64,000 nucleotides of DNA, taken from positions 3,683,501-3,747,500 of the forward strand of contig NZ_CP036299.1 of the NCBI RefSeq assembly GCF_007752345.1. The letters run 5' to 3'. Shown here piece by piece: positions 1 to 64,000 of the stretch. The notes beneath the pieces are model-generated. The model had not been told where the DNA came from and ran no database searches. It saw only the letters and a list, made by a program, of their open reading frames with translations. Within the stretch, counting starts at the first letter, position 1. Each line of letters begins with the position of its first letter. Source of the DNA: Planctopirus ephydatiae. GTDB taxonomy: Bacteria > Planctomycetota > Planctomycetia > Planctomycetales > Planctomycetaceae. Position numbers and translations under genes: made by a program.

Positions 1-12
1 GATCTGTCGGCG

Positions 13-777
13 ATGTCAGAACTGATCGAAAAAGCGGAACAATTATGGGATGTGCAAATTGAAGGAGAAATTCCTCACGATCTTTTGCCCGCAGGTCATC
101 TCACCAACGTGCTTCTGGCAGATGTTCTCTCACTCATCGCTGCCAATTCCAACCAAACGTTTGTCGTTTCCTCATCGGGCGAGTCCTGCAGATTTCGTCC
201 CCTGCAACCAGATGATCTGACGATCCGCGTTCAATTTCCTGATGTCCCGCAGGACAGGTTACTCAAACTGGCTGCAGATTTACCGCAAATCAAGATCGTG
301 GATCAAAAACCCTTAGTAATCGTTACGGGAACTGAACCAGACTTGAGGCAGCTGTACTGGCTCACACGCGGCAAACCAGAGAGTTCAACCAATGTCTCTC
401 GACCGGCAAATTCGTCTCCGTCTCATGGATTAACGACTGCCGTCGAGCAGGGGAACTCCCAGGGGAAAAAGTCTTCCAAGAAGAAAACACCAGAGAATCC
501 TGCTGGCCTTAATCCTGCCAAACTCAAAATCACACTCAAACCGACACAGACAACTCGACTGGCAGTCCTCGAGCAACTCTCACAAAGTGGAATGGTCATC
601 GAGTACAGCGAGAAAGATTTCATTGCCCAGGGATTACCACTGGATCAAAAAATCGATGTCGTTGCCGAGAGCATTCCATTGGATGAGTTCGTCAAAAGCC
701 TGTTCCCGGTGGGAAAAGTACGGCTTCAGGTCGAGGCGGGAAAACTCATTTTGTCACCCGTCATCGCACAACCCTGA
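13..777 (+). CDS. Hypothetical protein with STN-like (secretin short domain) modules, possibly 5'-truncated
   Basis: The reading frame has no stop between base 1 and the ATG at 13, so the gene may begin left of the window. The 254-residue product has two alpha/beta segments of the kind seen in secretin and TonB short N-terminal (STN) domains: roughly residues 30-110, and residues 170-250, where a pattern of basic strand, helix 'SIPLDEFVKSLFP' and strand 'GKLILSP' is visible. They are joined by a Ser/Lys/Pro-rich linker (about 120-165). No membrane segment is seen in the visible part; an N-terminal anchor could lie outside the window. The gap to the next gene is about 145 bases. The function is unknown; the STN similarity is an inference from pattern, not a proven homology. 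Confidence 0.7.
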   Translation: MSELIEKAEQLWDVQIEGEIPHDLLPAGHLTNVLLADVLSLIAANSNQTFVVSSSGESCRFRPLQPDDLTIRVQFPDVPQDRLLKLAADLPQIKIVDQKPLVIVTGTEPDLRQLYWLTRGKPESSTNVSRPANSSPSHGLTTAVEQGNSQGKKSSKKKTPENPAGLNPAKLKITLKPTQTTRLAVLEQLSQSGMVIEYSEKDFIAQGLPLDQKIDVVAESIPLDEFVKSLFPVGKVRLQVEAGKLILSPVIAQP

Positions 778-921
778 AGTGGAATTCCCTCAGATCTGAG
801 GATCATCTCTAATCCTGTTGATTTTCCAACCTCCCATTTTGTCAGAGATTGAGTTGTCTGTTAGGATCATGTGCTTCTGCCTGGCCATCTCCCTCAATTC
901 GGAACAGAAACAACTTTCACC

Positions 922-1938
922 ATGTCCACCACCAGTTCGCCGACCGTTGTTGTCCATGCCGGTAAGTCGTTCTGGAAAAGCTGGGCTTTCCGTGGCATGG
1001 CAATCATTCTGGGGTTTTCCGTACTCCTCAACATGGGCCTGTATGCCACCTTTCGCGACTATTTTGCCCGTAGTCCGGAAGTCAGTGAGCGATTCCTTTC
1101 GGGTAACTCCTCAACAACGCAGCGGATTGCCGTATTGCGAGTCAGTGGCACGATCATGCCACCACTTACCGAACGCATCATCCGACAGATTGAAGTTGCT
1201 GCCGAAGATGAACGCGTGAAAGGGGTGCTCCTGACGATTGACAGCCCAGGTGGGCTTGTCGCTGACAGCCACCAGATTTACCACGCCCTTGAAAAACTCC
1301 GCGAGAAGAAGCCGATCAGTATTCAAATGAAGCGACTGGCAGCATCCGGCGGATACTACATCGCGATGGGTGCTGGCACCAAAGGGCAGATCTTTGCTGA
1401 ACCAACGACCTGGACCGGTTCGATTGGTGTCATCATTCCCCGGTATGATATGAGCGCACTGGTGGAGAAAATTGGTATCAGTTCGGATCCGCTGAAGACC
1501 GGGGAATTCAAAGACGCACTCAGTCCGTTTCATCCGCTGACAGAAGCTGAGCGAAAAGTCTGGGAAGAAATTCTCAATCAGTCTTTTGAACAGTTCATCG
1601 AGCTGATTGATACCAACCGCGATACTCTCGACCGGGAACAGGCTCGAAAACTCGCCACCGGTCAGATTTATACGGCACGCGACGCGCGAGCCAACGGGAT
1701 GATTGATGAAATTGGATTCGAAGAAGATGCCCTGGCGGCCCTGCAGAAATCGTTAAAGCTGGATCAAGTCCGCGTCGTCGAATATCGCTCACAGCCGCAG
1801 CTTGTCGATCTATTACTCGGAAGCAAAACCGAGAATGTCACAGCGGCTCAATGGCAAGCTCTGGTCGACGCCACAACACCGAGAGCCATGTTCCTTTTCA
1901 GTTGGCTGCCAGGTTTGCCTCAATCTCCAGCTCTTTAA
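922..1938 (+). CDS. sppA: SppA-type signal peptide peptidase (S49 family), membrane-anchored
   Basis: Short-form SppA: a Ser-Lys dyad protease that degrades leftover signal peptides at the outer face of the cytoplasmic membrane. The 338-residue product has one N-terminal membrane segment (about 22-44) and one ClpP/crotonase-like protease domain. Visible family marks are 'DSPGG' near 107, the nucleophile region 'AASGGYY' with Ser near 142, 'TGSIGV', and the general-base region 'TGEFKD' with Lys near 197. The length fits the single-domain (Bacillus-like) form rather than the 67-kDa E. coli form. The ATG at 922 is preferred because it puts the anchor close to the N-terminus; a GTG at 871 preceded by AGGA would add 17 residues. 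The family assignment is secure; the true start is less so. Confidence 0.9.
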   Translation: MSTTSSPTVVVHAGKSFWKSWAFRGMAIILGFSVLLNMGLYATFRDYFARSPEVSERFLSGNSSTTQRIAVLRVSGTIMPPLTERIIRQIEVAAEDERVKGVLLTIDSPGGLVADSHQIYHALEKLREKKPISIQMKRLAASGGYYIAMGAGTKGQIFAEPTTWTGSIGVIIPRYDMSALVEKIGISSDPLKTGEFKDALSPFHPLTEAERKVWEEILNQSFEQFIELIDTNRDTLDREQARKLATGQIYTARDARANGMIDEIGFEEDALAALQKSLKLDQVRVVEYRSQPQLVDLLLGSKTENVTAAQWQALVDATTPRAMFLFSWLPGLPQSPAL

Positions 1939-2022
1939 GTATTTGTCTCAATTTTCCAGCTCATCCTCGACAGACCTTACATCCACGATCAAGCACCATT
2001 CTATCACCAGGATCAGACCGCC

Positions 2023-3318
2023 ATGATTGCGACCAAGAGCTCGCCGATTGATCAACTCTGCGCTCAACTCGATGAGATTGTGCTGATCGATCCCCATTCG
2101 CATATCAACCCTCATGCAGCGGCTTCGAAAAATCTGGGAGATATTCTCGGGTACCATTACTTCACCGAACTGGCCCATTCAGCCGGCATGCCCAGAGAAG
2201 TGATTGAAGCTCCAGGGATAACCGCCAAAGAAAAGGTTGGGCGAATCGTTGAAGGTCTCGCACACCTCGATAACACGATCCAGGTCAAATGGCTGATTGA
2301 ACTGTGCGACCGTTTCTTTGGTTTTCAAGATGATCGACTGACTCCAGACAATTGGGAGGCATTGTACGATCACTCAGAAAAGCTGATGTCGGCACCGGAT
2401 TGGGAGCAAACCATCCTGCAGAAAAGTCGCCTTGAAGCTGTATTTCTGACCAATGATTTTGATGATCCACTCACTGGGTTCGACACCAAAAAATACATTC
2501 CCTGCTTAAGAACGGATGATCTTGTCTTTCATCTGCAGAAGCCTGAAGTCAGGCAAAGACTGGCCAAAGCGACCGGCTTTGATTGTGCAACCCCCGCCAA
2601 GTTGATTCATGCCATCGGGCAACTCTTTACCCATTTCGTTTCCCACGGAGCCAAAGCTTGCGCCATTTCTTTACCACCTGATTTTGAACCGACTCCCGTC
2701 AGTCACGTTGACGCCGAAGGCCCCTTGAGGGCTGCGTATGCAGGCCATATGCTGACGACTGAGCAATCGCAGGTTTTGAGCCGCTTTGTCTTCTGGACAA
2801 TTGCTGAATTCTGCTCAGAGCACCACCTGCCATTTGACCTCATGATCGGGGTTAACCGGCGAGTCTATGAATCCGGTGTCTATCAGGGACAGGATCTGTT
2901 CGATCAACGGGTCTCGCTGTATCAGTACCGCCGCCTGTTCAATGCCTTCCCGAGAGTCAAGTTCCCGATCTCTGTATTGGCGCATGCGAGCAATATGGAA
3001 CTGGTGAGCTATGCGTGGATCTTTCCCAACGTGATTGCGAATGGACACTGGTGGTATTCGAACATTCCTGCGTTCATTGAACCTGATTGCCGCAGCCGTC
3101 TGGAAGCCATTCCTCGCAATAAGAACATTGGCTACTACAGTGACATGTACAAACTGGAGTTTGGCTGGCCGAAGTTCCAGATGTATCGCCGGGTTCTCGC
3201 CAAAGTGCTCTTCGAAGATTTTGTGGTCGGACGCCACTGGTCGGAAGAGAGAGCGGTCGAACTTGGGCGGCAGATCCTTCGAGGCAACGTAGAGACCATC
3301 TTTTCGGGAGCGTGCTAG
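2023..3318 (+). CDS. Uronate (glucuronate) isomerase-like amidohydrolase
   Basis: The 431-residue protein looks like the UxaC/uronate isomerase branch of the amidohydrolase superfamily, which isomerises glucuronate or galacturonate to the ketose in the cytoplasm. The N-terminus has the metal-binding His-x-His in 'DPHSHINP' (His25, His27). Later family-like segments include 'HASNMELVSYAWIFPN' and 'GHWWYSN' near residues 325-350 and a C-terminal 'GYYSDMYKLEFGWPKF'. It is slightly shorter than typical UxaC (about 470). No mannonate or altronate dehydratase, oxidoreductase, KDG kinase or sugar transporter lies nearby, so a role in uronate catabolism is not supported by context and another substrate is possible. 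An 11-bp hairpin starts right after the stop codon. Confidence 0.75.
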   Translation: MIATKSSPIDQLCAQLDEIVLIDPHSHINPHAAASKNLGDILGYHYFTELAHSAGMPREVIEAPGITAKEKVGRIVEGLAHLDNTIQVKWLIELCDRFFGFQDDRLTPDNWEALYDHSEKLMSAPDWEQTILQKSRLEAVFLTNDFDDPLTGFDTKKYIPCLRTDDLVFHLQKPEVRQRLAKATGFDCATPAKLIHAIGQLFTHFVSHGAKACAISLPPDFEPTPVSHVDAEGPLRAAYAGHMLTTEQSQVLSRFVFWTIAEFCSEHHLPFDLMIGVNRRVYESGVYQGQDLFDQRVSLYQYRRLFNAFPRVKFPISVLAHASNMELVSYAWIFPNVIANGHWWYSNIPAFIEPDCRSRLEAIPRNKNIGYYSDMYKLEFGWPKFQMYRRVLAKVLFEDFVVGRHWSEERAVELGRQILRGNVETIFSGAC

Positions 3319-3345
3319 AAGTTCATTCATAGTCTGAATGAACTT
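3319..3345 (+). terminator. Hairpin directly after the isomerase-like gene
   Basis: AAGTTCATTCA (3319-3329) and TGAATGAACTT (3335-3345) are perfect 11-bp arms around a 5-base loop, and begin at the base after the stop codon. No T-run follows, so it may be a Rho-dependent stop or an mRNA 3'-end stabiliser rather than a classical intrinsic terminator. Confidence 0.5.
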
Positions 3346-3506
3346 GCCAGCCGAAATTCTGATGTTGAGTCCGGGAAATCAGGGCAATCGAGCCGCCCGC
3401 GACTTGGAGATGTGGTCATTTGTCCTTAGAATGCCGTTATTCTTTTCTTCATCACGACTGATCAGCATTTTTGATCCTTACTTCTCTTGCCTTTCCGGAG
3501 TCGAAC

Positions 3507-5207
3507 ATGGCCAAATTGCTCCTGCTTCAAGGAGGGGAAGCCACCCCTTATGAAATCGCTGGTGGCGAAGTGGTGCTGGGGCGACATCCTGAATGCTCGA
3601 TCCAGATCAACTCGAACATGGTTTCCCGCAAGCATGCTCGAGTCTTTTCTCACGATGATGGCTTCGTCATTGAGGATCTCGGGAGTGGTAACGGCACGTT
3701 CCTGAATGGCAAAAAACTCGAAGCAGCGACAAAAATCAAAGATGGCGACCGCATTAAGCTGGGTCCCATTCTCCTGCGATTTGAAGATCCGGATAATCCT
3801 GCCAGTCGCCCCGCGCTGGCTCCAGGAAGTGGAGTCAGCGGAGCCGGAAACCAGGCAGCTACAGCGACTTTCAATCTCGAGTTTGCCTCTGGCGATGACG
3901 ATGTCGCCACTGTGATGGGAACATCCGGGCGTGTTGAAGGGTTTGGCGCCCTGGAAGTTCAACCCGAAGCCAAACTGAAGGCCGTGCTCGAAATCAGCCG
4001 TGCCTTAGCAGGCAGCACTGATCTTGATGGATTGCTCCCCAAGATACTCGACACGCTGTTCAATATCTTTCCACATGCGGATCGTGGCGTTGTTCTCTTC
4101 AAAGAAGACGATGGCAAACTCATTCCGCGAGCGATTAAACATCGTCGCTCAGACGAAGATGAATCGGTGAAATTGAGCCGGACAGTTCTTAACACTGTGC
4201 TCGAGCAGAAAACAGGGATTCTTTCGGCAGACGCAACGAACGATTCTCGTTTTGAAGCCAGCGAATCAATCTCGGCTCTCACCATCCGCTCGATGATGGC
4301 TGTCCCCATGCTGAGCGTCGCCGGTGATGTTCTGGGTGTGATTCATATCGATACTCAGAATGCCTTCAACCAGTTTAAAAAAGATGACCTCGATCTGTTG
4401 ATCGCGGTTGCTGGTCAGGCGGGTCTTTCTTATGAAACCGCTCGACTCATGGTGACGGCTCTGGAAAAACAGAAGCAGGACCGTGAAATGCAGATTGCCG
4501 CCAATGTGCAACTGGCCCTGCTGCCGGAAAGTCTTCCCAAAGTCGATGGTTACCAGTTCTACGCCTCTTACGATTCGGCACAGGCAGTAGGTGGCGATTA
4601 CTACGACTGCATGCAACTCGAAGGTGATCGCGTCTTCTTTGCTTTTGGCGATGTGGCAGGGAAGGGTGTGCCCGCTTCACTGGTCATGTCCCGAATTTCC
4701 AGCGTCGTGCAGAACGTGATGGCCTTCGTGACAGACGTTGGCGTCGCTGTCGGACGAATTAATAATCAGATGTGTGCAAAAGCTGTCGAAGGCCGGTTTG
4801 TGACCTTCGTCCTGGGCGTCATTCATACGCAAACGGGCGAAATGTCTCTCGTAAATGCCGGCCACATGCCCATCATGATCCGCAAGGCCGATGGGACAGT
4901 CGAAGAATTCGGAGCCGAAGCCGTCGGTATTCCTTTAGGGGTCATGGAAGATTACCCCTTCGATGTGGTCACGAGACAAATTGCACCAGGCGAGACATGC
5001 CTGATCTACACCGATGGTGTCAGTGAGGCCATGAATCACAACAGTGATCTTTACGGCATTGAACGGATTCGCGAACTGATGCATGCCCACGGGCATGAAG
5101 GGGCCGAAGAGTTAGGACGGACGATCCTGCAGGATGTCCGCCGCCATGCCAATGGCCGTCCCCAGAACGACGACATCACTCTGATGGTCTTCAGCCGACT
5201 GGGCTGA
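3507..5207 (+). CDS. FHA-GAF-PP2C (RsbU/SpoIIE-type) serine phosphatase
   Basis: The 566-residue signalling protein has three recognisable parts. An FHA domain (about 1-95) has the phosphothreonine-binding marks 'LGRHPECSI', 'SRKHARV' and '[10 protein letters not shown]'. A GAF domain lies at about 150-320. A C-terminal SpoIIE/RsbU-type PP2C phosphatase (about 345-566) has acidic metal-binding motifs 'GGDYYDC', '[12 protein letters not shown]', 'YTDGVSEA' and 'NDDITLMV'. Members dephosphorylate anti-sigma antagonists or other Ser/Thr phosphoproteins; FHA would dock it to a phosphoprotein, plausibly a Hanks kinase substrate, and three such kinases are in this window. No anti-sigma or antagonist gene is adjacent. 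ATG 3507 is chosen because CGGAG lies about 6 bases upstream and the FHA domain starts immediately. The gene ends at a strong terminator. Confidence 0.9.
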
Positions 5208-5224
5208 AATGGTTATTGAATGTG

Positions 5225-5276
5225 AACAGCGTCGGAAAGATGATTCGAACATCATCCCTCCGACGCTGTTTTCGTT
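5225..5276 (+). terminator. Intrinsic terminator of the FHA-GAF-PP2C gene
   Basis: AACAGCGTCGG (5225-5235) pairs with CCGACGCTGTT (5260-5270). An inner stem GATGAT/ATCATC (5239-5244/5251-5256) extends it, and TTCGTT follows. It lies 18 bases after the stop codon. Confidence 0.85.
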
Positions 5277-5348
5277 AGCAAATATCTCACTTCAACTTTT
5301 TAAGCTATGGGCATCCCCGAGATTAATAATGCGTGAAGGAGAAGAGAC

Positions 5349-5375
5349 GCATGCTTGCTCAGAGCCGCAAGCATG
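5349..5375 (-). terminator. Terminator-like hairpin after the esterase-SMP30 gene
   Basis: CATGCTTGC (5350-5358) and GCAAGCATG (5367-5375) form a perfect 9-bp stem with an 8-base loop, 34 bases past the stop of the minus-strand gene. The tract after it on the minus strand is only mildly T-rich, so this is tentative. Confidence 0.4.
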
Positions 5376-5408
5376 GCACACAAATCAATCTGAATTCTGA
5401 AATTCGTA

Positions 5409-7154
5409 TCACAGCCGAGGCGCTGCCGGTTTGATGGGTGACTGCCAGGCATTGGCCCCTGAGACTTTGATCTTCCGCTTGTAAACCCGATCACCTGCAG
5501 TGATGAACAGCGTATCAAACTCGGCGCCACCAAAAGTCAGATTCGAGACTTTCCCATTGGGTGAAGGAATGATGCAATTCACCCGGCCTGCCTGATCGCA
5601 GACCTGTAGCCCCATTCGAGTTGCGACCCACAATCGGCCATTCTTGTCGGTTCTCATACCATCGGCGCCACTGTCGTCAGCAGTATCTGGCATGTGCAGA
5701 TGGTAGTACTTCTGTTTGTACGAGAGTGTTCCATCCGCCTGGATCTGATAGCTGTAAACCCAGTGTGATTTGGAGTCCGAGACATACAGCAGGCTTTGAT
5801 CGGGAGAGACCGTAATCCCATTGGAGAATTTGAGCCCGGTATCAACCACTTTGGCTTCACCTGACTTGGGAATGAACCAGATCTTGCTCGGCTCAGTCCC
5901 TGACCAGCCCGGCTCTGTCACATAGATATTCCCATTGTTCAGGACAACCAGATCGTTTCCGCGGAATCCTTTGGCGATCTCTGTCACCTTCCCATCAGGA
6001 CTGGTCGCCACAATCTGTCTGGATTGACCAGCCACCGTATACAGTCTGCCATCAGGGCCAAAGGCCTGTCCGTCTCCGTTATTAGTCTCTTTACGAAAAA
6101 CTTCAACACCCTGGCTGCCAACTTTGTAGGTCGTCGAGTTCGGAACATCATTGAAAAAGACTTCGCCCTGGGCATTGACTGCCGGGCCTTCGGTGAATTT
6201 GTAGCCTTCGCCAACCAGTTCCCACTCTTCGCCAGGAATGAGAATCTCCTGCAATTGCGGAGAGCCCTTGCCAACTTTGATACCTGCGGCATGATCCTTC
6301 CAGAGCCATTTCATCGCCTCGGGAAAAATCTCTGTCGCGTGCTTGCCATTGTGGCCACCATCACCCCAGGAATGGTTCACTTCATAACCGGCGAAGACGA
6401 GTGATCGCTCCATGGCCTGATTCGCTATCCACCAGTCGCCGCCATAAATGTTCAGATCATTTGTGCCGTCTTCGAGAAAGACTCTCAAAGGTTTCGGTTC
6501 GTACTTGCGAATCAATGTCGGATAGTTCTGGCCTCCGCGCAGACCGACATAAGTTCCAATGGCACTGAAGACCCGGCGGAAGGAGTCGGGGCGTTCCCAG
6601 GCGACTGTCCAGGCGCAAATGGCACCACTGCTGGAACCACCAATCGCACGATCATGCGGGTCTTTCGAAAGCTTGATCGGCCGACCATCACTGGTTTTCA
6701 GTTTTTCGACTTCGGGCAACAGTTCGTCGATCAGGAATCGGGCATAACCATCACCGAGGCCATCATATTCATAGCTGCGATTGAAACGATCGAGCTGGGT
6801 TTCCCCGTTGACTGCGGGAACCTTCCCGTGCATGACGAAGACACCAATCGTGACTGGCATGTCGCCCGAAGCAATCAGTTGATCAAACACAGCCGGTGCG
6901 TTGTATTGAATTCCATCCTGATTCACGTAGAGTGCTGCGGGCTTTTCGCCCGTATACTGCTGAGGAACGTAGACCCAGAAATCCCGTACAGTTCCCGGAA
7001 AGATTTTGCTGGAACGAAACTGGTGCTTCGTCACCTCGCCTTTAGGAACATCGGCAGCAGAGGCTGCATGAGAAACCAGACTTTGAAGCAGTACAAAACC
7101 CACAAATACCGCGCACGCGGTTTTCATCCATCGGCTCAACACGACACCCATCAT
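5409..7154 (-). CDS. Secreted esterase fused to an SMP-30/gluconolactonase-like propeller
   Basis: The 581-residue exported protein has a hydrophobic leader (about 10-34, Ala-rich end 'SHAASAA'). The first half (about 40-300) is a putative esterase of the enterochelin-esterase/esterase D fold with nucleophile elbow 'GGSSSG' (near 174), an acid region 'LEDGTNDLN' and a candidate catalytic His in 'GDGGHNGKHA'. The second half (about 305-575) is a six-bladed propeller of the SMP-30/gluconolactonase/LRE type, with 'FTEGPAVNAQGEVFFNDV', 'NDLVVLNNGNIYVTEP', 'FSNGITVSPDQSLLYVSD' and 'GADGMRTDKNGRLWVA'. The pairing suggests sequential cleavage of ester and lactone bonds on an extracellular polysaccharide; that is inference. 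An alpha/beta hydrolase gene lies upstream on the same strand, 144 bases away. Confidence 0.85.
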   Translation of the reverse strand: MMGVVLSRWMKTACAVFVGFVLLQSLVSHAASAADVPKGEVTKHQFRSSKIFPGTVRDFWVYVPQQYTGEKPAALYVNQDGIQYNAPAVFDQLIASGDMPVTIGVFVMHGKVPAVNGETQLDRFNRSYEYDGLGDGYARFLIDELLPEVEKLKTSDGRPIKLSKDPHDRAIGGSSSGAICAWTVAWERPDSFRRVFSAIGTYVGLRGGQNYPTLIRKYEPKPLRVFLEDGTNDLNIYGGDWWIANQAMERSLVFAGYEVNHSWGDGGHNGKHATEIFPEAMKWLWKDHAAGIKVGKGSPQLQEILIPGEEWELVGEGYKFTEGPAVNAQGEVFFNDVPNSTTYKVGSQGVEVFRKETNNGDGQAFGPDGRLYTVAGQSRQIVATSPDGKVTEIAKGFRGNDLVVLNNGNIYVTEPGWSGTEPSKIWFIPKSGEAKVVDTGLKFSNGITVSPDQSLLYVSDSKSHWVYSYQIQADGTLSYKQKYYHLHMPDTADDSGADGMRTDKNGRLWVATRMGLQVCDQAGRVNCIIPSPNGKVSNLTFGGAEFDTLFITAGDRVYKRKIKVSGANAWQSPIKPAAPRL

Positions 7155-7298
7155 CTTTGGACTCCTCGCAACACATCAGTCATTCACGATGCGTCCAAAG
7201 TCTAGCAGGATTGCGATTTCAATTCCTCATGATCGATGAGCAATCCGCTGATCCACATCAATCTGCAGGTTAACAGTGGCTTCGCGCTGCGACAGGAA

Positions 7299-8354
7299 TC
7301 AATTCCTGGTGGCGAACTGCCATTGATCGGCCTGTTCGAGAACAGCTTTCGCTCCGTTACCTTGCAGCCATTTTTTGGCCTGATCATCATCTCTCAAGTA
7401 ATAATCCCAGAAGGCGGTCGTCAGCGAGAGAATCACTTTGTGATGATTGGGATTCCGTCCCGTCCCTCGCAAAGTACGAATGCGCGGTTCTCGTTCACTG
7501 AAGACCGAATGCTCCGCTCCCTCGAGAACGAGTTCATAGCGATCGATGGTTTCGGGCAGGGCAGGGTAGACCTTCCGCCGAGATTCAGGCGTCTGCCCAC
7601 CCACCGGAGAATCGTCTTTGGTTCCCGTCATCAACAGTAGCGGACGATCGACTCGCCGGAAGGCCTCTTGGGGTGAACCTGCCAGAGGAATGGATGGGCT
7701 GTAGGCAATCCCGCCTGTGATCTCGGGCACCTTGAACTGATTTCCAACCCGTGCATTCCCCTGTCCCAGCACTCCCTGCGTGGTCTGTGCCCCAAAGGAA
7801 TGCCCTGACATCCCGATTCGATCCAAATCCATGCGACCTTTCAGAGGATGGCCAGCCAGTTTGTTCCACTGAGCTAACGCACCGACCAGGGCTTTGACGT
7901 CCTCACAGCGAAGCTTGAGATTCTCATAATTGGCGGCCTGCTGCATGGCGGGCATGATTTCGGCTGGCTTCCTTCCCTTCCAGACCGATTCGTCACTTCC
8001 GGGATGCTGCATAAAAATGCAGACATAACCGCGCCCGGCCAGATGTTCCCCCAGGTAGCGATTGTTATCACACGAGCCGCCCAATCCATGACTGAAAAGT
8101 ACAACTGGTTGAGGCTCAATGTTTTCCGGCAGATAGAAGCGCAGGGGAATCGTTCGTGAGCGTGCCGTATCAACCAACGAATGAGTTTCGGTCGAAACTT
8201 TTCCACTCGTCGTCAGTGGCGAATAATCAGCGCCTGAGGCAGCCCGGAAAGTGAGTGAGGTCGAGGAAATCGAACACAAAGCAGCGATCATCAAGAAAAA
8301 TTGATGGGTTATGCTCACGGGAGTCCGCCTGTTCCAGAAAGGAATTGGATTCAA
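7299..8354 (-). CDS. Exported alpha/beta hydrolase (PAF-acetylhydrolase/dienelactone-hydrolase-like)
   Basis: The 351-residue alpha/beta hydrolase has an N-terminal signal sequence (hydrophobic stretch about 18-42, cleavage likely near 'AASGAD'). 'VLFSHGLGGSCDNNRY' gives the oxyanion-hole region, 'IGMSGHSFGAQTT' the GxSxG nucleophile elbow, 'LLMTGTKDDSPV' the acid region and 'GAEHSVF' the likely catalytic His. This order fits chlorophyllase-like, PAF-acetylhydrolase-like or dienelactone hydrolase-like families; the substrate cannot be read. It lies upstream of and co-oriented with the esterase-SMP30 fusion, so both may belong to one secreted hydrolase unit. An internal ATG at the start of the hydrophobic stretch is an alternative start. 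Confidence 0.85.
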   Translation of the reverse strand: MNPIPFWNRRTPVSITHQFFLMIAALCSISSTSLTFRAASGADYSPLTTSGKVSTETHSLVDTARSRTIPLRFYLPENIEPQPVVLFSHGLGGSCDNNRYLGEHLAGRGYVCIFMQHPGSDESVWKGRKPAEIMPAMQQAANYENLKLRCEDVKALVGALAQWNKLAGHPLKGRMDLDRIGMSGHSFGAQTTQGVLGQGNARVGNQFKVPEITGGIAYSPSIPLAGSPQEAFRRVDRPLLLMTGTKDDSPVGGQTPESRRKVYPALPETIDRYELVLEGAEHSVFSEREPRIRTLRGTGRNPNHHKVILSLTTAFWDYYLRDDDQAKKWLQGNGAKAVLEQADQWQFATRN

Positions 8355-8514
8355 AGCTGGCAGCAGTGCGATTGCAACGTGCTGAGCAACTCATACTTAT
8401 TCAATTCCGATCTTCGAACGCGGTTTCGCACCAAATGCATGCTTTGGAAAAAGAAGAGGTTCAAATCGCAGCATCAACACATCGATGGGCGAAACTGTTT
8501 ACCGGCACAAATCA

Positions 8515-9942
8515 TCAGGCGATCAAATCTTTGACGACTGTTCCATGAACATCCGTCAGCCGGAAATCTCGGCCCGCATAGCGGTATGTCAGCTTTTCGT
8601 GGTCAAACCCTAATAGCGCCAGGATCGTGGCCTGCAGATCATGGACGTGAACCTTCTTCTCAACAGCCTGAAATCCGAAGGGGTCGGTGGCTCCATAAAC
8701 CTGACCACCTTTGACACCACCACCTGCCATCCAGACAGTAAAGCCCCAGTGATTGTGATCCCGGCCGTTGATCTTACCGGCATTAGAGCCAGCCGTAGGC
8801 ATCTCGACGACCGGGGTGCGTCCAAATTCACCGCCCCAGATCACCAGCGTCTCATCAAACAATCCACGCTCTTTCAAGTCAGTCAACAACTGGGCAATCC
8901 CGCCATCAATCTGACCTGCGAGACGACGATGCCCCTGTTCGAGGTCATCATGATTATCCCAGGGCTGCCCTTCGCCATGCCAGAGTTGAATGAATCGCAC
9001 ACCTCGTTCCACCAGCCGCCTGGCAATCAATAATTGACGCCCCTGCACTGAATCCCCATAAGCTTCGAGAATATGCTTGGGTTCGTTCTGAATATCGAAT
9101 GCATCCGTCGCCTCCATCTGCATACGATACGCCAGCTCAAAGGAATGAATGCGTGCATCTAGAGCGGCATCTTTCGCTCGCTTCGCCTGATGCAATTCAT
9201 TCAGTTTCTGCAGCAAATCGAGTTGCCGGCGCTGTTCAGGCAGCGAAGCGACATGACTCTTAATGTTCTCAATGAGCTTCTCAATATCGCGATGACGCGT
9301 ATCGATGTGAGTTCCCTGATAGACACCCGGTAAAAAGGCCGACCGCCAGTTTTGTGTCCCGGTAATCGGTAGACCATTGGGGCACATCGCAATAAAACCA
9401 GGCAGATTCTGGTTTTCACTCCCCATGCCGTAGGTCACCCAAGCTCCCAGACTGGGGCGGGGCAGGCGGGCGTCGCCACAATTCATCAGCATCAATGATG
9501 GCTCATGATTGGGAACATCTGCATGCATCGAGTGAATGATGGCCATATCGTCGACGTGTTTGGCCGTTTTGGCGAACAGCTCGCTGACATAGACCCCGTT
9601 CTGGCCGTACTGCTGAAACTTGAACGGCGAGGCGAGGGCAGCGCCCGTTTTGCGCTCTGTCTTTAAAGTTTCGACGGGGAGTGGCTTGCCACCATACTTC
9701 TGCAGCTCAGGCTTATAGTCGAACGTGTCCACATGAGATGGCCCGCCATTGCAGAAAATGTGGATAACGTGCTTGGCTTTCGCTGGGAAATGGGCAGGGC
9801 GGGGCTGCATGGGGGATGAAAACTGCTTGGGCCCTGCAGAAATCTCCGCCATGGCCTGCTCCGTCGTCATTCCCGCCAGAGCCAGTGCACCAAAGCCACA
9901 ACCCGATCGAGCCAGAAACTCCCGGCGTGATGAATAAAACAT
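8515..9942 (-). CDS. DUF1501 protein with Tat leader (sulfatase-like fold)
   Basis: The 475-residue planctomycete DUF1501 protein starts with a twin-arginine leader: 'SSRREFLARSG' followed by a hydrophobic Ala/Gly stretch up to about residue 32, so a folded, cofactor-bearing export is expected. Family-like segments are 'HVIHIFCNGGPSHVDTFDYKP', 'MHADVPNHEPSLMLMNCGD', 'TLVIWGGEFGRTP' and 'GRDHNHWGFTVWMAGGGVKGG'. DUF1501 is related to alkaline phosphatase/sulfatase folds, but its reaction is not established. In planctomycetes it is very often encoded beside DUF1549/DUF1553 proteins, as here, where that gene lies just upstream on the same strand (122 bases). I infer that the two form one exported or cell-surface function. 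Confidence 0.92.
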   Translation of the reverse strand: MFYSSRREFLARSGCGFGALALAGMTTEQAMAEISAGPKQFSSPMQPRPAHFPAKAKHVIHIFCNGGPSHVDTFDYKPELQKYGGKPLPVETLKTERKTGAALASPFKFQQYGQNGVYVSELFAKTAKHVDDMAIIHSMHADVPNHEPSLMLMNCGDARLPRPSLGAWVTYGMGSENQNLPGFIAMCPNGLPITGTQNWRSAFLPGVYQGTHIDTRHRDIEKLIENIKSHVASLPEQRRQLDLLQKLNELHQAKRAKDAALDARIHSFELAYRMQMEATDAFDIQNEPKHILEAYGDSVQGRQLLIARRLVERGVRFIQLWHGEGQPWDNHDDLEQGHRRLAGQIDGGIAQLLTDLKERGLFDETLVIWGGEFGRTPVVEMPTAGSNAGKINGRDHNHWGFTVWMAGGGVKGGQVYGATDPFGFQAVEKKVHVHDLQATILALLGFDHEKLTYRYAGRDFRLTDVHGTVVKDLIA

Positions 9943-10064
9943 GATTAACCTGCCTTATCGGTCAAGGGCTGCGAAATCACGTCGCGCCACTTTTGATACA
10001 GATCTATTTCACTTGATTCACAGGGGCTATATGCCAGTTGGCAGCCGTTGAACACCAAAATTCT

Positions 10065-12956
10065 TCAATCGACAAACAAGTACTCGTTGGTCATCAGCAG
10101 TACCTGAGCCAATTGCTGCCATGGCGTGAGATGCTGATCTTTTTTCTCTCCGTTTTCAGCAGCTTTTCCAGTGGGACCTGTCATCACAAACTCAACGGCC
10201 AGTTTCTTTTCTTCAGGTGTGGGTACCCGGCTGAGAACCCGCTTGTAAAGCTCGGTTACGGCTTTATCTCCATCGTTGACGGGGACCTTGATCGATGCGG
10301 CCAGCAATCGGGTCTGATCGGCTACAAATTCGGAATTCAGGAAGAATAACGCCTGCTGAGGAACCGTCGTTTGCGGGCGAGCGGGAGCACTGGCATCAGG
10401 ATCGGCAAAATCAAAAGCCCGGAATGTCCCCGGTAGATCATTGCGATTAATCAGTGCATAGACCGTTCTTCGATGCTCTTTGGGGTCTGTCAGGCTGCCA
10501 AATGGTCGCCCTCCACGAGATTCATCCAAGGTTTGCGAAACATAGAGCATCGAGTCGCGCATAGCCTCCAGACTCAGTCTTTGCCGGGGCATGTAACTGA
10601 GCAGTCGATTCTCGGGATCAACCGTCAGCGACTTTTCTGTAGGCGTACTTGCCTGACGATAAACCGCCGACTTCAGAATCAGACGATGCAGTTTCTTCAC
10701 TGACCATCCCGAACGAATAAACTCGCGGGCCAGATAATCGAGCAATTCCGGATGGGAAGGGGGTTCGCCGCGAATTCCGAAATCACTCGCTGTGCGCACC
10801 AATCCATTACCAAAATGCTGCTGCCAGACACGGTTCACCATCACTCGAGCAGCGAGATGCTGAGCAGAACCGGTGATCGCTTCTGCCAATTCCTGGCGTC
10901 CGCTCCCTCTTTTGAACGGTGCCCCCGTAGGATTCAAAACCTTCAGGAACTGTCGCTGAACTTCATTTCCCTGTCGGCCCGGATTACCTCGCTGGAAGAC
11001 ACGCTGGCCACCGATTTTCTCGCGATCCAGCAACACCATCGCTCTTGGCGGAGCACCGGGGGACGTGACCTTAAGCTCTTCCACCTTGCGACGTTTGGCC
11101 CGCAGGTCGTCGTTCATCGCACGATCAAAAGCCTGTCGAGCCTCGTTAATTGTCCACTTTGTCGGTGAAACATCTCCATAGAGCACCTCCCGCAATTGCT
11201 CTTGAGACCCTTCCACAAAGGCTTTGGAATCAGGATTCTGCTTGAGGTATTCCTGCCAGGCACCGTCAATCTCACGGAACAATTCGCCATAAAGGCGAGC
11301 CAGATCGTATAAGTTGACCGGCTTCTTCTCTTCGAGTTTTTTGAGCAGTAGTGGATGAACTGGCTTGCTTCCTTCACCCGAGGCTTTCGCCTTTGTGATC
11401 AGTTCATCCAGCTTAGAAGAAAACTCGCTGGCCTTGAGCCCGAAGGTGTCGTACCAGACACCGAACACCAGTTGATTCTTGTCACGATGATTGTTCAACC
11501 AGTCGCGCCACTGATTCACCATGCGTGGCTGCGGTTCCTCGCCTTCAATCTTCATCTGAGCGTCATCACGTGCAGGGGATGACTGCTTGATCAGCAATTG
11601 CAGGATCTCTCCCACTCGATGCCTCATCGAGTGCTGGACTTTCTCAAAGTACTTCTGCTCGGCTTCATCGACAACTTTTTCCCGTTTTGCCAGTTCTTCG
11701 AGAAACTCCTTATAAGCCTGCGAATCACCTGGCTTGCCAATCTCGGGAAGCTCTTCCGGCTCATAAGAGGCCTGAAAAATGCCATAAAATCCGTAGTACT
11801 CATCGATCGAGACCGGGTCGAACTTATGATCGTGGCACCGGGCACATTGCACTGTCATGCCCAGGAAACCACGCATGGTCACATCAATGCGGTCATCGAT
11901 AATGTCATGCGTATTGTTGAGATAACGCCTGCCGGTCGTCAGAAAGCCCAAAGCGGCCAGATGCATCTTGTCTGGCCCGGCATCCACCTGATCGGCCGCC
12001 AACTGGTACTTAACGAATTCGTTGTAAGGCATGTCGCTGTTGAATGCCTGAATGACCCAGTCGCGATAGGTATAGGCGTAAGGGTAACGATGCTCATCTG
12101 TGAAAACATACCCTTTGGTGTCGGCATATCGAGCCACATCCAGCCAGTGGCGACCCCACCGCTCGCCATAACGTGGAGAATCGAGTAATCGATTGATGAC
12201 CGTCTCTTCAGCACTCGGCGAACGATCTGCCATGAAGGCCTGAACTTCCGCAAAAGTCGGTGGCAGTCCATGCAGATCAAAGGTGACTCGACGAATCCAT
12301 TTCGCTTTATCTGCAGCGGACGATAGATCGAGGCCCACTCCCTCCAGTTTATGGACAATGTACTGGTCCACAGGTGTTTTGACCTTGGAACGATTTTTTA
12401 CTGAGGGAGGAGGGGATTCATTGAGTGGTTGAAATGCCCAGTGCTTCTCACGAGCCACTTGAGGATCGCGGAGATTATCGCCAGAGGGCGCCCCATCCTG
12501 TTCCGATTTCGGCCAGACAGCACCCGCATCAATCCAGCGCTTCAAGTCGGCAATCGCAGCTTCGGGTAACTTCCCTTTCGGAGGCATCTGAATGTCATCA
12601 TCGCGGTATTCGATCACCTTGAAGAGTCGGCTCTCAGCACTCTTACCGGGGAGGATCACATGGCCCGAAGAAATTTTGGCACGCGATGAAGTAATTGAAT
12701 CGAGGCGGACATCGCCTTCCTGTTTTTTGGGGCCGTGACAATCGAGGCAATGCTCGACCAGGAGCGGACGAACGCGGTTTTCAAAGAACGCCACTTGAGC
12801 GGGGTCAGCCGTATCATCGGCTTGAACGACGGCAGGTATCGCATGAGCAACGAGCATCGGGAGGAGCAGGACCGCGCACTGCACGAAACGGCGACCCCTG
12901 GAACTGTTTCCAGTCATGCCTGGTTCGATCAGACGAAGCTCTCGGAGTGTCAGCAT
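10065..12956 (-). CDS. DUF1549/DUF1553 protein with planctomycete-type cytochrome c domain
   Basis: The 963-residue exported protein has a signal segment (about 25-47). A planctomycete-type cytochrome c motif (PSCyt1-like) follows, with the heme-binding 'CLDCH' near residues 75-79 and a downstream 'MPPKGKLP' that may give the Met ligand. DUF1549 follows (about 160-370, with 'YGERWGRHWLDVARYADTKG' and a second CxxCH in 'VQCARCHDHKFDP'). DUF1553 fills the C-terminal part (about 640-930, with 'ARVMVNRVWQQHFGNGLV' and 'ALFFLNSEFV'). These families are a planctomycete/verrucomicrobial hallmark; no catalytic role is proven, and the two CxxCH motifs point to a redox or electron-carrying part. The downstream partner is DUF1501. 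Met14 is an alternative start that would bring the signal sequence nearer the N-terminus. Confidence 0.92.
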   Translation of the reverse strand: MLTLRELRLIEPGMTGNSSRGRRFVQCAVLLLPMLVAHAIPAVVQADDTADPAQVAFFENRVRPLLVEHCLDCHGPKKQEGDVRLDSITSSRAKISSGHVILPGKSAESRLFKVIEYRDDDIQMPPKGKLPEAAIADLKRWIDAGAVWPKSEQDGAPSGDNLRDPQVAREKHWAFQPLNESPPPSVKNRSKVKTPVDQYIVHKLEGVGLDLSSAADKAKWIRRVTFDLHGLPPTFAEVQAFMADRSPSAEETVINRLLDSPRYGERWGRHWLDVARYADTKGYVFTDEHRYPYAYTYRDWVIQAFNSDMPYNEFVKYQLAADQVDAGPDKMHLAALGFLTTGRRYLNNTHDIIDDRIDVTMRGFLGMTVQCARCHDHKFDPVSIDEYYGFYGIFQASYEPEELPEIGKPGDSQAYKEFLEELAKREKVVDEAEQKYFEKVQHSMRHRVGEILQLLIKQSSPARDDAQMKIEGEEPQPRMVNQWRDWLNNHRDKNQLVFGVWYDTFGLKASEFSSKLDELITKAKASGEGSKPVHPLLLKKLEEKKPVNLYDLARLYGELFREIDGAWQEYLKQNPDSKAFVEGSQEQLREVLYGDVSPTKWTINEARQAFDRAMNDDLRAKRRKVEELKVTSPGAPPRAMVLLDREKIGGQRVFQRGNPGRQGNEVQRQFLKVLNPTGAPFKRGSGRQELAEAITGSAQHLAARVMVNRVWQQHFGNGLVRTASDFGIRGEPPSHPELLDYLAREFIRSGWSVKKLHRLILKSAVYRQASTPTEKSLTVDPENRLLSYMPRQRLSLEAMRDSMLYVSQTLDESRGGRPFGSLTDPKEHRRTVYALINRNDLPGTFRAFDFADPDASAPARPQTTVPQQALFFLNSEFVADQTRLLAASIKVPVNDGDKAVTELYKRVLSRVPTPEEKKLAVEFVMTGPTGKAAENGEKKDQHLTPWQQLAQVLLMTNEYLFVD

Positions 12957-13261
12957 GAAGTATCACCGTCGGCAGGGCAGGGGAGAGTCAAAGCCAGGAG
13001 GGCAAATGATCGGCAGGAGTTTTATGCGAACATTATCACATCAAACTTTCTTTACTTATTGTGTCGGTCATTTTGCCAATCATCAAGGGAAAATTATGCC
13101 CGGCCGATGCAATCCTCATGATGTCACGAGGTCAACAGCCATAACATTCATGATTGGAAAAAAGCATCCAGTTCGATGAATCATGTCACCCTGTTGAGAA
13201 TCTCGAAATTTTACTGTTCGAAGCACGACAGCCAACGGATGCTGCACAAATAGCCATACCG
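12957..13261. other. Intergenic region upstream of the DUF1549/DUF1553 gene
   Basis: About 305 bases between the start of the DUF1549/DUF1553 gene and the fusA terminator. It must hold the promoter of the DUF1549-DUF1501 unit on the minus strand. I see no gene, convincing hairpin or clear promoter boxes in it. Confidence 0.4.
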
Positions 13262-13301
13262 TAATAAAACGAGCCCACCAGAATCTCTCCTGATGGGCTC
13301 G
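13262..13301 (-). terminator. Intrinsic terminator of fusA
   Basis: On the minus strand CGAGCCCATCAG pairs with CTGGTGGGCTCG (12 bp with one G-T pair; plus-strand 13290-13301 and 13270-13281), with an 8-base loop and a following TTTTATT run. It lies about 32 bases past the fusA stop. Its sequence resembles the terminator at 25066-25104. Confidence 0.9.
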
Positions 13302-13332
13302 CTTGAGGCCTCAATTCATTTCGAAGCAGCCA

Positions 13333-15465
13333 TTACGTCTTTGCCAGACGTTCGGCTTTTTCCTTCTTGCGTTTTTCGACCACTTCGTCGACCAGGTTAC
13401 GTGGCAGCATGGAGTAACGGCTGAATTCCATGGTGAACGTACCCTTACCCTGCGTCATCGAACGGAGTTCGTTGGCATAGTCGAACATCATGGACAGAGG
13501 AACTTCAGCACTGATGACGGCAGTTCCCAGGTTGGTATCCGAGGAATTGATCACACCACGCTTGCTGGAGAGCTGCCCTGTCACTGAACCCTGGAATTCT
13601 TCGGGAACTTCCACTTCGAGCTTCATGATTGGCTCCAGCAGACCGATATCGGCCTTCTTGAGCGTATCACGCATACAATCGAAACCGCAGATGTCGAACG
13701 CCATTTCCGAAGAATCGACGTCGTGGTAGCTGCCGTCCTGCAGAACCATACGGACATTCACCACTTCGCACTCGCAGAGTGGCCCCTTGACGATCCCGCG
13801 CTGGAAGCCCTTATCCGTTGGAGCAATATACTCCTTCGGAATACGACCACCGGAAACGTCATTCACGAATTCATAAGGCATCACGCTGTCTTCAGGCAAT
13901 GGTTCGAGGTAGCCCACAATGTGAGCAAACTGACCCGAACCACCGGTCTGCTTCTTGTGCTTCCAGTTGAATTCCACCTTCTTGGTCGGTGTTTCGCGGT
14001 AAGCCACACGTGGCTGACCAACGATACATTCGACGCCGTATTCTCGCTTGATGCGCTCCACGTAAATGTCGAGGTGCAACTGACCCATACCGGCAATGAG
14101 CGTCTGGCCGGTTTCTTCGTCGGTCAAAACACGGAAGGTCGGATCTTCACGGCGGAAGCGTTCCAGGGCCTTGCCGAGCTTGTCTGCCCCATCGCGCTTC
14201 ACTGGCTCGATCGAGAGACGGATCACGGCGTCAGGCACGAAGATGCTTTCCAGCGAATAGTTCGTTCCTTCTGCGCAGAACGTATCCCCCGATGCACAAT
14301 CGACACCCACCAGAGCTACAATGTCACCAGCTTCACCCGATTCAATATCTTCACGGCTGTTGGCGTGCATGCGCACCAGTCGGCCAAAGCGAACACGCTT
14401 GCCCGTACGGGTGTTAACATAGCTATCGCCCTTAATGATCTTGCCCTGATAGATACGGGTGTAAGTCAGCTGACCAAACTGCTCGACAACGGTCTTGAAG
14501 GCCATACAGACGAGCGGCTTCGCAGGATCTGACGAGAGCGGTACCCGGTTCCAACCTGGCTGAAGGGCCGAAGTATCCGCAGGTGGCTTCATGTCGTTGT
14601 CCATGGCCGACAGTTCGCGATCCAGCGGGCTGGGCAGGTAGTATGTCACTGCGTCGAGCAATTCCTGCACACCCTTGTTCTTGTAAGCCGTGCCCATCAT
14701 GACAGGAACGATCTTATGTGACAGCGTGCAATCGCGAATGATCGGACGGAGCTGTTCAGCCGAGAGTGGCTGCTCTTCGAGAATGGCCATGGCCACGTCA
14801 TCATTGAACATCGAGAGCGTCTCGAGCATGAACAGACGAGCTTCAGCGGCTTTCTCAGCATATTGAGCAGGGATTTCTTCATAGCGAACGACTTCGCCGT
14901 CTTCTCCATCGAAAAACGCTGCGCGCATTTCGACAAGATCGATGACGCCTTCGAAAGCTGCTTCACGCCCCATGGGAATCTGCAGAGGGCAGGGGTTGAC
15001 CATCAGTTTGTCCCGAACCATCCCGATGACCTTCTCGGGGTTGGCGCCGGTACGATCCATTTTGTTGATGAACGCGATGCGGGGCACCTTGTAACGCTTC
15101 ATCTGGCGGTCAACGGTGAGCGACTGGCTCTGGACACCACCGACCGAGCAGAGCACAAGAATGGCTCCGTCGAGCACGCGCAAACTGCGTTCCACTTCCA
15201 CGGTGAAGTCGACGTGGCCCGGGGTATCGATCAGGTTGACGGTGTAGTCCTTCCACGTGACCTGTGTCGCGGCGGAAGTGATCGTGATCCCTTTCTCGCG
15301 TTCCAGTTCCATATGGTCCATGGTCGCGCCGACGCCGTCCTTGCCCTTCACTTCGTGAATCGAGTGGATGCGGCCGGAGTAAAACAGAATACGCTCGGAG
15401 AGCGTCGTTTTGCCGGAATCAATGTGGGCCGAAACACCAATGTTGCGGTAACGGGATAGATCCAT
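13333..15465 (-). CDS. fusA: Translation elongation factor G (spd/mitochondrial EF-G1 type)
   Basis: The 710-residue GTPase drives ribosomal translocation. G1 'AHIDSGKTT' (instead of the usual AHIDAGKTT), G2 region 'EREKGITITSAAT', G3 'DTPGHVDFT' and G4 'NKMDR' are all readable, and domains II to V follow to the C-terminus. The switch-region sequence 'IHEVKGKDGVGATMD' is typical of mitochondrial EF-G1 and of the spirochaete/planctomycete/delta-proteobacterial spdEFG1 group rather than of E. coli FusA. In species studied, spdEFG1 does translocation and a second EF-G does recycling, so another paralogue should exist elsewhere. The start is set at the Met of 'MDLSRYRNIGVSAH'; an upstream in-frame start would add 14 unconserved residues. 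It is not in a str operon: no rpsL, rpsG or tuf is adjacent. Confidence 0.95.
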   Translation of the reverse strand: MDLSRYRNIGVSAHIDSGKTTLSERILFYSGRIHSIHEVKGKDGVGATMDHMELEREKGITITSAATQVTWKDYTVNLIDTPGHVDFTVEVERSLRVLDGAILVLCSVGGVQSQSLTVDRQMKRYKVPRIAFINKMDRTGANPEKVIGMVRDKLMVNPCPLQIPMGREAAFEGVIDLVEMRAAFFDGEDGEVVRYEEIPAQYAEKAAEARLFMLETLSMFNDDVAMAILEEQPLSAEQLRPIIRDCTLSHKIVPVMMGTAYKNKGVQELLDAVTYYLPSPLDRELSAMDNDMKPPADTSALQPGWNRVPLSSDPAKPLVCMAFKTVVEQFGQLTYTRIYQGKIIKGDSYVNTRTGKRVRFGRLVRMHANSREDIESGEAGDIVALVGVDCASGDTFCAEGTNYSLESIFVPDAVIRLSIEPVKRDGADKLGKALERFRREDPTFRVLTDEETGQTLIAGMGQLHLDIYVERIKREYGVECIVGQPRVAYRETPTKKVEFNWKHKKQTGGSGQFAHIVGYLEPLPEDSVMPYEFVNDVSGGRIPKEYIAPTDKGFQRGIVKGPLCECEVVNVRMVLQDGSYHDVDSSEMAFDICGFDCMRDTLKKADIGLLEPIMKLEVEVPEEFQGSVTGQLSSKRGVINSSDTNLGTAVISAEVPLSMMFDYANELRSMTQGKGTFTMEFSRYSMLPRNLVDEVVEKRKKEKAERLAKT

Positions 15466-16134
15466 GATTTCAAAAATCCGTGAAAGGGACAGAAAACAAC
15501 CAGACAATCCGAAACCTTGGTTTGCCTCGGCAGATCAGCCGCCGGAGGAACTTCAGGAAACAAACCATCTGATCGACAGAAAGTGAGTTAGAAACAATCG
15601 CTGCAATCACCTGGGTTGAGGATGAAACCCTTGACGCAGAAAGCACTTAAAATCCGAGCATCGTTTGAAACAGCGATACTGTTCGGGGCAGCATTCAGTG
15701 GCATCGCAGTGATCAGTCAGACCACTGTCGTGATGCTCGAGAGAGTCGGGCTTCTCAAAATGGGCCCGGCACTCGCGCACCACGGAAACTACATGGGTGG
15801 AGGAACTTCCCAAATCAGCATTCTCGATTTTCCCAACTGAATTCCCACTTCATAAAACAGACTTCTCAAAGCATCCCCAGAATGATCAGGCAAAGGCCTG
15901 CTGGGGAGAGAAGTATGAATCCTGAAATGCACACTAGTACAGCGTAATCTGAGATAATCCAGACTATGCATATTGAGCAGTACAATATCTTTCCTGCGAT
16001 CTTTCGTGAAGTCTCGATGGGCTCGCGGTAGAAAACTTGTTCAAAAATTCCCAACTCTCTCAGGCAAAAGGATATCCAGCCGCTGTTCAGCGGACATTTC
16101 CTTCCCCTCTGGGGCCTGATCTGCACGTCCTGTG
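15466..16134. other. Long intergenic region between fusA and the threonine aldolase gene
   Basis: About 670 bases with no convincing gene. It should carry the fusA promoter and leader. A compound hairpin is visible at 15875-15906 (CCCCAG...CTGGGG enclosing CAGGC/GCCTG), without a T-run. A 6-bp CCGCTG/CAGCGG hairpin lies nearer the aldolase stop (around 16080). A weak plus-strand ORF (15622-15840) was rejected. An untranslated RNA here cannot be excluded. Confidence 0.4.
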
Positions 16135-17187
16135 TTAATCGTATGAACTTGCTGCCACCGTTTGAAACGCCTCCACGACTCGCGGCAAACAATCGCCGGG
16201 AATATCCAGATGTGTGCACAAACGAATTTTCTGGCGGCCAAAGGCCAGCACAAGGACACCTTCCCGCTGCAAAAGTTCGACGAATCGATCAGCAGTGCCC
16301 CACTCCTGGGCAATTTCGATGATCACAATATTCGTTGCGACAGCCTTCAGATCGATCGAGAGCTGGGGAATCCTGGCGATCTTTTCCGCTAACCAGCGTG
16401 CATGTGCGTGGTCGTCTTTCAATCGCTCAACATTGTGTTCGAGGGCGTACAAAGCGGAAGCAGCCATCATCCCGCCTTGCCGAATGCCGCCACCAAAGAG
16501 CTTACGGGCACGCCTGGCTCTGGCCATCATCGGCCGGCTTCCCACAAGCATGGAACCCATCGGGCAGCCCAATCCTTTGGAAAAACAGATCGAGACGGTA
16601 TCGGCGAACTCGCAAAACTCCCGTGGGCTGTAACCCGCAGCCTGACACGCATTGAACAAACGCGCGCCATCGACGTGCACTGCCAGGTGACGGGCATGTG
16701 CCCAATCGGCGACTTCACAAAATGCCTGAAGTGGCCAGGGTCTGCCGCCACCTCGATTTGTCGTATTCTCAACGCAGACAACTTTGGTAATCGATTCATG
16801 CTGATCGTGGCCGTGAATCATCCCTTCCAGTTGATCTGCACGAAAGATTCCCCCTTCGCCATCAATCAATCGACAAGTCACACCATGCAGGGCAGCAGGG
16901 GCTCCTTGTTCGTAATAAAAGATGTGTGAGGATCCATCGAGCAGGATTTCATCACCACTCGAGCAATGTGCCCGCAAAGCCATCTGATTGGATTGAATTC
17001 CTGAACAGGCATAAACGGCTGCTTCCTTACCCAGCATTTCCGCCACACGCTGTTCGAGCCGATTGATTGTCGGATCTTCGCCGAACATATCATCGCCCAC
17101 TTCAGCTTCCGCAATCACCCGCCGCATCTCGGGAGTCGGCCGTGTCACTGTATCGCTGCGTAAATCGATTCTTCCGACATTCACCAC
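16135..17187 (-). CDS. ltaE: Low-specificity L-threonine aldolase (PLP enzyme)
   Basis: The 350-residue fold-type I PLP enzyme of the threonine aldolase/beta-eliminating lyase family splits L-threonine or L-allo-threonine to glycine and acetaldehyde in the cytoplasm. The N-terminus 'IDLRSDTVTRPTPEMR' followed by 'EVGDDMFGEDPTINRLE' is diagnostic. 'HVDGARLFNA' gives the Asp that contacts the PLP ring nitrogen, and 'CFSKGLGCPMGS' holds the Schiff-base Lys. The length matches LtaE. It is transcribed alone and diverges from hisD with about 255 bases between them. Glycine made here links to GlyA elsewhere in the window, but there is no direct operon link. Confidence 0.93.
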   Translation of the reverse strand: MVNVGRIDLRSDTVTRPTPEMRRVIAEAEVGDDMFGEDPTINRLEQRVAEMLGKEAAVYACSGIQSNQMALRAHCSSGDEILLDGSSHIFYYEQGAPAALHGVTCRLIDGEGGIFRADQLEGMIHGHDQHESITKVVCVENTTNRGGGRPWPLQAFCEVADWAHARHLAVHVDGARLFNACQAAGYSPREFCEFADTVSICFSKGLGCPMGSMLVGSRPMMARARRARKLFGGGIRQGGMMAASALYALEHNVERLKDDHAHARWLAEKIARIPQLSIDLKAVATNIVIIEIAQEWGTADRFVELLQREGVLVLAFGRQKIRLCTHLDIPGDCLPRVVEAFQTVAASSYD

Positions 17188-17442
17188 AACTGACCTCTTA
17201 GATTTCTAGCCACCTGTCATCGAGCACTATCCACTCTCTGGAGAGACAATTCACCCGGGAGGTGGGCTCTCGTGGACTTCAAGAGACGCTTTACCTACCA
17301 TACATTACGCATTTTCGATTCGTTGATCGGATAGGACAGAGATCGGATCACACCGAAAAGAATGCCAGTCATTGCCCCAAAGCGAAAGCTCACGCAGATG
17401 ACTTCCTAAGACGATTGAAATTTAACCTCGGAATAACCTCCC

Positions 17443-18825
17443 ATGACCGCTGGCCCTGGCGCCGATTGGCTTCCCGTTTATGAATATGGTATGGAGTCAG
17501 CAGAACAGGCTTTACTGACTCTCCGAAACAAATTGAGCCCGCGTGGAGATATTGTCTCTGATGCTGGTCGTGCTAGAACCATCGAACTCTTCGGTGCACC
17601 CCTTTCTCCTCGTGAAGTGGCAACTCGGATTCTCTCTGAAATCAAAGAGCAGGGGAGAGAAGCTCTGCTGAAGTATGCCCGCTTACTCGATAAGCCGGAT
17701 CTTCAAGACGACGATCTGCATGTTCCTCAAACAGAAATTGAAGCAGCTCACGCTGCGGTCGATCGACAATTCCTGTCCACGATTCGCCGCATTCGCGAAA
17801 ATGTTTCTGAGTTCCAGTCGCGGATTCTCCACGAAGATGTCCGTCTCGTCAGACAGGACGGCCTGGCCCGGGTAGAGCTGACTCAGAGATATCTGCCACT
17901 CAAAAGGGTTGGCATCTGCGTTCCTGGCGGTGCAGCAGCTTATCCCTCGACAATTCTCATGACGGCTATCCCTGCCCAGGCCGCAGGAGTTCAAGAACTG
18001 GCAGTCGTGACGCCTCCCACGAAATTTGGTGCTTACAATACCCACGTTCTGGCCACCTGCGCTGAACTGGGAATCACAGAAGTTTATCGTGTGGGAGGAG
18101 CACAGGCGGTCGCTGCACTGGCTTACGGCGTCGAAGGGATTCCCCGGGTCGATAAAATCGTAGGCCCGGGCAATATGTTCGTCGCACTGGCCAAACAACT
18201 TGTTTATGGCGATGTCGATATCGACAGCATTGCGGGCCCCAGTGAAGTTGTGGTGATTGCCGATGATTCCGCCACAGCCAGCTTTGTTGCCAGTGATCTG
18301 CTCTCTCAGGCCGAACACAGCCCCGGATCGAGCATTCTGATCACCTGGCATCGCCCGCTGATCGAAGAAGTCCAAGCGGAAATTCATCGCCAGCTTGCTG
18401 ATCTGCCCAGGTCTGAACTGGCCTCATCGAGCCTGCGAGATTTTGGTGCGATTGTTCTGGTCGATTCGCTCGAAACGGCCTGCCAGTTGACTGATGAACT
18501 TGCTCCCGAACACCTTCATCTTTCGACAAATTCCCCTGACCAGTTACTGGAGCGGATTCAAAATGCCGGCGCTATTTTTTGCGGGCATTACACTCCCGTG
18601 GCTCTAGGAGATTACTTTGCCGGGCCATCGCATGTTCTACCAACAGGCGGAACGGCCCGATTCGCAAATGGGCTCTGTTCGAATGACTTCCTCAAGCGAT
18701 CTTCTGTGATTCGCTTCAATCGTGACGCACTCGATGATGCTGCACAGGATGTTCGCACAATCGCCACTGTTGAAGGACTGACAGCTCATAGTCAAAGTGT
18801 CGACATTCGCTTGAAAGACGATTAA
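17443..18825 (+). CDS. hisD: Histidinol dehydrogenase
   Basis: The 460-residue enzyme catalyses the last two steps of histidine synthesis, oxidising histidinol to histidine with NAD in the cytoplasm. Family marks: 'PGGAAAYPSTILMTAIPAQ', the signature around 'VDKIVGPGNMFVALAK' and 'DIDSIAGPSE', zinc-binding Gln and His in 'LLSQAEHSPGS', the catalytic Glu-His in 'LAPEHLHL', and the zinc Asp and later His in 'GDYFAGPSHVLPTGGTARF' and its downstream helix. It is somewhat longer than E. coli HisD (434), mainly at the N-terminus. No other his gene is nearby, consistent with the scattered biosynthetic genes of planctomycetes. The three downstream genes follow closely (gap 70, overlap 4, gap 22 bases), so hisD may lead a four-gene transcript. 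Confidence 0.95.
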   Translation: MTAGPGADWLPVYEYGMESAEQALLTLRNKLSPRGDIVSDAGRARTIELFGAPLSPREVATRILSEIKEQGREALLKYARLLDKPDLQDDDLHVPQTEIEAAHAAVDRQFLSTIRRIRENVSEFQSRILHEDVRLVRQDGLARVELTQRYLPLKRVGICVPGGAAAYPSTILMTAIPAQAAGVQELAVVTPPTKFGAYNTHVLATCAELGITEVYRVGGAQAVAALAYGVEGIPRVDKIVGPGNMFVALAKQLVYGDVDIDSIAGPSEVVVIADDSATASFVASDLLSQAEHSPGSSILITWHRPLIEEVQAEIHRQLADLPRSELASSSLRDFGAIVLVDSLETACQLTDELAPEHLHLSTNSPDQLLERIQNAGAIFCGHYTPVALGDYFAGPSHVLPTGGTARFANGLCSNDFLKRSSVIRFNRDALDDAAQDVRTIATVEGLTAHSQSVDIRLKDD

Positions 18826-18895
18826 TCGCCTACTGCCTCAGAACAGACTCATATTCTGGGATCCTGATCCCGCGAGTTAATCACTAGGATCGAAT

Positions 18896-20038
18896 GTGTC
18901 TGCCGACGATTTGAAAGACTGGCCCCACCTGCTCAAAGCCTTCGACGAGGGTGTGGCGACCGGACTGCATCGTGGCCTGCAGATTTACATCTCACAACAT
19001 GGCCAGCCTCTCCTGGAAACAGCACTGGGAGAAGCCGAACCGGGCCTGCCACTCACCTCAGAACACCGGATGCTCTGGCTTTCTTCAGGTAAGCCGCTGC
19101 TCGTTTTGATCTTTGCCAGAATCTGGGAACGTGGCCTGGTGGGAATCGATGAACCGATTTGCCACTGGATTGAAGAATTCAGTACTCACGGAAAAGAAAC
19201 AATCACCTTCCGACATGTTTTAACTCATACCGGCGGCTTTCGAGTTCTCGACCTGGGCTGGGAAACAAAGTCGTGGCCAGACGTGATCGAGTTAATCTGC
19301 CGGACATCGCTCGAAGCCAACTGGGTTGTCGGTGTCACGGCTGGATATCACACCATCAGCAGCTGGTTCATCCTGGCTGAAGCACTCTCGCGGGCAACAG
19401 GGCTTTCTGTACGGGATTTGTTCGATCAGGAACTTCGCTATCCCCTCGACTTGCCAGAATTATCCATCGGCTTATCCGAGGAATGGTACTTCGAGAACCA
19501 GTCGTCCGTCGCACCGATGTATGCTCGCATCAAAGGGGAATTGCAACTTCTCGATTGGCATCAACCCCCGAGAGCGATCTGCATTTCGCCGGGGAGTAAC
19601 ACCCGTGGGCGAGCAAAGGATCTGGGTGCCGTCTATGAAATGATTCTTAATGAGGGGGAGGCGGCTGATGGTTCACGTTACCTCCACCCGACAACGATTG
19701 CCGCTCTGACAGCCAGGCATCGAGTGGGCCAGTTTGATTTGACGCTTCAGCATGTGGTCGATTTCGGACTGGGTTTCATCATCAACTCGCAGGCCTATGG
19801 CCCTGAAACAGTACCGTATAGTTATGGACTCTGGACTTCCCCTCGAACGTTTGGTCATGGTGGTTCTCAATCATCCATTGGGTTCTGCGATCCTGAATCG
19901 GGGATTGTTGTCACCTGGGCCACGAATGGAATGCCCGGAGAAGGGTGGCATCAGCGACGAAATCGAGCACTACAGCATGCCATCGGACTCGACCTGTTTG
20001 AGAGATTTCCGCAGCTCAATACGGGAGCCAGCACTTGA
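18896..20038 (+). CDS. Serine hydrolase of the class C beta-lactamase/D-aminopeptidase/esterase family
   Basis: The 380-residue beta-lactamase-related protein has the nucleophile motif Ser-x-x-Lys in 'WLSSGKPLLV' near residue 65, a second element around 'GYHTISSWFILAEAL' (Tyr-x-x at about 150, where the family has Tyr-x-Asn) and a C-terminal 'FGHGGSQSS' (His-Gly-Gly, the KTG-equivalent of this family). No signal peptide is seen, so it is probably cytoplasmic, unlike a true beta-lactamase; esterase, D-aminopeptidase and DD-peptidase-like activities are all known in the family. It starts with GTG and has AGGA 6 bases upstream. The stop overlaps the start of the ThiO-like gene (TTGA), indicating translational coupling. 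Confidence 0.85.
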   Translation: MSADDLKDWPHLLKAFDEGVATGLHRGLQIYISQHGQPLLETALGEAEPGLPLTSEHRMLWLSSGKPLLVLIFARIWERGLVGIDEPICHWIEEFSTHGKETITFRHVLTHTGGFRVLDLGWETKSWPDVIELICRTSLEANWVVGVTAGYHTISSWFILAEALSRATGLSVRDLFDQELRYPLDLPELSIGLSEEWYFENQSSVAPMYARIKGELQLLDWHQPPRAICISPGSNTRGRAKDLGAVYEMILNEGEAADGSRYLHPTTIAALTARHRVGQFDLTLQHVVDFGLGFIINSQAYGPETVPYSYGLWTSPRTFGHGGSQSSIGFCDPESGIVVTWATNGMPGEGWHQRRNRALQHAIGLDLFERFPQLNTGAST

Positions 20039-21177
20039 AAGGATTGAGTTGTGACATCGTGGTCCTGGGTGCCGGAGTCGTGGGCTTATCGATTGCTCTC
20101 GAGCTTCGTCGCCAGGGCCTGGGCGTCATTGTTCTTGAAAAATCGCTGCCTGGACAAGAAGCGTCCTGGGCAGGAGCGGGCATGCTCCCACCAGGCTATC
20201 GACTGGATCACTTTTCCTCCGAAGCTCGACTGAGAGCCATGTCTCATCAGCTCTGGAATTCCTGGGCTGATCAACTCTCCTCGGAAACGGGGATTGATAT
20301 TGGCTATCGCAGACAAGGTGCTGTGGGTCTGATACCAAGTGGGGATTCGCAGCGCCAGCTCTTTGATGATTATGCCCAGGAAGGGGTGATCGTTGAACAA
20401 CTCTCGAAAGAAGATCTGAGGCATCGCTTTGGCTGCCAGTCCTCTACCGAGGAAACAGGTTTTTTCATTCCAGAGTTTGGTCAGGTACGAAATCCCAGAT
20501 ATCTCCGCGCGTTGCAGACAGCCTTTCTGTATGCCGGTGGCATGATCAAATCTCAGACGACCGTCGCTCAGTGGAATATCAGCACTTCTGAAGGGATTCG
20601 CTTAACCACCACAAATGGCGAAGAGATTTGCAGCGACAAACTGATTCTGGCCACAGGAGCCTGGACGCAACATCTTCTGCAGCGTTCTTCTGATGTCACA
20701 AACCCCGGCATTCGCCCCATTCGCGGACAGATTGCCTTACTCAAGGAAAGCATCCCCACGCTTTCTACGATTATTGAACGTGGCAAGCAGTACGTGGTGC
20801 CCAGGGGTGATGGCTATGTACTGATTGGTTCCACCGAAGATGACTGTGGATTTGATCTATCAACTCAGCAGGAATCGATTCAGCAACTGGTTGAATTTGG
20901 CACTCGACTTGTCCCATCTTTGCGCAATGCCCAACTGGAAAGATCCTGGGCCGGCCTGAGGCCATGGAATGGTTCCACAACCCCCTGGATCGACTGGATA
21001 AGTGAAGCAGGGTGCGGAGCCCATGAACGGGTTTTGATCGCTGCCGGACATTTTCGTCATGGCCTGCAGATGTCTCCGGCCACTGCCCAACTGGCCCGAC
21101 AGTTGATCCTGCGGCAACCGACAGCCATCAGTTTACCTCCCATCACTCCGGAACTGACCTTAGCTCAGCCATCTTAG
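20035..21177 (+). CDS. thiO: FAD-dependent glycine/D-amino-acid oxidase (ThiO-like)
   Basis: The 380-residue flavoprotein of the DAO family has an N-terminal dinucleotide-binding fold '[16 protein letters not shown]' and '[19 protein letters not shown]', the last piece typical of ThiO. Other family segments are 'LATGAWT', '[10 protein letters not shown]', '[18 protein letters not shown]' and the C-terminal '[15 protein letters not shown]' and '[19 protein letters not shown]'. ThiO oxidises glycine to the imine for thiazole synthesis; related enzymes oxidise other small amines or D-amino acids. No thiS, thiG or other thiamine gene is adjacent, so the role in thiamine synthesis is inferred from sequence only. 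It starts at TTG overlapping the previous stop by 4 bases, and is followed 22 bases later by dtd. Confidence 0.85.
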
Positions 21178-21199
21178 CCAAGCCATCAAGGAATACTGC

Positions 21200-21649
21200 A
21201 TGAGAGCAGTCGTTCAACGAGTGACAGAAGCCCGGGTCAACGTGGCGGGCAAGATCGTGGGCGAGATTGGCCGAGGTCTGATGGTTCTCATTGGCGTCAG
21301 CACTCATGACACAGAGGTCGATGCAGCATGGCTGGCAGACAAGCTGGCCAGCCTCCGTATCTTTGAAGACGACGACGGGAAAATGAATCTCGCGTGTGCT
21401 GAAATCGGGGGGAGCATTCTGGCTGTCTCTCAATTCACGCTTCTGGGCGATGCTCGTCAGGGTCGGCGTCCCAGTTTTACTATAGCGGCAAGACCAGAAC
21501 TGGCCGAGCCACTTTACGAGCTGGTCGTCTCCATACTTCGCGATCGGGGGCTCAACGTACAGACAGGTCAGTTCCGCACGGAAATGAAAGTTGAACTGAT
21601 CAACGATGGGCCAGTCACCATGCTTCTCGACAGCCAGAAACTTTTTTAA
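21200..21649 (+). CDS. dtd: D-aminoacyl-tRNA deacylase
   Basis: The 149-residue cytoplasmic proofreading enzyme hydrolyses D-aminoacyl-tRNA (and Gly-tRNA-Ala) so D-residues do not enter proteins. The canonical start '[13 protein letters not shown]', the catalytic-site 'SQFTLLGD' and the Gly-cisPro motif 'NDGPVT' near the C-terminus are all present, and the length is typical of DTD. It is the last gene of the hisD run; co-location with a ThiO/D-amino-acid-oxidase-like enzyme is suggestive. The gene converges on accA, with the accA terminator in the 299-base gap. Confidence 0.96.
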
Positions 21650-21860
21650 GTTTCGCCGGGGTACTCCTTCCTGGTCAGCGGCCAAGAGGGGAGCGACTCA
21701 GAGGAGTCATTCGACCGGTTCAACCCAACCACAAATTCAGCACGACGATTCCCAACTGAATTTCTGGGTCGAAAAGCAACATAACGGACATTATCGGACG
21801 TTGCAGTTGGGGTGTTTTTGTTGTCTGGCGATACGGAATGGACTGGCTGGCCTGCTAATG

Positions 21861-21900
21861 AAAAAGACAGCCCGGTGGCGGTTTGCCTTCCGGGCTGTCT
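21861..21900 (-). terminator. Intrinsic terminator of accA
   Basis: AGACAGCCCGG (21865-21875) and CCGGGCTGTCT (21890-21900) form a perfect 11-bp stem. On the minus strand it is followed by a five-T run (21861-21865). It lies about 50 bases past the accA stop. Confidence 0.9.
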
Positions 21901-21948
21901 TCTCGTGCGGCTTTGAAGTTGACCCTGTCTCTGAAGCAGGTTCGCCTC

Positions 21949-22971
21949 TTACTTGGAGTTACTCACCAGAGTCTGCTCTGGCGTGGGCGCTTCCTGGCTG
22001 ATCTTTGTCTGGACCACTTCGTCAAACTCGCCGATCTTGCGGAACTTCTGATATCGCTGTTCCAGAAGTTCCGGCCCGCTCAATGGCAAGAGTGCTCTCA
22101 GTTGTCGAATGATTGTCGCCTTCAAGTTGGTGGCCATGGCCCGATGATCGCGATGGGCGCCTCCCAACGGTTCAGGGATCACTTCATCGACGATCCCGAA
22201 ACGGATCAAATCTTTCCCGGTGAACTTGAGTGCCCGGGCGGCCTTATCAGCAAACTTCACATGCTTCCACAAAATCCCTGCACAGCCTTCGGGACTGATC
22301 ACGGAGTAATAAGCAAACTGAAGCACCGAAACCGTGTTCCCAATGCCAATCCCCAGAGCACCACCAGACCCCCCTTCACCAATCACCACCGAGATGATCG
22401 GGACGGGTAATCGGGCCATCTCTCGGAGATTGTAGGCAATCGTGTAAGCCTGGCCTCGCTCTTCGGCACCGACGCCTGGATAGGCGCCTGGAGTATCAAT
22501 CAGGCACACAATCGGCAGACCGTACTTGGCGGCCATCTGCATCTTCAAAAGGGCCTTACGATACCCTTCGGGATGAGCACAGCCATAGAAGCATTCATTT
22601 CGCTCCTTGAGCGTGCGACCTTTCTGCTGGCCGATGAACATCACCTTGTAATCATCCAGCTTGGCGAAACCAGTGATGATGGCCCGGTCGTCACCAAATG
22701 TCCGGTCTCCGTGCAGTTCAATGAACTCATCACAGATCAGTTCGATGTAATCGAGAGTTTGCGGTCTCTCAGGATGACGGGCGACTTTGACAACATCCCA
22801 GGCGTCAAGATTCTCAAAGACTTCTCGCTTCATCCTCGCCAGCTCAAGTCGGACAGTACGGATGGATTCAAGAATAGCCGGCGTGGGATTCGACTGCGAT
22901 TCCAGTTGCGAGAGTTGATCCTCGAGCTGAAAGATCGGGCGTTCAAACGGGAGCTGAAATTGCGGTGACAT
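21949..22971 (-). CDS. accA: Acetyl-CoA carboxylase carboxyltransferase subunit alpha
   Basis: The 340-residue alpha subunit of the carboxyltransferase half of acetyl-CoA carboxylase moves the carboxyl group from biotin to acetyl-CoA to make malonyl-CoA for fatty acid synthesis; it works as alpha2beta2 with AccD. Family segments: 'RHPERPQTLDYI', 'ELHGDRTFGDDRAIITG', 'GQQKGRTLKERNECFYGC', 'HPEGYRKALLKMQMAAKYG', 'IDTPGAYPGVGAEERGQ' and 'VIGEGGSGGALGIGIGNTV'. The length is close to E. coli AccA (319). The ATG at 22971 ('MSPQFQLPFERP') is preferred: GGAAG is 4 bases upstream and the preceding in-frame sequence is not conserved. accD and the biotin subunits are not nearby. Confidence 0.96.
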   Translation of the reverse strand: MSPQFQLPFERPIFQLEDQLSQLESQSNPTPAILESIRTVRLELARMKREVFENLDAWDVVKVARHPERPQTLDYIELICDEFIELHGDRTFGDDRAIITGFAKLDDYKVMFIGQQKGRTLKERNECFYGCAHPEGYRKALLKMQMAAKYGLPIVCLIDTPGAYPGVGAEERGQAYTIAYNLREMARLPVPIISVVIGEGGSGGALGIGIGNTVSVLQFAYYSVISPEGCAGILWKHVKFADKAARALKFTGKDLIRFGIVDEVIPEPLGGAHRDHRAMATNLKATIIRQLRALLPLSGPELLEQRYQKFRKIGEFDEVVQTKISQEAPTPEQTLVSNSK

Positions 22972-23164
22972 AAAACTTCCATGGCATGACAGACACGGCA
23001 ATTGCTCCGCTACTGCCGATCAGCGGGTTGCTCCGCATGACCGACTAATCGCAATCACTGAGTGAAAGTCAATGGTCGTCAAGAATTCACAGGGATGCCG
23101 AGGTCTCCCATGGGCGGAGAATTCAGCGAATCTCCCAATTTGGGATTACCGTTAAGTTAATCAG

Positions 23165-24787
23165 TTAGATCACATCCGGCAATTCCGTCATGACTTCGAG
23201 ATCATCATCGCTGGAACCCGAACGCTGAGCTGTGGGATGTGGAGCGTTTGACCGGGGAGGCATCTGCCCTGGCCCGGGTGGCTTTGGTGGCATACTTTGA
23301 GGAGGTCGCCCAGCCAATGGCGGATTCTGGGGAGGCATGGGAGGCCCTGCCGGTGGTGCATTGGGAATGGGTGCTGCTGATCCTGCTGGTCGCGGCATTT
23401 GTGCTGGGAAACCCGGTGGTGCCGGGCGGGGGGGCCCTTGGGGAGGAATTCCTGGTTGAGGCATGCCTCCCGGTGGCATCACTCCCGGGGGAAGCATGCC
23501 AGGTGGTACAGAACCTGGCGGCATCATGCCTGTAGGAACCATACCTGGAGGGGCCATGGCTGCTGGAGTCATTCCCGGAGGATAAGCGTTCGGAGCGAAG
23601 TTCCCTGGAGGGCCATAAGGTGATGGTGCATAAGGGTTTTGAGGCATCACACCAGGCGGCAGCATGCCCGGTGGAAAATTCTGTGGAGGTGGCCCCCCTT
23701 GTGACTGTGGCCGCTGTGCTGCGGGCGGTGGACTCCCGGGCCTGGGTTGTGGAGCTTGTGCGGCAGCTGCCTTTTTTGCCTTAGCCTGCTTGCGACGTTC
23801 AAGTTCTGCCGTGTGACGAGCCCCCAGTTCCGGGTTATCGCGGATCATCTGCTGGCGTAACACATCGGCCCGACTGTCGACCTGCACTTCCCCCAGCGTC
23901 TCCATAATCCTGGCTTCTTCACTCAGCTTTTCATTATCGAGAGCCTTAGGGACGACATCTTCTTTGAAGATGCGAATTCGTCGGAGTTCAGAATTGATCT
24001 CCTGAAAATCCTTGTATCGATTCTGTGGCTTCTTAGCCATTAGCCTCTGAATCACACGATCCATCTCGGGAGTGACGTTCGGATTGAGCGACGATGCCAT
24101 GGGTGGTTCCATGGCAATATGCTTCTGCAGTAATTCCTGAGGTGTGGAACCTTGGAATGGCATTTTTCCACCAGTCACGATTTCAAAGAGTGTCACCCCA
24201 TAGCTGTACATGTCGGTCTGGAATGAGGGGGCACGCTTAAGAATTGTCTCAGGGGCGAGATACATTCGCGTCCCTTGAATGACCTTCACACCACCGCCAC
24301 CCATGAGTTTTGAAAGTGCACCAGGCGGATGCATGGCCAGAGAGAAGTCGATCAACTTCACTTCACCGGCTCGATTCATCAGTACGTTTTCCGGCTTGAA
24401 ATCTCGATGAATCCAGCCTTTCTGGTGCAGGTGAGCCATTGCCTGGCAAGTCCCTTCAATGTACTTGGCAATTCGCGATTGCAGAGCTGCTGGTTCCCCC
24501 TTGATTTGCAGTTTCACATTGACGGCCCGAAAGTATTCCATCAGCAGATAGGAGTGATCCCGCCCAATGACGAGTTTCTCGTTGCGGATGATATTCGGGT
24601 GATCGAGCGTCTTACCGACCGCGGCTTCCATCCGCAAAGTGGCTTTGGCAGCAGCTTTATCAGGGACATTGGCGAGCATGAGCTTCATTGCCAGAGTGCG
24701 GCCCCCCGGCCCACCTTCCTGAACTTCCCAAACTTGAGTCGTACTTCCTGTCGCGATGGGACTGATCAGTTGGTACTCATCGATCAT
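23165..24787 (-). CDS. Hanks-type Ser/Thr protein kinase with altered motifs and Pro/Met/Gly-rich tail
   Basis: The 540-residue protein carries an N-terminal kinase domain (about 5-270). The VAIK lysine is in 'LAMKLML' (Lys35), the catalytic loop is 'HRDFKPENVLM', the APE motif is in 'YLAPET' and helix F is 'DMYSYGVTLFEI'. Two key motifs deviate: the Gly-rich loop reads 'IATGSTTQVWEV' with only one canonical Gly, and the DFG motif reads 'DFS'. The Mg-binding Asp is kept, so activity is still possible. The tail (about 370-520) is low-complexity with many PPGM/PPGxMP repeats and no membrane segment, so it is probably a soluble kinase with a protein-interaction tail. The start is set at 'MIDEYQLISP'; a TTG 25 codons upstream is the alternative. 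Confidence 0.88.
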   Translation of the reverse strand: MIDEYQLISPIATGSTTQVWEVQEGGPGGRTLAMKLMLANVPDKAAAKATLRMEAAVGKTLDHPNIIRNEKLVIGRDHSYLLMEYFRAVNVKLQIKGEPAALQSRIAKYIEGTCQAMAHLHQKGWIHRDFKPENVLMNRAGEVKLIDFSLAMHPPGALSKLMGGGGVKVIQGTRMYLAPETILKRAPSFQTDMYSYGVTLFEIVTGGKMPFQGSTPQELLQKHIAMEPPMASSLNPNVTPEMDRVIQRLMAKKPQNRYKDFQEINSELRRIRIFKEDVVPKALDNEKLSEEARIMETLGEVQVDSRADVLRQQMIRDNPELGARHTAELERRKQAKAKKAAAAQAPQPRPGSPPPAAQRPQSQGGPPPQNFPPGMLPPGVMPQNPYAPSPYGPPGNFAPNAYPPGMTPAAMAPPGMVPTGMMPPGSVPPGMLPPGVMPPGGMPQPGIPPQGPPRPAPPGFPAQMPRPAGSAAPIPNAPPAGPPMPPQNPPLAGRPPQSMPPKPPGPGQMPPRSNAPHPTAQRSGSSDDDLEVMTELPDVI

Positions 24788-25065
24788 ATTGCTGTCGTCG
24801 TCACTCAAGGGTCTGCTCACTGAATGGAAGATTGGTCGGGAAATACAACAGCGACAGGTCAACCTGAGGAATGGGCGATCATGGCCTCCCCTGCTGAAAC
24901 CGACTCAGGCACCAGTACATGCCGTCAATCCATTCCATCCAGCAAAGGCCAATTGCCACTCCGCGGAAACTTCCACATAGGTAAGTTCCTCCACTTAGAA
25001 TAATTATGCTGATCAGCAGATTTCCAGCAGGTTATTGCCTGCCGGGAAAAATGATGACCAAGTTC
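24788..25065. other. Intergenic region upstream of the Pro-rich kinase gene
   Basis: Part of a 466-base gap that also includes the terminator at 25066-25104 and about 150 bases before the MFP stop. It presumably carries the kinase promoter on the minus strand. I see no gene in it; the only reading frames are short and run into the kinase 5' end. Confidence 0.35.
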
Positions 25066-25104
25066 AAAGAAAAGGGCTCGCGGAGAATCTCTCTGCGAGC
25101 CCTT
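25066..25104 (-). terminator. Intrinsic terminator, probably of the membrane-fusion protein gene
   Basis: AAGGGCTCGC (25072-25081) and GCGAGCCCTT (25095-25104) form a perfect 10-bp stem. On the minus strand TTTTCTTT follows (25066-25073). It lies 150 bases past the minus-strand MFP stop. Loop and stem sequence are close to the fusA terminator at 13262-13301. Confidence 0.8.
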
Positions 25105-25253
25105 CAAGTGACCATATCTCAGGCCACGTCACACTTATTGGAAAAACTGAGCACTCTCGACAGTGAATTTCTGCAAACTGGCCCGCTTAGCTTTGTGAAT
25201 CGCGCTTACCGGGTGCATGACGCTTTCAGACCAAACGACGCCCAGGCATGCGA

Positions 25254-26399
25254 TCAAAAGCCGACGTCAGAATTACCTGGGGGTGGGGTACGACCAGGAG
25301 TGGCTGGTGTCGCCCCTGGTTTGGTCGCCAACTGGCTGGGCTGAATCTGGAATCCATCACCGAGAGCGTGAGAAGATTCATAAACCACCTCGTCACCTGC
25401 CAGGAACGCTCCACTGACAAACAGACGACCGGTGCCAACCGATGCCAGCAGATTGACAGGGATATCGCGAATGACGTTCAGCCTCACAACCTGAACTTTG
25501 CGACCACCATCACCAGAATTGAGTATTGCGGCTGCCGGAACTTCGACCACATTCTGCCTTGGAATCATCGGGGGATAGACTGTCATCCCGGATTTCAACT
25601 TTCCATCAGTGTTTTCGAAAATCACAATCGCACTTGTGACCGTCTCGAATAGATCTCGCAGGTTGTCAAACCTGGGATTCAATGGGAGAACAGATTCGAT
25701 CTTCCCTTCGAGTTCATTTCCTTCAATCTTGAGTTTTACAGCTTTCCCGACTTCTGCTGCGGCCCGTTCAATAGGAATTTCCACCACAATCTGGGAAGAG
25801 TCTGCCACAACCGCGACCGGTTGCCCTGCCCTGACAAACTCGCCGGTCGCGACGAGAAATCGCTCGATCTCACCATCAAAGGGTGCTCGAATCGAAGTCT
25901 GATCGAAGATGAGTTGTGCGAGATCGAGTTCTGCCTTGGCAGCTTCGAGCTTTGCATCGCTGACGGCCTTGGCCGATTCCGAACCATCTCCCGATTTCTG
26001 CTCAAGTGTCGCCACTTTGAAGAGTGCTTTGGCACGATCCAAGTGCAGTTTGGCCCGTGTATTTTCCAGCCGGAGAATCTCGGACTGTCCGGCGACTTTG
26101 GCGCCAGGCTTTTGTGTGATAGATCGAATCACGCCATCGGCGGGAGCAACCAGTTCGACTCGATTTTTCGGTACGAGAGAAAAGTTGATGCGGTACTTCT
26201 GGGGGTCGATCAACTGCACCCCTTCCCGCTTGATCACAATCTGATCACCAGGGCTGGCAATTGGTTTGGCCTCTCCGGTTTCGGCCGCTGGAGCAGCGGG
26301 AGGCTGGGCCAGACCTGGTGCGGGATCAATCAGGAGGAATGTTGCCCCCATCATCGACAGCGAAACACTCTGCCTGAGTGCTCTTAAATCAAACGCCAT
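25254..26399 (-). CDS. HlyD/RND-type periplasmic adaptor (membrane fusion protein), orphan
   Basis: The 381-residue exported protein has a leader (about 10-31, ending 'GLAQPP'). A barrel-sandwich (biotinyl-lipoyl) half-motif 'RVELVAPADGVIRSITQKPGAKV' lies near 80-100 and its mate 'TSIRAPFDGEIERFLVATGE' near 170-190. Between them is a short Ala/Lys/Glu-rich alpha-hairpin. A beta-barrel domain with 'LKSGMTVYPPM' follows, then a Pro-rich C-terminus. Adaptors of this kind bridge an inner-membrane pump to the outer membrane; here no RND, ABC or MacB-type pump and no TolC-like gene is adjacent, so its partner must be elsewhere. It is transcribed downstream of the RsmC-like gene after a 226-base gap and ends before a terminator. 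Confidence 0.85.
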   Translation of the reverse strand: MAFDLRALRQSVSLSMMGATFLLIDPAPGLAQPPAAPAAETGEAKPIASPGDQIVIKREGVQLIDPQKYRINFSLVPKNRVELVAPADGVIRSITQKPGAKVAGQSEILRLENTRAKLHLDRAKALFKVATLEQKSGDGSESAKAVSDAKLEAAKAELDLAQLIFDQTSIRAPFDGEIERFLVATGEFVRAGQPVAVVADSSQIVVEIPIERAAAEVGKAVKLKIEGNELEGKIESVLPLNPRFDNLRDLFETVTSAIVIFENTDGKLKSGMTVYPPMIPRQNVVEVPAAAILNSGDGGRKVQVVRLNVIRDIPVNLLASVGTGRLFVSGAFLAGDEVVYESSHALGDGFQIQPSQLATKPGATPATPGRTPPPGNSDVGF

Positions 26400-26625
26400 G
26401 AAGACAGCCTTTCAAACGGTGGCGCTCACAAATCAATTCTCCAACTGGCAGAACATGAAGTTCTCCAACTGGTAACGCTACGTTGACTCGTTCTATAAAG
26501 TCAATTCGCAGGTCGATTTGAATCGAGGAGATGAAGGAATCTTTGCAATAAACAGACTTGCAAAGACCCCGAGAGCGAATGGATCGTTTTGAAAGTCAGC
26601 CCAGAATCACGGACAAACAAAGCTT

Positions 26626-27798
26626 CTACTCTTCATAAAGCTTCGGTTTGCGGCGACGAGGCTTGGCTGAGCGATATTCTTCGTACTCAGGTGCTGGTGC
26701 CGGTACCTTGCCACTCATGGATTTCGTCGCTTTGACAATCGAGTAGCCGCGAATCAGATCGCTGGTCACATTTTCAAACAGTAACGGTAGCGATTCGACA
26801 TACCAGGCGGGTGCTTTGGTAACGATATAAATTCGACCACCCGGAATGAGAATACGGAACGCCGTCTCAACGAAAATCCCGGCAATTTTGTAGTTCGAGA
26901 AATAGGGTGGGTTCGCGTAGACGACATCTACACTGTTGGATTCCAACGATTTTCCGGTGGCATCCAATCGAGTCTGCACTCGGCTGGTTCCATTTTCCTG
27001 AGCGGCCCACTGAGTGCATTCAATGGCCCGCGGATTCGAATCCACTGCCAACACGTCCAGCTCTGGATGTCGCAAGGCGGCAGCAACAGCCACTCCACCA
27101 CTGCCGCAACCCAGATCCACGATCTGTCCCTTCTCCATCGGTTCAATTACCGAGATCAGCGTGCGTGCTCCCACATCCAGCTTTCTGTGGGCAAAAACGC
27201 CCGGGCGACTTTTCATGCGAATCAGTCGCTCACCGTCTCGAAACATGAATTCACAGTCATGGTTTTTGAGCTTCTTCGGGGACTCTGTCTTGATTGCCAG
27301 ATAGGTCACACCTTTACGAGTGGGCCGACGAGTCACCTTAGGGAAGAATCGCTGAATCTCCGTATGCAACCACTGATCATCTCTCATATCAGTTGTCGCA
27401 ATGAGAGTTCCCCCATCGACCAGACGAACACATGCCTGCTGTAACAGATCTCTGGTCAGTTCCGCTTCACCTGTTTTAGGCAGCACGAGACAGATGGTCT
27501 GGTACTCGACTCCCGGAAAGTCGGGTTCGCAAACAAGCTGCAAATTGGCAGGCACACCCGCTGGTGCCAAAGCGGCCTGATCACGCAAATGAACATCCAG
27601 AAACCAGCAGGTTACCTGACTTTGTGGCCTTGCAATTGCGAGTGCAAAAGCAAATTGTGCCCGCCCGGAACTGTTACACAGGATTCTTTCACCCTGAACA
27701 TCAGCCAGCGCATCGACCATCAATTGTTCGGCTGGTCGAACCTTCGGGACATACTGGGGAGCCACCTCCCCTTTTCGTAATCGGCGCGGTGAATTCAT
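26626..27798 (-). CDS. RsmC/RlmG-like rRNA guanine methyltransferase
   Basis: The 390-residue class I SAM-dependent methyltransferase has the two-domain layout of RsmC/RlmG, which methylate guanine N2 in 16S or 23S rRNA. The N-terminal half (about 25-180) looks like a degenerate methyltransferase domain. The C-terminal half (about 185-350) has the SAM motif 'IVDLGCGSGGVAVAAAL', the acidic 'VLAVDSNPRAI' and the catalytic 'ANPPYFSN'; the E. coli enzymes have NPPF here, which stays within the NPP-aromatic consensus. A basic tail 'AKPRRRKPK' could bind RNA. It lies 166 bases after the RlmI-like gene on the same strand. The start is taken at 'MNSPRRLRKG'; an ATG 9 codons upstream is also possible. 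The exact rRNA target is not readable. Confidence 0.85.
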   Translation of the reverse strand: MNSPRRLRKGEVAPQYVPKVRPAEQLMVDALADVQGERILCNSSGRAQFAFALAIARPQSQVTCWFLDVHLRDQAALAPAGVPANLQLVCEPDFPGVEYQTICLVLPKTGEAELTRDLLQQACVRLVDGGTLIATTDMRDDQWLHTEIQRFFPKVTRRPTRKGVTYLAIKTESPKKLKNHDCEFMFRDGERLIRMKSRPGVFAHRKLDVGARTLISVIEPMEKGQIVDLGCGSGGVAVAAALRHPELDVLAVDSNPRAIECTQWAAQENGTSRVQTRLDATGKSLESNSVDVVYANPPYFSNYKIAGIFVETAFRILIPGGRIYIVTKAPAWYVESLPLLFENVTSDLIRGYSIVKATKSMSGKVPAPAPEYEEYRSAKPRRRKPKLYEE

Positions 27799-27964
27799 GA
27801 CGAAGATCTTTCCTATCGGGCCCATCTGGAGTCAGCCCGCTGTATTCATTGATTCTATTCGTTGGCTCGGAATCGAATCTGCGGCCAGAACCAGTTGATC
27901 GTTTGAGATCGTCTGGTATGAATGCTTTAGATTCCCTTGCGGCTTACCGCCAAAAATTTCAGGC

Positions 27965-29146
27965 TCAGGCGGTCGAAATGTAACACTTCAGGTAGTTGGA
28001 TTCCGGACATTGCAATGATTGCGGATGATCTGGCGAGGGGCCGCGCGCCTCTAAAATTTTCAGTTCTCGCCGAGCCTGCCAGGCAGCTTCACGAAGAACC
28101 TGCTGGAACAGGTCATGAGTTACCAATCCGCTGCAACTGCAGGTCACCAGCGTTCCCTGTGGCTCGAGAACATCCAATGCCAGTCGATTCAGTGAGTGAT
28201 AGCCTTTGAGACCTGTTTCCATAGTTGATCGGCTTTTCACCAGCTTGGGTGGATCCAGCACGATGGTTTGAAACCTGACCCCCTGATTACGAAACTCAGT
28301 TAACACTTCAAAAGCATCGCCATGGCGGACTTCGTATCGGTCGGCAAGACCATTTCGTGTGACGTTCGCGGTGGCATTCTCAACAGCGATTTTCGAAGTA
28401 TCCACACCAATGACATGTGTGACCTGCCCATGTCTCAGGGCATTCATGCCAAAGCCTGCCGAATAACAGCACAGATCAAGCATCTGACCACTGGCAAATT
28501 GAGCAACTCTGAATCTGTTCTCCCGCTGATCCAGATAAAAACCCGTTTTTTGCCCGTCGACCAGATCCACATGGTAAACCAGACCATGCTCTTCAACAGG
28601 AATAAACGCTGGTGGTGTTTCGCCTCGAAAGAGTCCATCAATCAGAGGCATGCCTTCGGCTTGACGAATCCCCTTCTCTGTCCTGAGCCAGCAACCACTT
28701 GCTTGTGTCTGCTGCATCAGTTCATCAACCAGCAATTCCATGCGGGATTGAAGAGCGTGCGAGCCCAGTTGAGCCAGCAACCAGCCTCCGTAGCGATCCA
28801 CAGTGAGCCCTGAAAGAAAATCGGCCTCGCTGGAGATCAACCGTGAACCATTCAAAGCCGTTGGAGCTGGCATGAATTTCCGGCGAAGGTCACACGCCAT
28901 TCGGACTCTTGATCGCCAGAAATCTTCGGTTAGAGGTTGATCTTCATTCCATGAATAGATGCGAACTCGAATTCGACTGGAACTGTTGTAAAGGCCATAG
29001 CCCAGAAATTTTTCATTGGCCCCAACCACGAGAACGTCATCACCAACTTGTGGCTGACCTTCCACGCGGTCGATGGCAGAATCAAATAGCCAGGGATGCC
29101 GGGAGGCTCCTCGCGAAAACTGACGACTGGTGACAACCCGAATCAA
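27965..29146 (-). CDS. rlmI: RlmI-like 23S rRNA cytosine-C5 methyltransferase
   Basis: The 393-residue protein has the RlmI (YccW) layout: an N-terminal PUA-type RNA-binding domain (about 1-75, with 'GASRHPWLFDSAID' and 'GDDVLVVGANEKFLGYGLYN') and a C-terminal SAM-dependent methyltransferase. Motifs are 'DGQKTGFYLDQRENR', 'MLDLCCYSAGFGMNAL', 'VIGVDTSKIAVENA', 'IVLDPPKLV' and the C-terminal 'HPQSLQCPESNYLKCY', which is diagnostic of the family. E. coli RlmI makes m5C1962 in 23S rRNA. It is followed on the same strand by a second rRNA methyltransferase (RsmC-like). Confidence 0.92.
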   Translation of the reverse strand: MIRVVTSRQFSRGASRHPWLFDSAIDRVEGQPQVGDDVLVVGANEKFLGYGLYNSSSRIRVRIYSWNEDQPLTEDFWRSRVRMACDLRRKFMPAPTALNGSRLISSEADFLSGLTVDRYGGWLLAQLGSHALQSRMELLVDELMQQTQASGCWLRTEKGIRQAEGMPLIDGLFRGETPPAFIPVEEHGLVYHVDLVDGQKTGFYLDQRENRFRVAQFASGQMLDLCCYSAGFGMNALRHGQVTHVIGVDTSKIAVENATANVTRNGLADRYEVRHGDAFEVLTEFRNQGVRFQTIVLDPPKLVKSRSTMETGLKGYHSLNRLALDVLEPQGTLVTCSCSGLVTHDLFQQVLREAAWQARRELKILEARGPSPDHPQSLQCPESNYLKCYISTA

Positions 29147-29252
29147 ACGCCCCGCCCTTCTCCACTCACGAATAACAGAAGACTTCCAATTGACGAATCA
29201 GGTCGTTGTCTCAGGTCTTTGTCAAAGTGCAGCCACTGGTCAGTTCGGAAGG

Positions 29253-29708
29253 CTACCGTGAACGCAGTGCCGCCTGCTGCTGATCAACTTCTTCAACATA
29301 GGCCAGCAGACGATCGCGTTCATTGGTGAGATGCCTCACGCGCAGCAAAGACTTGACCCGGGTAGTCAGCTCAAGTCGATTGATGGGTTTGGTAAGGAAA
29401 TCGTCGGCCCCTGCCTGAATGGCCTTTTCAATATCCCCCATCTCATTCAGAGCCGTGACCATCAGCACGGGGAGCGACTTTGTGGAGGGTTCACTGCGCA
29501 GCTTAGCACAGACCTCAAAACCACTGAGTTTGGGCATCATGATATCCAGCAGCACCAGATCGGGCTGCCACTCCCGGACTTTTTCCAGCGTCTGTTGCCC
29601 GTCATAGGCCATGGCGATTTCGTATTCATCGCTGGCGAGATAGGCATCGAGCAATTCGCAATTCTGCAAATTGTCATCTGCAATCAGGATTCGAGAAACA
29701 ATTGTCAT
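29253..29708 (-). CDS. Single-domain response regulator (CheY-like) with short C-terminal helix
   Basis: The 151-residue receiver protein has the acidic pair in 'ILIADDN' (Asp near 11-12), the phospho-acceptor Asp in 'LVLLDIMMPKLSG' (near 54), the switch Thr in 'VLMVTAL' and the conserved Lys in 'LTKPINRLEL'. After the receiver comes only a helix of about 30 residues ('LTNERDRLLAYVEEVDQQQ') and no DNA-binding or enzymatic domain, so output is probably by protein contact. Such receivers often precede a GGDEF or PP2C module; here the gene stops instead. It is transcribed upstream of rlmI (106 bases) and no histidine kinase is adjacent. The start is set at 'MTIVSRILIADD'; an ATG five codons upstream is the alternative. 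Confidence 0.92.
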   Translation of the reverse strand: MTIVSRILIADDNLQNCELLDAYLASDEYEIAMAYDGQQTLEKVREWQPDLVLLDIMMPKLSGFEVCAKLRSEPSTKSLPVLMVTALNEMGDIEKAIQAGADDFLTKPINRLELTTRVKSLLRVRHLTNERDRLLAYVEEVDQQQAALRSR

Positions 29709-29909
29709 CACTTTAATCCGCAATTATCAGTTCGTAAGTCGGCATGAGTATTGCGATGCTGCCCATCGAGCTGCAAGGTTTCACAAGGCCGCTGGTGTTC
29801 GAGTGAGCTCACAATTCACACCCTGAAATTCCGCAAGGTCATAGATTCTAACGACTTTGCCATATCTTCGAAATGCAGTGAGCCCGTCTCAGCAGGCGGT
29901 CGGAAAGAG

Positions 29910-30182
29910 TCAATCGGAAGGTGTCACGTCATCTTCATCGCCGACCGAAACAGTACTGAGGGTGTACAGACCGCCCCCGGCCATCAGGATGGCAATCATC
30001 CACCAGAGAGTGCGATTCATGAACCAGATCGAAGGCATCCAATCTAAGGATTCCACGGATTCCAGTGCATTAAGAAGCAATAAAACACTTCCAGCCAACA
30101 GCAAAAACCAGCCCATGCTTCGCCACGAATTCAAGGTGTCTGCCGCCACTGATTTCTGGCTCTCCTGAGATGCATCTTCCAT
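29910..30182 (-). CDS. Small two-span membrane protein, unknown function
   Basis: The 90-residue product has two hydrophobic segments (about 26-40, 'MGWFLLLAGSVLLLLNAL', and 57-75, 'MIAILMAGGGLYTL') joined by a Trp-rich loop. N- and C-termini are short and acidic, and likely cytoplasmic. The ATG at 30182 is chosen because AGGAAG lies 7 bases upstream. I do not recognise the family. It is the most upstream gene of the minus-strand run and diverges from the large kinase gene. Confidence 0.7.
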   Translation of the reverse strand: MEDASQESQKSVAADTLNSWRSMGWFLLLAGSVLLLLNALESVESLDWMPSIWFMNRTLWWMIAILMAGGGLYTLSTVSVGDEDDVTPSD

Positions 30183-30314
30183 GAAACACTTCCTGATCGT
30201 CGAAAAGTCACGCGCTAACAATAATGCCGAAGGCCCCATGATCCACTTCCATCGAGCAATTCTTCAGCAGAATCTGTTCGACCCTAGAACTGGATGAGTC
30301 AGAGTGTTAGCTTA

Positions 30315-30328
30315 ATTTTTGCAAAAAT
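30315..30328. promoter_or_regulatory. 14-bp AT-rich palindrome in the divergent kinase promoter region
   Basis: ATTTTTGCAAAAAT is a perfect 14-bp palindrome in the 280-base region between the small membrane protein gene and the large kinase gene, about 135 bases before the kinase start. It could be an operator or part of a promoter; the sequence alone does not decide. Confidence 0.4.
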
Positions 30329-30462
30329 CACATCCGTATTTTTCCACCCTCTCTCATTTGACCTGCGTGCCTGGCGGGGACACTTCTCCGCCAGTCATGG
30401 TAATCGTAGTTTTCTGTCAGTACCTGATGACGTTTTCTCGTGAAAGACAAGCGGATCAGTCA

Positions 30463-33400
30463 ATGCCCGCCAAACTGTCCAGTGAATCATTCCTTGCAAC
30501 TATTCGCCGTAGCGGTCTCGTTGAGGACGACCGACTTAACGTTTTGTATGCGGAATACACGGAACGATTGAATGGTGAGGCGGATTCCACAGACCTGGCT
30601 CAGTTTCTTGTCAACCGGAATGCGGTGACTGCCTGGCAGGGTGAAAAGCTGCTCCAGGGAAAACATAAGGGCTTTTTCCTGGGGAAGTATCGCCTGCTGT
30701 CACTCCTAGGCCGGGGAGGCATGAGTTCGGTATATCTGGCTGAACATATCGTGATGCGCCGCCGCTGCGCGATTAAAGTGCTTCCACAAAAACGAGTCGC
30801 AGACACCTCGTATCTCGGAAGATTTCACCGAGAAGCTCAGGCGGTTGCTTCACTGGATCATCCCAATATCGTCCGCGCCTACGATGTCGATCATCAGGCC
30901 GATCGCGATACAGATATCCACTTCCTTGTGATGGAATTTGTTGACGGACAGAGCCTGCAGGAACTGGTATTAAAATCTGGACAGGTGCCATTTGCAGATG
31001 CAGCAGACTACATCCGTCAGGCGGCTCTGGGATTATCCCATGCCCATGGTGCCGGTCTTGTCCATCGGGACATCAAACCCGGAAATCTGCTCGTGGATCA
31101 CACGGGCGTCGTGAAAGTTCTCGACCTGGGACTCGCCAGGTTCTTCAGTGATACCGGCGACGATGCCCTCACGATTCAGCACGATGAAAAAGTTCTCGGG
31201 ACAGCCGACTACCTGGCACCGGAGCAAGCGCTCGACAGCCACTCCGTCGATGCTCGTGCCGATATCTACAGTTTAGGCTGCACACTTTATTTTCTACTCA
31301 CGGGCTCCCCTCCATTTACCGAAGGGACTCTGGCGCAGCGATTGATGGCGCATCAGACCAAAGAACCGCCATCCATAGAGAGCAAGCGACCGGATGTTCC
31401 TGCCGACCTTGCTGCCATCGTCCGCAAGATGATGGCCAAATCTCCAGCCGACCGGCCTGCTTCTGCCAAGGCGGTGGCGGAGATCCTGGAAAACTGGCTG
31501 AAGCAGTATCGCACTGGTGGAGTCTCTTCTGGCGGAGTCTCTATAGAAAGTGATGTTTCACAGCAGGAAAATGCTCATTCCGTGGCTGTGGCAGGCTTGG
31601 AATTCAGTACTCAGGAACCTCTCCCGACGGATATGAGCATGGCTCCTGCCGGGGATGAACTCTCAGCGTTCCTGACCTCGTTATCGGGTGGAGTTTCTAC
31701 ACCCCTCCCTGAACCAGTACTGCAGCGAAAAACGCCAGAGGTCGCAAAGCCTTCGACGGATTCTGCCAAAGGAAAGAAATCATCGAGCAGCACTGGGCAG
31801 CCAGTCCATGATTTTCAGTTTCTTGAGCCAATGAGCCACTCGCCTGAAGAGGGGAATTCTTCGAAATCCAGCTCGGTTTTTGGGGCCGAGATGGCATCGG
31901 CTGCCCCATCAAAGGCTCCATCGTCGATCAAGCTCCCCTCATCGAAGACTTTGCCAGCGAATCAGATCCCAACCGATGCCACAGCCGCAAAAACTCCCAC
32001 AGATCACGCGGGTTCGAAGAGTTTCGAAACTCCAGTTCACCCAAAATCAGCCTCCGGGATACAGCGAGCTGCGGGCAATTCGAAAGCCGCGTTAGAGCCT
32101 CCTGAAGCCAAACCTGTTGCAACCCCTCCACAGATTCTGGCGACCAGCGAAGCTCCCATTCTCGAAGCGATCCCTCTTCGTGAAGGTTCTGGCAATTCCA
32201 TACCTGAGGCCATTCCTGTACGACGTACTGCGAAAGTGATTCGGCCAGCGGCAACAACTCCCTCCCCCGCAAAAGTCATTTTGGAAGCAATCCCGATTTC
32301 CAATACCGATCTGGAGAGCGAACCCTCACAGATGATTGCGGATGTCGAGCAGCCGATCAGAGATACGTCCACTTCGAACCGCAACAGCAGTTCACACTCA
32401 CAATCCAGTCGTCACAAAGGAACCGCGAAAAAACTGCCCGGCTGGGCCATCCCTGCTGGCATCGCCGTGGGTGTCCTCTTACTGATAGCCGGTGGATATG
32501 CAGTCTTCGGGCCTTCTTCCGCTCCAGCAAAAACAGTCGATTACAGCCGACCCGACCCCACGTGGATTGATCGACGTGAAACGACAGTGGGGCCTCAAGG
32601 TGAGTTCAAAAAAATCTCTGACGCGTTGGCCAAGGTGCGAGCCAACTTTAAACCTGGCGGAGAGAAAGACCGATTCCGAATTGAAGTCGCTGCGGGGATA
32701 TATCCCGAGCGAATCGTGCTCGATTCACGAGGAAGTGGCCGAAAATGGCCCGAAAATATCACTGTGGCTGGGGCTGAAAATGCAAAAGTTGTGATTCAGG
32801 GTGGGACACAAACTGGTGATCCCATCGTGAAGATTCGCGATGTCCAAGGGTTTCAACTTGAAAACATCACAATTAATGCTGAAAAGCATGAAACCGCCAT
32901 CGAAGTCGGGGATTACCTTTATGGTACACGCCTGACCAATCTGAGCATTCTGGATTTTTCAAATGCTGGCATCATTGGGAAGGATGTTTCCGGTCTTCTG
33001 GATAAGGAATTCACCATCAATGATTGCCTGATTTCGACAAAATCGGAGAAGGCCGTCGGTGTTCGGCTGGAAGCCACAGAAACGCTGGCGGACGTGAGTT
33101 TGCTTAAAAATCGATTCCATGGCCCGATGGCCGCCGGTGTGCTGATTGAAGCCTCCAGTTTTGCTTCGAAAATCCAGATTCGCGAGAATCGTTTTTTCGA
33201 ATGCGAAAACGCGATCGAGTTTGCCGGCGAAGCTTCATGGCTGGGGATCGCCGTCAGTAATAATACGATTGCCGCTGGGAACCAGGGAGTTGTCTTTGCC
33301 GAACAACCCGGCTCAGACAGCGTGACACTTTCGATCAGACGAAATCTGTTTGCGGGTCTGAAAGGAGCCGAGATTCGTATTCAATCGAATTTCAGTGCGG

Positions 33401-33648
33401 ATGGTTGGAAGAAAGCGACTGAGGGGAGAACTCAAGGTAATGTGACTGACCGCCTCCCTCCCTCACCTGCCCCAGGTGTGATTGATCTGGCAACCTCGGG
33501 TGGCAGCCGTGTCGGCAGTAAAATCAGTTTCAAATCGATGGAACCCGCTGATCCCAGTTTCCTGCTTCCAGCGACTCCATCGATCCCCAAGCCGACAGAT
33601 AAAGCATTGGAACGAGAACTGGACCACACCGGTGCTATTGGGCAGTAA
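30463..33648 (+). CDS. Large membrane-spanning Ser/Thr kinase with extracytoplasmic beta-helix domain
   Basis: The 1061-residue receptor-like kinase begins with a helical segment (about 1-60) of the kind that precedes planctomycete kinases. The Hanks kinase domain is at about 68-345: 'LGRGGMSSVYLAEH' Gly loop, 'CAIKVL' Lys, 'VHRDIKPGNLLV' catalytic loop, 'DLGLAR' (DLG for DFG) and 'YLAPEQ'. A long Ser/Pro-rich linker (about 350-650) repeats motifs of the type 'EAIPL/EAIPV'. One membrane span (about 662-684, Ala/Gly/Leu-rich) precedes a C-terminal region (about 700-1040) with repeated Asn/Ile ladders such as 'GFQLENITINA' and 'ENRFFECENAIEF', fitting a right-handed parallel beta-helix that would face the periplasm and might bind glycans. 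The ATG at 30463 is chosen over upstream starts because residues before it look non-coding. Confidence 0.9.
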   Translation: MPAKLSSESFLATIRRSGLVEDDRLNVLYAEYTERLNGEADSTDLAQFLVNRNAVTAWQGEKLLQGKHKGFFLGKYRLLSLLGRGGMSSVYLAEHIVMRRRCAIKVLPQKRVADTSYLGRFHREAQAVASLDHPNIVRAYDVDHQADRDTDIHFLVMEFVDGQSLQELVLKSGQVPFADAADYIRQAALGLSHAHGAGLVHRDIKPGNLLVDHTGVVKVLDLGLARFFSDTGDDALTIQHDEKVLGTADYLAPEQALDSHSVDARADIYSLGCTLYFLLTGSPPFTEGTLAQRLMAHQTKEPPSIESKRPDVPADLAAIVRKMMAKSPADRPASAKAVAEILENWLKQYRTGGVSSGGVSIESDVSQQENAHSVAVAGLEFSTQEPLPTDMSMAPAGDELSAFLTSLSGGVSTPLPEPVLQRKTPEVAKPSTDSAKGKKSSSSTGQPVHDFQFLEPMSHSPEEGNSSKSSSVFGAEMASAAPSKAPSSIKLPSSKTLPANQIPTDATAAKTPTDHAGSKSFETPVHPKSASGIQRAAGNSKAALEPPEAKPVATPPQILATSEAPILEAIPLREGSGNSIPEAIPVRRTAKVIRPAATTPSPAKVILEAIPISNTDLESEPSQMIADVEQPIRDTSTSNRNSSSHSQSSRHKGTAKKLPGWAIPAGIAVGVLLLIAGGYAVFGPSSAPAKTVDYSRPDPTWIDRRETTVGPQGEFKKISDALAKVRANFKPGGEKDRFRIEVAAGIYPERIVLDSRGSGRKWPENITVAGAENAKVVIQGGTQTGDPIVKIRDVQGFQLENITINAEKHETAIEVGDYLYGTRLTNLSILDFSNAGIIGKDVSGLLDKEFTINDCLISTKSEKAVGVRLEATETLADVSLLKNRFHGPMAAGVLIEASSFASKIQIRENRFFECENAIEFAGEASWLGIAVSNNTIAAGNQGVVFAEQPGSDSVTLSIRRNLFAGLKGAEIRIQSNFSADGWKKATEGRTQGNVTDRLPPSPAPGVIDLATSGGSRVGSKISFKSMEPADPSFLLPATPSIPKPTDKALERELDHTGAIGQ

Positions 33649-33653
33649 ATCCC

Positions 33654-33682
33654 TACCCTGTAAAGAGCTAGGGTAAATTTCT
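33654..33682 (+). terminator. Weak terminator-like hairpin after the large kinase gene
   Basis: TACCCT (33654-33659) and AGGGTA (33670-33675) form a 6-bp stem with a 10-base loop, followed by AATTTCT. It starts 6 bases past the stop codon; the stem is short, so this is tentative. Confidence 0.4.
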
Positions 33683-34015
33683 GCCCCTCGCCGCTTACCC
33701 CGATTGCGAACAGGTGAACAGGACCTCCGCTCCAAAATCATTCTTGCAACCCACTTCCCGGCAACGTGTTACGATAAAAAGAACACATCAACGCGATCCT
33801 GAATGCGGTCTGTGATCTGAAAGACTTGTCGTAAATTCCAGTGAGCTGGTCACTTAAAGTGTACACTTGCGACGTGTCTTCTCAGCCCTGAGGATAGAGG
33901 GAGTGGCTGGGAAAAGTTTCCGGCCGATCCGAGAGCAGGCAGGAGGCCAGCGAGAACGCTCAGCGAGGAGCGACAGAACCTAAGGGCGAGACACGAGCCC
34001 AGAAGTTGACTGTCT
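33683..34015. other. Intergenic region before the HEIGH protein gene, with short palindromes
   Basis: About 330 bases with no supported gene. It includes AGTGA/TCACT (33840-33854) and a 12-bp palindrome AAGTGTACACTT (33857-33868). A purine- and G-rich stretch runs at about 33890-34000, rich in GAG/CAG/GCGAG. The stretch does not match any structured RNA I know, and a stop codon (34007-34009) separates it from the next gene's frame. Confidence 0.35.
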
Positions 34016-34699
34016 ATGAGATTCTCTAATCATCATCAATCGGCTCGCAAAGAAGCACCTCAGGCGCGAGAACGTGCAGAGCGACATCAGCCAATTGGTC
34101 GTAAGGCCAGATCGGTCGTGAGGCCAACCGCAGCCCATCGCAGTCGATCAACTGGCCGAATGGATCGAGCCGGACAATTCTCTGCCCCGGAGACCTGGCA
34201 TGATCCGGTCGAACAACAGCAGTTTCGGTGTGTCATCGAACCAGCCGGAGATTCGTTTCGTCATGTGGTGACGGAACAGGAAATCCGTAATCGACTCGCC
34301 GAATTGCCCGAACACTTTGTTTCCGATCTGCAGGTCGTGCAGTTGAGTCGCATGACGCGCAAACGAGCGATCTTCCCGCTCTACGGCATGCAATGGGGCC
34401 CGAATGTCTATCTCTATCCGTTAGAAGAGAGTTTGATTGAGCGTTACGCACGTATGCCCAAACCACAATTTCGCATCGACTCAGAAATGTATGGTGGGAA
34501 ATGGGAAGAAGTCGGCGGTATCTGGCAACTCACGTGGACAGAACAGACCATTAAAGATTTCTATCTGAATAACGTTCTGATTCACGAAATTGGCCATTTG
34601 AACGACCATCGCAATCGCTCTTACATCGACCGTGAACGTTATGCCAACTGGTTCGCCATTGAGTTTGGCTACCGCGCTTCGCGTGGCCGAAGGGTCTGA
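34016..34699 (+). CDS. Putative zinc metallopeptidase-like protein (HEIGH motif) with basic N-terminus
   Basis: The 227-residue protein belongs to no family I can name. The N-terminal 50 residues are very basic and His/Arg-rich and probably disordered. From about 65 on, a compact domain leads to 'NNVLIHEIGHLNDHRNRSY', an HExxH motif with His190, Glu191 and His194. Twelve to fourteen residues later 'DRERYANWFA' provides Glu207, resembling the third zinc ligand and Ala-Asn-x-Phe-Ala helix of compact gluzincin-type peptidases such as ImmA/IrrE-like proteins. An extra His198 is also present. No signal peptide is seen. It sits alone, converging on the CxxCH/pseudo-peptidase gene with a 44-base gap. 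Peptidase activity is inferred from the motif only. Confidence 0.75.
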   Translation: MRFSNHHQSARKEAPQARERAERHQPIGRKARSVVRPTAAHRSRSTGRMDRAGQFSAPETWHDPVEQQQFRCVIEPAGDSFRHVVTEQEIRNRLAELPEHFVSDLQVVQLSRMTRKRAIFPLYGMQWGPNVYLYPLEESLIERYARMPKPQFRIDSEMYGGKWEEVGGIWQLTWTEQTIKDFYLNNVLIHEIGHLNDHRNRSYIDRERYANWFAIEFGYRASRGRRV

Positions 34700-34743
34700 C
34701 AAGCATTGATTCGTCGCATCAAGCGACTGGAACTATGCCACAA

Positions 34744-36684
34744 TCACTTTTTCTTCGCTTTGCGATTTCCCGGGGCTGCACCCTGGGTACTCAGGAAACT
34801 GGCACCCATTGTCCGGGCATCCTGCCGGTAGACGGCCTGCAGTGCGGCGGCTGGAGTATCTCCACCCTGGATTCGTTTCACGAAACTCCCGAAGTTCGAT
34901 GCGCCACCATTTCGCATGAGAAATTCAACAATCGCATAGCCCGCAGGCCCGACATCCGCTGGCGAAAACGTACCATCCTGGAACACATCCTGTGGTTGCT
35001 GAATGCTATATTGCATAGCTTCGGCCGCACGCGGCTTGAGGGCAACAACATACGGGTTGCCTTTACCAATGGGGCCAGCCGCTGCCAACGATAAGCCAGT
35101 TCCTCTGATGAGCCAGTCGGGAAGATCTCCGCCCCCCTTGAGTAATGCAGCAGCCGCCAACTGCTCGGCCAGATTCAGGACTGCCCCTGGAGACTTCTCT
35201 GTGGGATCGTCGCCCACATCGTAAATGGCCACAAGTGCCGTTTCGAGTGTCGGTGAGACATCGGCATGACCAATGATTTCCTTCGGAACTTCTCGGCGGT
35301 TGATCGTCTGATTGAATTCTTCGTAGCCAAAGCGTTCTTTGAAGACGAACACCGCCAGCTTACCTTTCCAGACGGGTGTCTCTTTAAAGCCAAAGGTTGT
35401 TTTGAGAACCTTGAGAAACTCACTTCCCGACTCAGCCAGTTCTTTCAGACGAGCCGTATCGACATCCCCAATCATGATGAACTCGTCCGTCTCATGGATA
35501 TTCGGTTGAGTCGAACTGAGTGCCATCTCCCACTTTTCGTTAGTATCCTTGCGTCTCCGCTCAAGGAGTTGTTCGGGAGTCATCTTGGCCAGTTCCCGAG
35601 CTCGAATCTCCTCTGGAGTCGGCACCAGTTGCATAAGTGGTCGTTTGGCATCGGGGCCGTCGAATTTGGCACCTTCCGTAATCCATGTGCGCAAATCTGC
35701 ATGCCACTTTCTGGTAATGCGGCCCTGCCCTGCCGGCATGACGGGAGCTTCATCAGCATTGACCAGTCGCCACAACCGGCTCCCTTCCAGGCTGCCAGGG
35801 ACAATCACGCGGCCACTTTCACCACCTTGCATCATGCGTTCAAAAGTCGCGACACTGAAGCCGCCTCGCGGATTGTTCCCTAAATGGCACTGTCCGCAGG
35901 TGGTGACGAGAGTCGGGGCCACATCATTGATGAACGAGACCTTTTCGTTTCCAGTCGGCTTGGCGACTTCAACAGGAACCGGCGCTGGCTTCGGTTTCCC
36001 GTCTGCCATGGCGGCCAGCGATCCCAGCGACGCGGTTTTGTCCATTACGTCGTACTTGGCACCTTCTGAAATCCACTTGGCAATCACCTGAATCTCGGCA
36101 GGTTTGAGTGCCTCTTCATTCTTGGGCATTCTCAAGCGGTTGTCCGTGGTGGTCAGCCTCAGGACGAGAGGACTGCGGAGCGGATTGCCAGCGACAACCA
36201 GGGCGCCATTCGTGCCGCCTCGTTCCATCCCGGCGAAGGTATCCATCCGCAAACCACCTCGTGGATTGTCTTCTCCGTGGCAGGAGACGCAGTTGGCCTC
36301 AAGAATCGGAGCCACTTCTTTCGAGAAACTGGTCGGAATTTTGGCTGCTACCAAGGCCTGCTGTTTCGCGAGAATCCCTCGTTGCGTCTCGACTTGTTTT
36401 CGAAGAGCTTTGACGAGCGCCTCGGTCTCTGGAATCCCGTCCTTTACCAGTGTATTGAGTTTTTCTTCCACGGAAGTGACGGCTGCCGTGGCCTCGTCGA
36501 GTTTCTTTTTTGAGAGGAGTGCGGGAACCTTGCCAATTTCCGTCTTGAGATCATTGAGCTGTTGCCGCTGCTCAGGCGTGATGGCAGCCATCAGCGATGA
36601 AGCCTGAATCAGGACTGTTGCCATGACGAGGCTGAAACAGATTTGACGAAGCATAGAAACATGACATCCAAACATTGTGATCAT
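34744..36684 (-). CDS. Exported protein with two planctomycete cytochrome c motifs and a metallopeptidase-like C-terminus lacking HExxH
   Basis: The 646-residue protein has a leader (about 11-33, 'SLVMATVLIQASSLMA'), then a coiled-coil-prone Lys/Glu/Ala segment (about 37-110). Two planctomycete-type c-type motifs follow: 'CVSCHGEDNPRGG' near 131 and 'CGQCHLGNNPRGG' near 263, each followed by a 'GAKYD'/'GAKFD' repeat unit, so the two halves look duplicated. The C-terminal third (about 385-625) has the pattern of DUF1570/peptidase-MA-like gluzincins: 'NLAEQLAAAALLKGG' then 'LPDWLIRGTGLSLA'. Where active members have His-Glu-x-x-His, this protein reads Ala-Glu-Gln-Leu-Ala, so it is probably inactive. 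Met11 is an alternative start that would give a better signal peptide. It diverges from larE. Confidence 0.8.
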   Translation of the reverse strand: MITMFGCHVSMLRQICFSLVMATVLIQASSLMAAITPEQRQQLNDLKTEIGKVPALLSKKKLDEATAAVTSVEEKLNTLVKDGIPETEALVKALRKQVETQRGILAKQQALVAAKIPTSFSKEVAPILEANCVSCHGEDNPRGGLRMDTFAGMERGGTNGALVVAGNPLRSPLVLRLTTTDNRLRMPKNEEALKPAEIQVIAKWISEGAKYDVMDKTASLGSLAAMADGKPKPAPVPVEVAKPTGNEKVSFINDVAPTLVTTCGQCHLGNNPRGGFSVATFERMMQGGESGRVIVPGSLEGSRLWRLVNADEAPVMPAGQGRITRKWHADLRTWITEGAKFDGPDAKRPLMQLVPTPEEIRARELAKMTPEQLLERRRKDTNEKWEMALSSTQPNIHETDEFIMIGDVDTARLKELAESGSEFLKVLKTTFGFKETPVWKGKLAVFVFKERFGYEEFNQTINRREVPKEIIGHADVSPTLETALVAIYDVGDDPTEKSPGAVLNLAEQLAAAALLKGGGDLPDWLIRGTGLSLAAAGPIGKGNPYVVALKPRAAEAMQYSIQQPQDVFQDGTFSPADVGPAGYAIVEFLMRNGGASNFGSFVKRIQGGDTPAAALQAVYRQDARTMGASFLSTQGAAPGNRKAKKK

Positions 36685-36997
36685 CGCCTATTGCCTGACG
36701 TTGTTTTGGATTTTGTACTTCGATTCGACCAATAGCCGACTTGATTTCATATTGACTGCGAAAAGCCGCGACCTGCCACAGATCCACCCGCAGATTTGTC
36801 TCACACCTGAACTCTTCCGAGATTGTCAACTCCCGGTAGTGTATCCTGTTTGACGCAATCGGGGCAAACCCCGTTTCGGTTGTGGGTTACGAATTGCTGC
36901 GACATTCTAACGCCAGATGTTCGGGTAACCTTTCTTTCATGCCCGGAGTTCGCCCGGAAGTTTCCGCAGAGACCGATTTTTCACAAATGACTGAATC
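36685..36997. other. Divergent intergenic region between the CxxCH protein gene and larE
   Basis: About 313 bases that should hold both promoters. A short hairpin CGGGG/CCCCG (36860-36873, loop CAAA) followed by TTT is visible and could be a small terminator or attenuator on the larE side. I see no gene. Confidence 0.35.
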
Positions 36998-37921
36998 ATG
37001 AACCCGCAACCACCTCCACAAACATCCATCAATGCCATGAATCGCCCTCAGCTTGAGGAAAATGATCCATCAAAAAGTCGTGGAGCGACTCGATCTTTGA
37101 CCGAGAAACAACTCGACCAGCTCGTGGAATGGTTTCGCCCGTGGCCATCTGTGATCGTGGCTTATTCAGGCGGAGTTGACAGTGCTTTAGTCAGTTGGGG
37201 AGCGTTTCAGGCACTGGGAAGTTCGGCACTAGCCGTGACAGCCCTGAGCCCCAGCGTTTCTGAGAATGACCGGGAACTCTCCGCTGCAGTGGCCCGTGAA
37301 ATAGGAATTCAGCATCAGACCATCCACACGCAAGAAATTGAGCTGGCTGAATATCGGGCCAATTCGCCAACTCGCTGTTATTTCTGCAAATCCACCCTCT
37401 ACAGCACGATTCGATCAAAATACCCAGCCAGCGAATTCCCCTTGATTGTGAATGGTACAAACCTCGACGACCTGGGAGATCATCGCCCCGGGCTGGCGGC
37501 TGCCAAAGAATTTCAGATCCGCAGCCCTCTCGTCGAACTGGGCTACAACAAGCAGATCGTCAGGAGCCTGGCTCATCTCGCTGGTTTAACCGTCCATGAT
37601 CGACCTGCCAGTCCCTGCCTGGCCAGCAGAATCGCTTATGGCGTCGAAGTCACTTCCGATCGATTACTGAGAGTCGAACGGGCCGAAAAATACCTGCGAG
37701 CACTCGGCTTTCAGGAATTTCGAGTCAGGATTGAACATGGGGAACTGGCCCGCATCGAACTGCATCCCGAGGATCTGACGCAGCTTGTCAGATCGCCAAT
37801 GCGTGAAGCATGCGTGCGAGTCCTGCGCGAACTGGGATTTCGTCAGATCTGCCTCGATCTTGCCGGTTTTCGCTCAGGCAGCCACAACGAACTCATCCAA
37901 TTGAATGCAGCCTCGAAGTGA
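36998..37921 (+). CDS. larE: LarE-like ATP-dependent sacrificial sulfur transferase (PP-loop)
   Basis: The 307-residue protein has the PP-loop ATP pyrophosphatase motif 'VAYSGGVDSALV' and the LarE marks 'SPTRCYFCKSTLY', 'NGTNLDDLGDHRPGL' and 'RPASPCLASRIAYG'. The Cys in the last motif corresponds to the sacrificial Cys of the Lactiplantibacillus enzyme. LarE converts the LarB product to the pincer nickel cofactor precursor used by lactate racemase and related LarA enzymes. larA, larB and larC are not in the window, so LarE acts with distant partners or has another sulfur-transfer role. The N-terminus carries about 40 extra Pro/Gln-rich residues; an internal ATG near residue 14 is a possible start. 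It converges on the multi-spanning kinase gene. Confidence 0.9.
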   Translation: MNPQPPPQTSINAMNRPQLEENDPSKSRGATRSLTEKQLDQLVEWFRPWPSVIVAYSGGVDSALVSWGAFQALGSSALAVTALSPSVSENDRELSAAVAREIGIQHQTIHTQEIELAEYRANSPTRCYFCKSTLYSTIRSKYPASEFPLIVNGTNLDDLGDHRPGLAAAKEFQIRSPLVELGYNKQIVRSLAHLAGLTVHDRPASPCLASRIAYGVEVTSDRLLRVERAEKYLRALGFQEFRVRIEHGELARIELHPEDLTQLVRSPMREACVRVLRELGFRQICLDLAGFRSGSHNELIQLNAASK

Positions 37922-38000
37922 CCTGGAATTCACCCTGAGTTGATTACTCGTCGTTTCGTGTGCTCGCAGCGAGTTCAATTCCGCTATCAACGCTGGAATT

Positions 38001-39833
38001 TCAGATCTCGACGGGCAGATCGATCTCGGGGGCGAAGGTCTGCCACCATCTTTCCGCCTGATCGCTATTCCACTTGCCCGAAACACTGCATCGACAGAGC
38101 GCCAGTTCCAACTCACGAGCCGAGCCAAATCGCAATTCCTGATTTTTTGCCAGACAGCGGAGAACAATTGCTTCCACATCGGCAGGAATATCGGCTCTCA
38201 GATCTCGCAGCGGCACAACTCGATCTCGCGCATGCTTGATCATCACCTGTACGGGAGTTTTGCCTTCAAATGGAGGACGCCCCGTGAGCAGAAAATACGC
38301 GGTTGCTCCCAGAGCATAGATATCACTCCGGGCGTCAGGCACACTCTCGTAAGTCGCCTGTTCTGGCGACATGAACAGCGGCGAGCCAGCCACGCTCGTC
38401 TGCCGGCTGCTGTCGCTATAACCTCGAACACGCACACCACGAGAATCGAGCACCAGACCAAAATCCAGCAGTTTCGCCACATCGTACTCACCGCCGCGTT
38501 TGGCAGCATAAACGTTGGCGGGTTTCAAATCGCGATGGATCATTCCCAGTTGATGGGCCTCATGCAGCGCCCGGCAGGTCTGAATCAGAAAATGAACCGT
38601 ACGCTCAGGAGAAAGCGGCCCGAAACGAGCCACCAGTTCTCCCAGATTCATCCCCGGGAGATACTCCATGACGTAGTAGAAAGTGCCATCTTCGGTATGA
38701 CCGTAATCATAAATTTCAACAGTGTTCCAATGTGAAAGTTGCGCCATACTGCGAACTTCCTGCTCGAACCGCATGAGGGCTATGGGATCAGTCCCATACT
38801 GAGGATGAATCAGCTTGACCGCACATGGACGAGTTAACAGCCGATGTTCCGCCAGAAAAACCTGTCCCATCCCCCCTGCTCCCAATCTCCTGGCCAGTCG
38901 ATACTGGCCCAGCTGACGGGCTCGGCTGACTTCCTGTCTCAAGGCCGATATCGTGAATGTTCCCCAGATCGAAGCGAAGAGCGAAACAGCCAATGTCGTG
39001 GCCAGTTCGAGGCAAACCTGGAGAGTGAGAACTTCCTGAGTCCAGGGGATGGACATTCGCAGGTAAGCAATCGTCACTAATGGCGCCAGAGCTAAAGGCG
39101 ATAAAAGGACCGCAGCCCTCTTCCAGCCATTAGGAATCAACATCGCATAGGACATCATCACGATGATGAGGCCCAAGGTACCATTATGCAGCAGATCACT
39201 TAAAAGTACGCTGTTTTGCAGGACACCCGCTTCTCGCATCTGGAGCAGTTGTGTCAACACGATCTGAATGGCCGGCGGGATGAACAGCAACAGTTCAAGA
39301 AATCGAAGTCTGTCCAGATGAAGCATTCGATTTTTCAGCAGAATGCAAAGACAGGTGATAGAGTTCAGCAGGACGATCGCACGTAAGTACGGATAAGGCG
39401 AACTTTGCACGACCAGCGAGCGGATGAAGTACGCCAGTAATCCCACACACACCAGAATGGCAGCAGCAATTAATCGCTGCTGGATCAATGTCCCGGAACG
39501 ACCACGCGGACGGCCTACATCAGCATTGACCTGGCCTGGCGACAAATCTCGAACACGTTCGACTTTTCTCTTCGGAACCGGAGGAGATAACAACTTCATC
39601 TGAGTTGTCACACCAGATGCAGAAACTGAGGGGCCAGTGGTATGAAGAACTTCAGGATTGTGTTCAGGCAATAACCGAGAGGCATCTGCAGATTCTGCAC
39701 CACCCGACAAAAGTTCATCCAGAGTTTTGAGATCGGTCCCAAATGCCGCATGCCCCACGAGGGTGGGTTCCAGAGCCGCTTCATCGTCGACAATGTCACC
39801 ATCGTCGAAGATCAGCTGATCTGCTGCCCGCAT
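38001..39833 (-). CDS. Multi-spanning membrane Ser/Thr kinase with C-terminal kinase domain
   Basis: The 610-residue protein has an acidic, then basic N-terminal region (about 1-115). About six hydrophobic spans follow between 118 and 295, and a complete Hanks kinase domain lies at about 315-590: 'LGAGGMGQVFLAEH' Gly loop, 'CAVKLIHP' Lys, 'MIHRDLKPANVY' catalytic loop, 'LLDFGLVLD' (canonical DFG) and 'FMSPEQ'. The order (membrane part first, kinase at the C-terminus) is the reverse of the usual PknB layout; it has no extracytoplasmic sensor domain and the membrane block itself may sense. The start is strongly supported by AAGGAG 7 bases upstream. It is transcribed alone. Confidence 0.92.
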   Translation of the reverse strand: MRAADQLIFDDGDIVDDEAALEPTLVGHAAFGTDLKTLDELLSGGAESADASRLLPEHNPEVLHTTGPSVSASGVTTQMKLLSPPVPKRKVERVRDLSPGQVNADVGRPRGRSGTLIQQRLIAAAILVCVGLLAYFIRSLVVQSSPYPYLRAIVLLNSITCLCILLKNRMLHLDRLRFLELLLFIPPAIQIVLTQLLQMREAGVLQNSVLLSDLLHNGTLGLIIVMMSYAMLIPNGWKRAAVLLSPLALAPLVTIAYLRMSIPWTQEVLTLQVCLELATTLAVSLFASIWGTFTISALRQEVSRARQLGQYRLARRLGAGGMGQVFLAEHRLLTRPCAVKLIHPQYGTDPIALMRFEQEVRSMAQLSHWNTVEIYDYGHTEDGTFYYVMEYLPGMNLGELVARFGPLSPERTVHFLIQTCRALHEAHQLGMIHRDLKPANVYAAKRGGEYDVAKLLDFGLVLDSRGVRVRGYSDSSRQTSVAGSPLFMSPEQATYESVPDARSDIYALGATAYFLLTGRPPFEGKTPVQVMIKHARDRVVPLRDLRADIPADVEAIVLRCLAKNQELRFGSARELELALCRCSVSGKWNSDQAERWWQTFAPEIDLPVEI

Positions 39834-40019
39834 GCCAACACTCCTTCATGTCCTGAGTGTAGCGCAGCAGCACATGCTGCCCGGCCCTCGCTCATCAGGA
39901 CATACGAGTGAAATAAAGCTCGCTCAGGAGATGGTGCCGTGACGGAATGCCCGTCGGGAGAACTTTCCGAGACGGAGGGAGTTCAAATTTGCCGGTTGTA
40001 GCAAATTGAGCGGTTGGTG

Positions 40020-40051
40020 CTTTCAGGGAAACAGTCCGATTTCCCTGAAAG
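40020..40051 (-). terminator. Hairpin downstream of glyA
   Basis: CTTTCAGGGAAA (40020-40031) and TTTCCCTGAAAG (40040-40051) are perfect 12-bp arms around an 8-base loop, 63 bases past the glyA stop. No T-run follows on either strand, so it may act as a 3'-end stabiliser or a Rho-assisted stop. Confidence 0.6.
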
Positions 40052-40114
40052 CCACTTCAAATCCGCAGGGAGATTCAGGCATACCGCGGCTGATCAGAAC
40101 CGCTGTCTCGATCA

Positions 40115-41371
40115 TTACAGCGCAATGCCGGGAACTGGATAATTCTTGCAGAACTCGCAGATCTCCTGGCGAATCTTGCCCAGGGTGGTTGCATCTTCCG
40201 GATGCTTGAAAATCTGCAGGATCCACTGACCGACCTGCTGCATTTCCGCTTCTTTCATTCCTCGAGTCGTGAGCGCCGGTGTACCGAGTCGAATTCCGCT
40301 GGGGTCCAGCGGCTTTCGTGTGTCGTAAGGAATCATGTTTTTATTGGCGGTTACTCCGGCGACATCCAGCGCATGTTCGGCGATTTTCCCAGTCAGACCG
40401 ACAGATGTGACGTCGCACAGCATCAGGTGATTATCCGTCCCCCCAGAAGCCAGACGCACGCCCCCGGCCACTAATGTTTCAGCCAACGCCCGGGCGTTTT
40501 TGATGACCTGTTCAATGTATTGCTTGAAAGCTGGTTGAGCCGCTTCACGGAAGCAGACCGCTTTACCAGCGACCACATGCTCCAGAGGCCCTCCCTGCAA
40601 TCCTGGAAAGACTGTTTTGTCGATCGTTTTGCCATGCTCTTCTTTGCAGAGGATAAACCCGGATCGGGGCCCGCGCAAAGTTTTGTGAGAGGTCGAAGTC
40701 ACAAAGTCCGCATGGGGCACCGGGCTGTTGTGCAGGCCCGCTGCCACCAATCCGGAATAATGGGCCATATCGACCATGAACAATGCACCCACGGATTTCG
40801 CGATTTCGGCGAACTTTCCGTGGTCGATTTCGCGTGGATATGCACTGGCTCCCGCAATAATCAGCTTCGGCTTGTGCTCCTTTGCCAGACGAGCCACCTG
40901 ATCAAAATCAATCCGGTGATCCGACTCTCGTACACCATAATGAACGGCGTTGTAAAGAATTCCCGAAAAATTCAATCCCATGCCATGCGTGAGATGGCCA
41001 CCATGGGCCAGATCCATCGCCAGAAAAGTGTCTCCCGGCTTCAAAAAGCCCATAAAGACAGCCATATTGGCCTGAGAACCGGCATGAGGCTGCACGTTCG
41101 CATATTGAGCACCGAACAGCGTGCAGGCCCGTGTTCGAGCAATGGACTCGATCGTATCCACATGCTCGCAACCACCATAATAACGTCGACCCGGATACCC
41201 TTCGGCATACTTATTCGTGAGGACTGAGCCTACAGCTTCAAGTACAGACTGACTGGTGTAATTCTCTGAGGCAATCAGTTCCAGACCGTCATGCTGCCGG
41301 ACTTCTTCTTGTCGAATTGCACCAGCAATCTCAGGATCTGCAGCGGTCAGCACAGGCATACGGTCGGCCAT
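40115..41371 (-). CDS. glyA: Serine hydroxymethyltransferase
   Basis: The 418-residue PLP enzyme interconverts serine and glycine with tetrahydrofolate and is the main source of one-carbon units. Diagnostic pieces are '[20 protein letters not shown]', '[18 protein letters not shown]', 'HGGHLTHG', '[12 protein letters not shown]' and the PLP-lysine motif '[14 protein letters not shown]'. The length equals bacterial GlyA. The ATG at 41371 is chosen because AGGGAG lies 8 bases upstream; a TTG one codon earlier is not needed. It is monocistronic and followed by a perfect hairpin. Confidence 0.97.
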
Positions 41372-41819
41372 CAATTATTCTCCCTGATATCAATCGCTTA
41401 TTCTGATCATCGATTTGCCAGTTTGGACAGAACGCCCTCTATGGCGCGTGCTGTACTGATCAACCTGAGCCTTACTCCAAATTATAGGCAATGCAAGCGA
41501 GCTTCGCACCTGTGCTCCCTGATGAGTAGGTAATTCCAGAGCACCATGAATTCTTTGCGCTCTTTGGCCCCTTGAATTCATGAAACCCATGGACTGATTG
41601 AAATCGCAATCCCCGAGACGACATTCTGAAATGATGTTGTCTCATCGGAAATTCAATTCTGACTCGAAAAGTAAGACAAAATTGCCGTGAGCCAACCTGT
41701 GGTGAATTGGCAATCGAACGTTCGATCCCGCACAATATGTGGATACTCCACAACTTTGCTGAACAGAAGTCAGCCGCCCGCCGGAAGATCAACCTCCGCG
41801 ATTGTCTTTGCTCAGGAAC
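41372..41819. other. Divergent intergenic region between glyA and the BRCT-MerR-TPR gene
   Basis: About 448 bases expected to hold the glyA promoter (minus strand) and the promoter of the BRCT-MerR-TPR gene. I see no protein-coding gene. The notable element is the 14-bp palindrome at 41713-41726. Confidence 0.4.
41713..41726. promoter_or_regulatory. 14-bp perfect palindrome upstream of the MerR-like gene
   Basis: ATCGAACGTTCGAT is a perfect palindrome about 95 bases upstream of the BRCT-MerR-TPR start. MerR-family proteins bind inverted repeats in promoters, so it could be an autoregulatory operator; this is inference from position only. Confidence 0.4.
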
Positions 41820-43154
41820 ATGTCTATGAACTCTGCGGAAACGCCGATTATCTCCGCGGAATCCACGAGCCCATTGATGAGCACTGCTCCACTTCAAGGT
41901 GAGCGAGTCACATTTACGGGAACACTCGCTTCGATGACCCACCGGGAAGCAGCCGGATATGTCGAGCAGTATGGGGGAACTTTCACGAATCAGGTTTCCC
42001 AGCAGACAACCCTGCTGGTCGTCGGCGATGAAGGTTGGCCACTGGAAGAAGATGGTCAACCTTCGTTAAAGCTGGAGGCTGCTCGTGAACTGCTCGAACG
42101 GGGATTCCCGATCAAAATTCTCAGCGAGCCCGAGTGGCTGCAGTTGATTGAGCTCGAGAATCCGTCTCCAGCAGATCGCAGGGTCTTTACCCCAGCCATG
42201 CTGAGTCAGTTAATGAAACTCCCCGTTTCGCGCATCCGTCATTGGGAACGCTTGGGACTGATTCGACCGGTTCGACGAGTTTGCCGATTACCTTATTTCG
42301 ATTTTCAGGAAGTGACGGGGGTTCGCCGACTGGCAGATCTGATTTCGACTGGGATTTCTCCCAAGAAAATTGGTGCCAGCCTGGAGAAGCTGAAGTCGTT
42401 GCTGCCCACGATTGAAAGACCTCTCGCTCAACTCGAAATTCTCTCGCAAGACCATCAACTTTACATTCGGGACGCTGCCAGCCTGCTGGATCCACAAACA
42501 GGTCAGCGGATCTTTGATTTCCATGAAATCCCCGTCAACGACGGCGAAAGTTCGGCAAACAAGCTGGATTCAGACGATGGTTCAGCTTCTGAAAATACGC
42601 TGACAATCCCCTTTCCTGGCCATACCAAAGCGATTCATGGCCTGCAGAATCCCTCCAGAAACTGGGGAGCCAATGAATGGGCTCATGCCGGTTCAACATT
42701 GCTCGACTCAGGCGAAACAGTGGCAGCCATACAGGCTTTTCGCAGAGCCTTGCTACTGGCTCCTCGCGAAGCTTCGATTCATTTTCAATTAGCCGATGCC
42801 TTGTACCGCTCTGGAAATTATGCGGGAGCCGCAGAACGGTATCATGTGGCTGTGGAATGCGATGCCGAGTACATCGAGGCCTGGACGCAACTGGGGTGTG
42901 TCCTGGCACAAATGGGTGATACCAAGGCCGCCAGCGAAGCGTTTGAAGCCGCCCTGCTGCTCCACCCGGATTATCCCGATGCTCATCTGCATCTGGCAGA
43001 ACTTTTTGAGCAGATTGGCCAGCATTTGAAAGCCCGTCCTCATTGGCTGCGCTATCTCGATTTCGACAACCGCGGGCCATGGGCCGATATGGCCAGAGAA
43101 CGATTGGAACGGTCTCAAGGCGATGCTTCTGAGTCTCAACCTGAAAGCCTGTAA
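41820..43154 (+). CDS. BRCT-MerR-TPR fusion protein
   Basis: The 444-residue protein has three readable parts. Residues about 27-110 fit a BRCT domain: 'GERVTFTGTLASMTHREA', 'VEQYGGTF', 'TTLLVVGDEG' and 'EARELLERGFPIKILSEPEW', as in the C-terminal domain of bacterial DNA ligase. Residues about 122-195 fit a MerR-type winged helix-turn-helix: 'VSRIRHWERLGLIRPVRRV' and 'YFDFQEVTGVRRLADLISTGIS'. Residues about 295-420 hold three to four TPR units ('FRRALLLAPREASIHFQLAD', 'AWTQLGCVLAQMGDTKAASE'). There is no ligand-binding dimerisation domain as in normal MerR regulators; the TPR replaces it. AGGA lies a few bases before the start; ATG 41826 is an alternative. The role could be a DNA-associated regulator or scaffold; it is unknown. 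Confidence 0.85.
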   Translation: MSMNSAETPIISAESTSPLMSTAPLQGERVTFTGTLASMTHREAAGYVEQYGGTFTNQVSQQTTLLVVGDEGWPLEEDGQPSLKLEAARELLERGFPIKILSEPEWLQLIELENPSPADRRVFTPAMLSQLMKLPVSRIRHWERLGLIRPVRRVCRLPYFDFQEVTGVRRLADLISTGISPKKIGASLEKLKSLLPTIERPLAQLEILSQDHQLYIRDAASLLDPQTGQRIFDFHEIPVNDGESSANKLDSDDGSASENTLTIPFPGHTKAIHGLQNPSRNWGANEWAHAGSTLLDSGETVAAIQAFRRALLLAPREASIHFQLADALYRSGNYAGAAERYHVAVECDAEYIEAWTQLGCVLAQMGDTKAASEAFEAALLLHPDYPDAHLHLAELFEQIGQHLKARPHWLRYLDFDNRGPWADMARERLERSQGDASESQPESL

Positions 43155-43364
43155 GAATTCAGATCGCTCGTCAATCTGGCGAGGATAGAGAACACGGGCC
43201 GATTCCAGGGCGAGTTTCATGAGAGTTGGTCAGTTCAATTCTGATGAGTTGTCATTGTAGAGAAATCTCGACTGGGCTAAATTTCAACTGCAGTTGATAG
43301 CAGCGAGATTTTCAGATTGACCTGACGGGATGTCGGGGACGGAACAGACAGGGAGGTTTCAAAC

Positions 43365-44207
43365 ATGCGTGCGAGCTCCCAGGGTTCATTCACCACACTG
43401 CTGCTACTCGTGCCAGTTCTGGCAGTGCCACTCTTTGCGATTTTTGGCCTGCCGGAAATTTCGACGGACACTCATCAGACATCTCTCGAAGAAGAGTTCC
43501 CGGAACTCTCGGATGTGACTCCGTTGGCCTCAGACGCTAAAGCTTTTGGTGCTGGGGCATTACCTTCTGAGACATCGTCTGCCCTGCCAGCAAGCACTAC
43601 GCCTCTCACCGAACATCCCGAGGGAGTCGCCGGAAATTCAGAGCCTCCACTTTGGAGTAATAATCAAGGGAGCAATAATCAAAATCCTCCTGATCAGAAA
43701 GAGCCTGGGACCACTCCGGCCGATGCTGGAGCGATGGCCTGGGCCGATACAACCTCTCCACCCGTCGGAACTGCACCACGAACACTGCCCAACGCATCCG
43801 CATCGCCATTAAGCAATTCTGAATTGAATGGCATGATCCATGGGGAGGTTGCAGAACATGAGATCGAAACCTCCCCTGCAAAAGGTGTGATTCCTGCTGG
43901 CAACACAGAGATCGCTGTCGCTCCAAAGTCTGCTGAAAAAATGGGCGGAAAGAAGTCATCCCGCGAAAAGCCGGCAGATACTCCCCCCTTAACCTGGCAA
44001 GATGCCGTACAGAGGCTGCACGCCTTACAGATTCGAAACTTCCGCCTCGAACCAGGTGCCGAACCCTCCGTATTTGTATTCATCTGCTCATACACTCCGG
44101 CAGACAACCCACGGATTTCGTACCGTTTCGAAGCCGAGGCTAACGAACCACTCAAAGCTGTCGAGAAGGTTCTTCAGCAGATTGAAGAGTGGAGTTCCTC
44201 ACGATGA
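43365..44207 (+). CDS. Membrane-anchored Pro/Ser-rich protein of unknown function, coupled to scpB
   Basis: The 280-residue protein has one N-terminal span (about 11-29, Leu/Val/Pro-rich). A long low-complexity region follows (about 35-200), rich in Ser, Pro, Thr, Ala and Asn, likely disordered and extracytoplasmic. A small folded C-terminal part (about 210-280, with 'WQDAVQRLHALQIRNFRLEPG', 'FVFICSYTP' and 'ISYRFEAEANEPLKAVEKVL') ends it. The start is well supported by AGGGAGG 8 bases upstream. The stop overlaps the start of scpB (ATGA), which indicates translational coupling. No family is recognised. Confidence 0.75.
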   Translation: MRASSQGSFTTLLLLVPVLAVPLFAIFGLPEISTDTHQTSLEEEFPELSDVTPLASDAKAFGAGALPSETSSALPASTTPLTEHPEGVAGNSEPPLWSNNQGSNNQNPPDQKEPGTTPADAGAMAWADTTSPPVGTAPRTLPNASASPLSNSELNGMIHGEVAEHEIETSPAKGVIPAGNTEIAVAPKSAEKMGGKKSSREKPADTPPLTWQDAVQRLHALQIRNFRLEPGAEPSVFVFICSYTPADNPRISYRFEAEANEPLKAVEKVLQQIEEWSSSR

Positions 44208-44959
44208 GCATGCCCCTACCCTGGGCTCGCACTTCGGGAAACTTTCAGCAAAACCATTCGTGGCAGGTCAATCACGAACATCGCTGGAAGCAAGGCCACT
44301 CGGCATCATTATTTCAGTGGTTGATCCAACCACAATCTCCAGCCGGCCAGCCTGGTCATATCTTTGGACTGGAACAAAGCCCCGGCTCAACCAACTCTGT
44401 GCGAACATCCCGGTTGGCGAGATTGGAAGCGATTCTCTTTGTCGCCGATGGCCCGCTTCCTATCAAGAAGCTGGCCAATTTAGCCAGCCTGACAGATGTT
44501 CGCGAAGCCGAACAAATGATCCACTGGCTCAACCAGAGCTATCAATTCACCCACAGTCCCTATCAGATTTACTCTCTGGCGGGCGGATACCAGCTTCTAA
44601 CAAACCCTGATTATCAGCCGTGGCTCACTCGCCTGAACACAACTCGCAAAGCTCCGCAACTGACACCATCCACATTAGAAACATTGGCAATCATCGCGTA
44701 TCGGCAACCAGTTACACGTGCTGATGTCGAGCAGATACGAGGTGTGCAGTGTGTCGATATTCTCAAACAACTGATGGAAGATGGCTACGTCCGCCTGGCA
44801 GGTGAAGACACAAGCCTCGGCCGGCCTTACCTTTACGAAACAACGAAGAAGTTTCTGGAGGATATGGGGCTGGTCAGTCTGGATGACCTCCCCCACCGCG
44901 ATACTTTTCCATCTCGCCACTCGAATTCCAACAATGGGAAGAGTGAAAAGGCTGCGTAA
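44204..44959 (+). CDS. scpB: Segregation and condensation protein B
   Basis: The 251-residue ScpB is the winged-helix subunit that joins SMC and the kleisin ScpA in the bacterial condensin complex, which helps chromosomes segregate. The conserved body begins near residue 68: 'RLARLEAILFVADGPLPIKKLA', 'GGYQLLTNPDY', 'STLETLAIIAYRQPVTRADVEQIRGV', 'LYETTKKFLEDMGL'. The first 65 residues are an extra Gln/His/Pro-rich extension not usual in ScpB. scpA is not adjacent, although the two are commonly neighbours. It starts within the stop of the preceding gene. Confidence 0.92.
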   Translation: MSMPLPWARTSGNFQQNHSWQVNHEHRWKQGHSASLFQWLIQPQSPAGQPGHIFGLEQSPGSTNSVRTSRLARLEAILFVADGPLPIKKLANLASLTDVREAEQMIHWLNQSYQFTHSPYQIYSLAGGYQLLTNPDYQPWLTRLNTTRKAPQLTPSTLETLAIIAYRQPVTRADVEQIRGVQCVDILKQLMEDGYVRLAGEDTSLGRPYLYETTKKFLEDMGLVSLDDLPHRDTFPSRHSNSNNGKSEKAA

Positions 44960-45171
44960 GATAATCGTAGTATGCTGGTCGTGACGAGCAGCCAAGATCG
45001 TTGTCAAGCATCAGGCTTGGTTTTCGAAATTATTTTTCAACTTTCTCGTGATTTTTCTTGGCGAACCCATCAGCCATTTTTATTGTGTAGTTGTGGTCGA
45101 ATGTCTCATTTCGCGAGTTTCGTTGCCGCTCTTTTCCAAACTGGCGATGATTCCCTTCTGGAGGCCTCCAA

Positions 45172-45363
45172 ATGTCCTCACTTGCCGCCACAAAAGTTGA
45201 TTCGCGTGCGAATGTTGATCTTGTCGAAGAGCTTCGTCTGAGAGCCTGGGCTCGCTCTCACTATGAACCTGCCGACCGACGTAGTCGTCGACTGCATCCC
45301 ATTGTGCTGGATGAAATGCAGCGCAAAGATCAGGAGCAGATCACTCCCAGCCATCCCAGGTAA
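45172..45363 (+). CDS. Small acidic/basic protein, unknown function (63 residues)
   Basis: A short gene supported mainly by a strong ribosome-binding site: GGAGG ends 7 bases before the ATG. The product is charged and helical in character ('VDLVEELRLRAWARSHYEP', 'LHPIVLDEMQRKDQE'), with no Cys pair and no membrane segment. The pattern 'LRLRAWARSHYEPADRR...HPIVLDEMQRKD' looks like a conserved small planctomycete protein, but I recall this only loosely. It lies 212 bases after scpB and converges on the Tat-leader gene. Confidence 0.6.
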   Translation: MSSLAATKVDSRANVDLVEELRLRAWARSHYEPADRRSRRLHPIVLDEMQRKDQEQITPSHPR

Positions 45364-45503
45364 TCTGGAATTGAATCTGTATTTCGATCTCGCTGAATGC
45401 GTATCAACGAAAAGTGCCACTGGAGAATTTCGCTTTCGGCGAGCTTCCCCAATGGCACATTTTCAATAGCAGAGATGGAATGCAGACGTTTCGTGTGATT
45501 CAA

Positions 45504-46157
45504 TTAACGACGAATTGTCGCACCATCGCGCACAGCAGTTCCGGGTTGCGATCCGGCGGACACACCCTGAGGTGCACTCCCCTGAATCGTGCTCGTGGCG
45601 GGTGTTGCGGAGGGATCGGGCTGTGTGGGTGATGACCAGTTCGAGACAGCCCAATGGGGGTGTGTCGAAACCACGGTCGCTCCCAGATCATCCAGATCGG
45701 CACGGAATGACGCGGAGGTGATGTCCGTATTCGGAATCACTCGCTGCAGCACGAACCGGCGATTACTGGCGATGTAAGCAAAAAACTTGCCTTTGCCCAG
45801 CTTGTCATTATCGGCCAGCAGCCTCAACAGTGCCGTACGAGGCACATCAGCAGCCGAGCGTGGAAGTTCATCCAGCCAGGCCATAATCCATACAACAGAG
45901 CGATCCATGCTGAGCACGGTGCTCATCGAAAGTTCCCATTCGTCGTTATTGACATTTGCTTTGAAAACAAAGTCATAACGCTTGTCGAACAGCTTGGCTT
46001 CGAGCCCCATGGCCTTGAGCAGCGTTCCCAGACTTTCGTCGCTCAGTTGGCCACGGGCAGCACTTTCCTGAGCCTGCAGAACTTTCGTCGCAGCAGGAAC
46101 AGTGACCGCCACAGCGGCAGCCCCCAACAGGGATCGACGAGTTAAACCATCACTCAT
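45504..46157 (-). CDS. Tat-leader protein with YbjN/type III chaperone-like domain (tentative)
   Basis: The 217-residue protein starts with a twin-arginine leader ('LTRRSLLGAAAVAV', residues 5-20). A compact alpha/beta domain (about 35-160) follows, with 'DESLGTLLKAMGLEAK', 'YDFVFKANVNNDEWELSM' and 'VWIMAWLDELP'. The order of helix, strands and 'LLADNDKLGKGKFFAY' resembles YbjN and secretion-chaperone-like proteins, but this is a structural guess. The C-terminal 55 residues are Ser/Pro/Thr-rich and disordered. The start at 46157 is supported by AGGAG 8 bases upstream. No enzyme motif is seen. It lies downstream of the Nudix-like gene on the same strand. Confidence 0.75.
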   Translation of the reverse strand: MSDGLTRRSLLGAAAVAVTVPAATKVLQAQESAARGQLSDESLGTLLKAMGLEAKLFDKRYDFVFKANVNNDEWELSMSTVLSMDRSVVWIMAWLDELPRSAADVPRTALLRLLADNDKLGKGKFFAYIASNRRFVLQRVIPNTDITSASFRADLDDLGATVVSTHPHWAVSNWSSPTQPDPSATPATSTIQGSAPQGVSAGSQPGTAVRDGATIRR

Positions 46158-46289
46158 GCTCGACACTCCTTTGTCACTTCCAGACATCCATGCGCTCGGG
46201 CCAACCATTCAAATTCCCTTGAACGATCGGCCATAACTGCAGCCACCGTCATTTTCAACATGCTTGAACAGCCAGACTCTCTCGCGGAG

Positions 46290-46928
46290 TCAGACGTTCG
46301 CGAACAAAGACTTGAGACAAATCTGCGACCAGGTCTCAAAATCTTCAATTTCAGCAACCAATTGTGACGGCGGGGCAAATCCTGACTCTAAGATCGACTC
46401 TTCCCGTGGGCGAACTTTTGCCGCTTCTAAATCAAAAACGTGGACAATCCCCAAATGGACGCGCCCCACATCGCTGGAGTCGTCGTTAATCAGGCCCACG
46501 CAACGCTCTTTAAACCCTGTCTCCAGAAAGACTTCCTCTTCAATTTCCCGCTCCATCGCCGGGCCATAACGTCGCTCTCCTCCAGCCGGATCTGTCGACG
46601 AAATATGCCCGCCAATTCCGATCGATCGTTTCTTATGAAGCCTGCCCTCTCCCCCCTTGCTCCCACGGCGATAATAAAAGATCTCTCCACCGTGTGTAAA
46701 AATACAGTAAGGAATCAGTTGTTTCAGCGACGGATCGGTTTCGACGGCACTCCGTGGCTCATACCGCGTATGAGCAGGATTCAGCAGCTCTGCCAGATAC
46801 TTGTCTGTCTCCGCACAGAAACCTTCAAAGTGACCCAGATCATGGAAAATTTTCGTGGGGACGACCAGCACATGCTCTTCCAAAACATTCTCCAGTTTTG
46901 AACTCTGTCGAGGGGGTGGTATGTCCAT
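46290..46928 (-). CDS. Nudix hydrolase-like protein
   Basis: The 212-residue protein has a Nudix-type core in the second half. A Nudix-box-like segment lies around residues 106-140: Gly in 'SIGIGGHIS', an insert, then the helix 'AMEREIEEEVFLE', which supplies the REUxEE metal-binding residues. The insert between the first Gly and the helix departs from the strict GX5EX7REUXEE spacing. The N-terminal half (about 1-95) has 'HVLVVPTKIFHDLGHFEGFC', which resembles planctomycete/cyanobacterial 'phosphoesterase' proteins. The substrate is unknown; 8-oxo-dGTP, ADP-ribose or capped RNA cannot be told apart. It sits 33 bases downstream of trpC on the same strand and may be cotranscribed. Confidence 0.75.
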   Translation of the reverse strand: MDIPPPRQSSKLENVLEEHVLVVPTKIFHDLGHFEGFCAETDKYLAELLNPAHTRYEPRSAVETDPSLKQLIPYCIFTHGGEIFYYRRGSKGGEGRLHKKRSIGIGGHISSTDPAGGERRYGPAMEREIEEEVFLETGFKERCVGLINDDSSDVGRVHLGIVHVFDLEAAKVRPREESILESGFAPPSQLVAEIEDFETWSQICLKSLFANV

Positions 46929-46961
46929 CAGTTCGATGGAGTTAAAGCGGGTTCACTGCCG

Positions 46962-47783
46962 CTATTCGATGACTGCATGACGGGATTGTGGCTTCATTAA
47001 AGCCTCGACCGCGGCTCCGACATCCGGCTGTTTCATCAAAGACTCTCCCACGAGAATGGCCCGCGCACCAGCCAGCTTCAAGCGATCCACATCAGCCCGG
47101 GTACGAATACCACTTTCTCCGACCAGCAGCACTTCAGCAGGAATTCTTGCTGCCAATCGTTCCGTCTGCTGCAGGTCAGTCACCATCGTTTTCAGGTTAC
47201 GATTATTGATTCCTACCAGCTTTGAGCCAACCGAGAGGACTCGATCGAGGTGCTCTTCATCATGCAGTTCAATGAGTGTATCCAGGCCAAGTTCTGTCGC
47301 CTTGCCGAAAAGCTCCTCCATCAGCGATTGAGAAAGGCATTCGGCAATCAGCAGAATGGCATCAGCTCCCGCCACTCGCGCTTCAAGAATCTGATAAGGA
47401 TCAATCACAAATTCTTTTCGCAAAAGCGGAACATCGACGGCTTGTCGTATCTGCTTCAGATAGTCCAACGAACCTTGAAAAAAACGTTCGTCAGTCAAGA
47501 CACTCAGGCAAGTGGCACCATGTTGAACATAAGTCTTTGCCAGAGCGACAGGGTTAAAGTCTGCACGGATCAAACCCGCCGATGGACTGGCTTTCTTGAC
47601 TTCCGCAATCAGAGCAATATCGTCAGCCTGCTCAATGGCCCGGGCAAACCCACGGGTGGCTGGCAAATCTGCCACTTTTGCCGAAAGCTCTGCCGCCGAA
47701 ACCCGACTTTTCGCCAGCTTTACTTCATCTCGCTTGTGTTCAACAATTTCATCGAGGACATTTTTACTGGTTGATGTCGTCAA
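46962..47783 (-). CDS. trpC: Indole-3-glycerol phosphate synthase
   Basis: The 273-residue (beta/alpha)8 enzyme closes the indole ring in tryptophan synthesis. Conserved parts are 'ALIAEVKKASPSAGLIR' (catalytic Lys and substrate-phosphate region), 'LSVLTDERFFQGS', 'LLRKEFVIDPYQI', 'ADAILLIAECL', 'VGINNRNLKT' and 'ESGIRTRADVDRLKLAGARAILVGESLM'. The length is typical for TrpC without a fused TrpF. It starts with TTG; AGGGAG lies 7 bases upstream, which supports this start. No other trp gene is adjacent; the downstream neighbour is a Nudix-like gene. It diverges from the CPBP protease gene. Confidence 0.95.
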   Translation of the reverse strand: MTTSTSKNVLDEIVEHKRDEVKLAKSRVSAAELSAKVADLPATRGFARAIEQADDIALIAEVKKASPSAGLIRADFNPVALAKTYVQHGATCLSVLTDERFFQGSLDYLKQIRQAVDVPLLRKEFVIDPYQILEARVAGADAILLIAECLSQSLMEELFGKATELGLDTLIELHDEEHLDRVLSVGSKLVGINNRNLKTMVTDLQQTERLAARIPAEVLLVGESGIRTRADVDRLKLAGARAILVGESLMKQPDVGAAVEALMKPQSRHAVIE

Positions 47784-47866
47784 TCGATTTCTCCCTGTCT
47801 GATTTCAAACAGCAATATAACGGCCTCTTCCCCCTTTGTGGTATCTACTTGAATGGAATCCCGACA

Positions 47867-48844
47867 ATGAATAGCACCATTGCCAGCGGGATTTTCATGT
47901 CTGTCGTTGTGGGAATTTTTGGAGGTTGCCTCGCCAGCACCATCTGGAGTCTGGCCGCTTTTCTTGACCGCAATATCGCCAGCCCGATTCCTAAACGCCA
48001 GCTGAGCGATAAGAACGATTCATGGCCCGCACTGGCAACATGGTTGGCCTGCAGTTGGATCCTTTTGTCACTGCTCTTACCTGCCATTCTGCATGTGATC
48101 AGTCCCGCATCAAAACCTGCTGCCGAATTCACCATGAACCAGGTTCTCTTTCTGGTCGCACAGAACACGATCATCATGCTGTTTCTGCTATTGGCCATTG
48201 ATCCTAAGCGATTTCGCGCAGTCGGTATCATCAGCCCGGAACCAGTTCAAGACTTGATTTCAGCGGTGTGGGCCACTCCGCTCATGCTCACTGGTGCCGT
48301 GATTCTGCGAATTTCTTTAAGCCCATGGATTCAGCCCGAAGACAGCCATCCCATTCTCAAGATGCTTTCTTTCGATTCTCCTTGGATCAACATCGTACTG
48401 CTGTTGTTGACTGCTGCGATTGTGGCACCTCTGTTTGAAGAACTTTTATTCCGAGTCATCCTTCAAGGCTGGCTCACTCGTCTGTTGGGAAGGAACTGGT
48501 CCATTCCCATCGTTGCGATTGCGTTTGCGGCAGTTCATGGCTGGCCAGATGCAGTGCCACTGCTGCTGGTTGGTTTCATGCTGGGAATCCTCTTTGACCG
48601 CAGAAGAAGCTGGCTATCGGTCGTGGCACTGCACTCATTTTTCAATGCCACCATGTTGATCATGCAGGTTCTGGCCGTGAACGCGACTCAACCAGTTGCT
48701 CCAGAACAACCCCCAGTCCCTGAACAACAAAATCCACCGATCACAGCACCCGAAGCCATCGAAGTTTCCGTTTTGCGAAAAGCTGGTATCGCTCTCGAAA
48801 CGCTATTCGAAGATCAACTTCCAATGAAAGTCAGGACTTCTTGA
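47867..48844 (+). CDS. CPBP-family intramembrane glutamic protease
   Basis: The 325-residue multi-spanning protein is of the CAAX-protease/bacteriocin-processing (CPBP, Abi) family. Hydrophobic spans are visible from about residue 8 to 270. The family's catalytic motifs are all present: motif 1 'LFEELLFRVIL' (Glu-Glu-x-x-x-Arg), motif 2 'AIAFAAVHGWPDA' (Phe-x-x-x-His) and motif 3 'ALHSFFNATML' (His-x-x-x-Asn). The last about 50 residues are a Pro/Gln-rich cytoplasmic tail. Roles in the family range from prenyl-protein maturation to bacteriocin immunity; no target peptide gene is adjacent. The start at 'MNSTIASGIFMS' is chosen because the residues before it do not look coding. Confidence 0.9.
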   Translation: MNSTIASGIFMSVVVGIFGGCLASTIWSLAAFLDRNIASPIPKRQLSDKNDSWPALATWLACSWILLSLLLPAILHVISPASKPAAEFTMNQVLFLVAQNTIIMLFLLLAIDPKRFRAVGIISPEPVQDLISAVWATPLMLTGAVILRISLSPWIQPEDSHPILKMLSFDSPWINIVLLLLTAAIVAPLFEELLFRVILQGWLTRLLGRNWSIPIVAIAFAAVHGWPDAVPLLLVGFMLGILFDRRRSWLSVVALHSFFNATMLIMQVLAVNATQPVAPEQPPVPEQQNPPITAPEAIEVSVLRKAGIALETLFEDQLPMKVRTS

Positions 48845-48970
48845 GTTGCACTCGAAGTGCGAGGTCGTCACTTTGACGGCCTTGCATGTATTCTCTTAAC
48901 AACCATGTTGATATTCATGGATGATGGCCTCCACCGGCCCGATCCTGTCGTTCGAATGATCGAGGTTTTC

Positions 48971-50215
48971 ATGTCCGACGCTCAGCCCGCCCTTGCCTTT
49001 CCCCCGGTTGAAGATCAACTCAAGGTGATCTTGCGGGGAGTCGAGAAAGTGGTTCCCGAAGAGGAACTGGCTCGCAAGTTGGCAAAAAGCCGAGAAACCG
49101 GCCGTCCGCTGCGAATCAAGTACGGCATCGACCCCACGGGGATTGATGTGCATCTGGGGCATACTGTTCCGTTACGAAAACTGAGACAATTCCAGGAACT
49201 GGGCCATCAGGCTGTCCTGATCATTGGCAACTTCACCGCCATGGTGGGTGACCCCAGTGGGCGCGACCAGGCCCGGGCCAAACGTCTCTCAGCCGAAGAA
49301 GTCGAAGCCAACGCGACAGATTATCTGAAGCAGGTGGGTAAAGTTATTGATCTCTCGAAAACCGAAATTCACCGCAATGGTGAATGGTTTTCAAAGATGA
49401 CTTTTGCCGACATTCTCACGCTGTGCAGCAAGGTGACTGTCGCTCAGCTTTTAACACGCGATGACTTTGCCAAACGCTATGCCAGCCAGTCACCCATTTT
49501 CCTGCACGAGTGCCTCTACCCGGTGATGCAGGCATGGGATTCGGTCGAGATCAAGTCCGATATCGAACTGGGCGGCACCGAGCAGCTTTACAGCTTTATG
49601 CTGGCTCGCGATCTGCAACGTGACCAGCAGCTTGAACAGCAGCTAGGGGTCATGTCCCCCATTCTGGTTGGGCTCGATGGTAAACGACGCATGGGCAAGA
49701 GCCTGGGGAATTACATCGGCATTGCAGAGTCGCCACTGGCCATGATGAAAAAGTTCATGCAGATTCCTGATGAAGTCATGCCCATGTACTTCGAACTGCT
49801 GACGAATATCCCACTCGATGAAGTTCAAAAGCTTTTGGCAGGCCATCCCAAGCTGGCTAAACAACGCCTCGCCAGAGAAGTCATTGCCCAATACCATACC
49901 CCGACGGCGGGCGATGAAGCGATTCAGCAATGGGAAGCGGAAGTCAGTGCCGGTGCCCTCCCTGCTGACATTGAACAAGTCACCATCGAGGCCTCCATTG
50001 TTTCTAATGGAACTGTGACAGCCGCAATCCTTTTCAAACAGGCGGGGTTGTGCCCTACAACGTCCGATGCGAGGCGGCTGATCAGCCAGGGCGGCGCCTA
50101 CTTTGGGGACGATCTGCAGGTGATCAGTTCTCATGACCAGGCGATCCCGATAACGAATGGTCTGCTGCTTAAAGCGGGAAAAAAACGTTACGCGAGGCTG
50201 AACCTCCCCAGCTGA
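48971..50215 (+). CDS. tyrS: Tyrosyl-tRNA synthetase
   Basis: The 414-residue class I synthetase charges tRNA-Tyr. 'YGIDPTGIDVHLGHTVPLRKL' contains the HIGH-equivalent (HLGH), 'GNFTAMVGDPSGRD' and 'DIELGGTEQLYSFMLARDLQ' are typical TyrRS segments, and the second signature reads 'RRMGKSLGN', a variant of KMSKS. An S4-type RNA-binding domain closes the C-terminus ('AAILFKQAGLCPTTSDARRLISQGGAYFGDD'). It resembles the TyrRS2/TyrZ type. The start is taken at 'MSDAQPALAF' with GAGG about 5 bases upstream; earlier in-frame starts add unlikely sequence. The next gene starts 52 bases later. Confidence 0.94.
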   Translation: MSDAQPALAFPPVEDQLKVILRGVEKVVPEEELARKLAKSRETGRPLRIKYGIDPTGIDVHLGHTVPLRKLRQFQELGHQAVLIIGNFTAMVGDPSGRDQARAKRLSAEEVEANATDYLKQVGKVIDLSKTEIHRNGEWFSKMTFADILTLCSKVTVAQLLTRDDFAKRYASQSPIFLHECLYPVMQAWDSVEIKSDIELGGTEQLYSFMLARDLQRDQQLEQQLGVMSPILVGLDGKRRMGKSLGNYIGIAESPLAMMKKFMQIPDEVMPMYFELLTNIPLDEVQKLLAGHPKLAKQRLAREVIAQYHTPTAGDEAIQQWEAEVSAGALPADIEQVTIEASIVSNGTVTAAILFKQAGLCPTTSDARRLISQGGAYFGDDLQVISSHDQAIPITNGLLLKAGKKRYARLNLPS

Positions 50216-50267
50216 AATCGCTTCAACAGTCAAACTCAAAGCTTCCAACTCTTGATTGAAATCCACC

Positions 50268-51347
50268 ATGTCTCAAATCGGTTTCGGCATTATTGGATGT
50301 GGCATGATTGCCCATTTCCACGCGAAGGCAATCAAGTCGATTCGCGGAGCAAGCCTCAAGGCCTGCTACAACTCCACCACGTCCAAGGCGATTTCGTTTG
50401 CGGAAGAGCATGGTGGGGTGGCTTGCAGCACGATTGAAGAACTCCTCTCTCGCCCGGATGTCGATGTCGTCTGTGTCTGCACCCCCAGCGGTGCGCACTT
50501 AGAACCCGCTGTGGCGGCAGCCAATGCCAAAAAGCATGTCGTCGTCGAAAAGCCCCTCGAAATCAGCCTCAAGCGGTGCGATGCCATTATCGAGGCCTGC
50601 ATTCAAAACCATGTGCAGCTGTGTGCGATCTTCCCTTCACGATTCAGCCCTGCCAATCTCGCTTTGAAACAGGCGATCGATGAAGGCCGCTTTGGTCGGC
50701 TGACACTCGGCGATACCTACGTCAAATGGTGGCGCAGCCAGGAGTACTACGACAGCGGTGCGTGGCGAGGGACATGGGCACTTGATGGCGGCGGGGCGTA
50801 CATGAACCAGGCCATTCATAATGTCGATCTGCTTTACTGGCTTATGGGAGATGTCGATACTGTCAGTGGTATCACCTCGACACTGGCCCACGACCGCATC
50901 GAGGTGGAAGACGTGGGCGTGGCCACTTTGAAATTCAAAAATGGTGCCCTCGGCGTCATCGAAGCGACAACCAGTGCCTGGCCCGGCCTGCTGAAACGCA
51001 CAGAAATCCATGGTACAACGGGTTCCGCGATCATCGAGCAGGATCAGATCACTCTCTGGAACTTCGCCAAACCCAAAGCGAAGGATGCAGCGCTTCTGGA
51101 AAAGTATGGGAAAAACTCGGCGATTTCAGGCGGTGCCAGTGACCCGAAGGCGATCAGTTTTCAGAATCATGCAGAGCAGCTCAAAGATTTCATCGCTGCC
51201 ATCAAGACCGGGCGTACGCCGAAAGTGACCGGTGCCGAAGGCCGAAAATCTGTCGAAATGATTCTCGCCATTTACCAATCCGCCTGGAGCGGAAAACAGG
51301 TGCAGCTACCTCTCGCGAAAGATCCCAGGCGACCTGCAAAGAAGTAA
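50268..51347 (+). CDS. Gfo/Idh/MocA-family NAD(P)-dependent oxidoreductase
   Basis: The 359-residue oxidoreductase has an N-terminal Rossmann fold ('IGFGIIGCGMIAHFHAKAI'), the family's 'VVVEKPLE' motif with the conserved Glu-Lys-Pro near residue 95, and a C-terminal domain with 'WRGTWALDGGGAYMNQAIHNVDLLYWLMGD' where the His/Asp pair of the active site is expected. It ends with a short basic tail. Members oxidise sugars, inositols or biliverdin; the substrate is not readable. There is no leader, so it is cytoplasmic, unlike the many Tat-exported planctomycete members. It lies 52 bases after tyrS and may be read through from it. Confidence 0.92.
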   Translation: MSQIGFGIIGCGMIAHFHAKAIKSIRGASLKACYNSTTSKAISFAEEHGGVACSTIEELLSRPDVDVVCVCTPSGAHLEPAVAAANAKKHVVVEKPLEISLKRCDAIIEACIQNHVQLCAIFPSRFSPANLALKQAIDEGRFGRLTLGDTYVKWWRSQEYYDSGAWRGTWALDGGGAYMNQAIHNVDLLYWLMGDVDTVSGITSTLAHDRIEVEDVGVATLKFKNGALGVIEATTSAWPGLLKRTEIHGTTGSAIIEQDQITLWNFAKPKAKDAALLEKYGKNSAISGGASDPKAISFQNHAEQLKDFIAAIKTGRTPKVTGAEGRKSVEMILAIYQSAWSGKQVQLPLAKDPRRPAKK

Positions 51348-51424
51348 TCATCAGACGACTCTGGGATCGATCACTTTTCACGCGAAAACCACCACTCCCC
51401 TGCCCTCATTCAGAAACAAAATTC

Positions 51425-51979
51425 ATGCGAGATCTTCATGAACTGCGGCAGAAACATGCGAGTGGTGCAGCCATCGAATTTCTGTACTTCTGGGGGCATA
51501 CTCCACCTGAAAATGGCGAAGTGAATCACTCCTGCCTCAGCCAGTGGTTCCCTGCTCCCTTTACGATCGATGGTGTCGTCTATCCGACGGCTGAACATTG
51601 GATGATGGCCTCCAAAGCCCGCCTCTTCGATGATTTTGCCACGCTAGCAGAGATCCGGGCGGCTGCCAGTCCACAAGACGCCAAGGCCGCAGGCCGAAAA
51701 GTCCGCGACTTCGATGAAGCCCGCTGGGATGCCCACCGATTTCGATTTGTTGTCGATGGCAACTGGGCCAAGTTCACACAGAACCATACGCTGCGCCAGT
51801 ACCTTCTGGGGACCGGCACAAAAGTTCTGGTTGAAGCTAGCCCCACAGATCACATCTGGGGAATCGGCCTTTCAGAACAAGAGGCTCGAAACTCCTCCCC
51901 AGAGCATTGGCCAGGCCTGAATCTCCTGGGCTTTGCCCTGATGAAAGTTCGCGAACAGATCTCGGAATTCACCTTTTAA
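51425..51979 (+). CDS. NADAR-family protein (YbiA-like)
   Basis: The 184-residue protein fits the NADAR (NAD and ADP-ribose) family, which includes YbiA, an N-glycosidase acting on early riboflavin intermediates. Markers are 'FLYFWGHTPP', 'LSQWFPAPFTIDGVVYPTAEHWMMASKARLF', 'ARWDAHRFRFVVDGNWAKFTQN' and 'DHIWGIGLSE'. In other bacteria NADAR proteins reverse ADP-ribosylation of guanine in DNA or limit toxic intermediates. There is no toxin-like partner beside it; neighbours are an oxidoreductase and topA (convergent, 24-base gap). Confidence 0.93.
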   Translation: MRDLHELRQKHASGAAIEFLYFWGHTPPENGEVNHSCLSQWFPAPFTIDGVVYPTAEHWMMASKARLFDDFATLAEIRAAASPQDAKAAGRKVRDFDEARWDAHRFRFVVDGNWAKFTQNHTLRQYLLGTGTKVLVEASPTDHIWGIGLSEQEARNSSPEHWPGLNLLGFALMKVREQISEFTF

Positions 51980-52003
51980 TTTACACTTTCAAGGTGGTTG
52001 AAA

Positions 52004-54691
52004 TCAGGTCACAGATTTCTTCGTGGCTTTCTTGGCAGCTTTCTTTTTAGGAGCCGCCTTCTTAGGAGTGACCAGCTCTGCAGAAGCAGCCGCCTTTTTC
52101 GCCGCAGCTTTCTTGGTCACTTTCTTGCCACCTCGGCGTCCAGTACTGCCTCCTCCCTTGGCGACTCGCTCATCCAGCAATCGGACAGCCTCTTCGATCG
52201 TGACCGAATCGAGTTCCCGGTCTTTGGGAATCGTCGCGTTGGTTTTGCCATGCTTGATGTAAGGGCCATATTTCCCTTCAAAGATCTGGACAGGATCTCC
52301 ATCCACCGGATGAGCGCCCAGCTCTTTGAGTGGTGCCACTGGTACTCTAACTCGAGCCTGTGCCAGCAGCTCGAGCGCCCGCTCCATCGTCATCTGCAGA
52401 ATATCGTCGGTCTTGTCGAGCGACTTGTACGTCTTGTCGTGATGTACATAAGGCCCATACATGCCGATCCCGGCTTTGACCACCTTACCTGTTTCTGGAT
52501 GTGGCCCCAACGTCTTGGGGAGCTTCATGTATTCGAGAGCGTCTTCCAGTTTAACGGTCGAAACATCTCGCGTTTTCGGAATCGAAACACGGCGGGGTTT
52601 TTCGCCATCCTTCATTTCCCCCAGTTGCAGGTAAGGCCCGAATGGCCCGATCAGCAAAAAGATGGGCAGGCCACTTTCCGGATCAATCCCCAGTGACTGA
52701 GGCCCCTGGCTTTTCTGGGTAATCAGCTTTTCGGCCAGTTCATTCGTCAGATCGGCAGGAGCGATATCGTCGGGAATGGTCGCAGTGACTAGCTGACCCT
52801 CGCGCTCCCCTTCAAAAAATGCCCCGAATTTTCCCAGGCGAACTTTAGCATTCACGCCATCAATATCGAGAGTGCACGCTTCGCGAGGATCAATCCCTGC
52901 TTCGTTCTGCTTGACCTGCTCATCAAGGCCAGTTTCACCTGAGTAAAACGACTTCAGATAGGGTAGACGCTCTGCCTGACCATTCGCAATATCGTCGAGA
53001 TCCTGCTCCATGCGGGCGGTAAACTGCAGGTCGACCAGCCGCGAGAAGTTTTTCTCTAGCAGCTTTGTGACCGCCATGGCAGTAAATGTCGGAACAAGCT
53101 GGTTGCCTTGCTTGCGAACATAGCCACGATCCTGAATCGTCCCGATAATCGACGCGTAGGTACTGGGACGGCCAATCCCTTCTTCTTCAAGTGTTTTGAC
53201 CAGCGTGGCTTCTGTGTAGCGGGCCGGAGGCTTGGTTTCGTGTGCCAGAGCCTGCACTTCCTTACAAGTCAGCTGTTGACCTTTTTCCATCGGAGGGAGT
53301 GCTGCTTCGGAATCTTCGAGTGCTCCTTCGGGATCATCGCTCCCCTCAACATAGGCCCGGAAGAAACCAGCAAATTCGACATGCCGACCCGTCGCCCGGA
53401 ATTCCACGTCGAGGGTGCCGATAGTCACCGTCTGAAATCGAAGCTGGGCTTCTGCCATCTGAGTCGCAACGGTGCGTTTCCAGATCATGGCATAAAGTGC
53501 CCCTTCACGACCATTGAGGCTCAATTCTTCGGCGGTTTTCATCTCGACACCCGCCGGACGAATCGCCTCGTGAGCCTCCTGTGCCGACTTGGACTTTGTC
53601 GTGTATTGACGAACTTCCGGGTGCAGAAACTCTTGTCCGTATCGATTCGTCACGCAGGCACGGGAGGCGGAGATTGCCTCTTGTGAAAGGCTGACGCTAT
53701 CAGTACGCATGTAGGTGATAAAGCCGTTTTCGTAGAGCCGCTGCGCAATCTGCATGGTCTCGCGAGCACTCAGGCCCAGCTTACGGTTGGCTTCCTGCTG
53801 CAAGGTGCTGGTGGTGAATGGCGGATAAGGTTTACGCGTCTGCAGCCTGGTTTCGACATTACTGACAACCCAGTCGCGACTCTCTTCCAGTTTTGTCTGA
53901 AGTGCCTTCGACTGCGCTTCATCCAGCAGCAACACGTCTGCATCGGTTTTCAGTCGTCCGGTCGATTCGTCGAAATCGCGTCCCTGAGCCACACGCTGGC
54001 CGCCGACAGTCGCCAGCGCAGCGTCGAAACGGGCGGAACTTGCTGTTGCTAATGCCGCCTTGAGATCCCAGTAACTCCCTTTACGAAAAGCCAGCCGCTC
54101 CAACTCTCGCCGGACAAGCACACGCACTGCGACCGATTGAACACGTCCGGCAGATAATCTCGGTGCCACCTTTTTCCAGAGGAGCGGACTGAGCCTGTAG
54201 CCATACAAGCGATCGACGACTCGCCGAGTTTCCTGTGCTTCCACAAGATTCTGGTCGAGTTCGCGGGTGTTACGAATCGCCTTTTGAATAGCATCCTTGG
54301 TGATTTCTGAAAAAACCATGCGGCTGACGGGGACTTTCGGCTCCAGGAGCTTCATCAAATGCCAGCCAATGCTCTCTCCCTCGCGGTCTTCGTCGGTTGC
54401 AAGAATCAGCTCTGAACAAGTCTTCAGGGCATCCTTCAACTCTTTGACGGTCTTTTTCTTGTCTTTGGGCACAACATAAACAGGCTCGAACTGCTGGTCG
54501 ATGTTGACACCCAGAGTCGCCCACTGCTCTTTTTTGAGTTCTGCGGGGACTTCTGCTGCTCCTGAAGGCAGATCACGCACATGTCCCATGCTGGCCAGGA
54601 CAATGTAGTCCTTCCCCAGATACTCGCCGATTTTGCGAGCTTTTGCGGGAGATTCAACGATCACCAGAGCTTTGTGCTGCTTTGCTGCCAC
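52004..54691 (-). CDS. topA: DNA topoisomerase I with C-terminal repeat and histone-like tail
   Basis: The 895-residue type IA topoisomerase relaxes negative supercoils. Visible parts are the TOPRIM domain 'ALVIVESPAKARKIGEYLG' and 'ATDEDREGESIGWHL', and the active-site 'GFITYMRTDSVSLS' with the catalytic Tyr near 340. After about residue 620 come topoisomerase C-terminal repeats, three with the phrase 'GPFGPYLQLG', 'GMYGPYVHH', 'GKYGPYIKHG'; there are no Cys4 zinc fingers. The last about 45 residues are Lys/Ala-rich ('KKVTKKAAAKKAAAS...'), like histone H1 tails, and likely bind DNA. topA is single and diverges from the PpiD-like gene. Confidence 0.96.
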   Translation of the reverse strand: MAAKQHKALVIVESPAKARKIGEYLGKDYIVLASMGHVRDLPSGAAEVPAELKKEQWATLGVNIDQQFEPVYVVPKDKKKTVKELKDALKTCSELILATDEDREGESIGWHLMKLLEPKVPVSRMVFSEITKDAIQKAIRNTRELDQNLVEAQETRRVVDRLYGYRLSPLLWKKVAPRLSAGRVQSVAVRVLVRRELERLAFRKGSYWDLKAALATASSARFDAALATVGGQRVAQGRDFDESTGRLKTDADVLLLDEAQSKALQTKLEESRDWVVSNVETRLQTRKPYPPFTTSTLQQEANRKLGLSARETMQIAQRLYENGFITYMRTDSVSLSQEAISASRACVTNRYGQEFLHPEVRQYTTKSKSAQEAHEAIRPAGVEMKTAEELSLNGREGALYAMIWKRTVATQMAEAQLRFQTVTIGTLDVEFRATGRHVEFAGFFRAYVEGSDDPEGALEDSEAALPPMEKGQQLTCKEVQALAHETKPPARYTEATLVKTLEEEGIGRPSTYASIIGTIQDRGYVRKQGNQLVPTFTAMAVTKLLEKNFSRLVDLQFTARMEQDLDDIANGQAERLPYLKSFYSGETGLDEQVKQNEAGIDPREACTLDIDGVNAKVRLGKFGAFFEGEREGQLVTATIPDDIAPADLTNELAEKLITQKSQGPQSLGIDPESGLPIFLLIGPFGPYLQLGEMKDGEKPRRVSIPKTRDVSTVKLEDALEYMKLPKTLGPHPETGKVVKAGIGMYGPYVHHDKTYKSLDKTDDILQMTMERALELLAQARVRVPVAPLKELGAHPVDGDPVQIFEGKYGPYIKHGKTNATIPKDRELDSVTIEEAVRLLDERVAKGGGSTGRRGGKKVTKKAAAKKAAASAELVTPKKAAPKKKAAKKATKKSVT

Positions 54692-55036
54692 GGAGAGTAC
54701 CTGATGAAGTCTGGAACCAAGTCCACATTGAACTCCCTAGCTGGGAACCCCTTGCGGAAAATGACTGGTTGTCAAGAAACGCTGCTTAAGCCAGTCGTGG
54801 AACTTGTGCGGGTTATGCGGAAAGCTAGAATGCGTCCCTGTCTGCCATGCACTTAAACAGAAGCAGACAAGGGAATTCGTTCCAAGGCATAAGGAATTGT
54901 TCCCGCAACTGTCAAGCGCTGACCACTGGGGTTGACGTAAAGGAAGACAAATTGCGGAATAGTTTGATTCTGAACAAATCATCACAGACACAAATCACAA
55001 CTACGTTTGACTGAACATCAGGCAGAGGAAGCAAGA
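54692..55036. other. Divergent topA/PpiD-like intergenic region with a long-loop hairpin
   Basis: About 345 bases without a gene, holding both promoters. TGTCTGC (54839-54845) and GCAGACA (54863-54869) form a 7-bp stem extended by CCC/GGG with one bulged base; the loop is 17 bases and no T-run follows. It may be a leader structure or operator. AGAGGAAG lies just before the PpiD-like start at 55037. Confidence 0.45.
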
Positions 55037-57766
55037 ATGGCAGGATCGCCGTTTGATGTGTTTCGTCGCAATCAAAAAACATTCATGGTCGCAGTCACCT
55101 GCATGGCCATGTTTTCGTTCATATTCTTCGATCAGTCGACGATGGGAAGTGGCGAACTTCCCATTACGTTAGCGGTCGCCCTGATGGCTCTCATCTGCGG
55201 CGGTGGCATGTGGTTTGTCGGTGCCCAGCGCGGCAAAGGGACGGAATACGGCTTGGGTGGTGCTGCGGTTGGTGCGATCTGTGCCCTCATCGGATTGACC
55301 ACGGTGCGCGGCGACGTCCCCATGGTCACCACCACGCTACGCAGTTACACCGAAAGCGACCTGCTGACAGCTCGCCGCAATCGCATGATTGCCGAACAGT
55401 TCGTCCAGACGGTCGTGGATCCAGTCTATCGACAGAAAAATGCATCCGAGTTTGAGAATGGTTACTTCGGGTCACTCGATCCTGCGGACCTCGTGCTTAA
55501 GGATGTCTTTCTGGCCGAGGCCAAGCAGCAGAATATTGTGCTCGATGATGCGGCCGTAGACCGCTTCATTCGTCGCATTACGGATGAAAAACTGAGCGCA
55601 GAAGATTTCCGCAAAGTCATTCGACGTCTGAACATCGACGAGAGCCGACTGTTCGAAGTGATCAAAAGTGAACTGACCGCAAATCTCGCAGCCCGACTGT
55701 TGCGGCCACCTGTCGCTCGTCAGGGCGTTGTCACCACTCTCACGCCCACACCGGATCAGTATTGGACCGAGTTTGAGAAGCTCAATCTCAAGGAAGAACT
55801 CCGCGTCGCGGCACTCCCAGTCGTGGCTTTTGTCGGAGAGCTCCCCGAACCCACCAATGCCGAACTCACTGCATTCTTCAATAAATATAAGGACAAGTTC
55901 CCGACACCCACCGGGACACCAGGATTTATGCAGCCTCCGAAAGTCTCACTCGGTTCGTTGGCAGCCGATTTCGAGGTGTTTGAGAATGAAGTTGTCCGCC
56001 CGACAGAAGACGAACTGCGACTCTACTACGAGCAGAATAAGCCTCGATTCAGGGCCCGCAATCTGCCGGATGACATGCCCTCGACTGGGACTGCTCCAGC
56101 AGATGGAACCGCACCGGCCGCAGATGCAGCCAGTGCACTGAATCCTGCAAATAGCAGTAAGCCAGCCACCGAGGGTGCGCCTGTCGAAAAACCTGCAGCA
56201 ACTCCAGAATCCCCAGCTCCTGAGAAAAAGCCAGAAACGAAAACAGAGCCTGCAAAAGAGTCTCCTGCCCCTGCCGGGACGACAGAATTGACTCCTCCAT
56301 CACCCACCGCCCCATCACCTGCAGAATCTGCTGCCCCCGCACCGGCAACTCCCGCAGCACCAGAGATCAAGCCCAGCCCGGAACCTGATCCTCTGGCAGC
56401 TGTGATGCAAGAGTCGGTTGCTGCACCTGTGGTTCAAGAGGGGAACTCGGCACCTTCATCAACTCCCGAGGCGGCCCCAGCAACCACGCCGGCAAAGCCT
56501 GATGCACCCGCCAAAAGCGAGGCCACACCCGCACAGCCAGCAACTCCTGAACAACCTCCTGCCACAGAAACGGCCACCCCACCAGCAACGAATGACCCAT
56601 CCACCTCGCCGCTGATGATTGACCCGACTCTGCCAGCAGGAACTGTGCTCGATAATCTTCCCGGGACAGTCGCCAAAGATGCGATTCAGCCCTTCGAAGA
56701 TGTCCGGAATCAAATCGAAGAAATGATTCTCAAAGAACGCGCCTTCGCTGCCATGCGAGCGGCGATCAGCAATGCATCCAGCGAAATTGAAACCACGTTG
56801 CGGCTCTACCCGACACCTGTCGAAGGCGACAAAGTTGATGAAGCCAAACGCACCAGTGCCATGGCCGAGATCGCCACAAAAGTCAAAGAGATCGCTGGCA
56901 AGCACAAACTCAAATACGAAGAAACATCCCATCTCTCGGAGATGGAACTGCGTGCGAAAACTGCGGGCCATATCGGTGTCGCGCTGGAAACGACTCTGGA
57001 TCGAAATCCAAACCAGCAACCAGTCCCCGTCCACACAGCGGCTTTCAAAATCGATCCTTTCCGATCTCGATTTGCCGAGGATCGCCTGGTGAACCGGGAC
57101 TTCATCTATTGGGTCATCGAACGCAAGCCGTCAAGAGTGCCCGAACTCTCCGATGGCCCGGTCAAGGACATGGTTGTGGAAGCCTGGAAGCGAGAAAAAG
57201 CTCGTGAACTCGCTGAGAAACGTGCCTCGGAACTGGTAAAGCTGGCCAAAGAGAGTAATAAGCCACTCGTTGATCTTGTGAAGGATCAAACCATCACAGG
57301 CAAGCCAGAGTCACCAGTCATCACACTGCGCGATACCAATGCGTTCTCCTGGATGACTGTCGATTCGAGCAATCCTCAGATGAGTTTCTTCAAGGCTTTC
57401 CTGCGACCTGCTCTTTCGAACGTTACTGGAGTGACCGGAGCCGGGAATGATTTTATGAAGACAGTTTTCCAGGATCTCCAGCCTGGTCAGGTCGGTGCTG
57501 CTCTCAATCAGGATCGATCCATCATTTATCTGGTGGAAGTCACCAAGCGAGCCGGCCTCCCCGATTCGGGGCTGACTTCTTTAGAAGAACTACGCTCAGA
57601 GTATCTGGCGACATCCTTTATTCCGGAAAAGTCACCGTTTAATTTGCCCACGACGTATCAATATCTGACAGAAGGTCAGAGCATGGAACTGCAGCAAAGG
57701 TGGTTTGACGAATTGCGGACTCGCTTCGATGTCAAAGATGGCGAAGTGGAATTCATTGAAGAGTAA
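55037..57766 (+). CDS. PpiD/SurA-like membrane-anchored folding factor with a long Pro/Ala-rich insert
   Basis: The 909-residue protein begins with three hydrophobic segments (about 17-33, 45-65, 80-100). A SurA/PpiD-like N-terminal helical region follows (about 105-345, with 'DLLTARRNRMIAEQFVQTVV', 'DDAAVDRFIRRIT' and 'PTNAELTAFFNKYKDKFP'). A low-complexity region rich in Pro, Ala, Thr and Glu runs at about 350-530. A C-terminal helical part (about 540-909) has 'IEEMILKERAFAAMRA' and 'KREKARELAEKRASELVKLAKE', as in PpiD after its PPIase domain. I cannot make out an intact parvulin catalytic domain, so it may be a chaperone without isomerase activity. The start is set by GAGGAAG just upstream. 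It is followed by the ABC locus on the same strand. Confidence 0.75.
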   Translation: MAGSPFDVFRRNQKTFMVAVTCMAMFSFIFFDQSTMGSGELPITLAVALMALICGGGMWFVGAQRGKGTEYGLGGAAVGAICALIGLTTVRGDVPMVTTTLRSYTESDLLTARRNRMIAEQFVQTVVDPVYRQKNASEFENGYFGSLDPADLVLKDVFLAEAKQQNIVLDDAAVDRFIRRITDEKLSAEDFRKVIRRLNIDESRLFEVIKSELTANLAARLLRPPVARQGVVTTLTPTPDQYWTEFEKLNLKEELRVAALPVVAFVGELPEPTNAELTAFFNKYKDKFPTPTGTPGFMQPPKVSLGSLAADFEVFENEVVRPTEDELRLYYEQNKPRFRARNLPDDMPSTGTAPADGTAPAADAASALNPANSSKPATEGAPVEKPAATPESPAPEKKPETKTEPAKESPAPAGTTELTPPSPTAPSPAESAAPAPATPAAPEIKPSPEPDPLAAVMQESVAAPVVQEGNSAPSSTPEAAPATTPAKPDAPAKSEATPAQPATPEQPPATETATPPATNDPSTSPLMIDPTLPAGTVLDNLPGTVAKDAIQPFEDVRNQIEEMILKERAFAAMRAAISNASSEIETTLRLYPTPVEGDKVDEAKRTSAMAEIATKVKEIAGKHKLKYEETSHLSEMELRAKTAGHIGVALETTLDRNPNQQPVPVHTAAFKIDPFRSRFAEDRLVNRDFIYWVIERKPSRVPELSDGPVKDMVVEAWKREKARELAEKRASELVKLAKESNKPLVDLVKDQTITGKPESPVITLRDTNAFSWMTVDSSNPQMSFFKAFLRPALSNVTGVTGAGNDFMKTVFQDLQPGQVGAALNQDRSIIYLVEVTKRAGLPDSGLTSLEELRSEYLATSFIPEKSPFNLPTTYQYLTEGQSMELQQRWFDELRTRFDVKDGEVEFIEE

Positions 57767-57994
57767 CAATCCGGAAAGCGTTCTCTTGAGAGTTCTCTGG
57801 CCATGCGAATCTTCTCTGAAAGTGGTTCTTCCTGCTCAAGATCAACTGTCAGTCTGATTCCTCCTTCGTATTTTGCTTCAGTAATTCTTCTGGCAGAGCG
57901 CATTGAACTGGCCTTAAAGGCTGATCGTCTGCAATAGAAAACGAAGTAAAAATTTGAGTCTGATACACGATTGTCATCCAGAAGGATATCACTC

Positions 57995-58780
57995 ATGGTG
58001 ACATTTGCGGAAAATCAACCCGTGTCAAAAGCGGCCTCGCAGCCTGCAACGACCGGTCGACCGATGATTGAGGCCCGTGGCCTCAGCAAGTTTTACGGCC
58101 AGTTTGCAGCCGTCAGAGACGTTTCGTTTTCGGTTCCCGTGGGGCAGGTCTGCGCATTTCTCGGGCCTAACGGTGCCGGTAAATCGACGACGATGAAGAT
58201 GCTGACTGGCTATCTGGCACCGACCGAAGGCTCAGCATTTCTCGCTGGCCATTGTATGGAGACAGATCGTCTGGCAGCGGCTCCGCTCTTAGGTTATCTC
58301 CCGGAGAACGGGCCGCTTTATCTGGAGATGACACCTGAGTCGATGCTGCGTTTCGCAGGTCAGACACGCGGTATGGCCGCCTCATTACTGCAGAGTCGTC
58401 TGGAGTATGTGGCGAACCGCTGCTCATTGACTTCTGTCTGGCGAAAGCCAATTTCCAAGCTTTCCAAAGGTTATCGGCAGCGCGTCGGTATGGCTCAGGC
58501 CCTGCTTCATGATCCACAAGTTCTCATTCTCGATGAGCCGACCAGTGGTCTTGATCCCAATCAAACGCATGATGTTCGCGAACTGATTCTCAGTCTGGCC
58601 AAAACCAAAACGATCCTCCTTTCTACGCATATTCTGACGGAAGTGACAGCCGTCTGTTCTCATGTTGTGCTGATCAATGAAGGACGTTTGGTCTTTAACG
58701 GCTCACTTTCAGAAATGGTCGCGCATGCCGAAATGGAAACTCGTTTTCGCCAATTGACCGTCGGTGGACGTACTCCATAA
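57995..58780 (+). CDS. ABC transporter ATP-binding protein (GldA/NatA-like)
   Basis: The 261-residue nucleotide-binding subunit has Walker A 'GPNGAGKSTTMKML', the ABC signature in 'SKLSKGYRQRVG', Walker B 'VLILDEPTSGLDP' and the switch His in 'LLSTHILTEV'. It pairs with the permease encoded just downstream (137 bases) and resembles GldA and other ABC-2-type ATPases. The ATG at 57995 is preferred, with AAGGA 9 bases upstream. It is the first gene of the locus ATPase, permease-GldG fusion, DUF4340. Confidence 0.95.
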   Translation: MVTFAENQPVSKAASQPATTGRPMIEARGLSKFYGQFAAVRDVSFSVPVGQVCAFLGPNGAGKSTTMKMLTGYLAPTEGSAFLAGHCMETDRLAAAPLLGYLPENGPLYLEMTPESMLRFAGQTRGMAASLLQSRLEYVANRCSLTSVWRKPISKLSKGYRQRVGMAQALLHDPQVLILDEPTSGLDPNQTHDVRELILSLAKTKTILLSTHILTEVTAVCSHVVLINEGRLVFNGSLSEMVAHAEMETRFRQLTVGGRTP

Positions 58781-58917
58781 GACACGTCTCATATGACTCT
58801 GTGAATTGCTGACGATCAACGTGTTTCTTAGATGTCGTAGGGTCTTCAAATCGGGTGGCATCACTGAATCGTCCAATCAGGTGACTGCCCGAATTCGAGC
58901 TGAGGGAACTGGCAACT

Positions 58918-61593
58918 ATGCTTCGGTCTCATGTCATTTTTTCCATTTTCCAGCGAAACTTCTGGAGCTATTTTTCGGGAGCCATTGGTTATCTGTTTAT
59001 TATGGTCTTTGTCTCGGCTGGTGCCTGGTTCGCCTTCCGGGAGGAGTTTTTCACCTATAATCAGGCCAACCTTGCTCAACTGAATCTCTACTTTCCCCAA
59101 CTGTTACTGTTCGTCGTTCCTGCCATTACCATGAGTGTCTGGTCGGAAGAACGTAAGCTCGGCACAGATGAACTTCTCTTTACCTTGCCCGTCTCGGATA
59201 TCGAAGTCCTGCTCGGTAAGTATCTGGCAGTTATTGGGGTCTATTCAGTCACGTTGATTTTTTCACTGACGCACTGCCTCGTGCTGCTGATGATTGGGAA
59301 TCCGGATATCTGGCAACTGGCTGCCAATTATCTCGGTTTCTGGCTGGCCGGATGTGCTCTGCTCAGTGCCGGGATGCTCGCCTCTTATCTGACGAGCAGT
59401 GCGACAGTCGCCTTCATCATCGGTCTGGTGCTGTGCCTGCCTGCCGTCTTCATTATGAATGTCCCGATCCCTGCCCCGATTTCGTCACTCTTTGGAAACG
59501 AACTTTCGCTGGAAACATTCGGGATTCGATATCACTTCCAGCCGTTTGGCAACGGGATCGTCCGCTTCTCATCACTCGTCTATTTTGGCTCATTCACCAT
59601 TCTCATGCTCTACATCAACCGCGTGCTGATCGGATATCGACACTGGTCAGGAGGTAAAAACGGTTCTGCGATGGGCTGGCAATATCTGATTCGAACGGTC
59701 TCATTGGCAGTGGCATTGATTTCGCTCAATCTGATTCTGGCGAATGCCAACTTTGCATTCGATTTTACCCAGGAAAAACTCTACACCATCAGTCCAACCA
59801 CGCGTCAGACATTGACTTCCATCAATACCGATCGGCCTGTCACAATCCAGGCATTTGTCAGTCGGCAAGTACCACGCGAATATGCTTCTGTCCGTACTTC
59901 ATTGATCGGGCTTCTGGGCCAATACGCACAGATTGGTCGAGGGAAACTTTCTGTTCGCATTGTCGATGTTGAACCCTTCAGTGAAGCTGCCGAAGAAGCC
60001 AAAGCGTTCGGCATCGAGGCCCGCAAGGTTCAATCCGAACGTGGTGGTCGCATTCAGATGGAAGATGTCTATATGGGTGCCGTGATCAACAGTGGTGCCA
60101 ATGAAGTGGTGATCCCGTTCTTTGATGTCGCACTTCCCATTGAATACGAACTGACGCGTTCCATCCAGACGGTCTCTGAAGAGAAACGAAAGACGGTCGG
60201 CATTCTGGAAACGGATGCCAAACTGATGGGTGGTTTCGACATGCAATCGTTCCGGAATTCGCCCGAATGGCGGATCGTCACGGAACTCAAAAAGCAGTAC
60301 AACGTCGAATCGGTTTCACCAGCTGCGGCGATCGACGACAAAAAATACGATGTCCTGATTGCAGTACTCCCCTCATCACTTTCAACACCCGATATGGGGA
60401 ATCTCGTCGATTATGTCCGCAAAGGGCGACCCACGCTCATCTTTGACGATCCGATTCCTGCGACCAATGTCGAACTGGCACCTCGCCAGCCGAGACCTCG
60501 CGCAGGAGGAATGATGGGAGGCATGTCACCTCCCGGCGAACCCAAGGCCGATGGTGGTAAAGCGACGTCTCTGGTCAACCTGCTGGGGATTCAATGGAAT
60601 TATGACGAGGTCGTGTTTGACAATACGATCAAAGTACTGCACCCCGAGTTCTCCGACGTGGTTCGCCCGGAAATCGTGGCCATCAGCACCAAAAGTGGCG
60701 TCAAGAACGCCTTCTCGATAACCAGCCCGGTCACCAGCGGCCTGCAGGAAGTCCTGCTGTTTTTCTCGGGCACTATTCGTAAGCGTGATAAAGCCAATGT
60801 CAAAGTCACGCCTTTGATGCAGACTGGACCCGATTCCGGATTGATTGGCTGGGCTGATCTGGTGCGACCCGGGTTCTTTGGCGGCGGACTGCAGATTGTG
60901 GAGGATCCCCCCCGCATTAAGGATGAGTATTCCCATATCGTCGCATGCCGAATTGAGGGTGATACCGCCGCTGGAGGCCCGCCTGTGAATGTGATTTACG
61001 TGGCGGATACTGACCTGATTGCTGACTGGTTTTTCCAAGTTCGCGAACGCCGCCTGCTGAATCTTGATCTCGACAACGTGACCTTCGTGCTGAATGCTGT
61101 CGACCTGCTGGCTGACGACCAGACCTTTATTGATCTGCGCAAACGCCGTGCGAAAGCTCGCACATTAACAGCTGTCGAGCGGCAGACCGCCCCTTTCGTC
61201 AAGCAACGCTCCGACGAGCAGCAAATGGCGAACGAAGAGGCCAAGCAGGCACTCGATCAGGCCAAAGAACGCTTAAAAGCTGAAGTCGAAAAGATCCGCA
61301 AGGATGATTCGCTCGATGACATTGCAAAGTTGCAGGCGCTCTCAATTGCTCAGGAAAGCGAAACGCGGAAAGTCCAAGTGGCTGAAAGTAATATCGAACA
61401 GTTGAAACAGCAGAAGCTGGAAAAAAATCAGCGACAAACCGACCGACAGATTCGTGTGGTCGAGCAAAATTTCTTCCTGGCTGCATTTCTGCTCGCTCCG
61501 ATCCCCCCCGCAATCCTCGGTCTGCTCGTACTAATGATCAGACTTCGCAACGAACAGAATGACATTACTCCCTCGCGTCGGATCAAGTCGTAA
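58918..61593 (+). CDS. ABC-2 permease fused to a GldG-like auxiliary protein
   Basis: The 891-residue protein has two halves that are often separate genes. The N-terminal permease (about 1-260, about six spans, 'SVWSEERKLGTDELLFTLPVSDIEVLLGKYLAV') is of the GldF/ABC-2 type. The second part (about 285-600) is the extracytoplasmic ABC_transp_aux/GldG domain ('KLYTISPTTRQTLTSI', 'RPVTIQAFVSRQVP', 'VRIVDVEPFSEAAEEAKAFGI', 'PIEYELTRSIQTVSEEKRKT', and a final span). A charged coiled-coil (about 760-840) precedes a last membrane span (about 848-875). The GldF/GldG proteins drive gliding motility and exopolysaccharide export in Bacteroidetes; the role here is inferred by architecture only. Confidence 0.92.
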   Translation: MLRSHVIFSIFQRNFWSYFSGAIGYLFIMVFVSAGAWFAFREEFFTYNQANLAQLNLYFPQLLLFVVPAITMSVWSEERKLGTDELLFTLPVSDIEVLLGKYLAVIGVYSVTLIFSLTHCLVLLMIGNPDIWQLAANYLGFWLAGCALLSAGMLASYLTSSATVAFIIGLVLCLPAVFIMNVPIPAPISSLFGNELSLETFGIRYHFQPFGNGIVRFSSLVYFGSFTILMLYINRVLIGYRHWSGGKNGSAMGWQYLIRTVSLAVALISLNLILANANFAFDFTQEKLYTISPTTRQTLTSINTDRPVTIQAFVSRQVPREYASVRTSLIGLLGQYAQIGRGKLSVRIVDVEPFSEAAEEAKAFGIEARKVQSERGGRIQMEDVYMGAVINSGANEVVIPFFDVALPIEYELTRSIQTVSEEKRKTVGILETDAKLMGGFDMQSFRNSPEWRIVTELKKQYNVESVSPAAAIDDKKYDVLIAVLPSSLSTPDMGNLVDYVRKGRPTLIFDDPIPATNVELAPRQPRPRAGGMMGGMSPPGEPKADGGKATSLVNLLGIQWNYDEVVFDNTIKVLHPEFSDVVRPEIVAISTKSGVKNAFSITSPVTSGLQEVLLFFSGTIRKRDKANVKVTPLMQTGPDSGLIGWADLVRPGFFGGGLQIVEDPPRIKDEYSHIVACRIEGDTAAGGPPVNVIYVADTDLIADWFFQVRERRLLNLDLDNVTFVLNAVDLLADDQTFIDLRKRRAKARTLTAVERQTAPFVKQRSDEQQMANEEAKQALDQAKERLKAEVEKIRKDDSLDDIAKLQALSIAQESETRKVQVAESNIEQLKQQKLEKNQRQTDRQIRVVEQNFFLAAFLLAPIPPAILGLLVLMIRLRNEQNDITPSRRIKS

Positions 61594-61801
61594 AGCATCT
61601 TTCGCAAGGGTTTATCAAAACAAAGCATCCCTCGACCTGGTTTGGAAAACTTTCCACATGAAGTTTTGCAGTTCACTACAGGTCGAGAAACATCTGGAAG
61701 TCAACAGAGGTATAGAGCCTCTCATTCCGTCAAGAAATCCAACTCGACAGCCAACTGCTGAAATCCCCATTGAAGTCAGTTTGTCTGAATAGGTCATCAC
61801 T

Positions 61802-63442
61802 ATGCGAGAAACACAGCGAACTCTTATTTTTGCCGGTGTGGCCTTAGTTGCACTGGTGGCCGCACTTTTCGCTGGGCCATCGACTCCGAAGCCCCCCAAG
61901 GATTTCGACTCGGTCGGTAAGGAGTTCTTCCCGGAATTCACTAACACCTCGGATGCGAAATCTCTGGAGGTTGTCTCCTATGATAAGGAAACCGCTGAGG
62001 CCCGAGTTTTTGCTGTCGACTTCAAAGATGGCGTGTGGAAAATTCCTTCGAGGCACAACTATCCGGCGGACGGTAAAGACCGTCTCGCTAAAACCGCTGT
62101 TTCCATGTCGGGCATCAAGCGTGAGAAGTTGATCAGTCGGCAGCCCTCTCAATATGGTGACTTCGATGTGATCGACCCGCTCTCCGAAGATACAACTCAA
62201 CTGACAGGTCGCGGCCAGCGAATCACCCTAAAAGACGAGAATGGTAAAGTTCTGGCCTCCTATGTGATTGGTAAAGCTGTTCCCGGCCACAACGGCCAGT
62301 TTTACATTCGTCCACTCGACTCCAATGACAAGAATGTCTATGCAGCCAAGCTGAACATCAATCTCTCAACTCGATTTGCCGATTGGATTGAGCCTGACCT
62401 GCTCAAACTTGAAGCGAATAACATCAAGACCATCATCATCGATAAGTACACAGTGGATGAGAATCGTGGTCGTTTGATGGGCCGCGAGACGAATCAACTG
62501 ACACGAGAGAAGCCGACTGATCCCTGGGTCATGACAGGTCTTGATCCTTCCAAAGAGGAAGTGAATGAGACCGAAATGAAAAAACTGGTCGATGGCCTCG
62601 ACAATCTGAAAATTGTCGGTGTCCGCCCCAAGCCGGCGAGACTCAGCCGCGATCTGAAGTTTGACAAAGGCATTGCCATCGACCCAGCCACTCAAATGGA
62701 TTTACTGTCCAGTGGCTTCTTCCCTGTCAAATCGGAAGACGGAGCCTCCGAGATCTATTCCAAAGAAGGTGATCTCGTAGCCATGACCGACGAGGGTGTG
62801 GTCTATGTCCTGCGGTTTGGCAATGTTTTTAATGGAACCGAAGAGGAAGTGGAATTTGGCTTCGCCAATCGAGACGAATCCAAAGATACCGACACGAAGA
62901 AGGCCGATGAGAATTCGCAGGATCCCAAAACGAGTCAACCAACCAGTACCGATCCGGCCAAAGCGAAGAATCGTTACCTGTTCGTGATGGCACAATTTAA
63001 CCCTGAAGCCTTAGGGCCGAAGCCCGCACCGCCCATTGAACCTAAACCGTTCGTCATGCCGGAGGGTGTAAAACCTGCGGATTCCGCCGCGACAGGCGAT
63101 GGCCCAGCCAGTGGGACGGCACCGGCGAATACGACCTTAAGTGCTGATGACATCGCCGCTGCCCAGAAAGCCGCCGCCGAAGCACAGGCCCGTTTTTTGG
63201 AAGAGACTCGCAAGTACAAGGACGAGCTGCAGGAATGGGAAACGAAGAAAATGTTTGGCGAAAAACAGGTCAAGCAGCTCAATCAGCGTTTTGCGGATTG
63301 GTACTACGTGATCAGTTCTGACAGTTTCGACGCTTTGCAGCAGGGTCGTAAAACGCTTATTCAACCCAAAAAAGCTGAAGAAACCACCGGTCAACCTGCC
63401 GCTCCAACCCCACCGGGAATCACTCTTCCAGGGGCTCTATAA
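61802..63442 (+). CDS. DUF4340 protein, membrane-anchored, partner of the Gld-like ABC transporter
   Basis: The 546-residue protein has one N-terminal span (about 8-24) and a large extracytoplasmic part that fits DUF4340, usually found next to ABC_transp_aux/GldG genes. Visible parts are 'VVSYDKETAEARVFAVDFKDGVWKIPS', 'ITLKDENGKVLASYVIGK' and 'DPWVMTGLDP'. A long Lys/Asp/Ser-rich insert (about 355-390) and a coiled-coil-prone Ala/Gln/Glu segment (about 440-495) lie in the C-terminal third. The adjacent ABC permease-GldG gene and DUF4340 gene are separated by 208 bases. The function is unknown; it is inferred to be a periplasmic subunit of the same complex. Confidence 0.88.
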   Translation: MRETQRTLIFAGVALVALVAALFAGPSTPKPPKDFDSVGKEFFPEFTNTSDAKSLEVVSYDKETAEARVFAVDFKDGVWKIPSRHNYPADGKDRLAKTAVSMSGIKREKLISRQPSQYGDFDVIDPLSEDTTQLTGRGQRITLKDENGKVLASYVIGKAVPGHNGQFYIRPLDSNDKNVYAAKLNINLSTRFADWIEPDLLKLEANNIKTIIIDKYTVDENRGRLMGRETNQLTREKPTDPWVMTGLDPSKEEVNETEMKKLVDGLDNLKIVGVRPKPARLSRDLKFDKGIAIDPATQMDLLSSGFFPVKSEDGASEIYSKEGDLVAMTDEGVVYVLRFGNVFNGTEEEVEFGFANRDESKDTDTKKADENSQDPKTSQPTSTDPAKAKNRYLFVMAQFNPEALGPKPAPPIEPKPFVMPEGVKPADSAATGDGPASGTAPANTTLSADDIAAAQKAAAEAQARFLEETRKYKDELQEWETKKMFGEKQVKQLNQRFADWYYVISSDSFDALQQGRKTLIQPKKAEETTGQPAAPTPPGITLPGAL

Positions 63443-63714
63443 ACCATCGCCTTGTTTGAGATTTGTCGGCGTGCTGGCAGAAACAGTCAACATTGGCAGC
63501 TTGCGAGCAGAAAAAAGCACTCGGTGATTTACCGATATGTTGTGTGCCAACCACCGACAACTGGCAGATCGATGTCGAGTGAATTATCGCAAGCATTTAC
63601 ACCACAGAAGTTTATGACGAATCGATAGAGCTTTGCCGGTAAAAGCTGCCAGTCGAGTGATTCGCCAAAATTGAAGATAGTGCGATTGGCAGTTGTGCCG
63701 ATATTTCCCCAAGT
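63443..63714. other. Intergenic region after the DUF4340 gene
   Basis: About 270 bases with no supported gene, ending at the hairpin at 63715. A minus-strand ORF there (63529-63819) has no recognisable features and runs across the terminator and the next gene's start. Confidence 0.35.
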
Positions 63715-63756
63715 GAGGGCTGGCGCCTGATGCTTGTTGGGTGCGCCCTCATTTTT
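63715..63756 (+). terminator. Terminator- or attenuator-like hairpin just before the thioredoxin-fold gene
   Basis: GAGGGC (63715-63720) pairs with GCCCTC (63745-63750). After a two-base bulge GCGCC pairs with GGTGC (one G-T pair). ATTTTT (63751-63756) follows. The hairpin ends about 12 bases before the start codon of the next gene and overlaps its leader, so it could stop upstream transcription or attenuate the downstream gene. Confidence 0.65.
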
Positions 63757-63768
63757 GGGGGCCAAAGC

Positions 63769-64000
63769 ATGTATCGCCGGACATTCCTGCAGGCATTTCT
63801 CAGCACTTGTGCAGCGCAACCCTTGCTGAGCCAGTTATCGATGGCTTCCGAGACCTCGAAGGTCAACTGGTTTACTGCACTCAAACCAGCCCATAAGCAG
63901 GCCCTTTCGAGGCAAAAGCCCCTGCTGATAATCTTTGGTGCCAGCTGGTGCGGATTCTGCCATAAACTTGAGAAGGAAACTCTTGGCGATAAACGGCTTG
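63769..64000 (+). CDS. Thioredoxin-fold protein with Tat-like leader, cut by the window end
   Basis: The gene runs off the right edge; 77 residues are visible. Residues 1-25 begin with 'MYRRTFLQAFLSTC', a twin-arginine-like leader with hydrophobic core and Ser/Ala-rich end. A thioredoxin start follows: 'KPLLIIFGASWCGFCHKLEKET', with the CxxC active site Cys-Gly-Phe-Cys near residues 62-65. It is probably an exported thiol-disulfide protein. GGGGG lies about 7 bases upstream of the ATG at 63769, but a start at ATG 63730 is also open. The family (DsbD-like, TlpA-like or thiol-peroxidase partner) cannot be fixed from the visible part. Confidence 0.8.
   Translation, partial: MYRRTFLQAFLSTCAAQPLLSQLSMASETSKVNWFTALKPAHKQALSRQKPLLIIFGASWCGFCHKLEKETLGDKRL

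What the first reader, a model, noticed from the sequence alone, without database searches (positions are those of the whole stretch)
41820..43154. BRCT, MerR-type HTH and TPR joined in one protein
The N-terminal segment fits a BRCT domain as in bacterial DNA ligase and the middle fits a MerR winged helix. The C-terminus has TPR units instead of the usual MerR dimerisation and ligand part. BRCT modules are uncommon in bacteria outside LigA and a few repair proteins, so coupling one to a promoter-type HTH suggests a regulator or scaffold tied to DNA state or replication. The domain reading is from sequence; the role is inference.
Basis: partly seen in the sequence, partly recalled or inferred. 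Interest (0 to 1): 0.68.

Follow-up and report, generated by a model that had tools for sequence, protein, structure and literature searches.

The report
Ku-free cousin of DNA-break-repair operon protein
The protein really does join a DNA-nick-type BRCT domain, a MerR-type DNA-binding head and a TPR scaffold, and its relatives elsewhere sit directly behind the gene for Ku, the bacterial DNA-end-joining protein, so it is probably a DNA-repair adaptor rather than an ordinary gene switch.

Summary
The ORF (41820-43154; start more likely 41826) encodes BRCT (res. 25-110), a MerR winged helix (122-193), a conserved helix-hairpin ending GQ..FDF (194-236), a disordered linker and TPRs (284-437). Pfam, PDB sequence search and fold search agree. 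It occurs in 37 of 38 sampled genomes of its family and is under purifying selection.

The relatives' context changes the interpretation. BRCT-less homologues (MerR-hairpin-TPR) follow Ku in 12 of 12 Burkholderiales plasmid regions read (31 records matched). Outside the class, 10 of 12 Planctomycetota genomes with the BRCT form carry Ku (25 of 261 without it; Fisher p=2e-8), in 9 within about 4 kb upstream on the same strand, often with an ATP-dependent ligase between or LigD beside. The tree puts the window copy in a supported 39-row clade with no Ku beside it, apart from the Ku-linked rows. The window genome has no Ku, no LigD primase-polymerase and one other BRCT match.

Best reading: a stand-alone paralogue of an undescribed NHEJ-operon protein, probably a DNA-end/nick-binding adaptor. 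A transcription-regulator role is not excluded; no convincing operator was found. Architecture and linkage are shown; function is inferred.

The parts
41820..43154 (+). BRCT-MerR-TPR coding sequence (444 aa from 41820; start more likely 41826, 442 aa)
   Evidence: start argument
41814..41817 (+). AGGA, likely ribosome-binding site, 8 nt before ATG 41826
   Evidence: sequence; conserved in congeners
41892..42149 (+). BRCT domain, residues 25-110
   Evidence: Pfam, PDB sequence hits, fold Z 11.3 to Rfc1 7u1a
41916..41921 (+). T33-G34, the Ser/Thr-Gly half of the BRCT phosphate pocket
   Evidence: S/T-G in 28 of 30 family-f1 core copies; motif as described in PMC10386641
42063..42071 (+). S82-x-K84, the Ser/Thr-x-Lys half of the BRCT phosphate pocket
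   Evidence: S/T-x-K in 24 of 30 f1 core copies, K84 in 27 of 30
42183..42398 (+). MerR-type winged helix, residues 122-193
   Evidence: Pfam MerR_1, GlnR/TnrA by profile, fold 4r4e
42399..42527 (+). conserved helix plus beta-hairpin ending GQ..FDF, residues 194-236
   Evidence: alignment A4, G and Q invariant in its 22 rows; models
42528..42668 (+). disordered linker, residues 237-283
   Evidence: pLDDT under 50 for 233-278; 15% mean pairwise identity
42669..43130 (+). TPR superhelix, residues 284-437 (nine helices in the model: four helix pairs and a cap)
   Evidence: Pfam, model, fold
40115..41374 (-). glyA (serine hydroxymethyltransferase, named from sequence and recall), divergent neighbour
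   Evidence: adjacent and divergent in 24 of 34 f1 loci (window)

Best explanation
The protein is a stand-alone member of a DNA-repair adaptor family whose other members are encoded in bacterial non-homologous end-joining loci (ku, often an ATP ligase, then [BRCT]-MerR-TPR, with ligD beside). The winged helix (probably as a dimer) and the RFC1/LigA-type BRCT bind DNA, the BRCT preferring nicks or 5'-phosphorylated ends, and the TPR superhelix recruits a partner: Ku or a ligase for the operon-borne members; LigA or another repair factor in the window organism, whose genome has no Ku. SHOWN: architecture, conservation and selection, Ku linkage of relatives, the separate clade of the window copy without Ku beside it, absence of Ku and LigD primase-polymerase matches in the window genome. 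INFERRED: DNA-end preference, dimerisation, partner, and that the window copy still works in repair.
For: Domains and folds. Ku is the next gene upstream on the same strand in 12 of 12 Burkholderiales plasmid regions read of 31 matching records, with a gap of -4 to +29 bp in 10 of 12. In Planctomycetota outside the class, 12 of 273 sampled genomes have the BRCT form; 10 of those 12 have Ku, against 25 of the other 261 (Fisher p 1.9e-8); in 9 of the 12 Ku lies within about 4 kb upstream on the same strand. Two f1 genomes (G024, G005) carry both a core copy and a second BRCT copy between Ku and LigD; G063 has a divergent second form behind Ku. Pfam confirms, in representatives scanned, Ku PF02735, a roughly 310-aa ATP ligase PF01068+PF04679 and LigD Prim-Pol PF21686. 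In the tree of the HTH-to-C-terminus part, 30 of 43 rows outside the core clade are Ku-linked and 0 of 39 in it. Of seven segments compared, BRCT and HTH are the most conserved (60% and 58% mean pairwise identity in 29 f1 copies), so the BRCT is under constraint.
Against: The window genome has no Ku and no LigD Prim-Pol, and no repair gene was recognised beside the core copies, so their repair role rests on kinship alone. The conserved next-door gene is glyA. Of 26 class genomes with a core copy only 3 (G042, G063, G069) have Ku at all, elsewhere in the genome. In f5/f7/f9 core copies the pocket motif is gone in 9 of 9 while the HTH residues stay, so the BRCT ligand cannot be the same throughout; of 14 other/Ku-linked BRCT forms only 3 keep both pocket motifs. 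For 19 of 35 Ku-bearing genomes outside the class no such gene is listed near Ku (the match list was cut). In whole yeast RFC, removal of the BRCT region changes DNA binding only about two-fold (PMC9293004, passages). MerR heads are normally transcription regulators.
Confidence: 0.55

Rival explanations
1. It is a transcription regulator: the MerR head binds a promoter (its own, glyA, or in relatives the ku-ligD operon), and BRCT and TPR feed in signals from proteins.
For: MerR_1 hit and GlnR-like fold; R140, W142 and R144 kept in 30 of 30 f1 core copies; divergent from glyA in 24 of 34 f1 loci (window), a common regulator arrangement; McdR/Rv1830, recalled as having a similar post-HTH segment, is a MerR regulator of division and repair genes (PMC9040748, abstract and passages). 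A perfect 14-bp palindrome lies at 41713-41726. Palindromic motif scores exceed shuffles upstream of ku on 12 plasmids (38.9 against a maximum of 30.8; 47.1 against 35.6).
Against: Over 17 glyA-core intergenic regions the best palindromic motifs barely exceed shuffles (32.0 against 29.8; 38.7 against 38.4; 8 shuffles each). The ku-upstream sites lie at differing positions and several look like ribosome-binding sites, and the 12 plasmids are related. The 41713 palindrome is not kept in all congeners. In ku loci the gene is downstream, in 10 of 12 plasmids at -4 to +29 bp, which suits a complex partner.
Confidence: 0.3
2. It is a phosphoprotein adaptor: the BRCT reads a Ser/Thr-phosphorylated partner made by one of the Hanks-type kinases, and the HTH is a structural or non-specific DNA anchor.
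For: Both halves of the phosphate pocket kept in 22 of 30 f1 core copies; a Ser/Thr kinase at 38001-39833 two genes away; kinase homologues directly downstream in L056, L075 and L153.
Against: Kinases are abundant in such genomes (recalled), so nearness is weak; L056 and L075 belong to the group that lost the pocket. The closest BRCT folds are those of Rfc1 and ligase.
Confidence: 0.1
3. It serves serine/one-carbon metabolism through the conserved divergent partner glyA.
For: glyA adjacent and divergent in 24 of 34 f1 loci (window).
Against: 10 of 34 f1 loci lack it there, and none of the non-f1 loci shows it (flanks limited); no clear shared operator; relatives sit with Ku and LigD.
Confidence: 0.05

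Closest known systems
RFC1 / LigA class BRCT domain (2k6g, 2ebu, 7u1a; ligase chain of 9a6z)
   Same: sequence hit to RFC1 E 4.8e-5, fold Z 10.2-11.3 with 77-78 residues aligned, S/T-G and S/T-x-K pocket in most f1 copies
   Different: N-terminal to a winged helix and TPRs; no clamp-loader or ligase domain
GlnR/TnrA branch of MerR winged helices (4r4e, 4r24)
   Same: profile E 5.9e-11 to GlnR, Foldseek probability 1.00, E 0.02
   Different: followed by a helix-GQ..FDF hairpin and TPRs; no convincing operator found
Unnamed 'tetratricopeptide repeat protein' behind Ku in Burkholderiales (for example WP_013954363.1)
   Same: same HTH, hairpin and TPR order, found by tblastn; same tree
   Different: no BRCT; part of ku/ligD loci on plasmids
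[quoted passage not shown]
   Same: MerR protein acting on repair genes (PMC9040748); similarity of the post-HTH segment is recalled, not tested
   Different: no TPR, no BRCT (recalled)
Eukaryotic NHEJ BRCT proteins (LigIV, TdT; recalled)
   Same: BRCT module joined to DNA-end repair
   Different: no homology claimed beyond the BRCT fold; a functional analogy only

Membership tests
BRCT domain (PF00533) | profile score over the curated cut-off | tested here: met
   26.0 bits against 21.3
BRCT domain (PF00533) | BRCT fold | tested here: met
   Z 11.3 to Rfc1 7u1a, 78 residues, rmsd 2.1
BRCT domain (PF00533) | Ser/Thr-Gly and Ser/Thr-x-Lys phosphate pocket (of phosphate-binding BRCTs) | tested here: met
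   T33-G34 and S82-x-K84 in the window protein; both motifs in 22 of 30 f1, 0 of 9 f5/f7/f9, 3 of 14 other copies
MerR family regulators | MerR winged-helix domain | tested here: met
   33.0 bits against 21.6; GlnR match
MerR family regulators | C-terminal dimerisation helix and effector-binding part | tested here: inconclusive
   helix 196-211 is predicted, dimer not modelled; TPRs where an effector domain would be
MerR family regulators | inverted-repeat operator in target promoters | tested here: inconclusive
   best motifs over 17 intergenic regions barely exceed 8 shuffles; the method is weak
Ku-operon MerR-hairpin-TPR family | same domain order and common tree | tested here: met
Ku-operon MerR-hairpin-TPR family | gene adjacent to ku | tested here: not met
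   no Ku in the window genome; the window copy is a paralogue outside any ku locus, not an operon member
Bacterial NHEJ system (Ku + LigD) | Ku and LigD present in the genome | tested here: not met
   no Ku, no LigD Prim-Pol in G000

The most novel reading that the evidence does not exclude
Bacterial NHEJ has an undescribed third component: a winged-helix/TPR scaffold made right behind Ku, which in Planctomycetota has gained a BRCT domain and so resembles in function the BRCT-bearing ligase scaffolds of eukaryotic NHEJ; the window protein is a Ku-independent descendant that brings LigA or another factor to nicks and 5'-phosphorylated ends.
Probability: 0.3. Interest if true: 0.85.

Novelty: new variant of a known kind. 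Interest (0 to 1): 0.68.

Why it matters
Bacterial NHEJ is usually described as Ku plus LigD (recalled). A conserved extra gene directly behind Ku in two phyla, carrying a DNA-binding head, a protein-binding scaffold and, in Planctomycetota, a BRCT domain, would add a component that can be tested at once. The window organism would show what such a protein does where there is no Ku.

Tried and rejected
Operator search upstream of the gene: the first run was dominated by glyA coding sequence and is discarded. In one search glyA could be trimmed in only 10 of 25 sequences; its scores exceed shuffles (for example 46.0 against 34.6 for 18-bp palindromes) but may still reflect coding sequence. The properly trimmed run is marginal for 17 glyA-core regions; for ku on 12 plasmids the score exceeds shuffles, but the sites lie at differing positions and several look like ribosome-binding sites. 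Alignments within three genera showed conservation at genus level only.

ScpB (44189-44959) as functional partner: rejected, it follows the gene only in the window genus (window, L031-L033).

Whole-protein fold search was filled by TPR structures, so the N-terminal part was folded and searched alone. No DNA-bound or dimer model could be made.

The genome-wide scan used one short pattern and returned 22 loci, all titled Planctomycetota (or a group of it) or just 'bacterium'; this does not exclude BRCT-MerR elsewhere. Plasmids and phages gave 13 and 5 records whose matches cover at most 54% of the BRCT-HTH query, from its BRCT end (exonucleases, a helicase, BRCT proteins).

Literature: searches for BRCT+MerR+Planctomycetes, BRCT domain+MerR+tetratricopeptide, BRCT+planctomycet, MerR+TPR+Planctomycetes, LigD+NHEJ+TPR+operon, LigD+tetratricopeptide+non-homologous end, LigD+MerR (15 of 25 listed) and bacterial NHEJ+BRCT listed no paper whose title or abstract start describes this protein; the listed papers were not opened. 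A survey of bacterial NHEJ (PMC7719229, term search of the main text) has no occurrence of MerR, TPR, tetratricopeptide or planctomycet. Only open-licence PMC papers are held.

Rows dropped: the tree left out 13 rows: L077, L115, L121-L124 and near-copies L032, L074, L079, L082, L083, L125, L127. One search left out duplicates of the same places (L133, L134, L140, L141, L143, L144, L132, L164) and L031. A2 left out L059 and L077 of the rows of A1; A3 also L031, L032 and L082. In the tree, L100 and L111 were labelled Ku-linked by hand, because searches place Ku just outside the fetched stretch. L107 (G327) shows a short Ku-like ORF (36.9 bits) though one search lists no Ku for G327: it is counted as without Ku in the Fisher table and as Ku-linked in the tree. 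'No Ku seen' in the tree means none in the fetched flank, which is very short for L045, L050, L059 and L142.

Full report
OBSERVATION. The reading frame 41820-43154 (+) is open and codes for 444 residues. A start at 41826 fits better: AGGA at 41814-41817 is 8 nt away from it, and the congeners L032 and L033 have an ATG or TTG at that codon but no ATG at the 41820 codon. BRCT, MerR_1 and TPR models pass Pfam's curated cut-offs. The closest solved BRCTs by sequence are those of RFC1, with bacterial DNA ligases next but weak; the HTH profile is closest to GlnR and TnrA. AlphaFold on a 46-row alignment gives BRCT, winged helix, helix 196-211, hairpin, a disordered stretch 233-278 and TPRs. Residues 22-236 folded alone match yeast Rfc1 (7u1a) and the ligase chain of an integrative model (9a6z) at Z 11.3, and GlnR at Foldseek probability 1.00 with E 0.02.

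CONSERVATION. All 25 family-f1 genomes match; with the f1 genomes first seen it is 37 of 38 (G078 lacks it). In 29 f1 copies the BRCT and HTH are the most conserved of seven segments (60% and 58% mean pairwise identity), then TPR (49%) and helix-hairpin (46%); the long linker has 15%. Against congeners L031 and L032 the BRCT has dN 0.00-0.01 and dS 0.08-0.12. The phosphate pocket (S/T-G and S/T-x-K, motif as given in passages of PMC10386641) is complete in 22 of 30 f1 copies, 0 of 9 f5/f7/f9 copies and 3 of 14 others.

A SHARED BACKBONE. Searching with the HTH and the segment behind it showed the same MerR - helix - GQ..FDF hairpin - TPR protein without BRCT in other Planctomycetota (among L112-L120) and on 31 Burkholderiales plasmid records. 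The MerR-TPR join is therefore the wider theme and the BRCT the addition.

LINK TO NON-HOMOLOGOUS END JOINING. I read 12 of the 31 plasmid records. In all 12 the next gene upstream, on the same strand, is annotated Ku; LigD is annotated within the stretch in 8 of the 12 (not in 71, 72, 95, 97). The gap is -4 to +29 bp in 10 of 12. A Ku and LigD profile scan of the fetched loci then found Ku upstream on the same strand of many BRCT-bearing and BRCT-less forms; with two placed, 30 of the 43 tree rows outside the core clade are Ku-linked. Pfam confirmed Ku in 6 of 6 scanned Ku ORFs, a roughly 310-aa ATP ligase in 2 of 2 and LigD parts in 2 of 2. In the phylum sample 37 of 294 genomes have Ku. Outside the class, 273 genomes by my count from the two listings, 12 have the full BRCT-HTH form; 10 of these have Ku, against 25 of the other 261 (Fisher p 1.9e-8). 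In 9 of the 12 Ku lies within about 4 kb upstream on the same strand (places). Seen from Ku, 16 of 35 Ku genomes outside the class have a BRCT-bearing (9) or BRCT-less (7) form near it; the match list was cut, so weak forms may be missed. Genomes share ancestry, so the p-value overstates independence; the repeated same-strand adjacency in many families is the stronger point.

THE WINDOW COPY. The window genome has no Ku, no LigD primase-polymerase and two BRCT matches: this protein and a 726-aa frame, probably LigA (not scanned). A maximum-likelihood tree of 82 rows, from the HTH to the C-terminus, places it in a 39-row clade (support 99/98) of copies from families f1, f5, f7 and f9 with no Ku in the fetched flanks. 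A 33-row set (93/93, below the starred level) holds 20 Ku-linked rows; ten BRCT-less Ku-linked rows form the other side of the midpoint root. Genomes G024 and G005 have both a core copy and a second BRCT copy between Ku and LigD. Of 26 class genomes with a core copy, 3 have Ku elsewhere in the genome. The core copy is thus an old paralogue that mostly lives without Ku. glyA is its divergent neighbour in 24 of 34 f1 loci with enough upstream sequence (window), and in none of the non-f1 loci examined there.

MECHANISM. Shown: domains, constraint, Ku linkage of kin, no Ku in the window genome. From the literature: isolated RFC1 BRCT is reported to bind recessed 5'-phosphate DNA tightly, while in whole RFC removal of the BRCT region changes DNA binding only about two-fold (passages of PMC9293004). 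MerR winged helices bind DNA, usually as dimers (recalled). Inferred: the protein binds DNA ends or nicks and recruits a partner by its TPRs. I rate this 0.55, with a transcription-regulator role at 0.3. Against my reading: no repair gene recognised near the core copies, loss of the pocket in f5/f7/f9, and only 3 of 14 other copies with the full pocket.

NOVELTY. Eight literature searches listed no paper whose title or abstract start describes it; a term search of the main text of a bacterial NHEJ survey (PMC7719229) found no MerR, TPR, tetratricopeptide or planctomycet. Papers seen: passages of PMC9293004, PMC10386641, PMC9040748 and PMC7719229; the rest as search listings only. The library holds open-licence papers only.

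Noticed in passing
window 41713-41726: Perfect 14-bp palindrome in the glyA/BRCT-MerR-TPR intergenic region; one of 8 such palindromes in the window, kept in L032 but broken in L031.
   Followed up: partly
window 44189-44959 and 43365-44207: ScpB (PF04079) and a 280-aa protein without Pfam match follow the gene on the same strand; this order is seen only in the window genus.
   Followed up: partly
L087 1-3063; L088; L089: Long open frames (over 1100 aa) in families f2 and f3 with a BRCT-like match in the middle; L087 has a Pfam BRCT and a HEAT_2 match below its cut-off; L088 and L089 were not scanned.
   Followed up: no
L128 1686-2579; L129 899-1792: 297-aa BRCT proteins; L128 is an exonuclease (RNase_T) with a C-terminal BRCT; L129 has the same length and BRCT position but was not scanned.
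   Followed up: partly
L130 796-1176: A 126-aa stand-alone BRCT-like ORF in G147.
   Followed up: no
L076 909-3812: 967-aa open frame in family f7 with MerR and TPR parts far from its N-terminus and a BRCT-like stretch seen by alignment only (no Pfam BRCT); its first 450 residues are unexplained.
   Followed up: no
L121-L124: 207-213-aa MerR proteins without TPR that share the HTH and a GQ-containing segment; they recall McdR/Rv1830 (similarity recalled, not tested).
   Followed up: partly
L056, L075, L153: A Ser/Thr kinase homologue directly downstream of the BRCT-MerR-TPR gene on the same strand.
   Followed up: no
L160: On a Cupriavidus metallidurans plasmid, ku, the MerR-TPR gene and ligD lie near imuA and a Y-family polymerase.
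   Followed up: no
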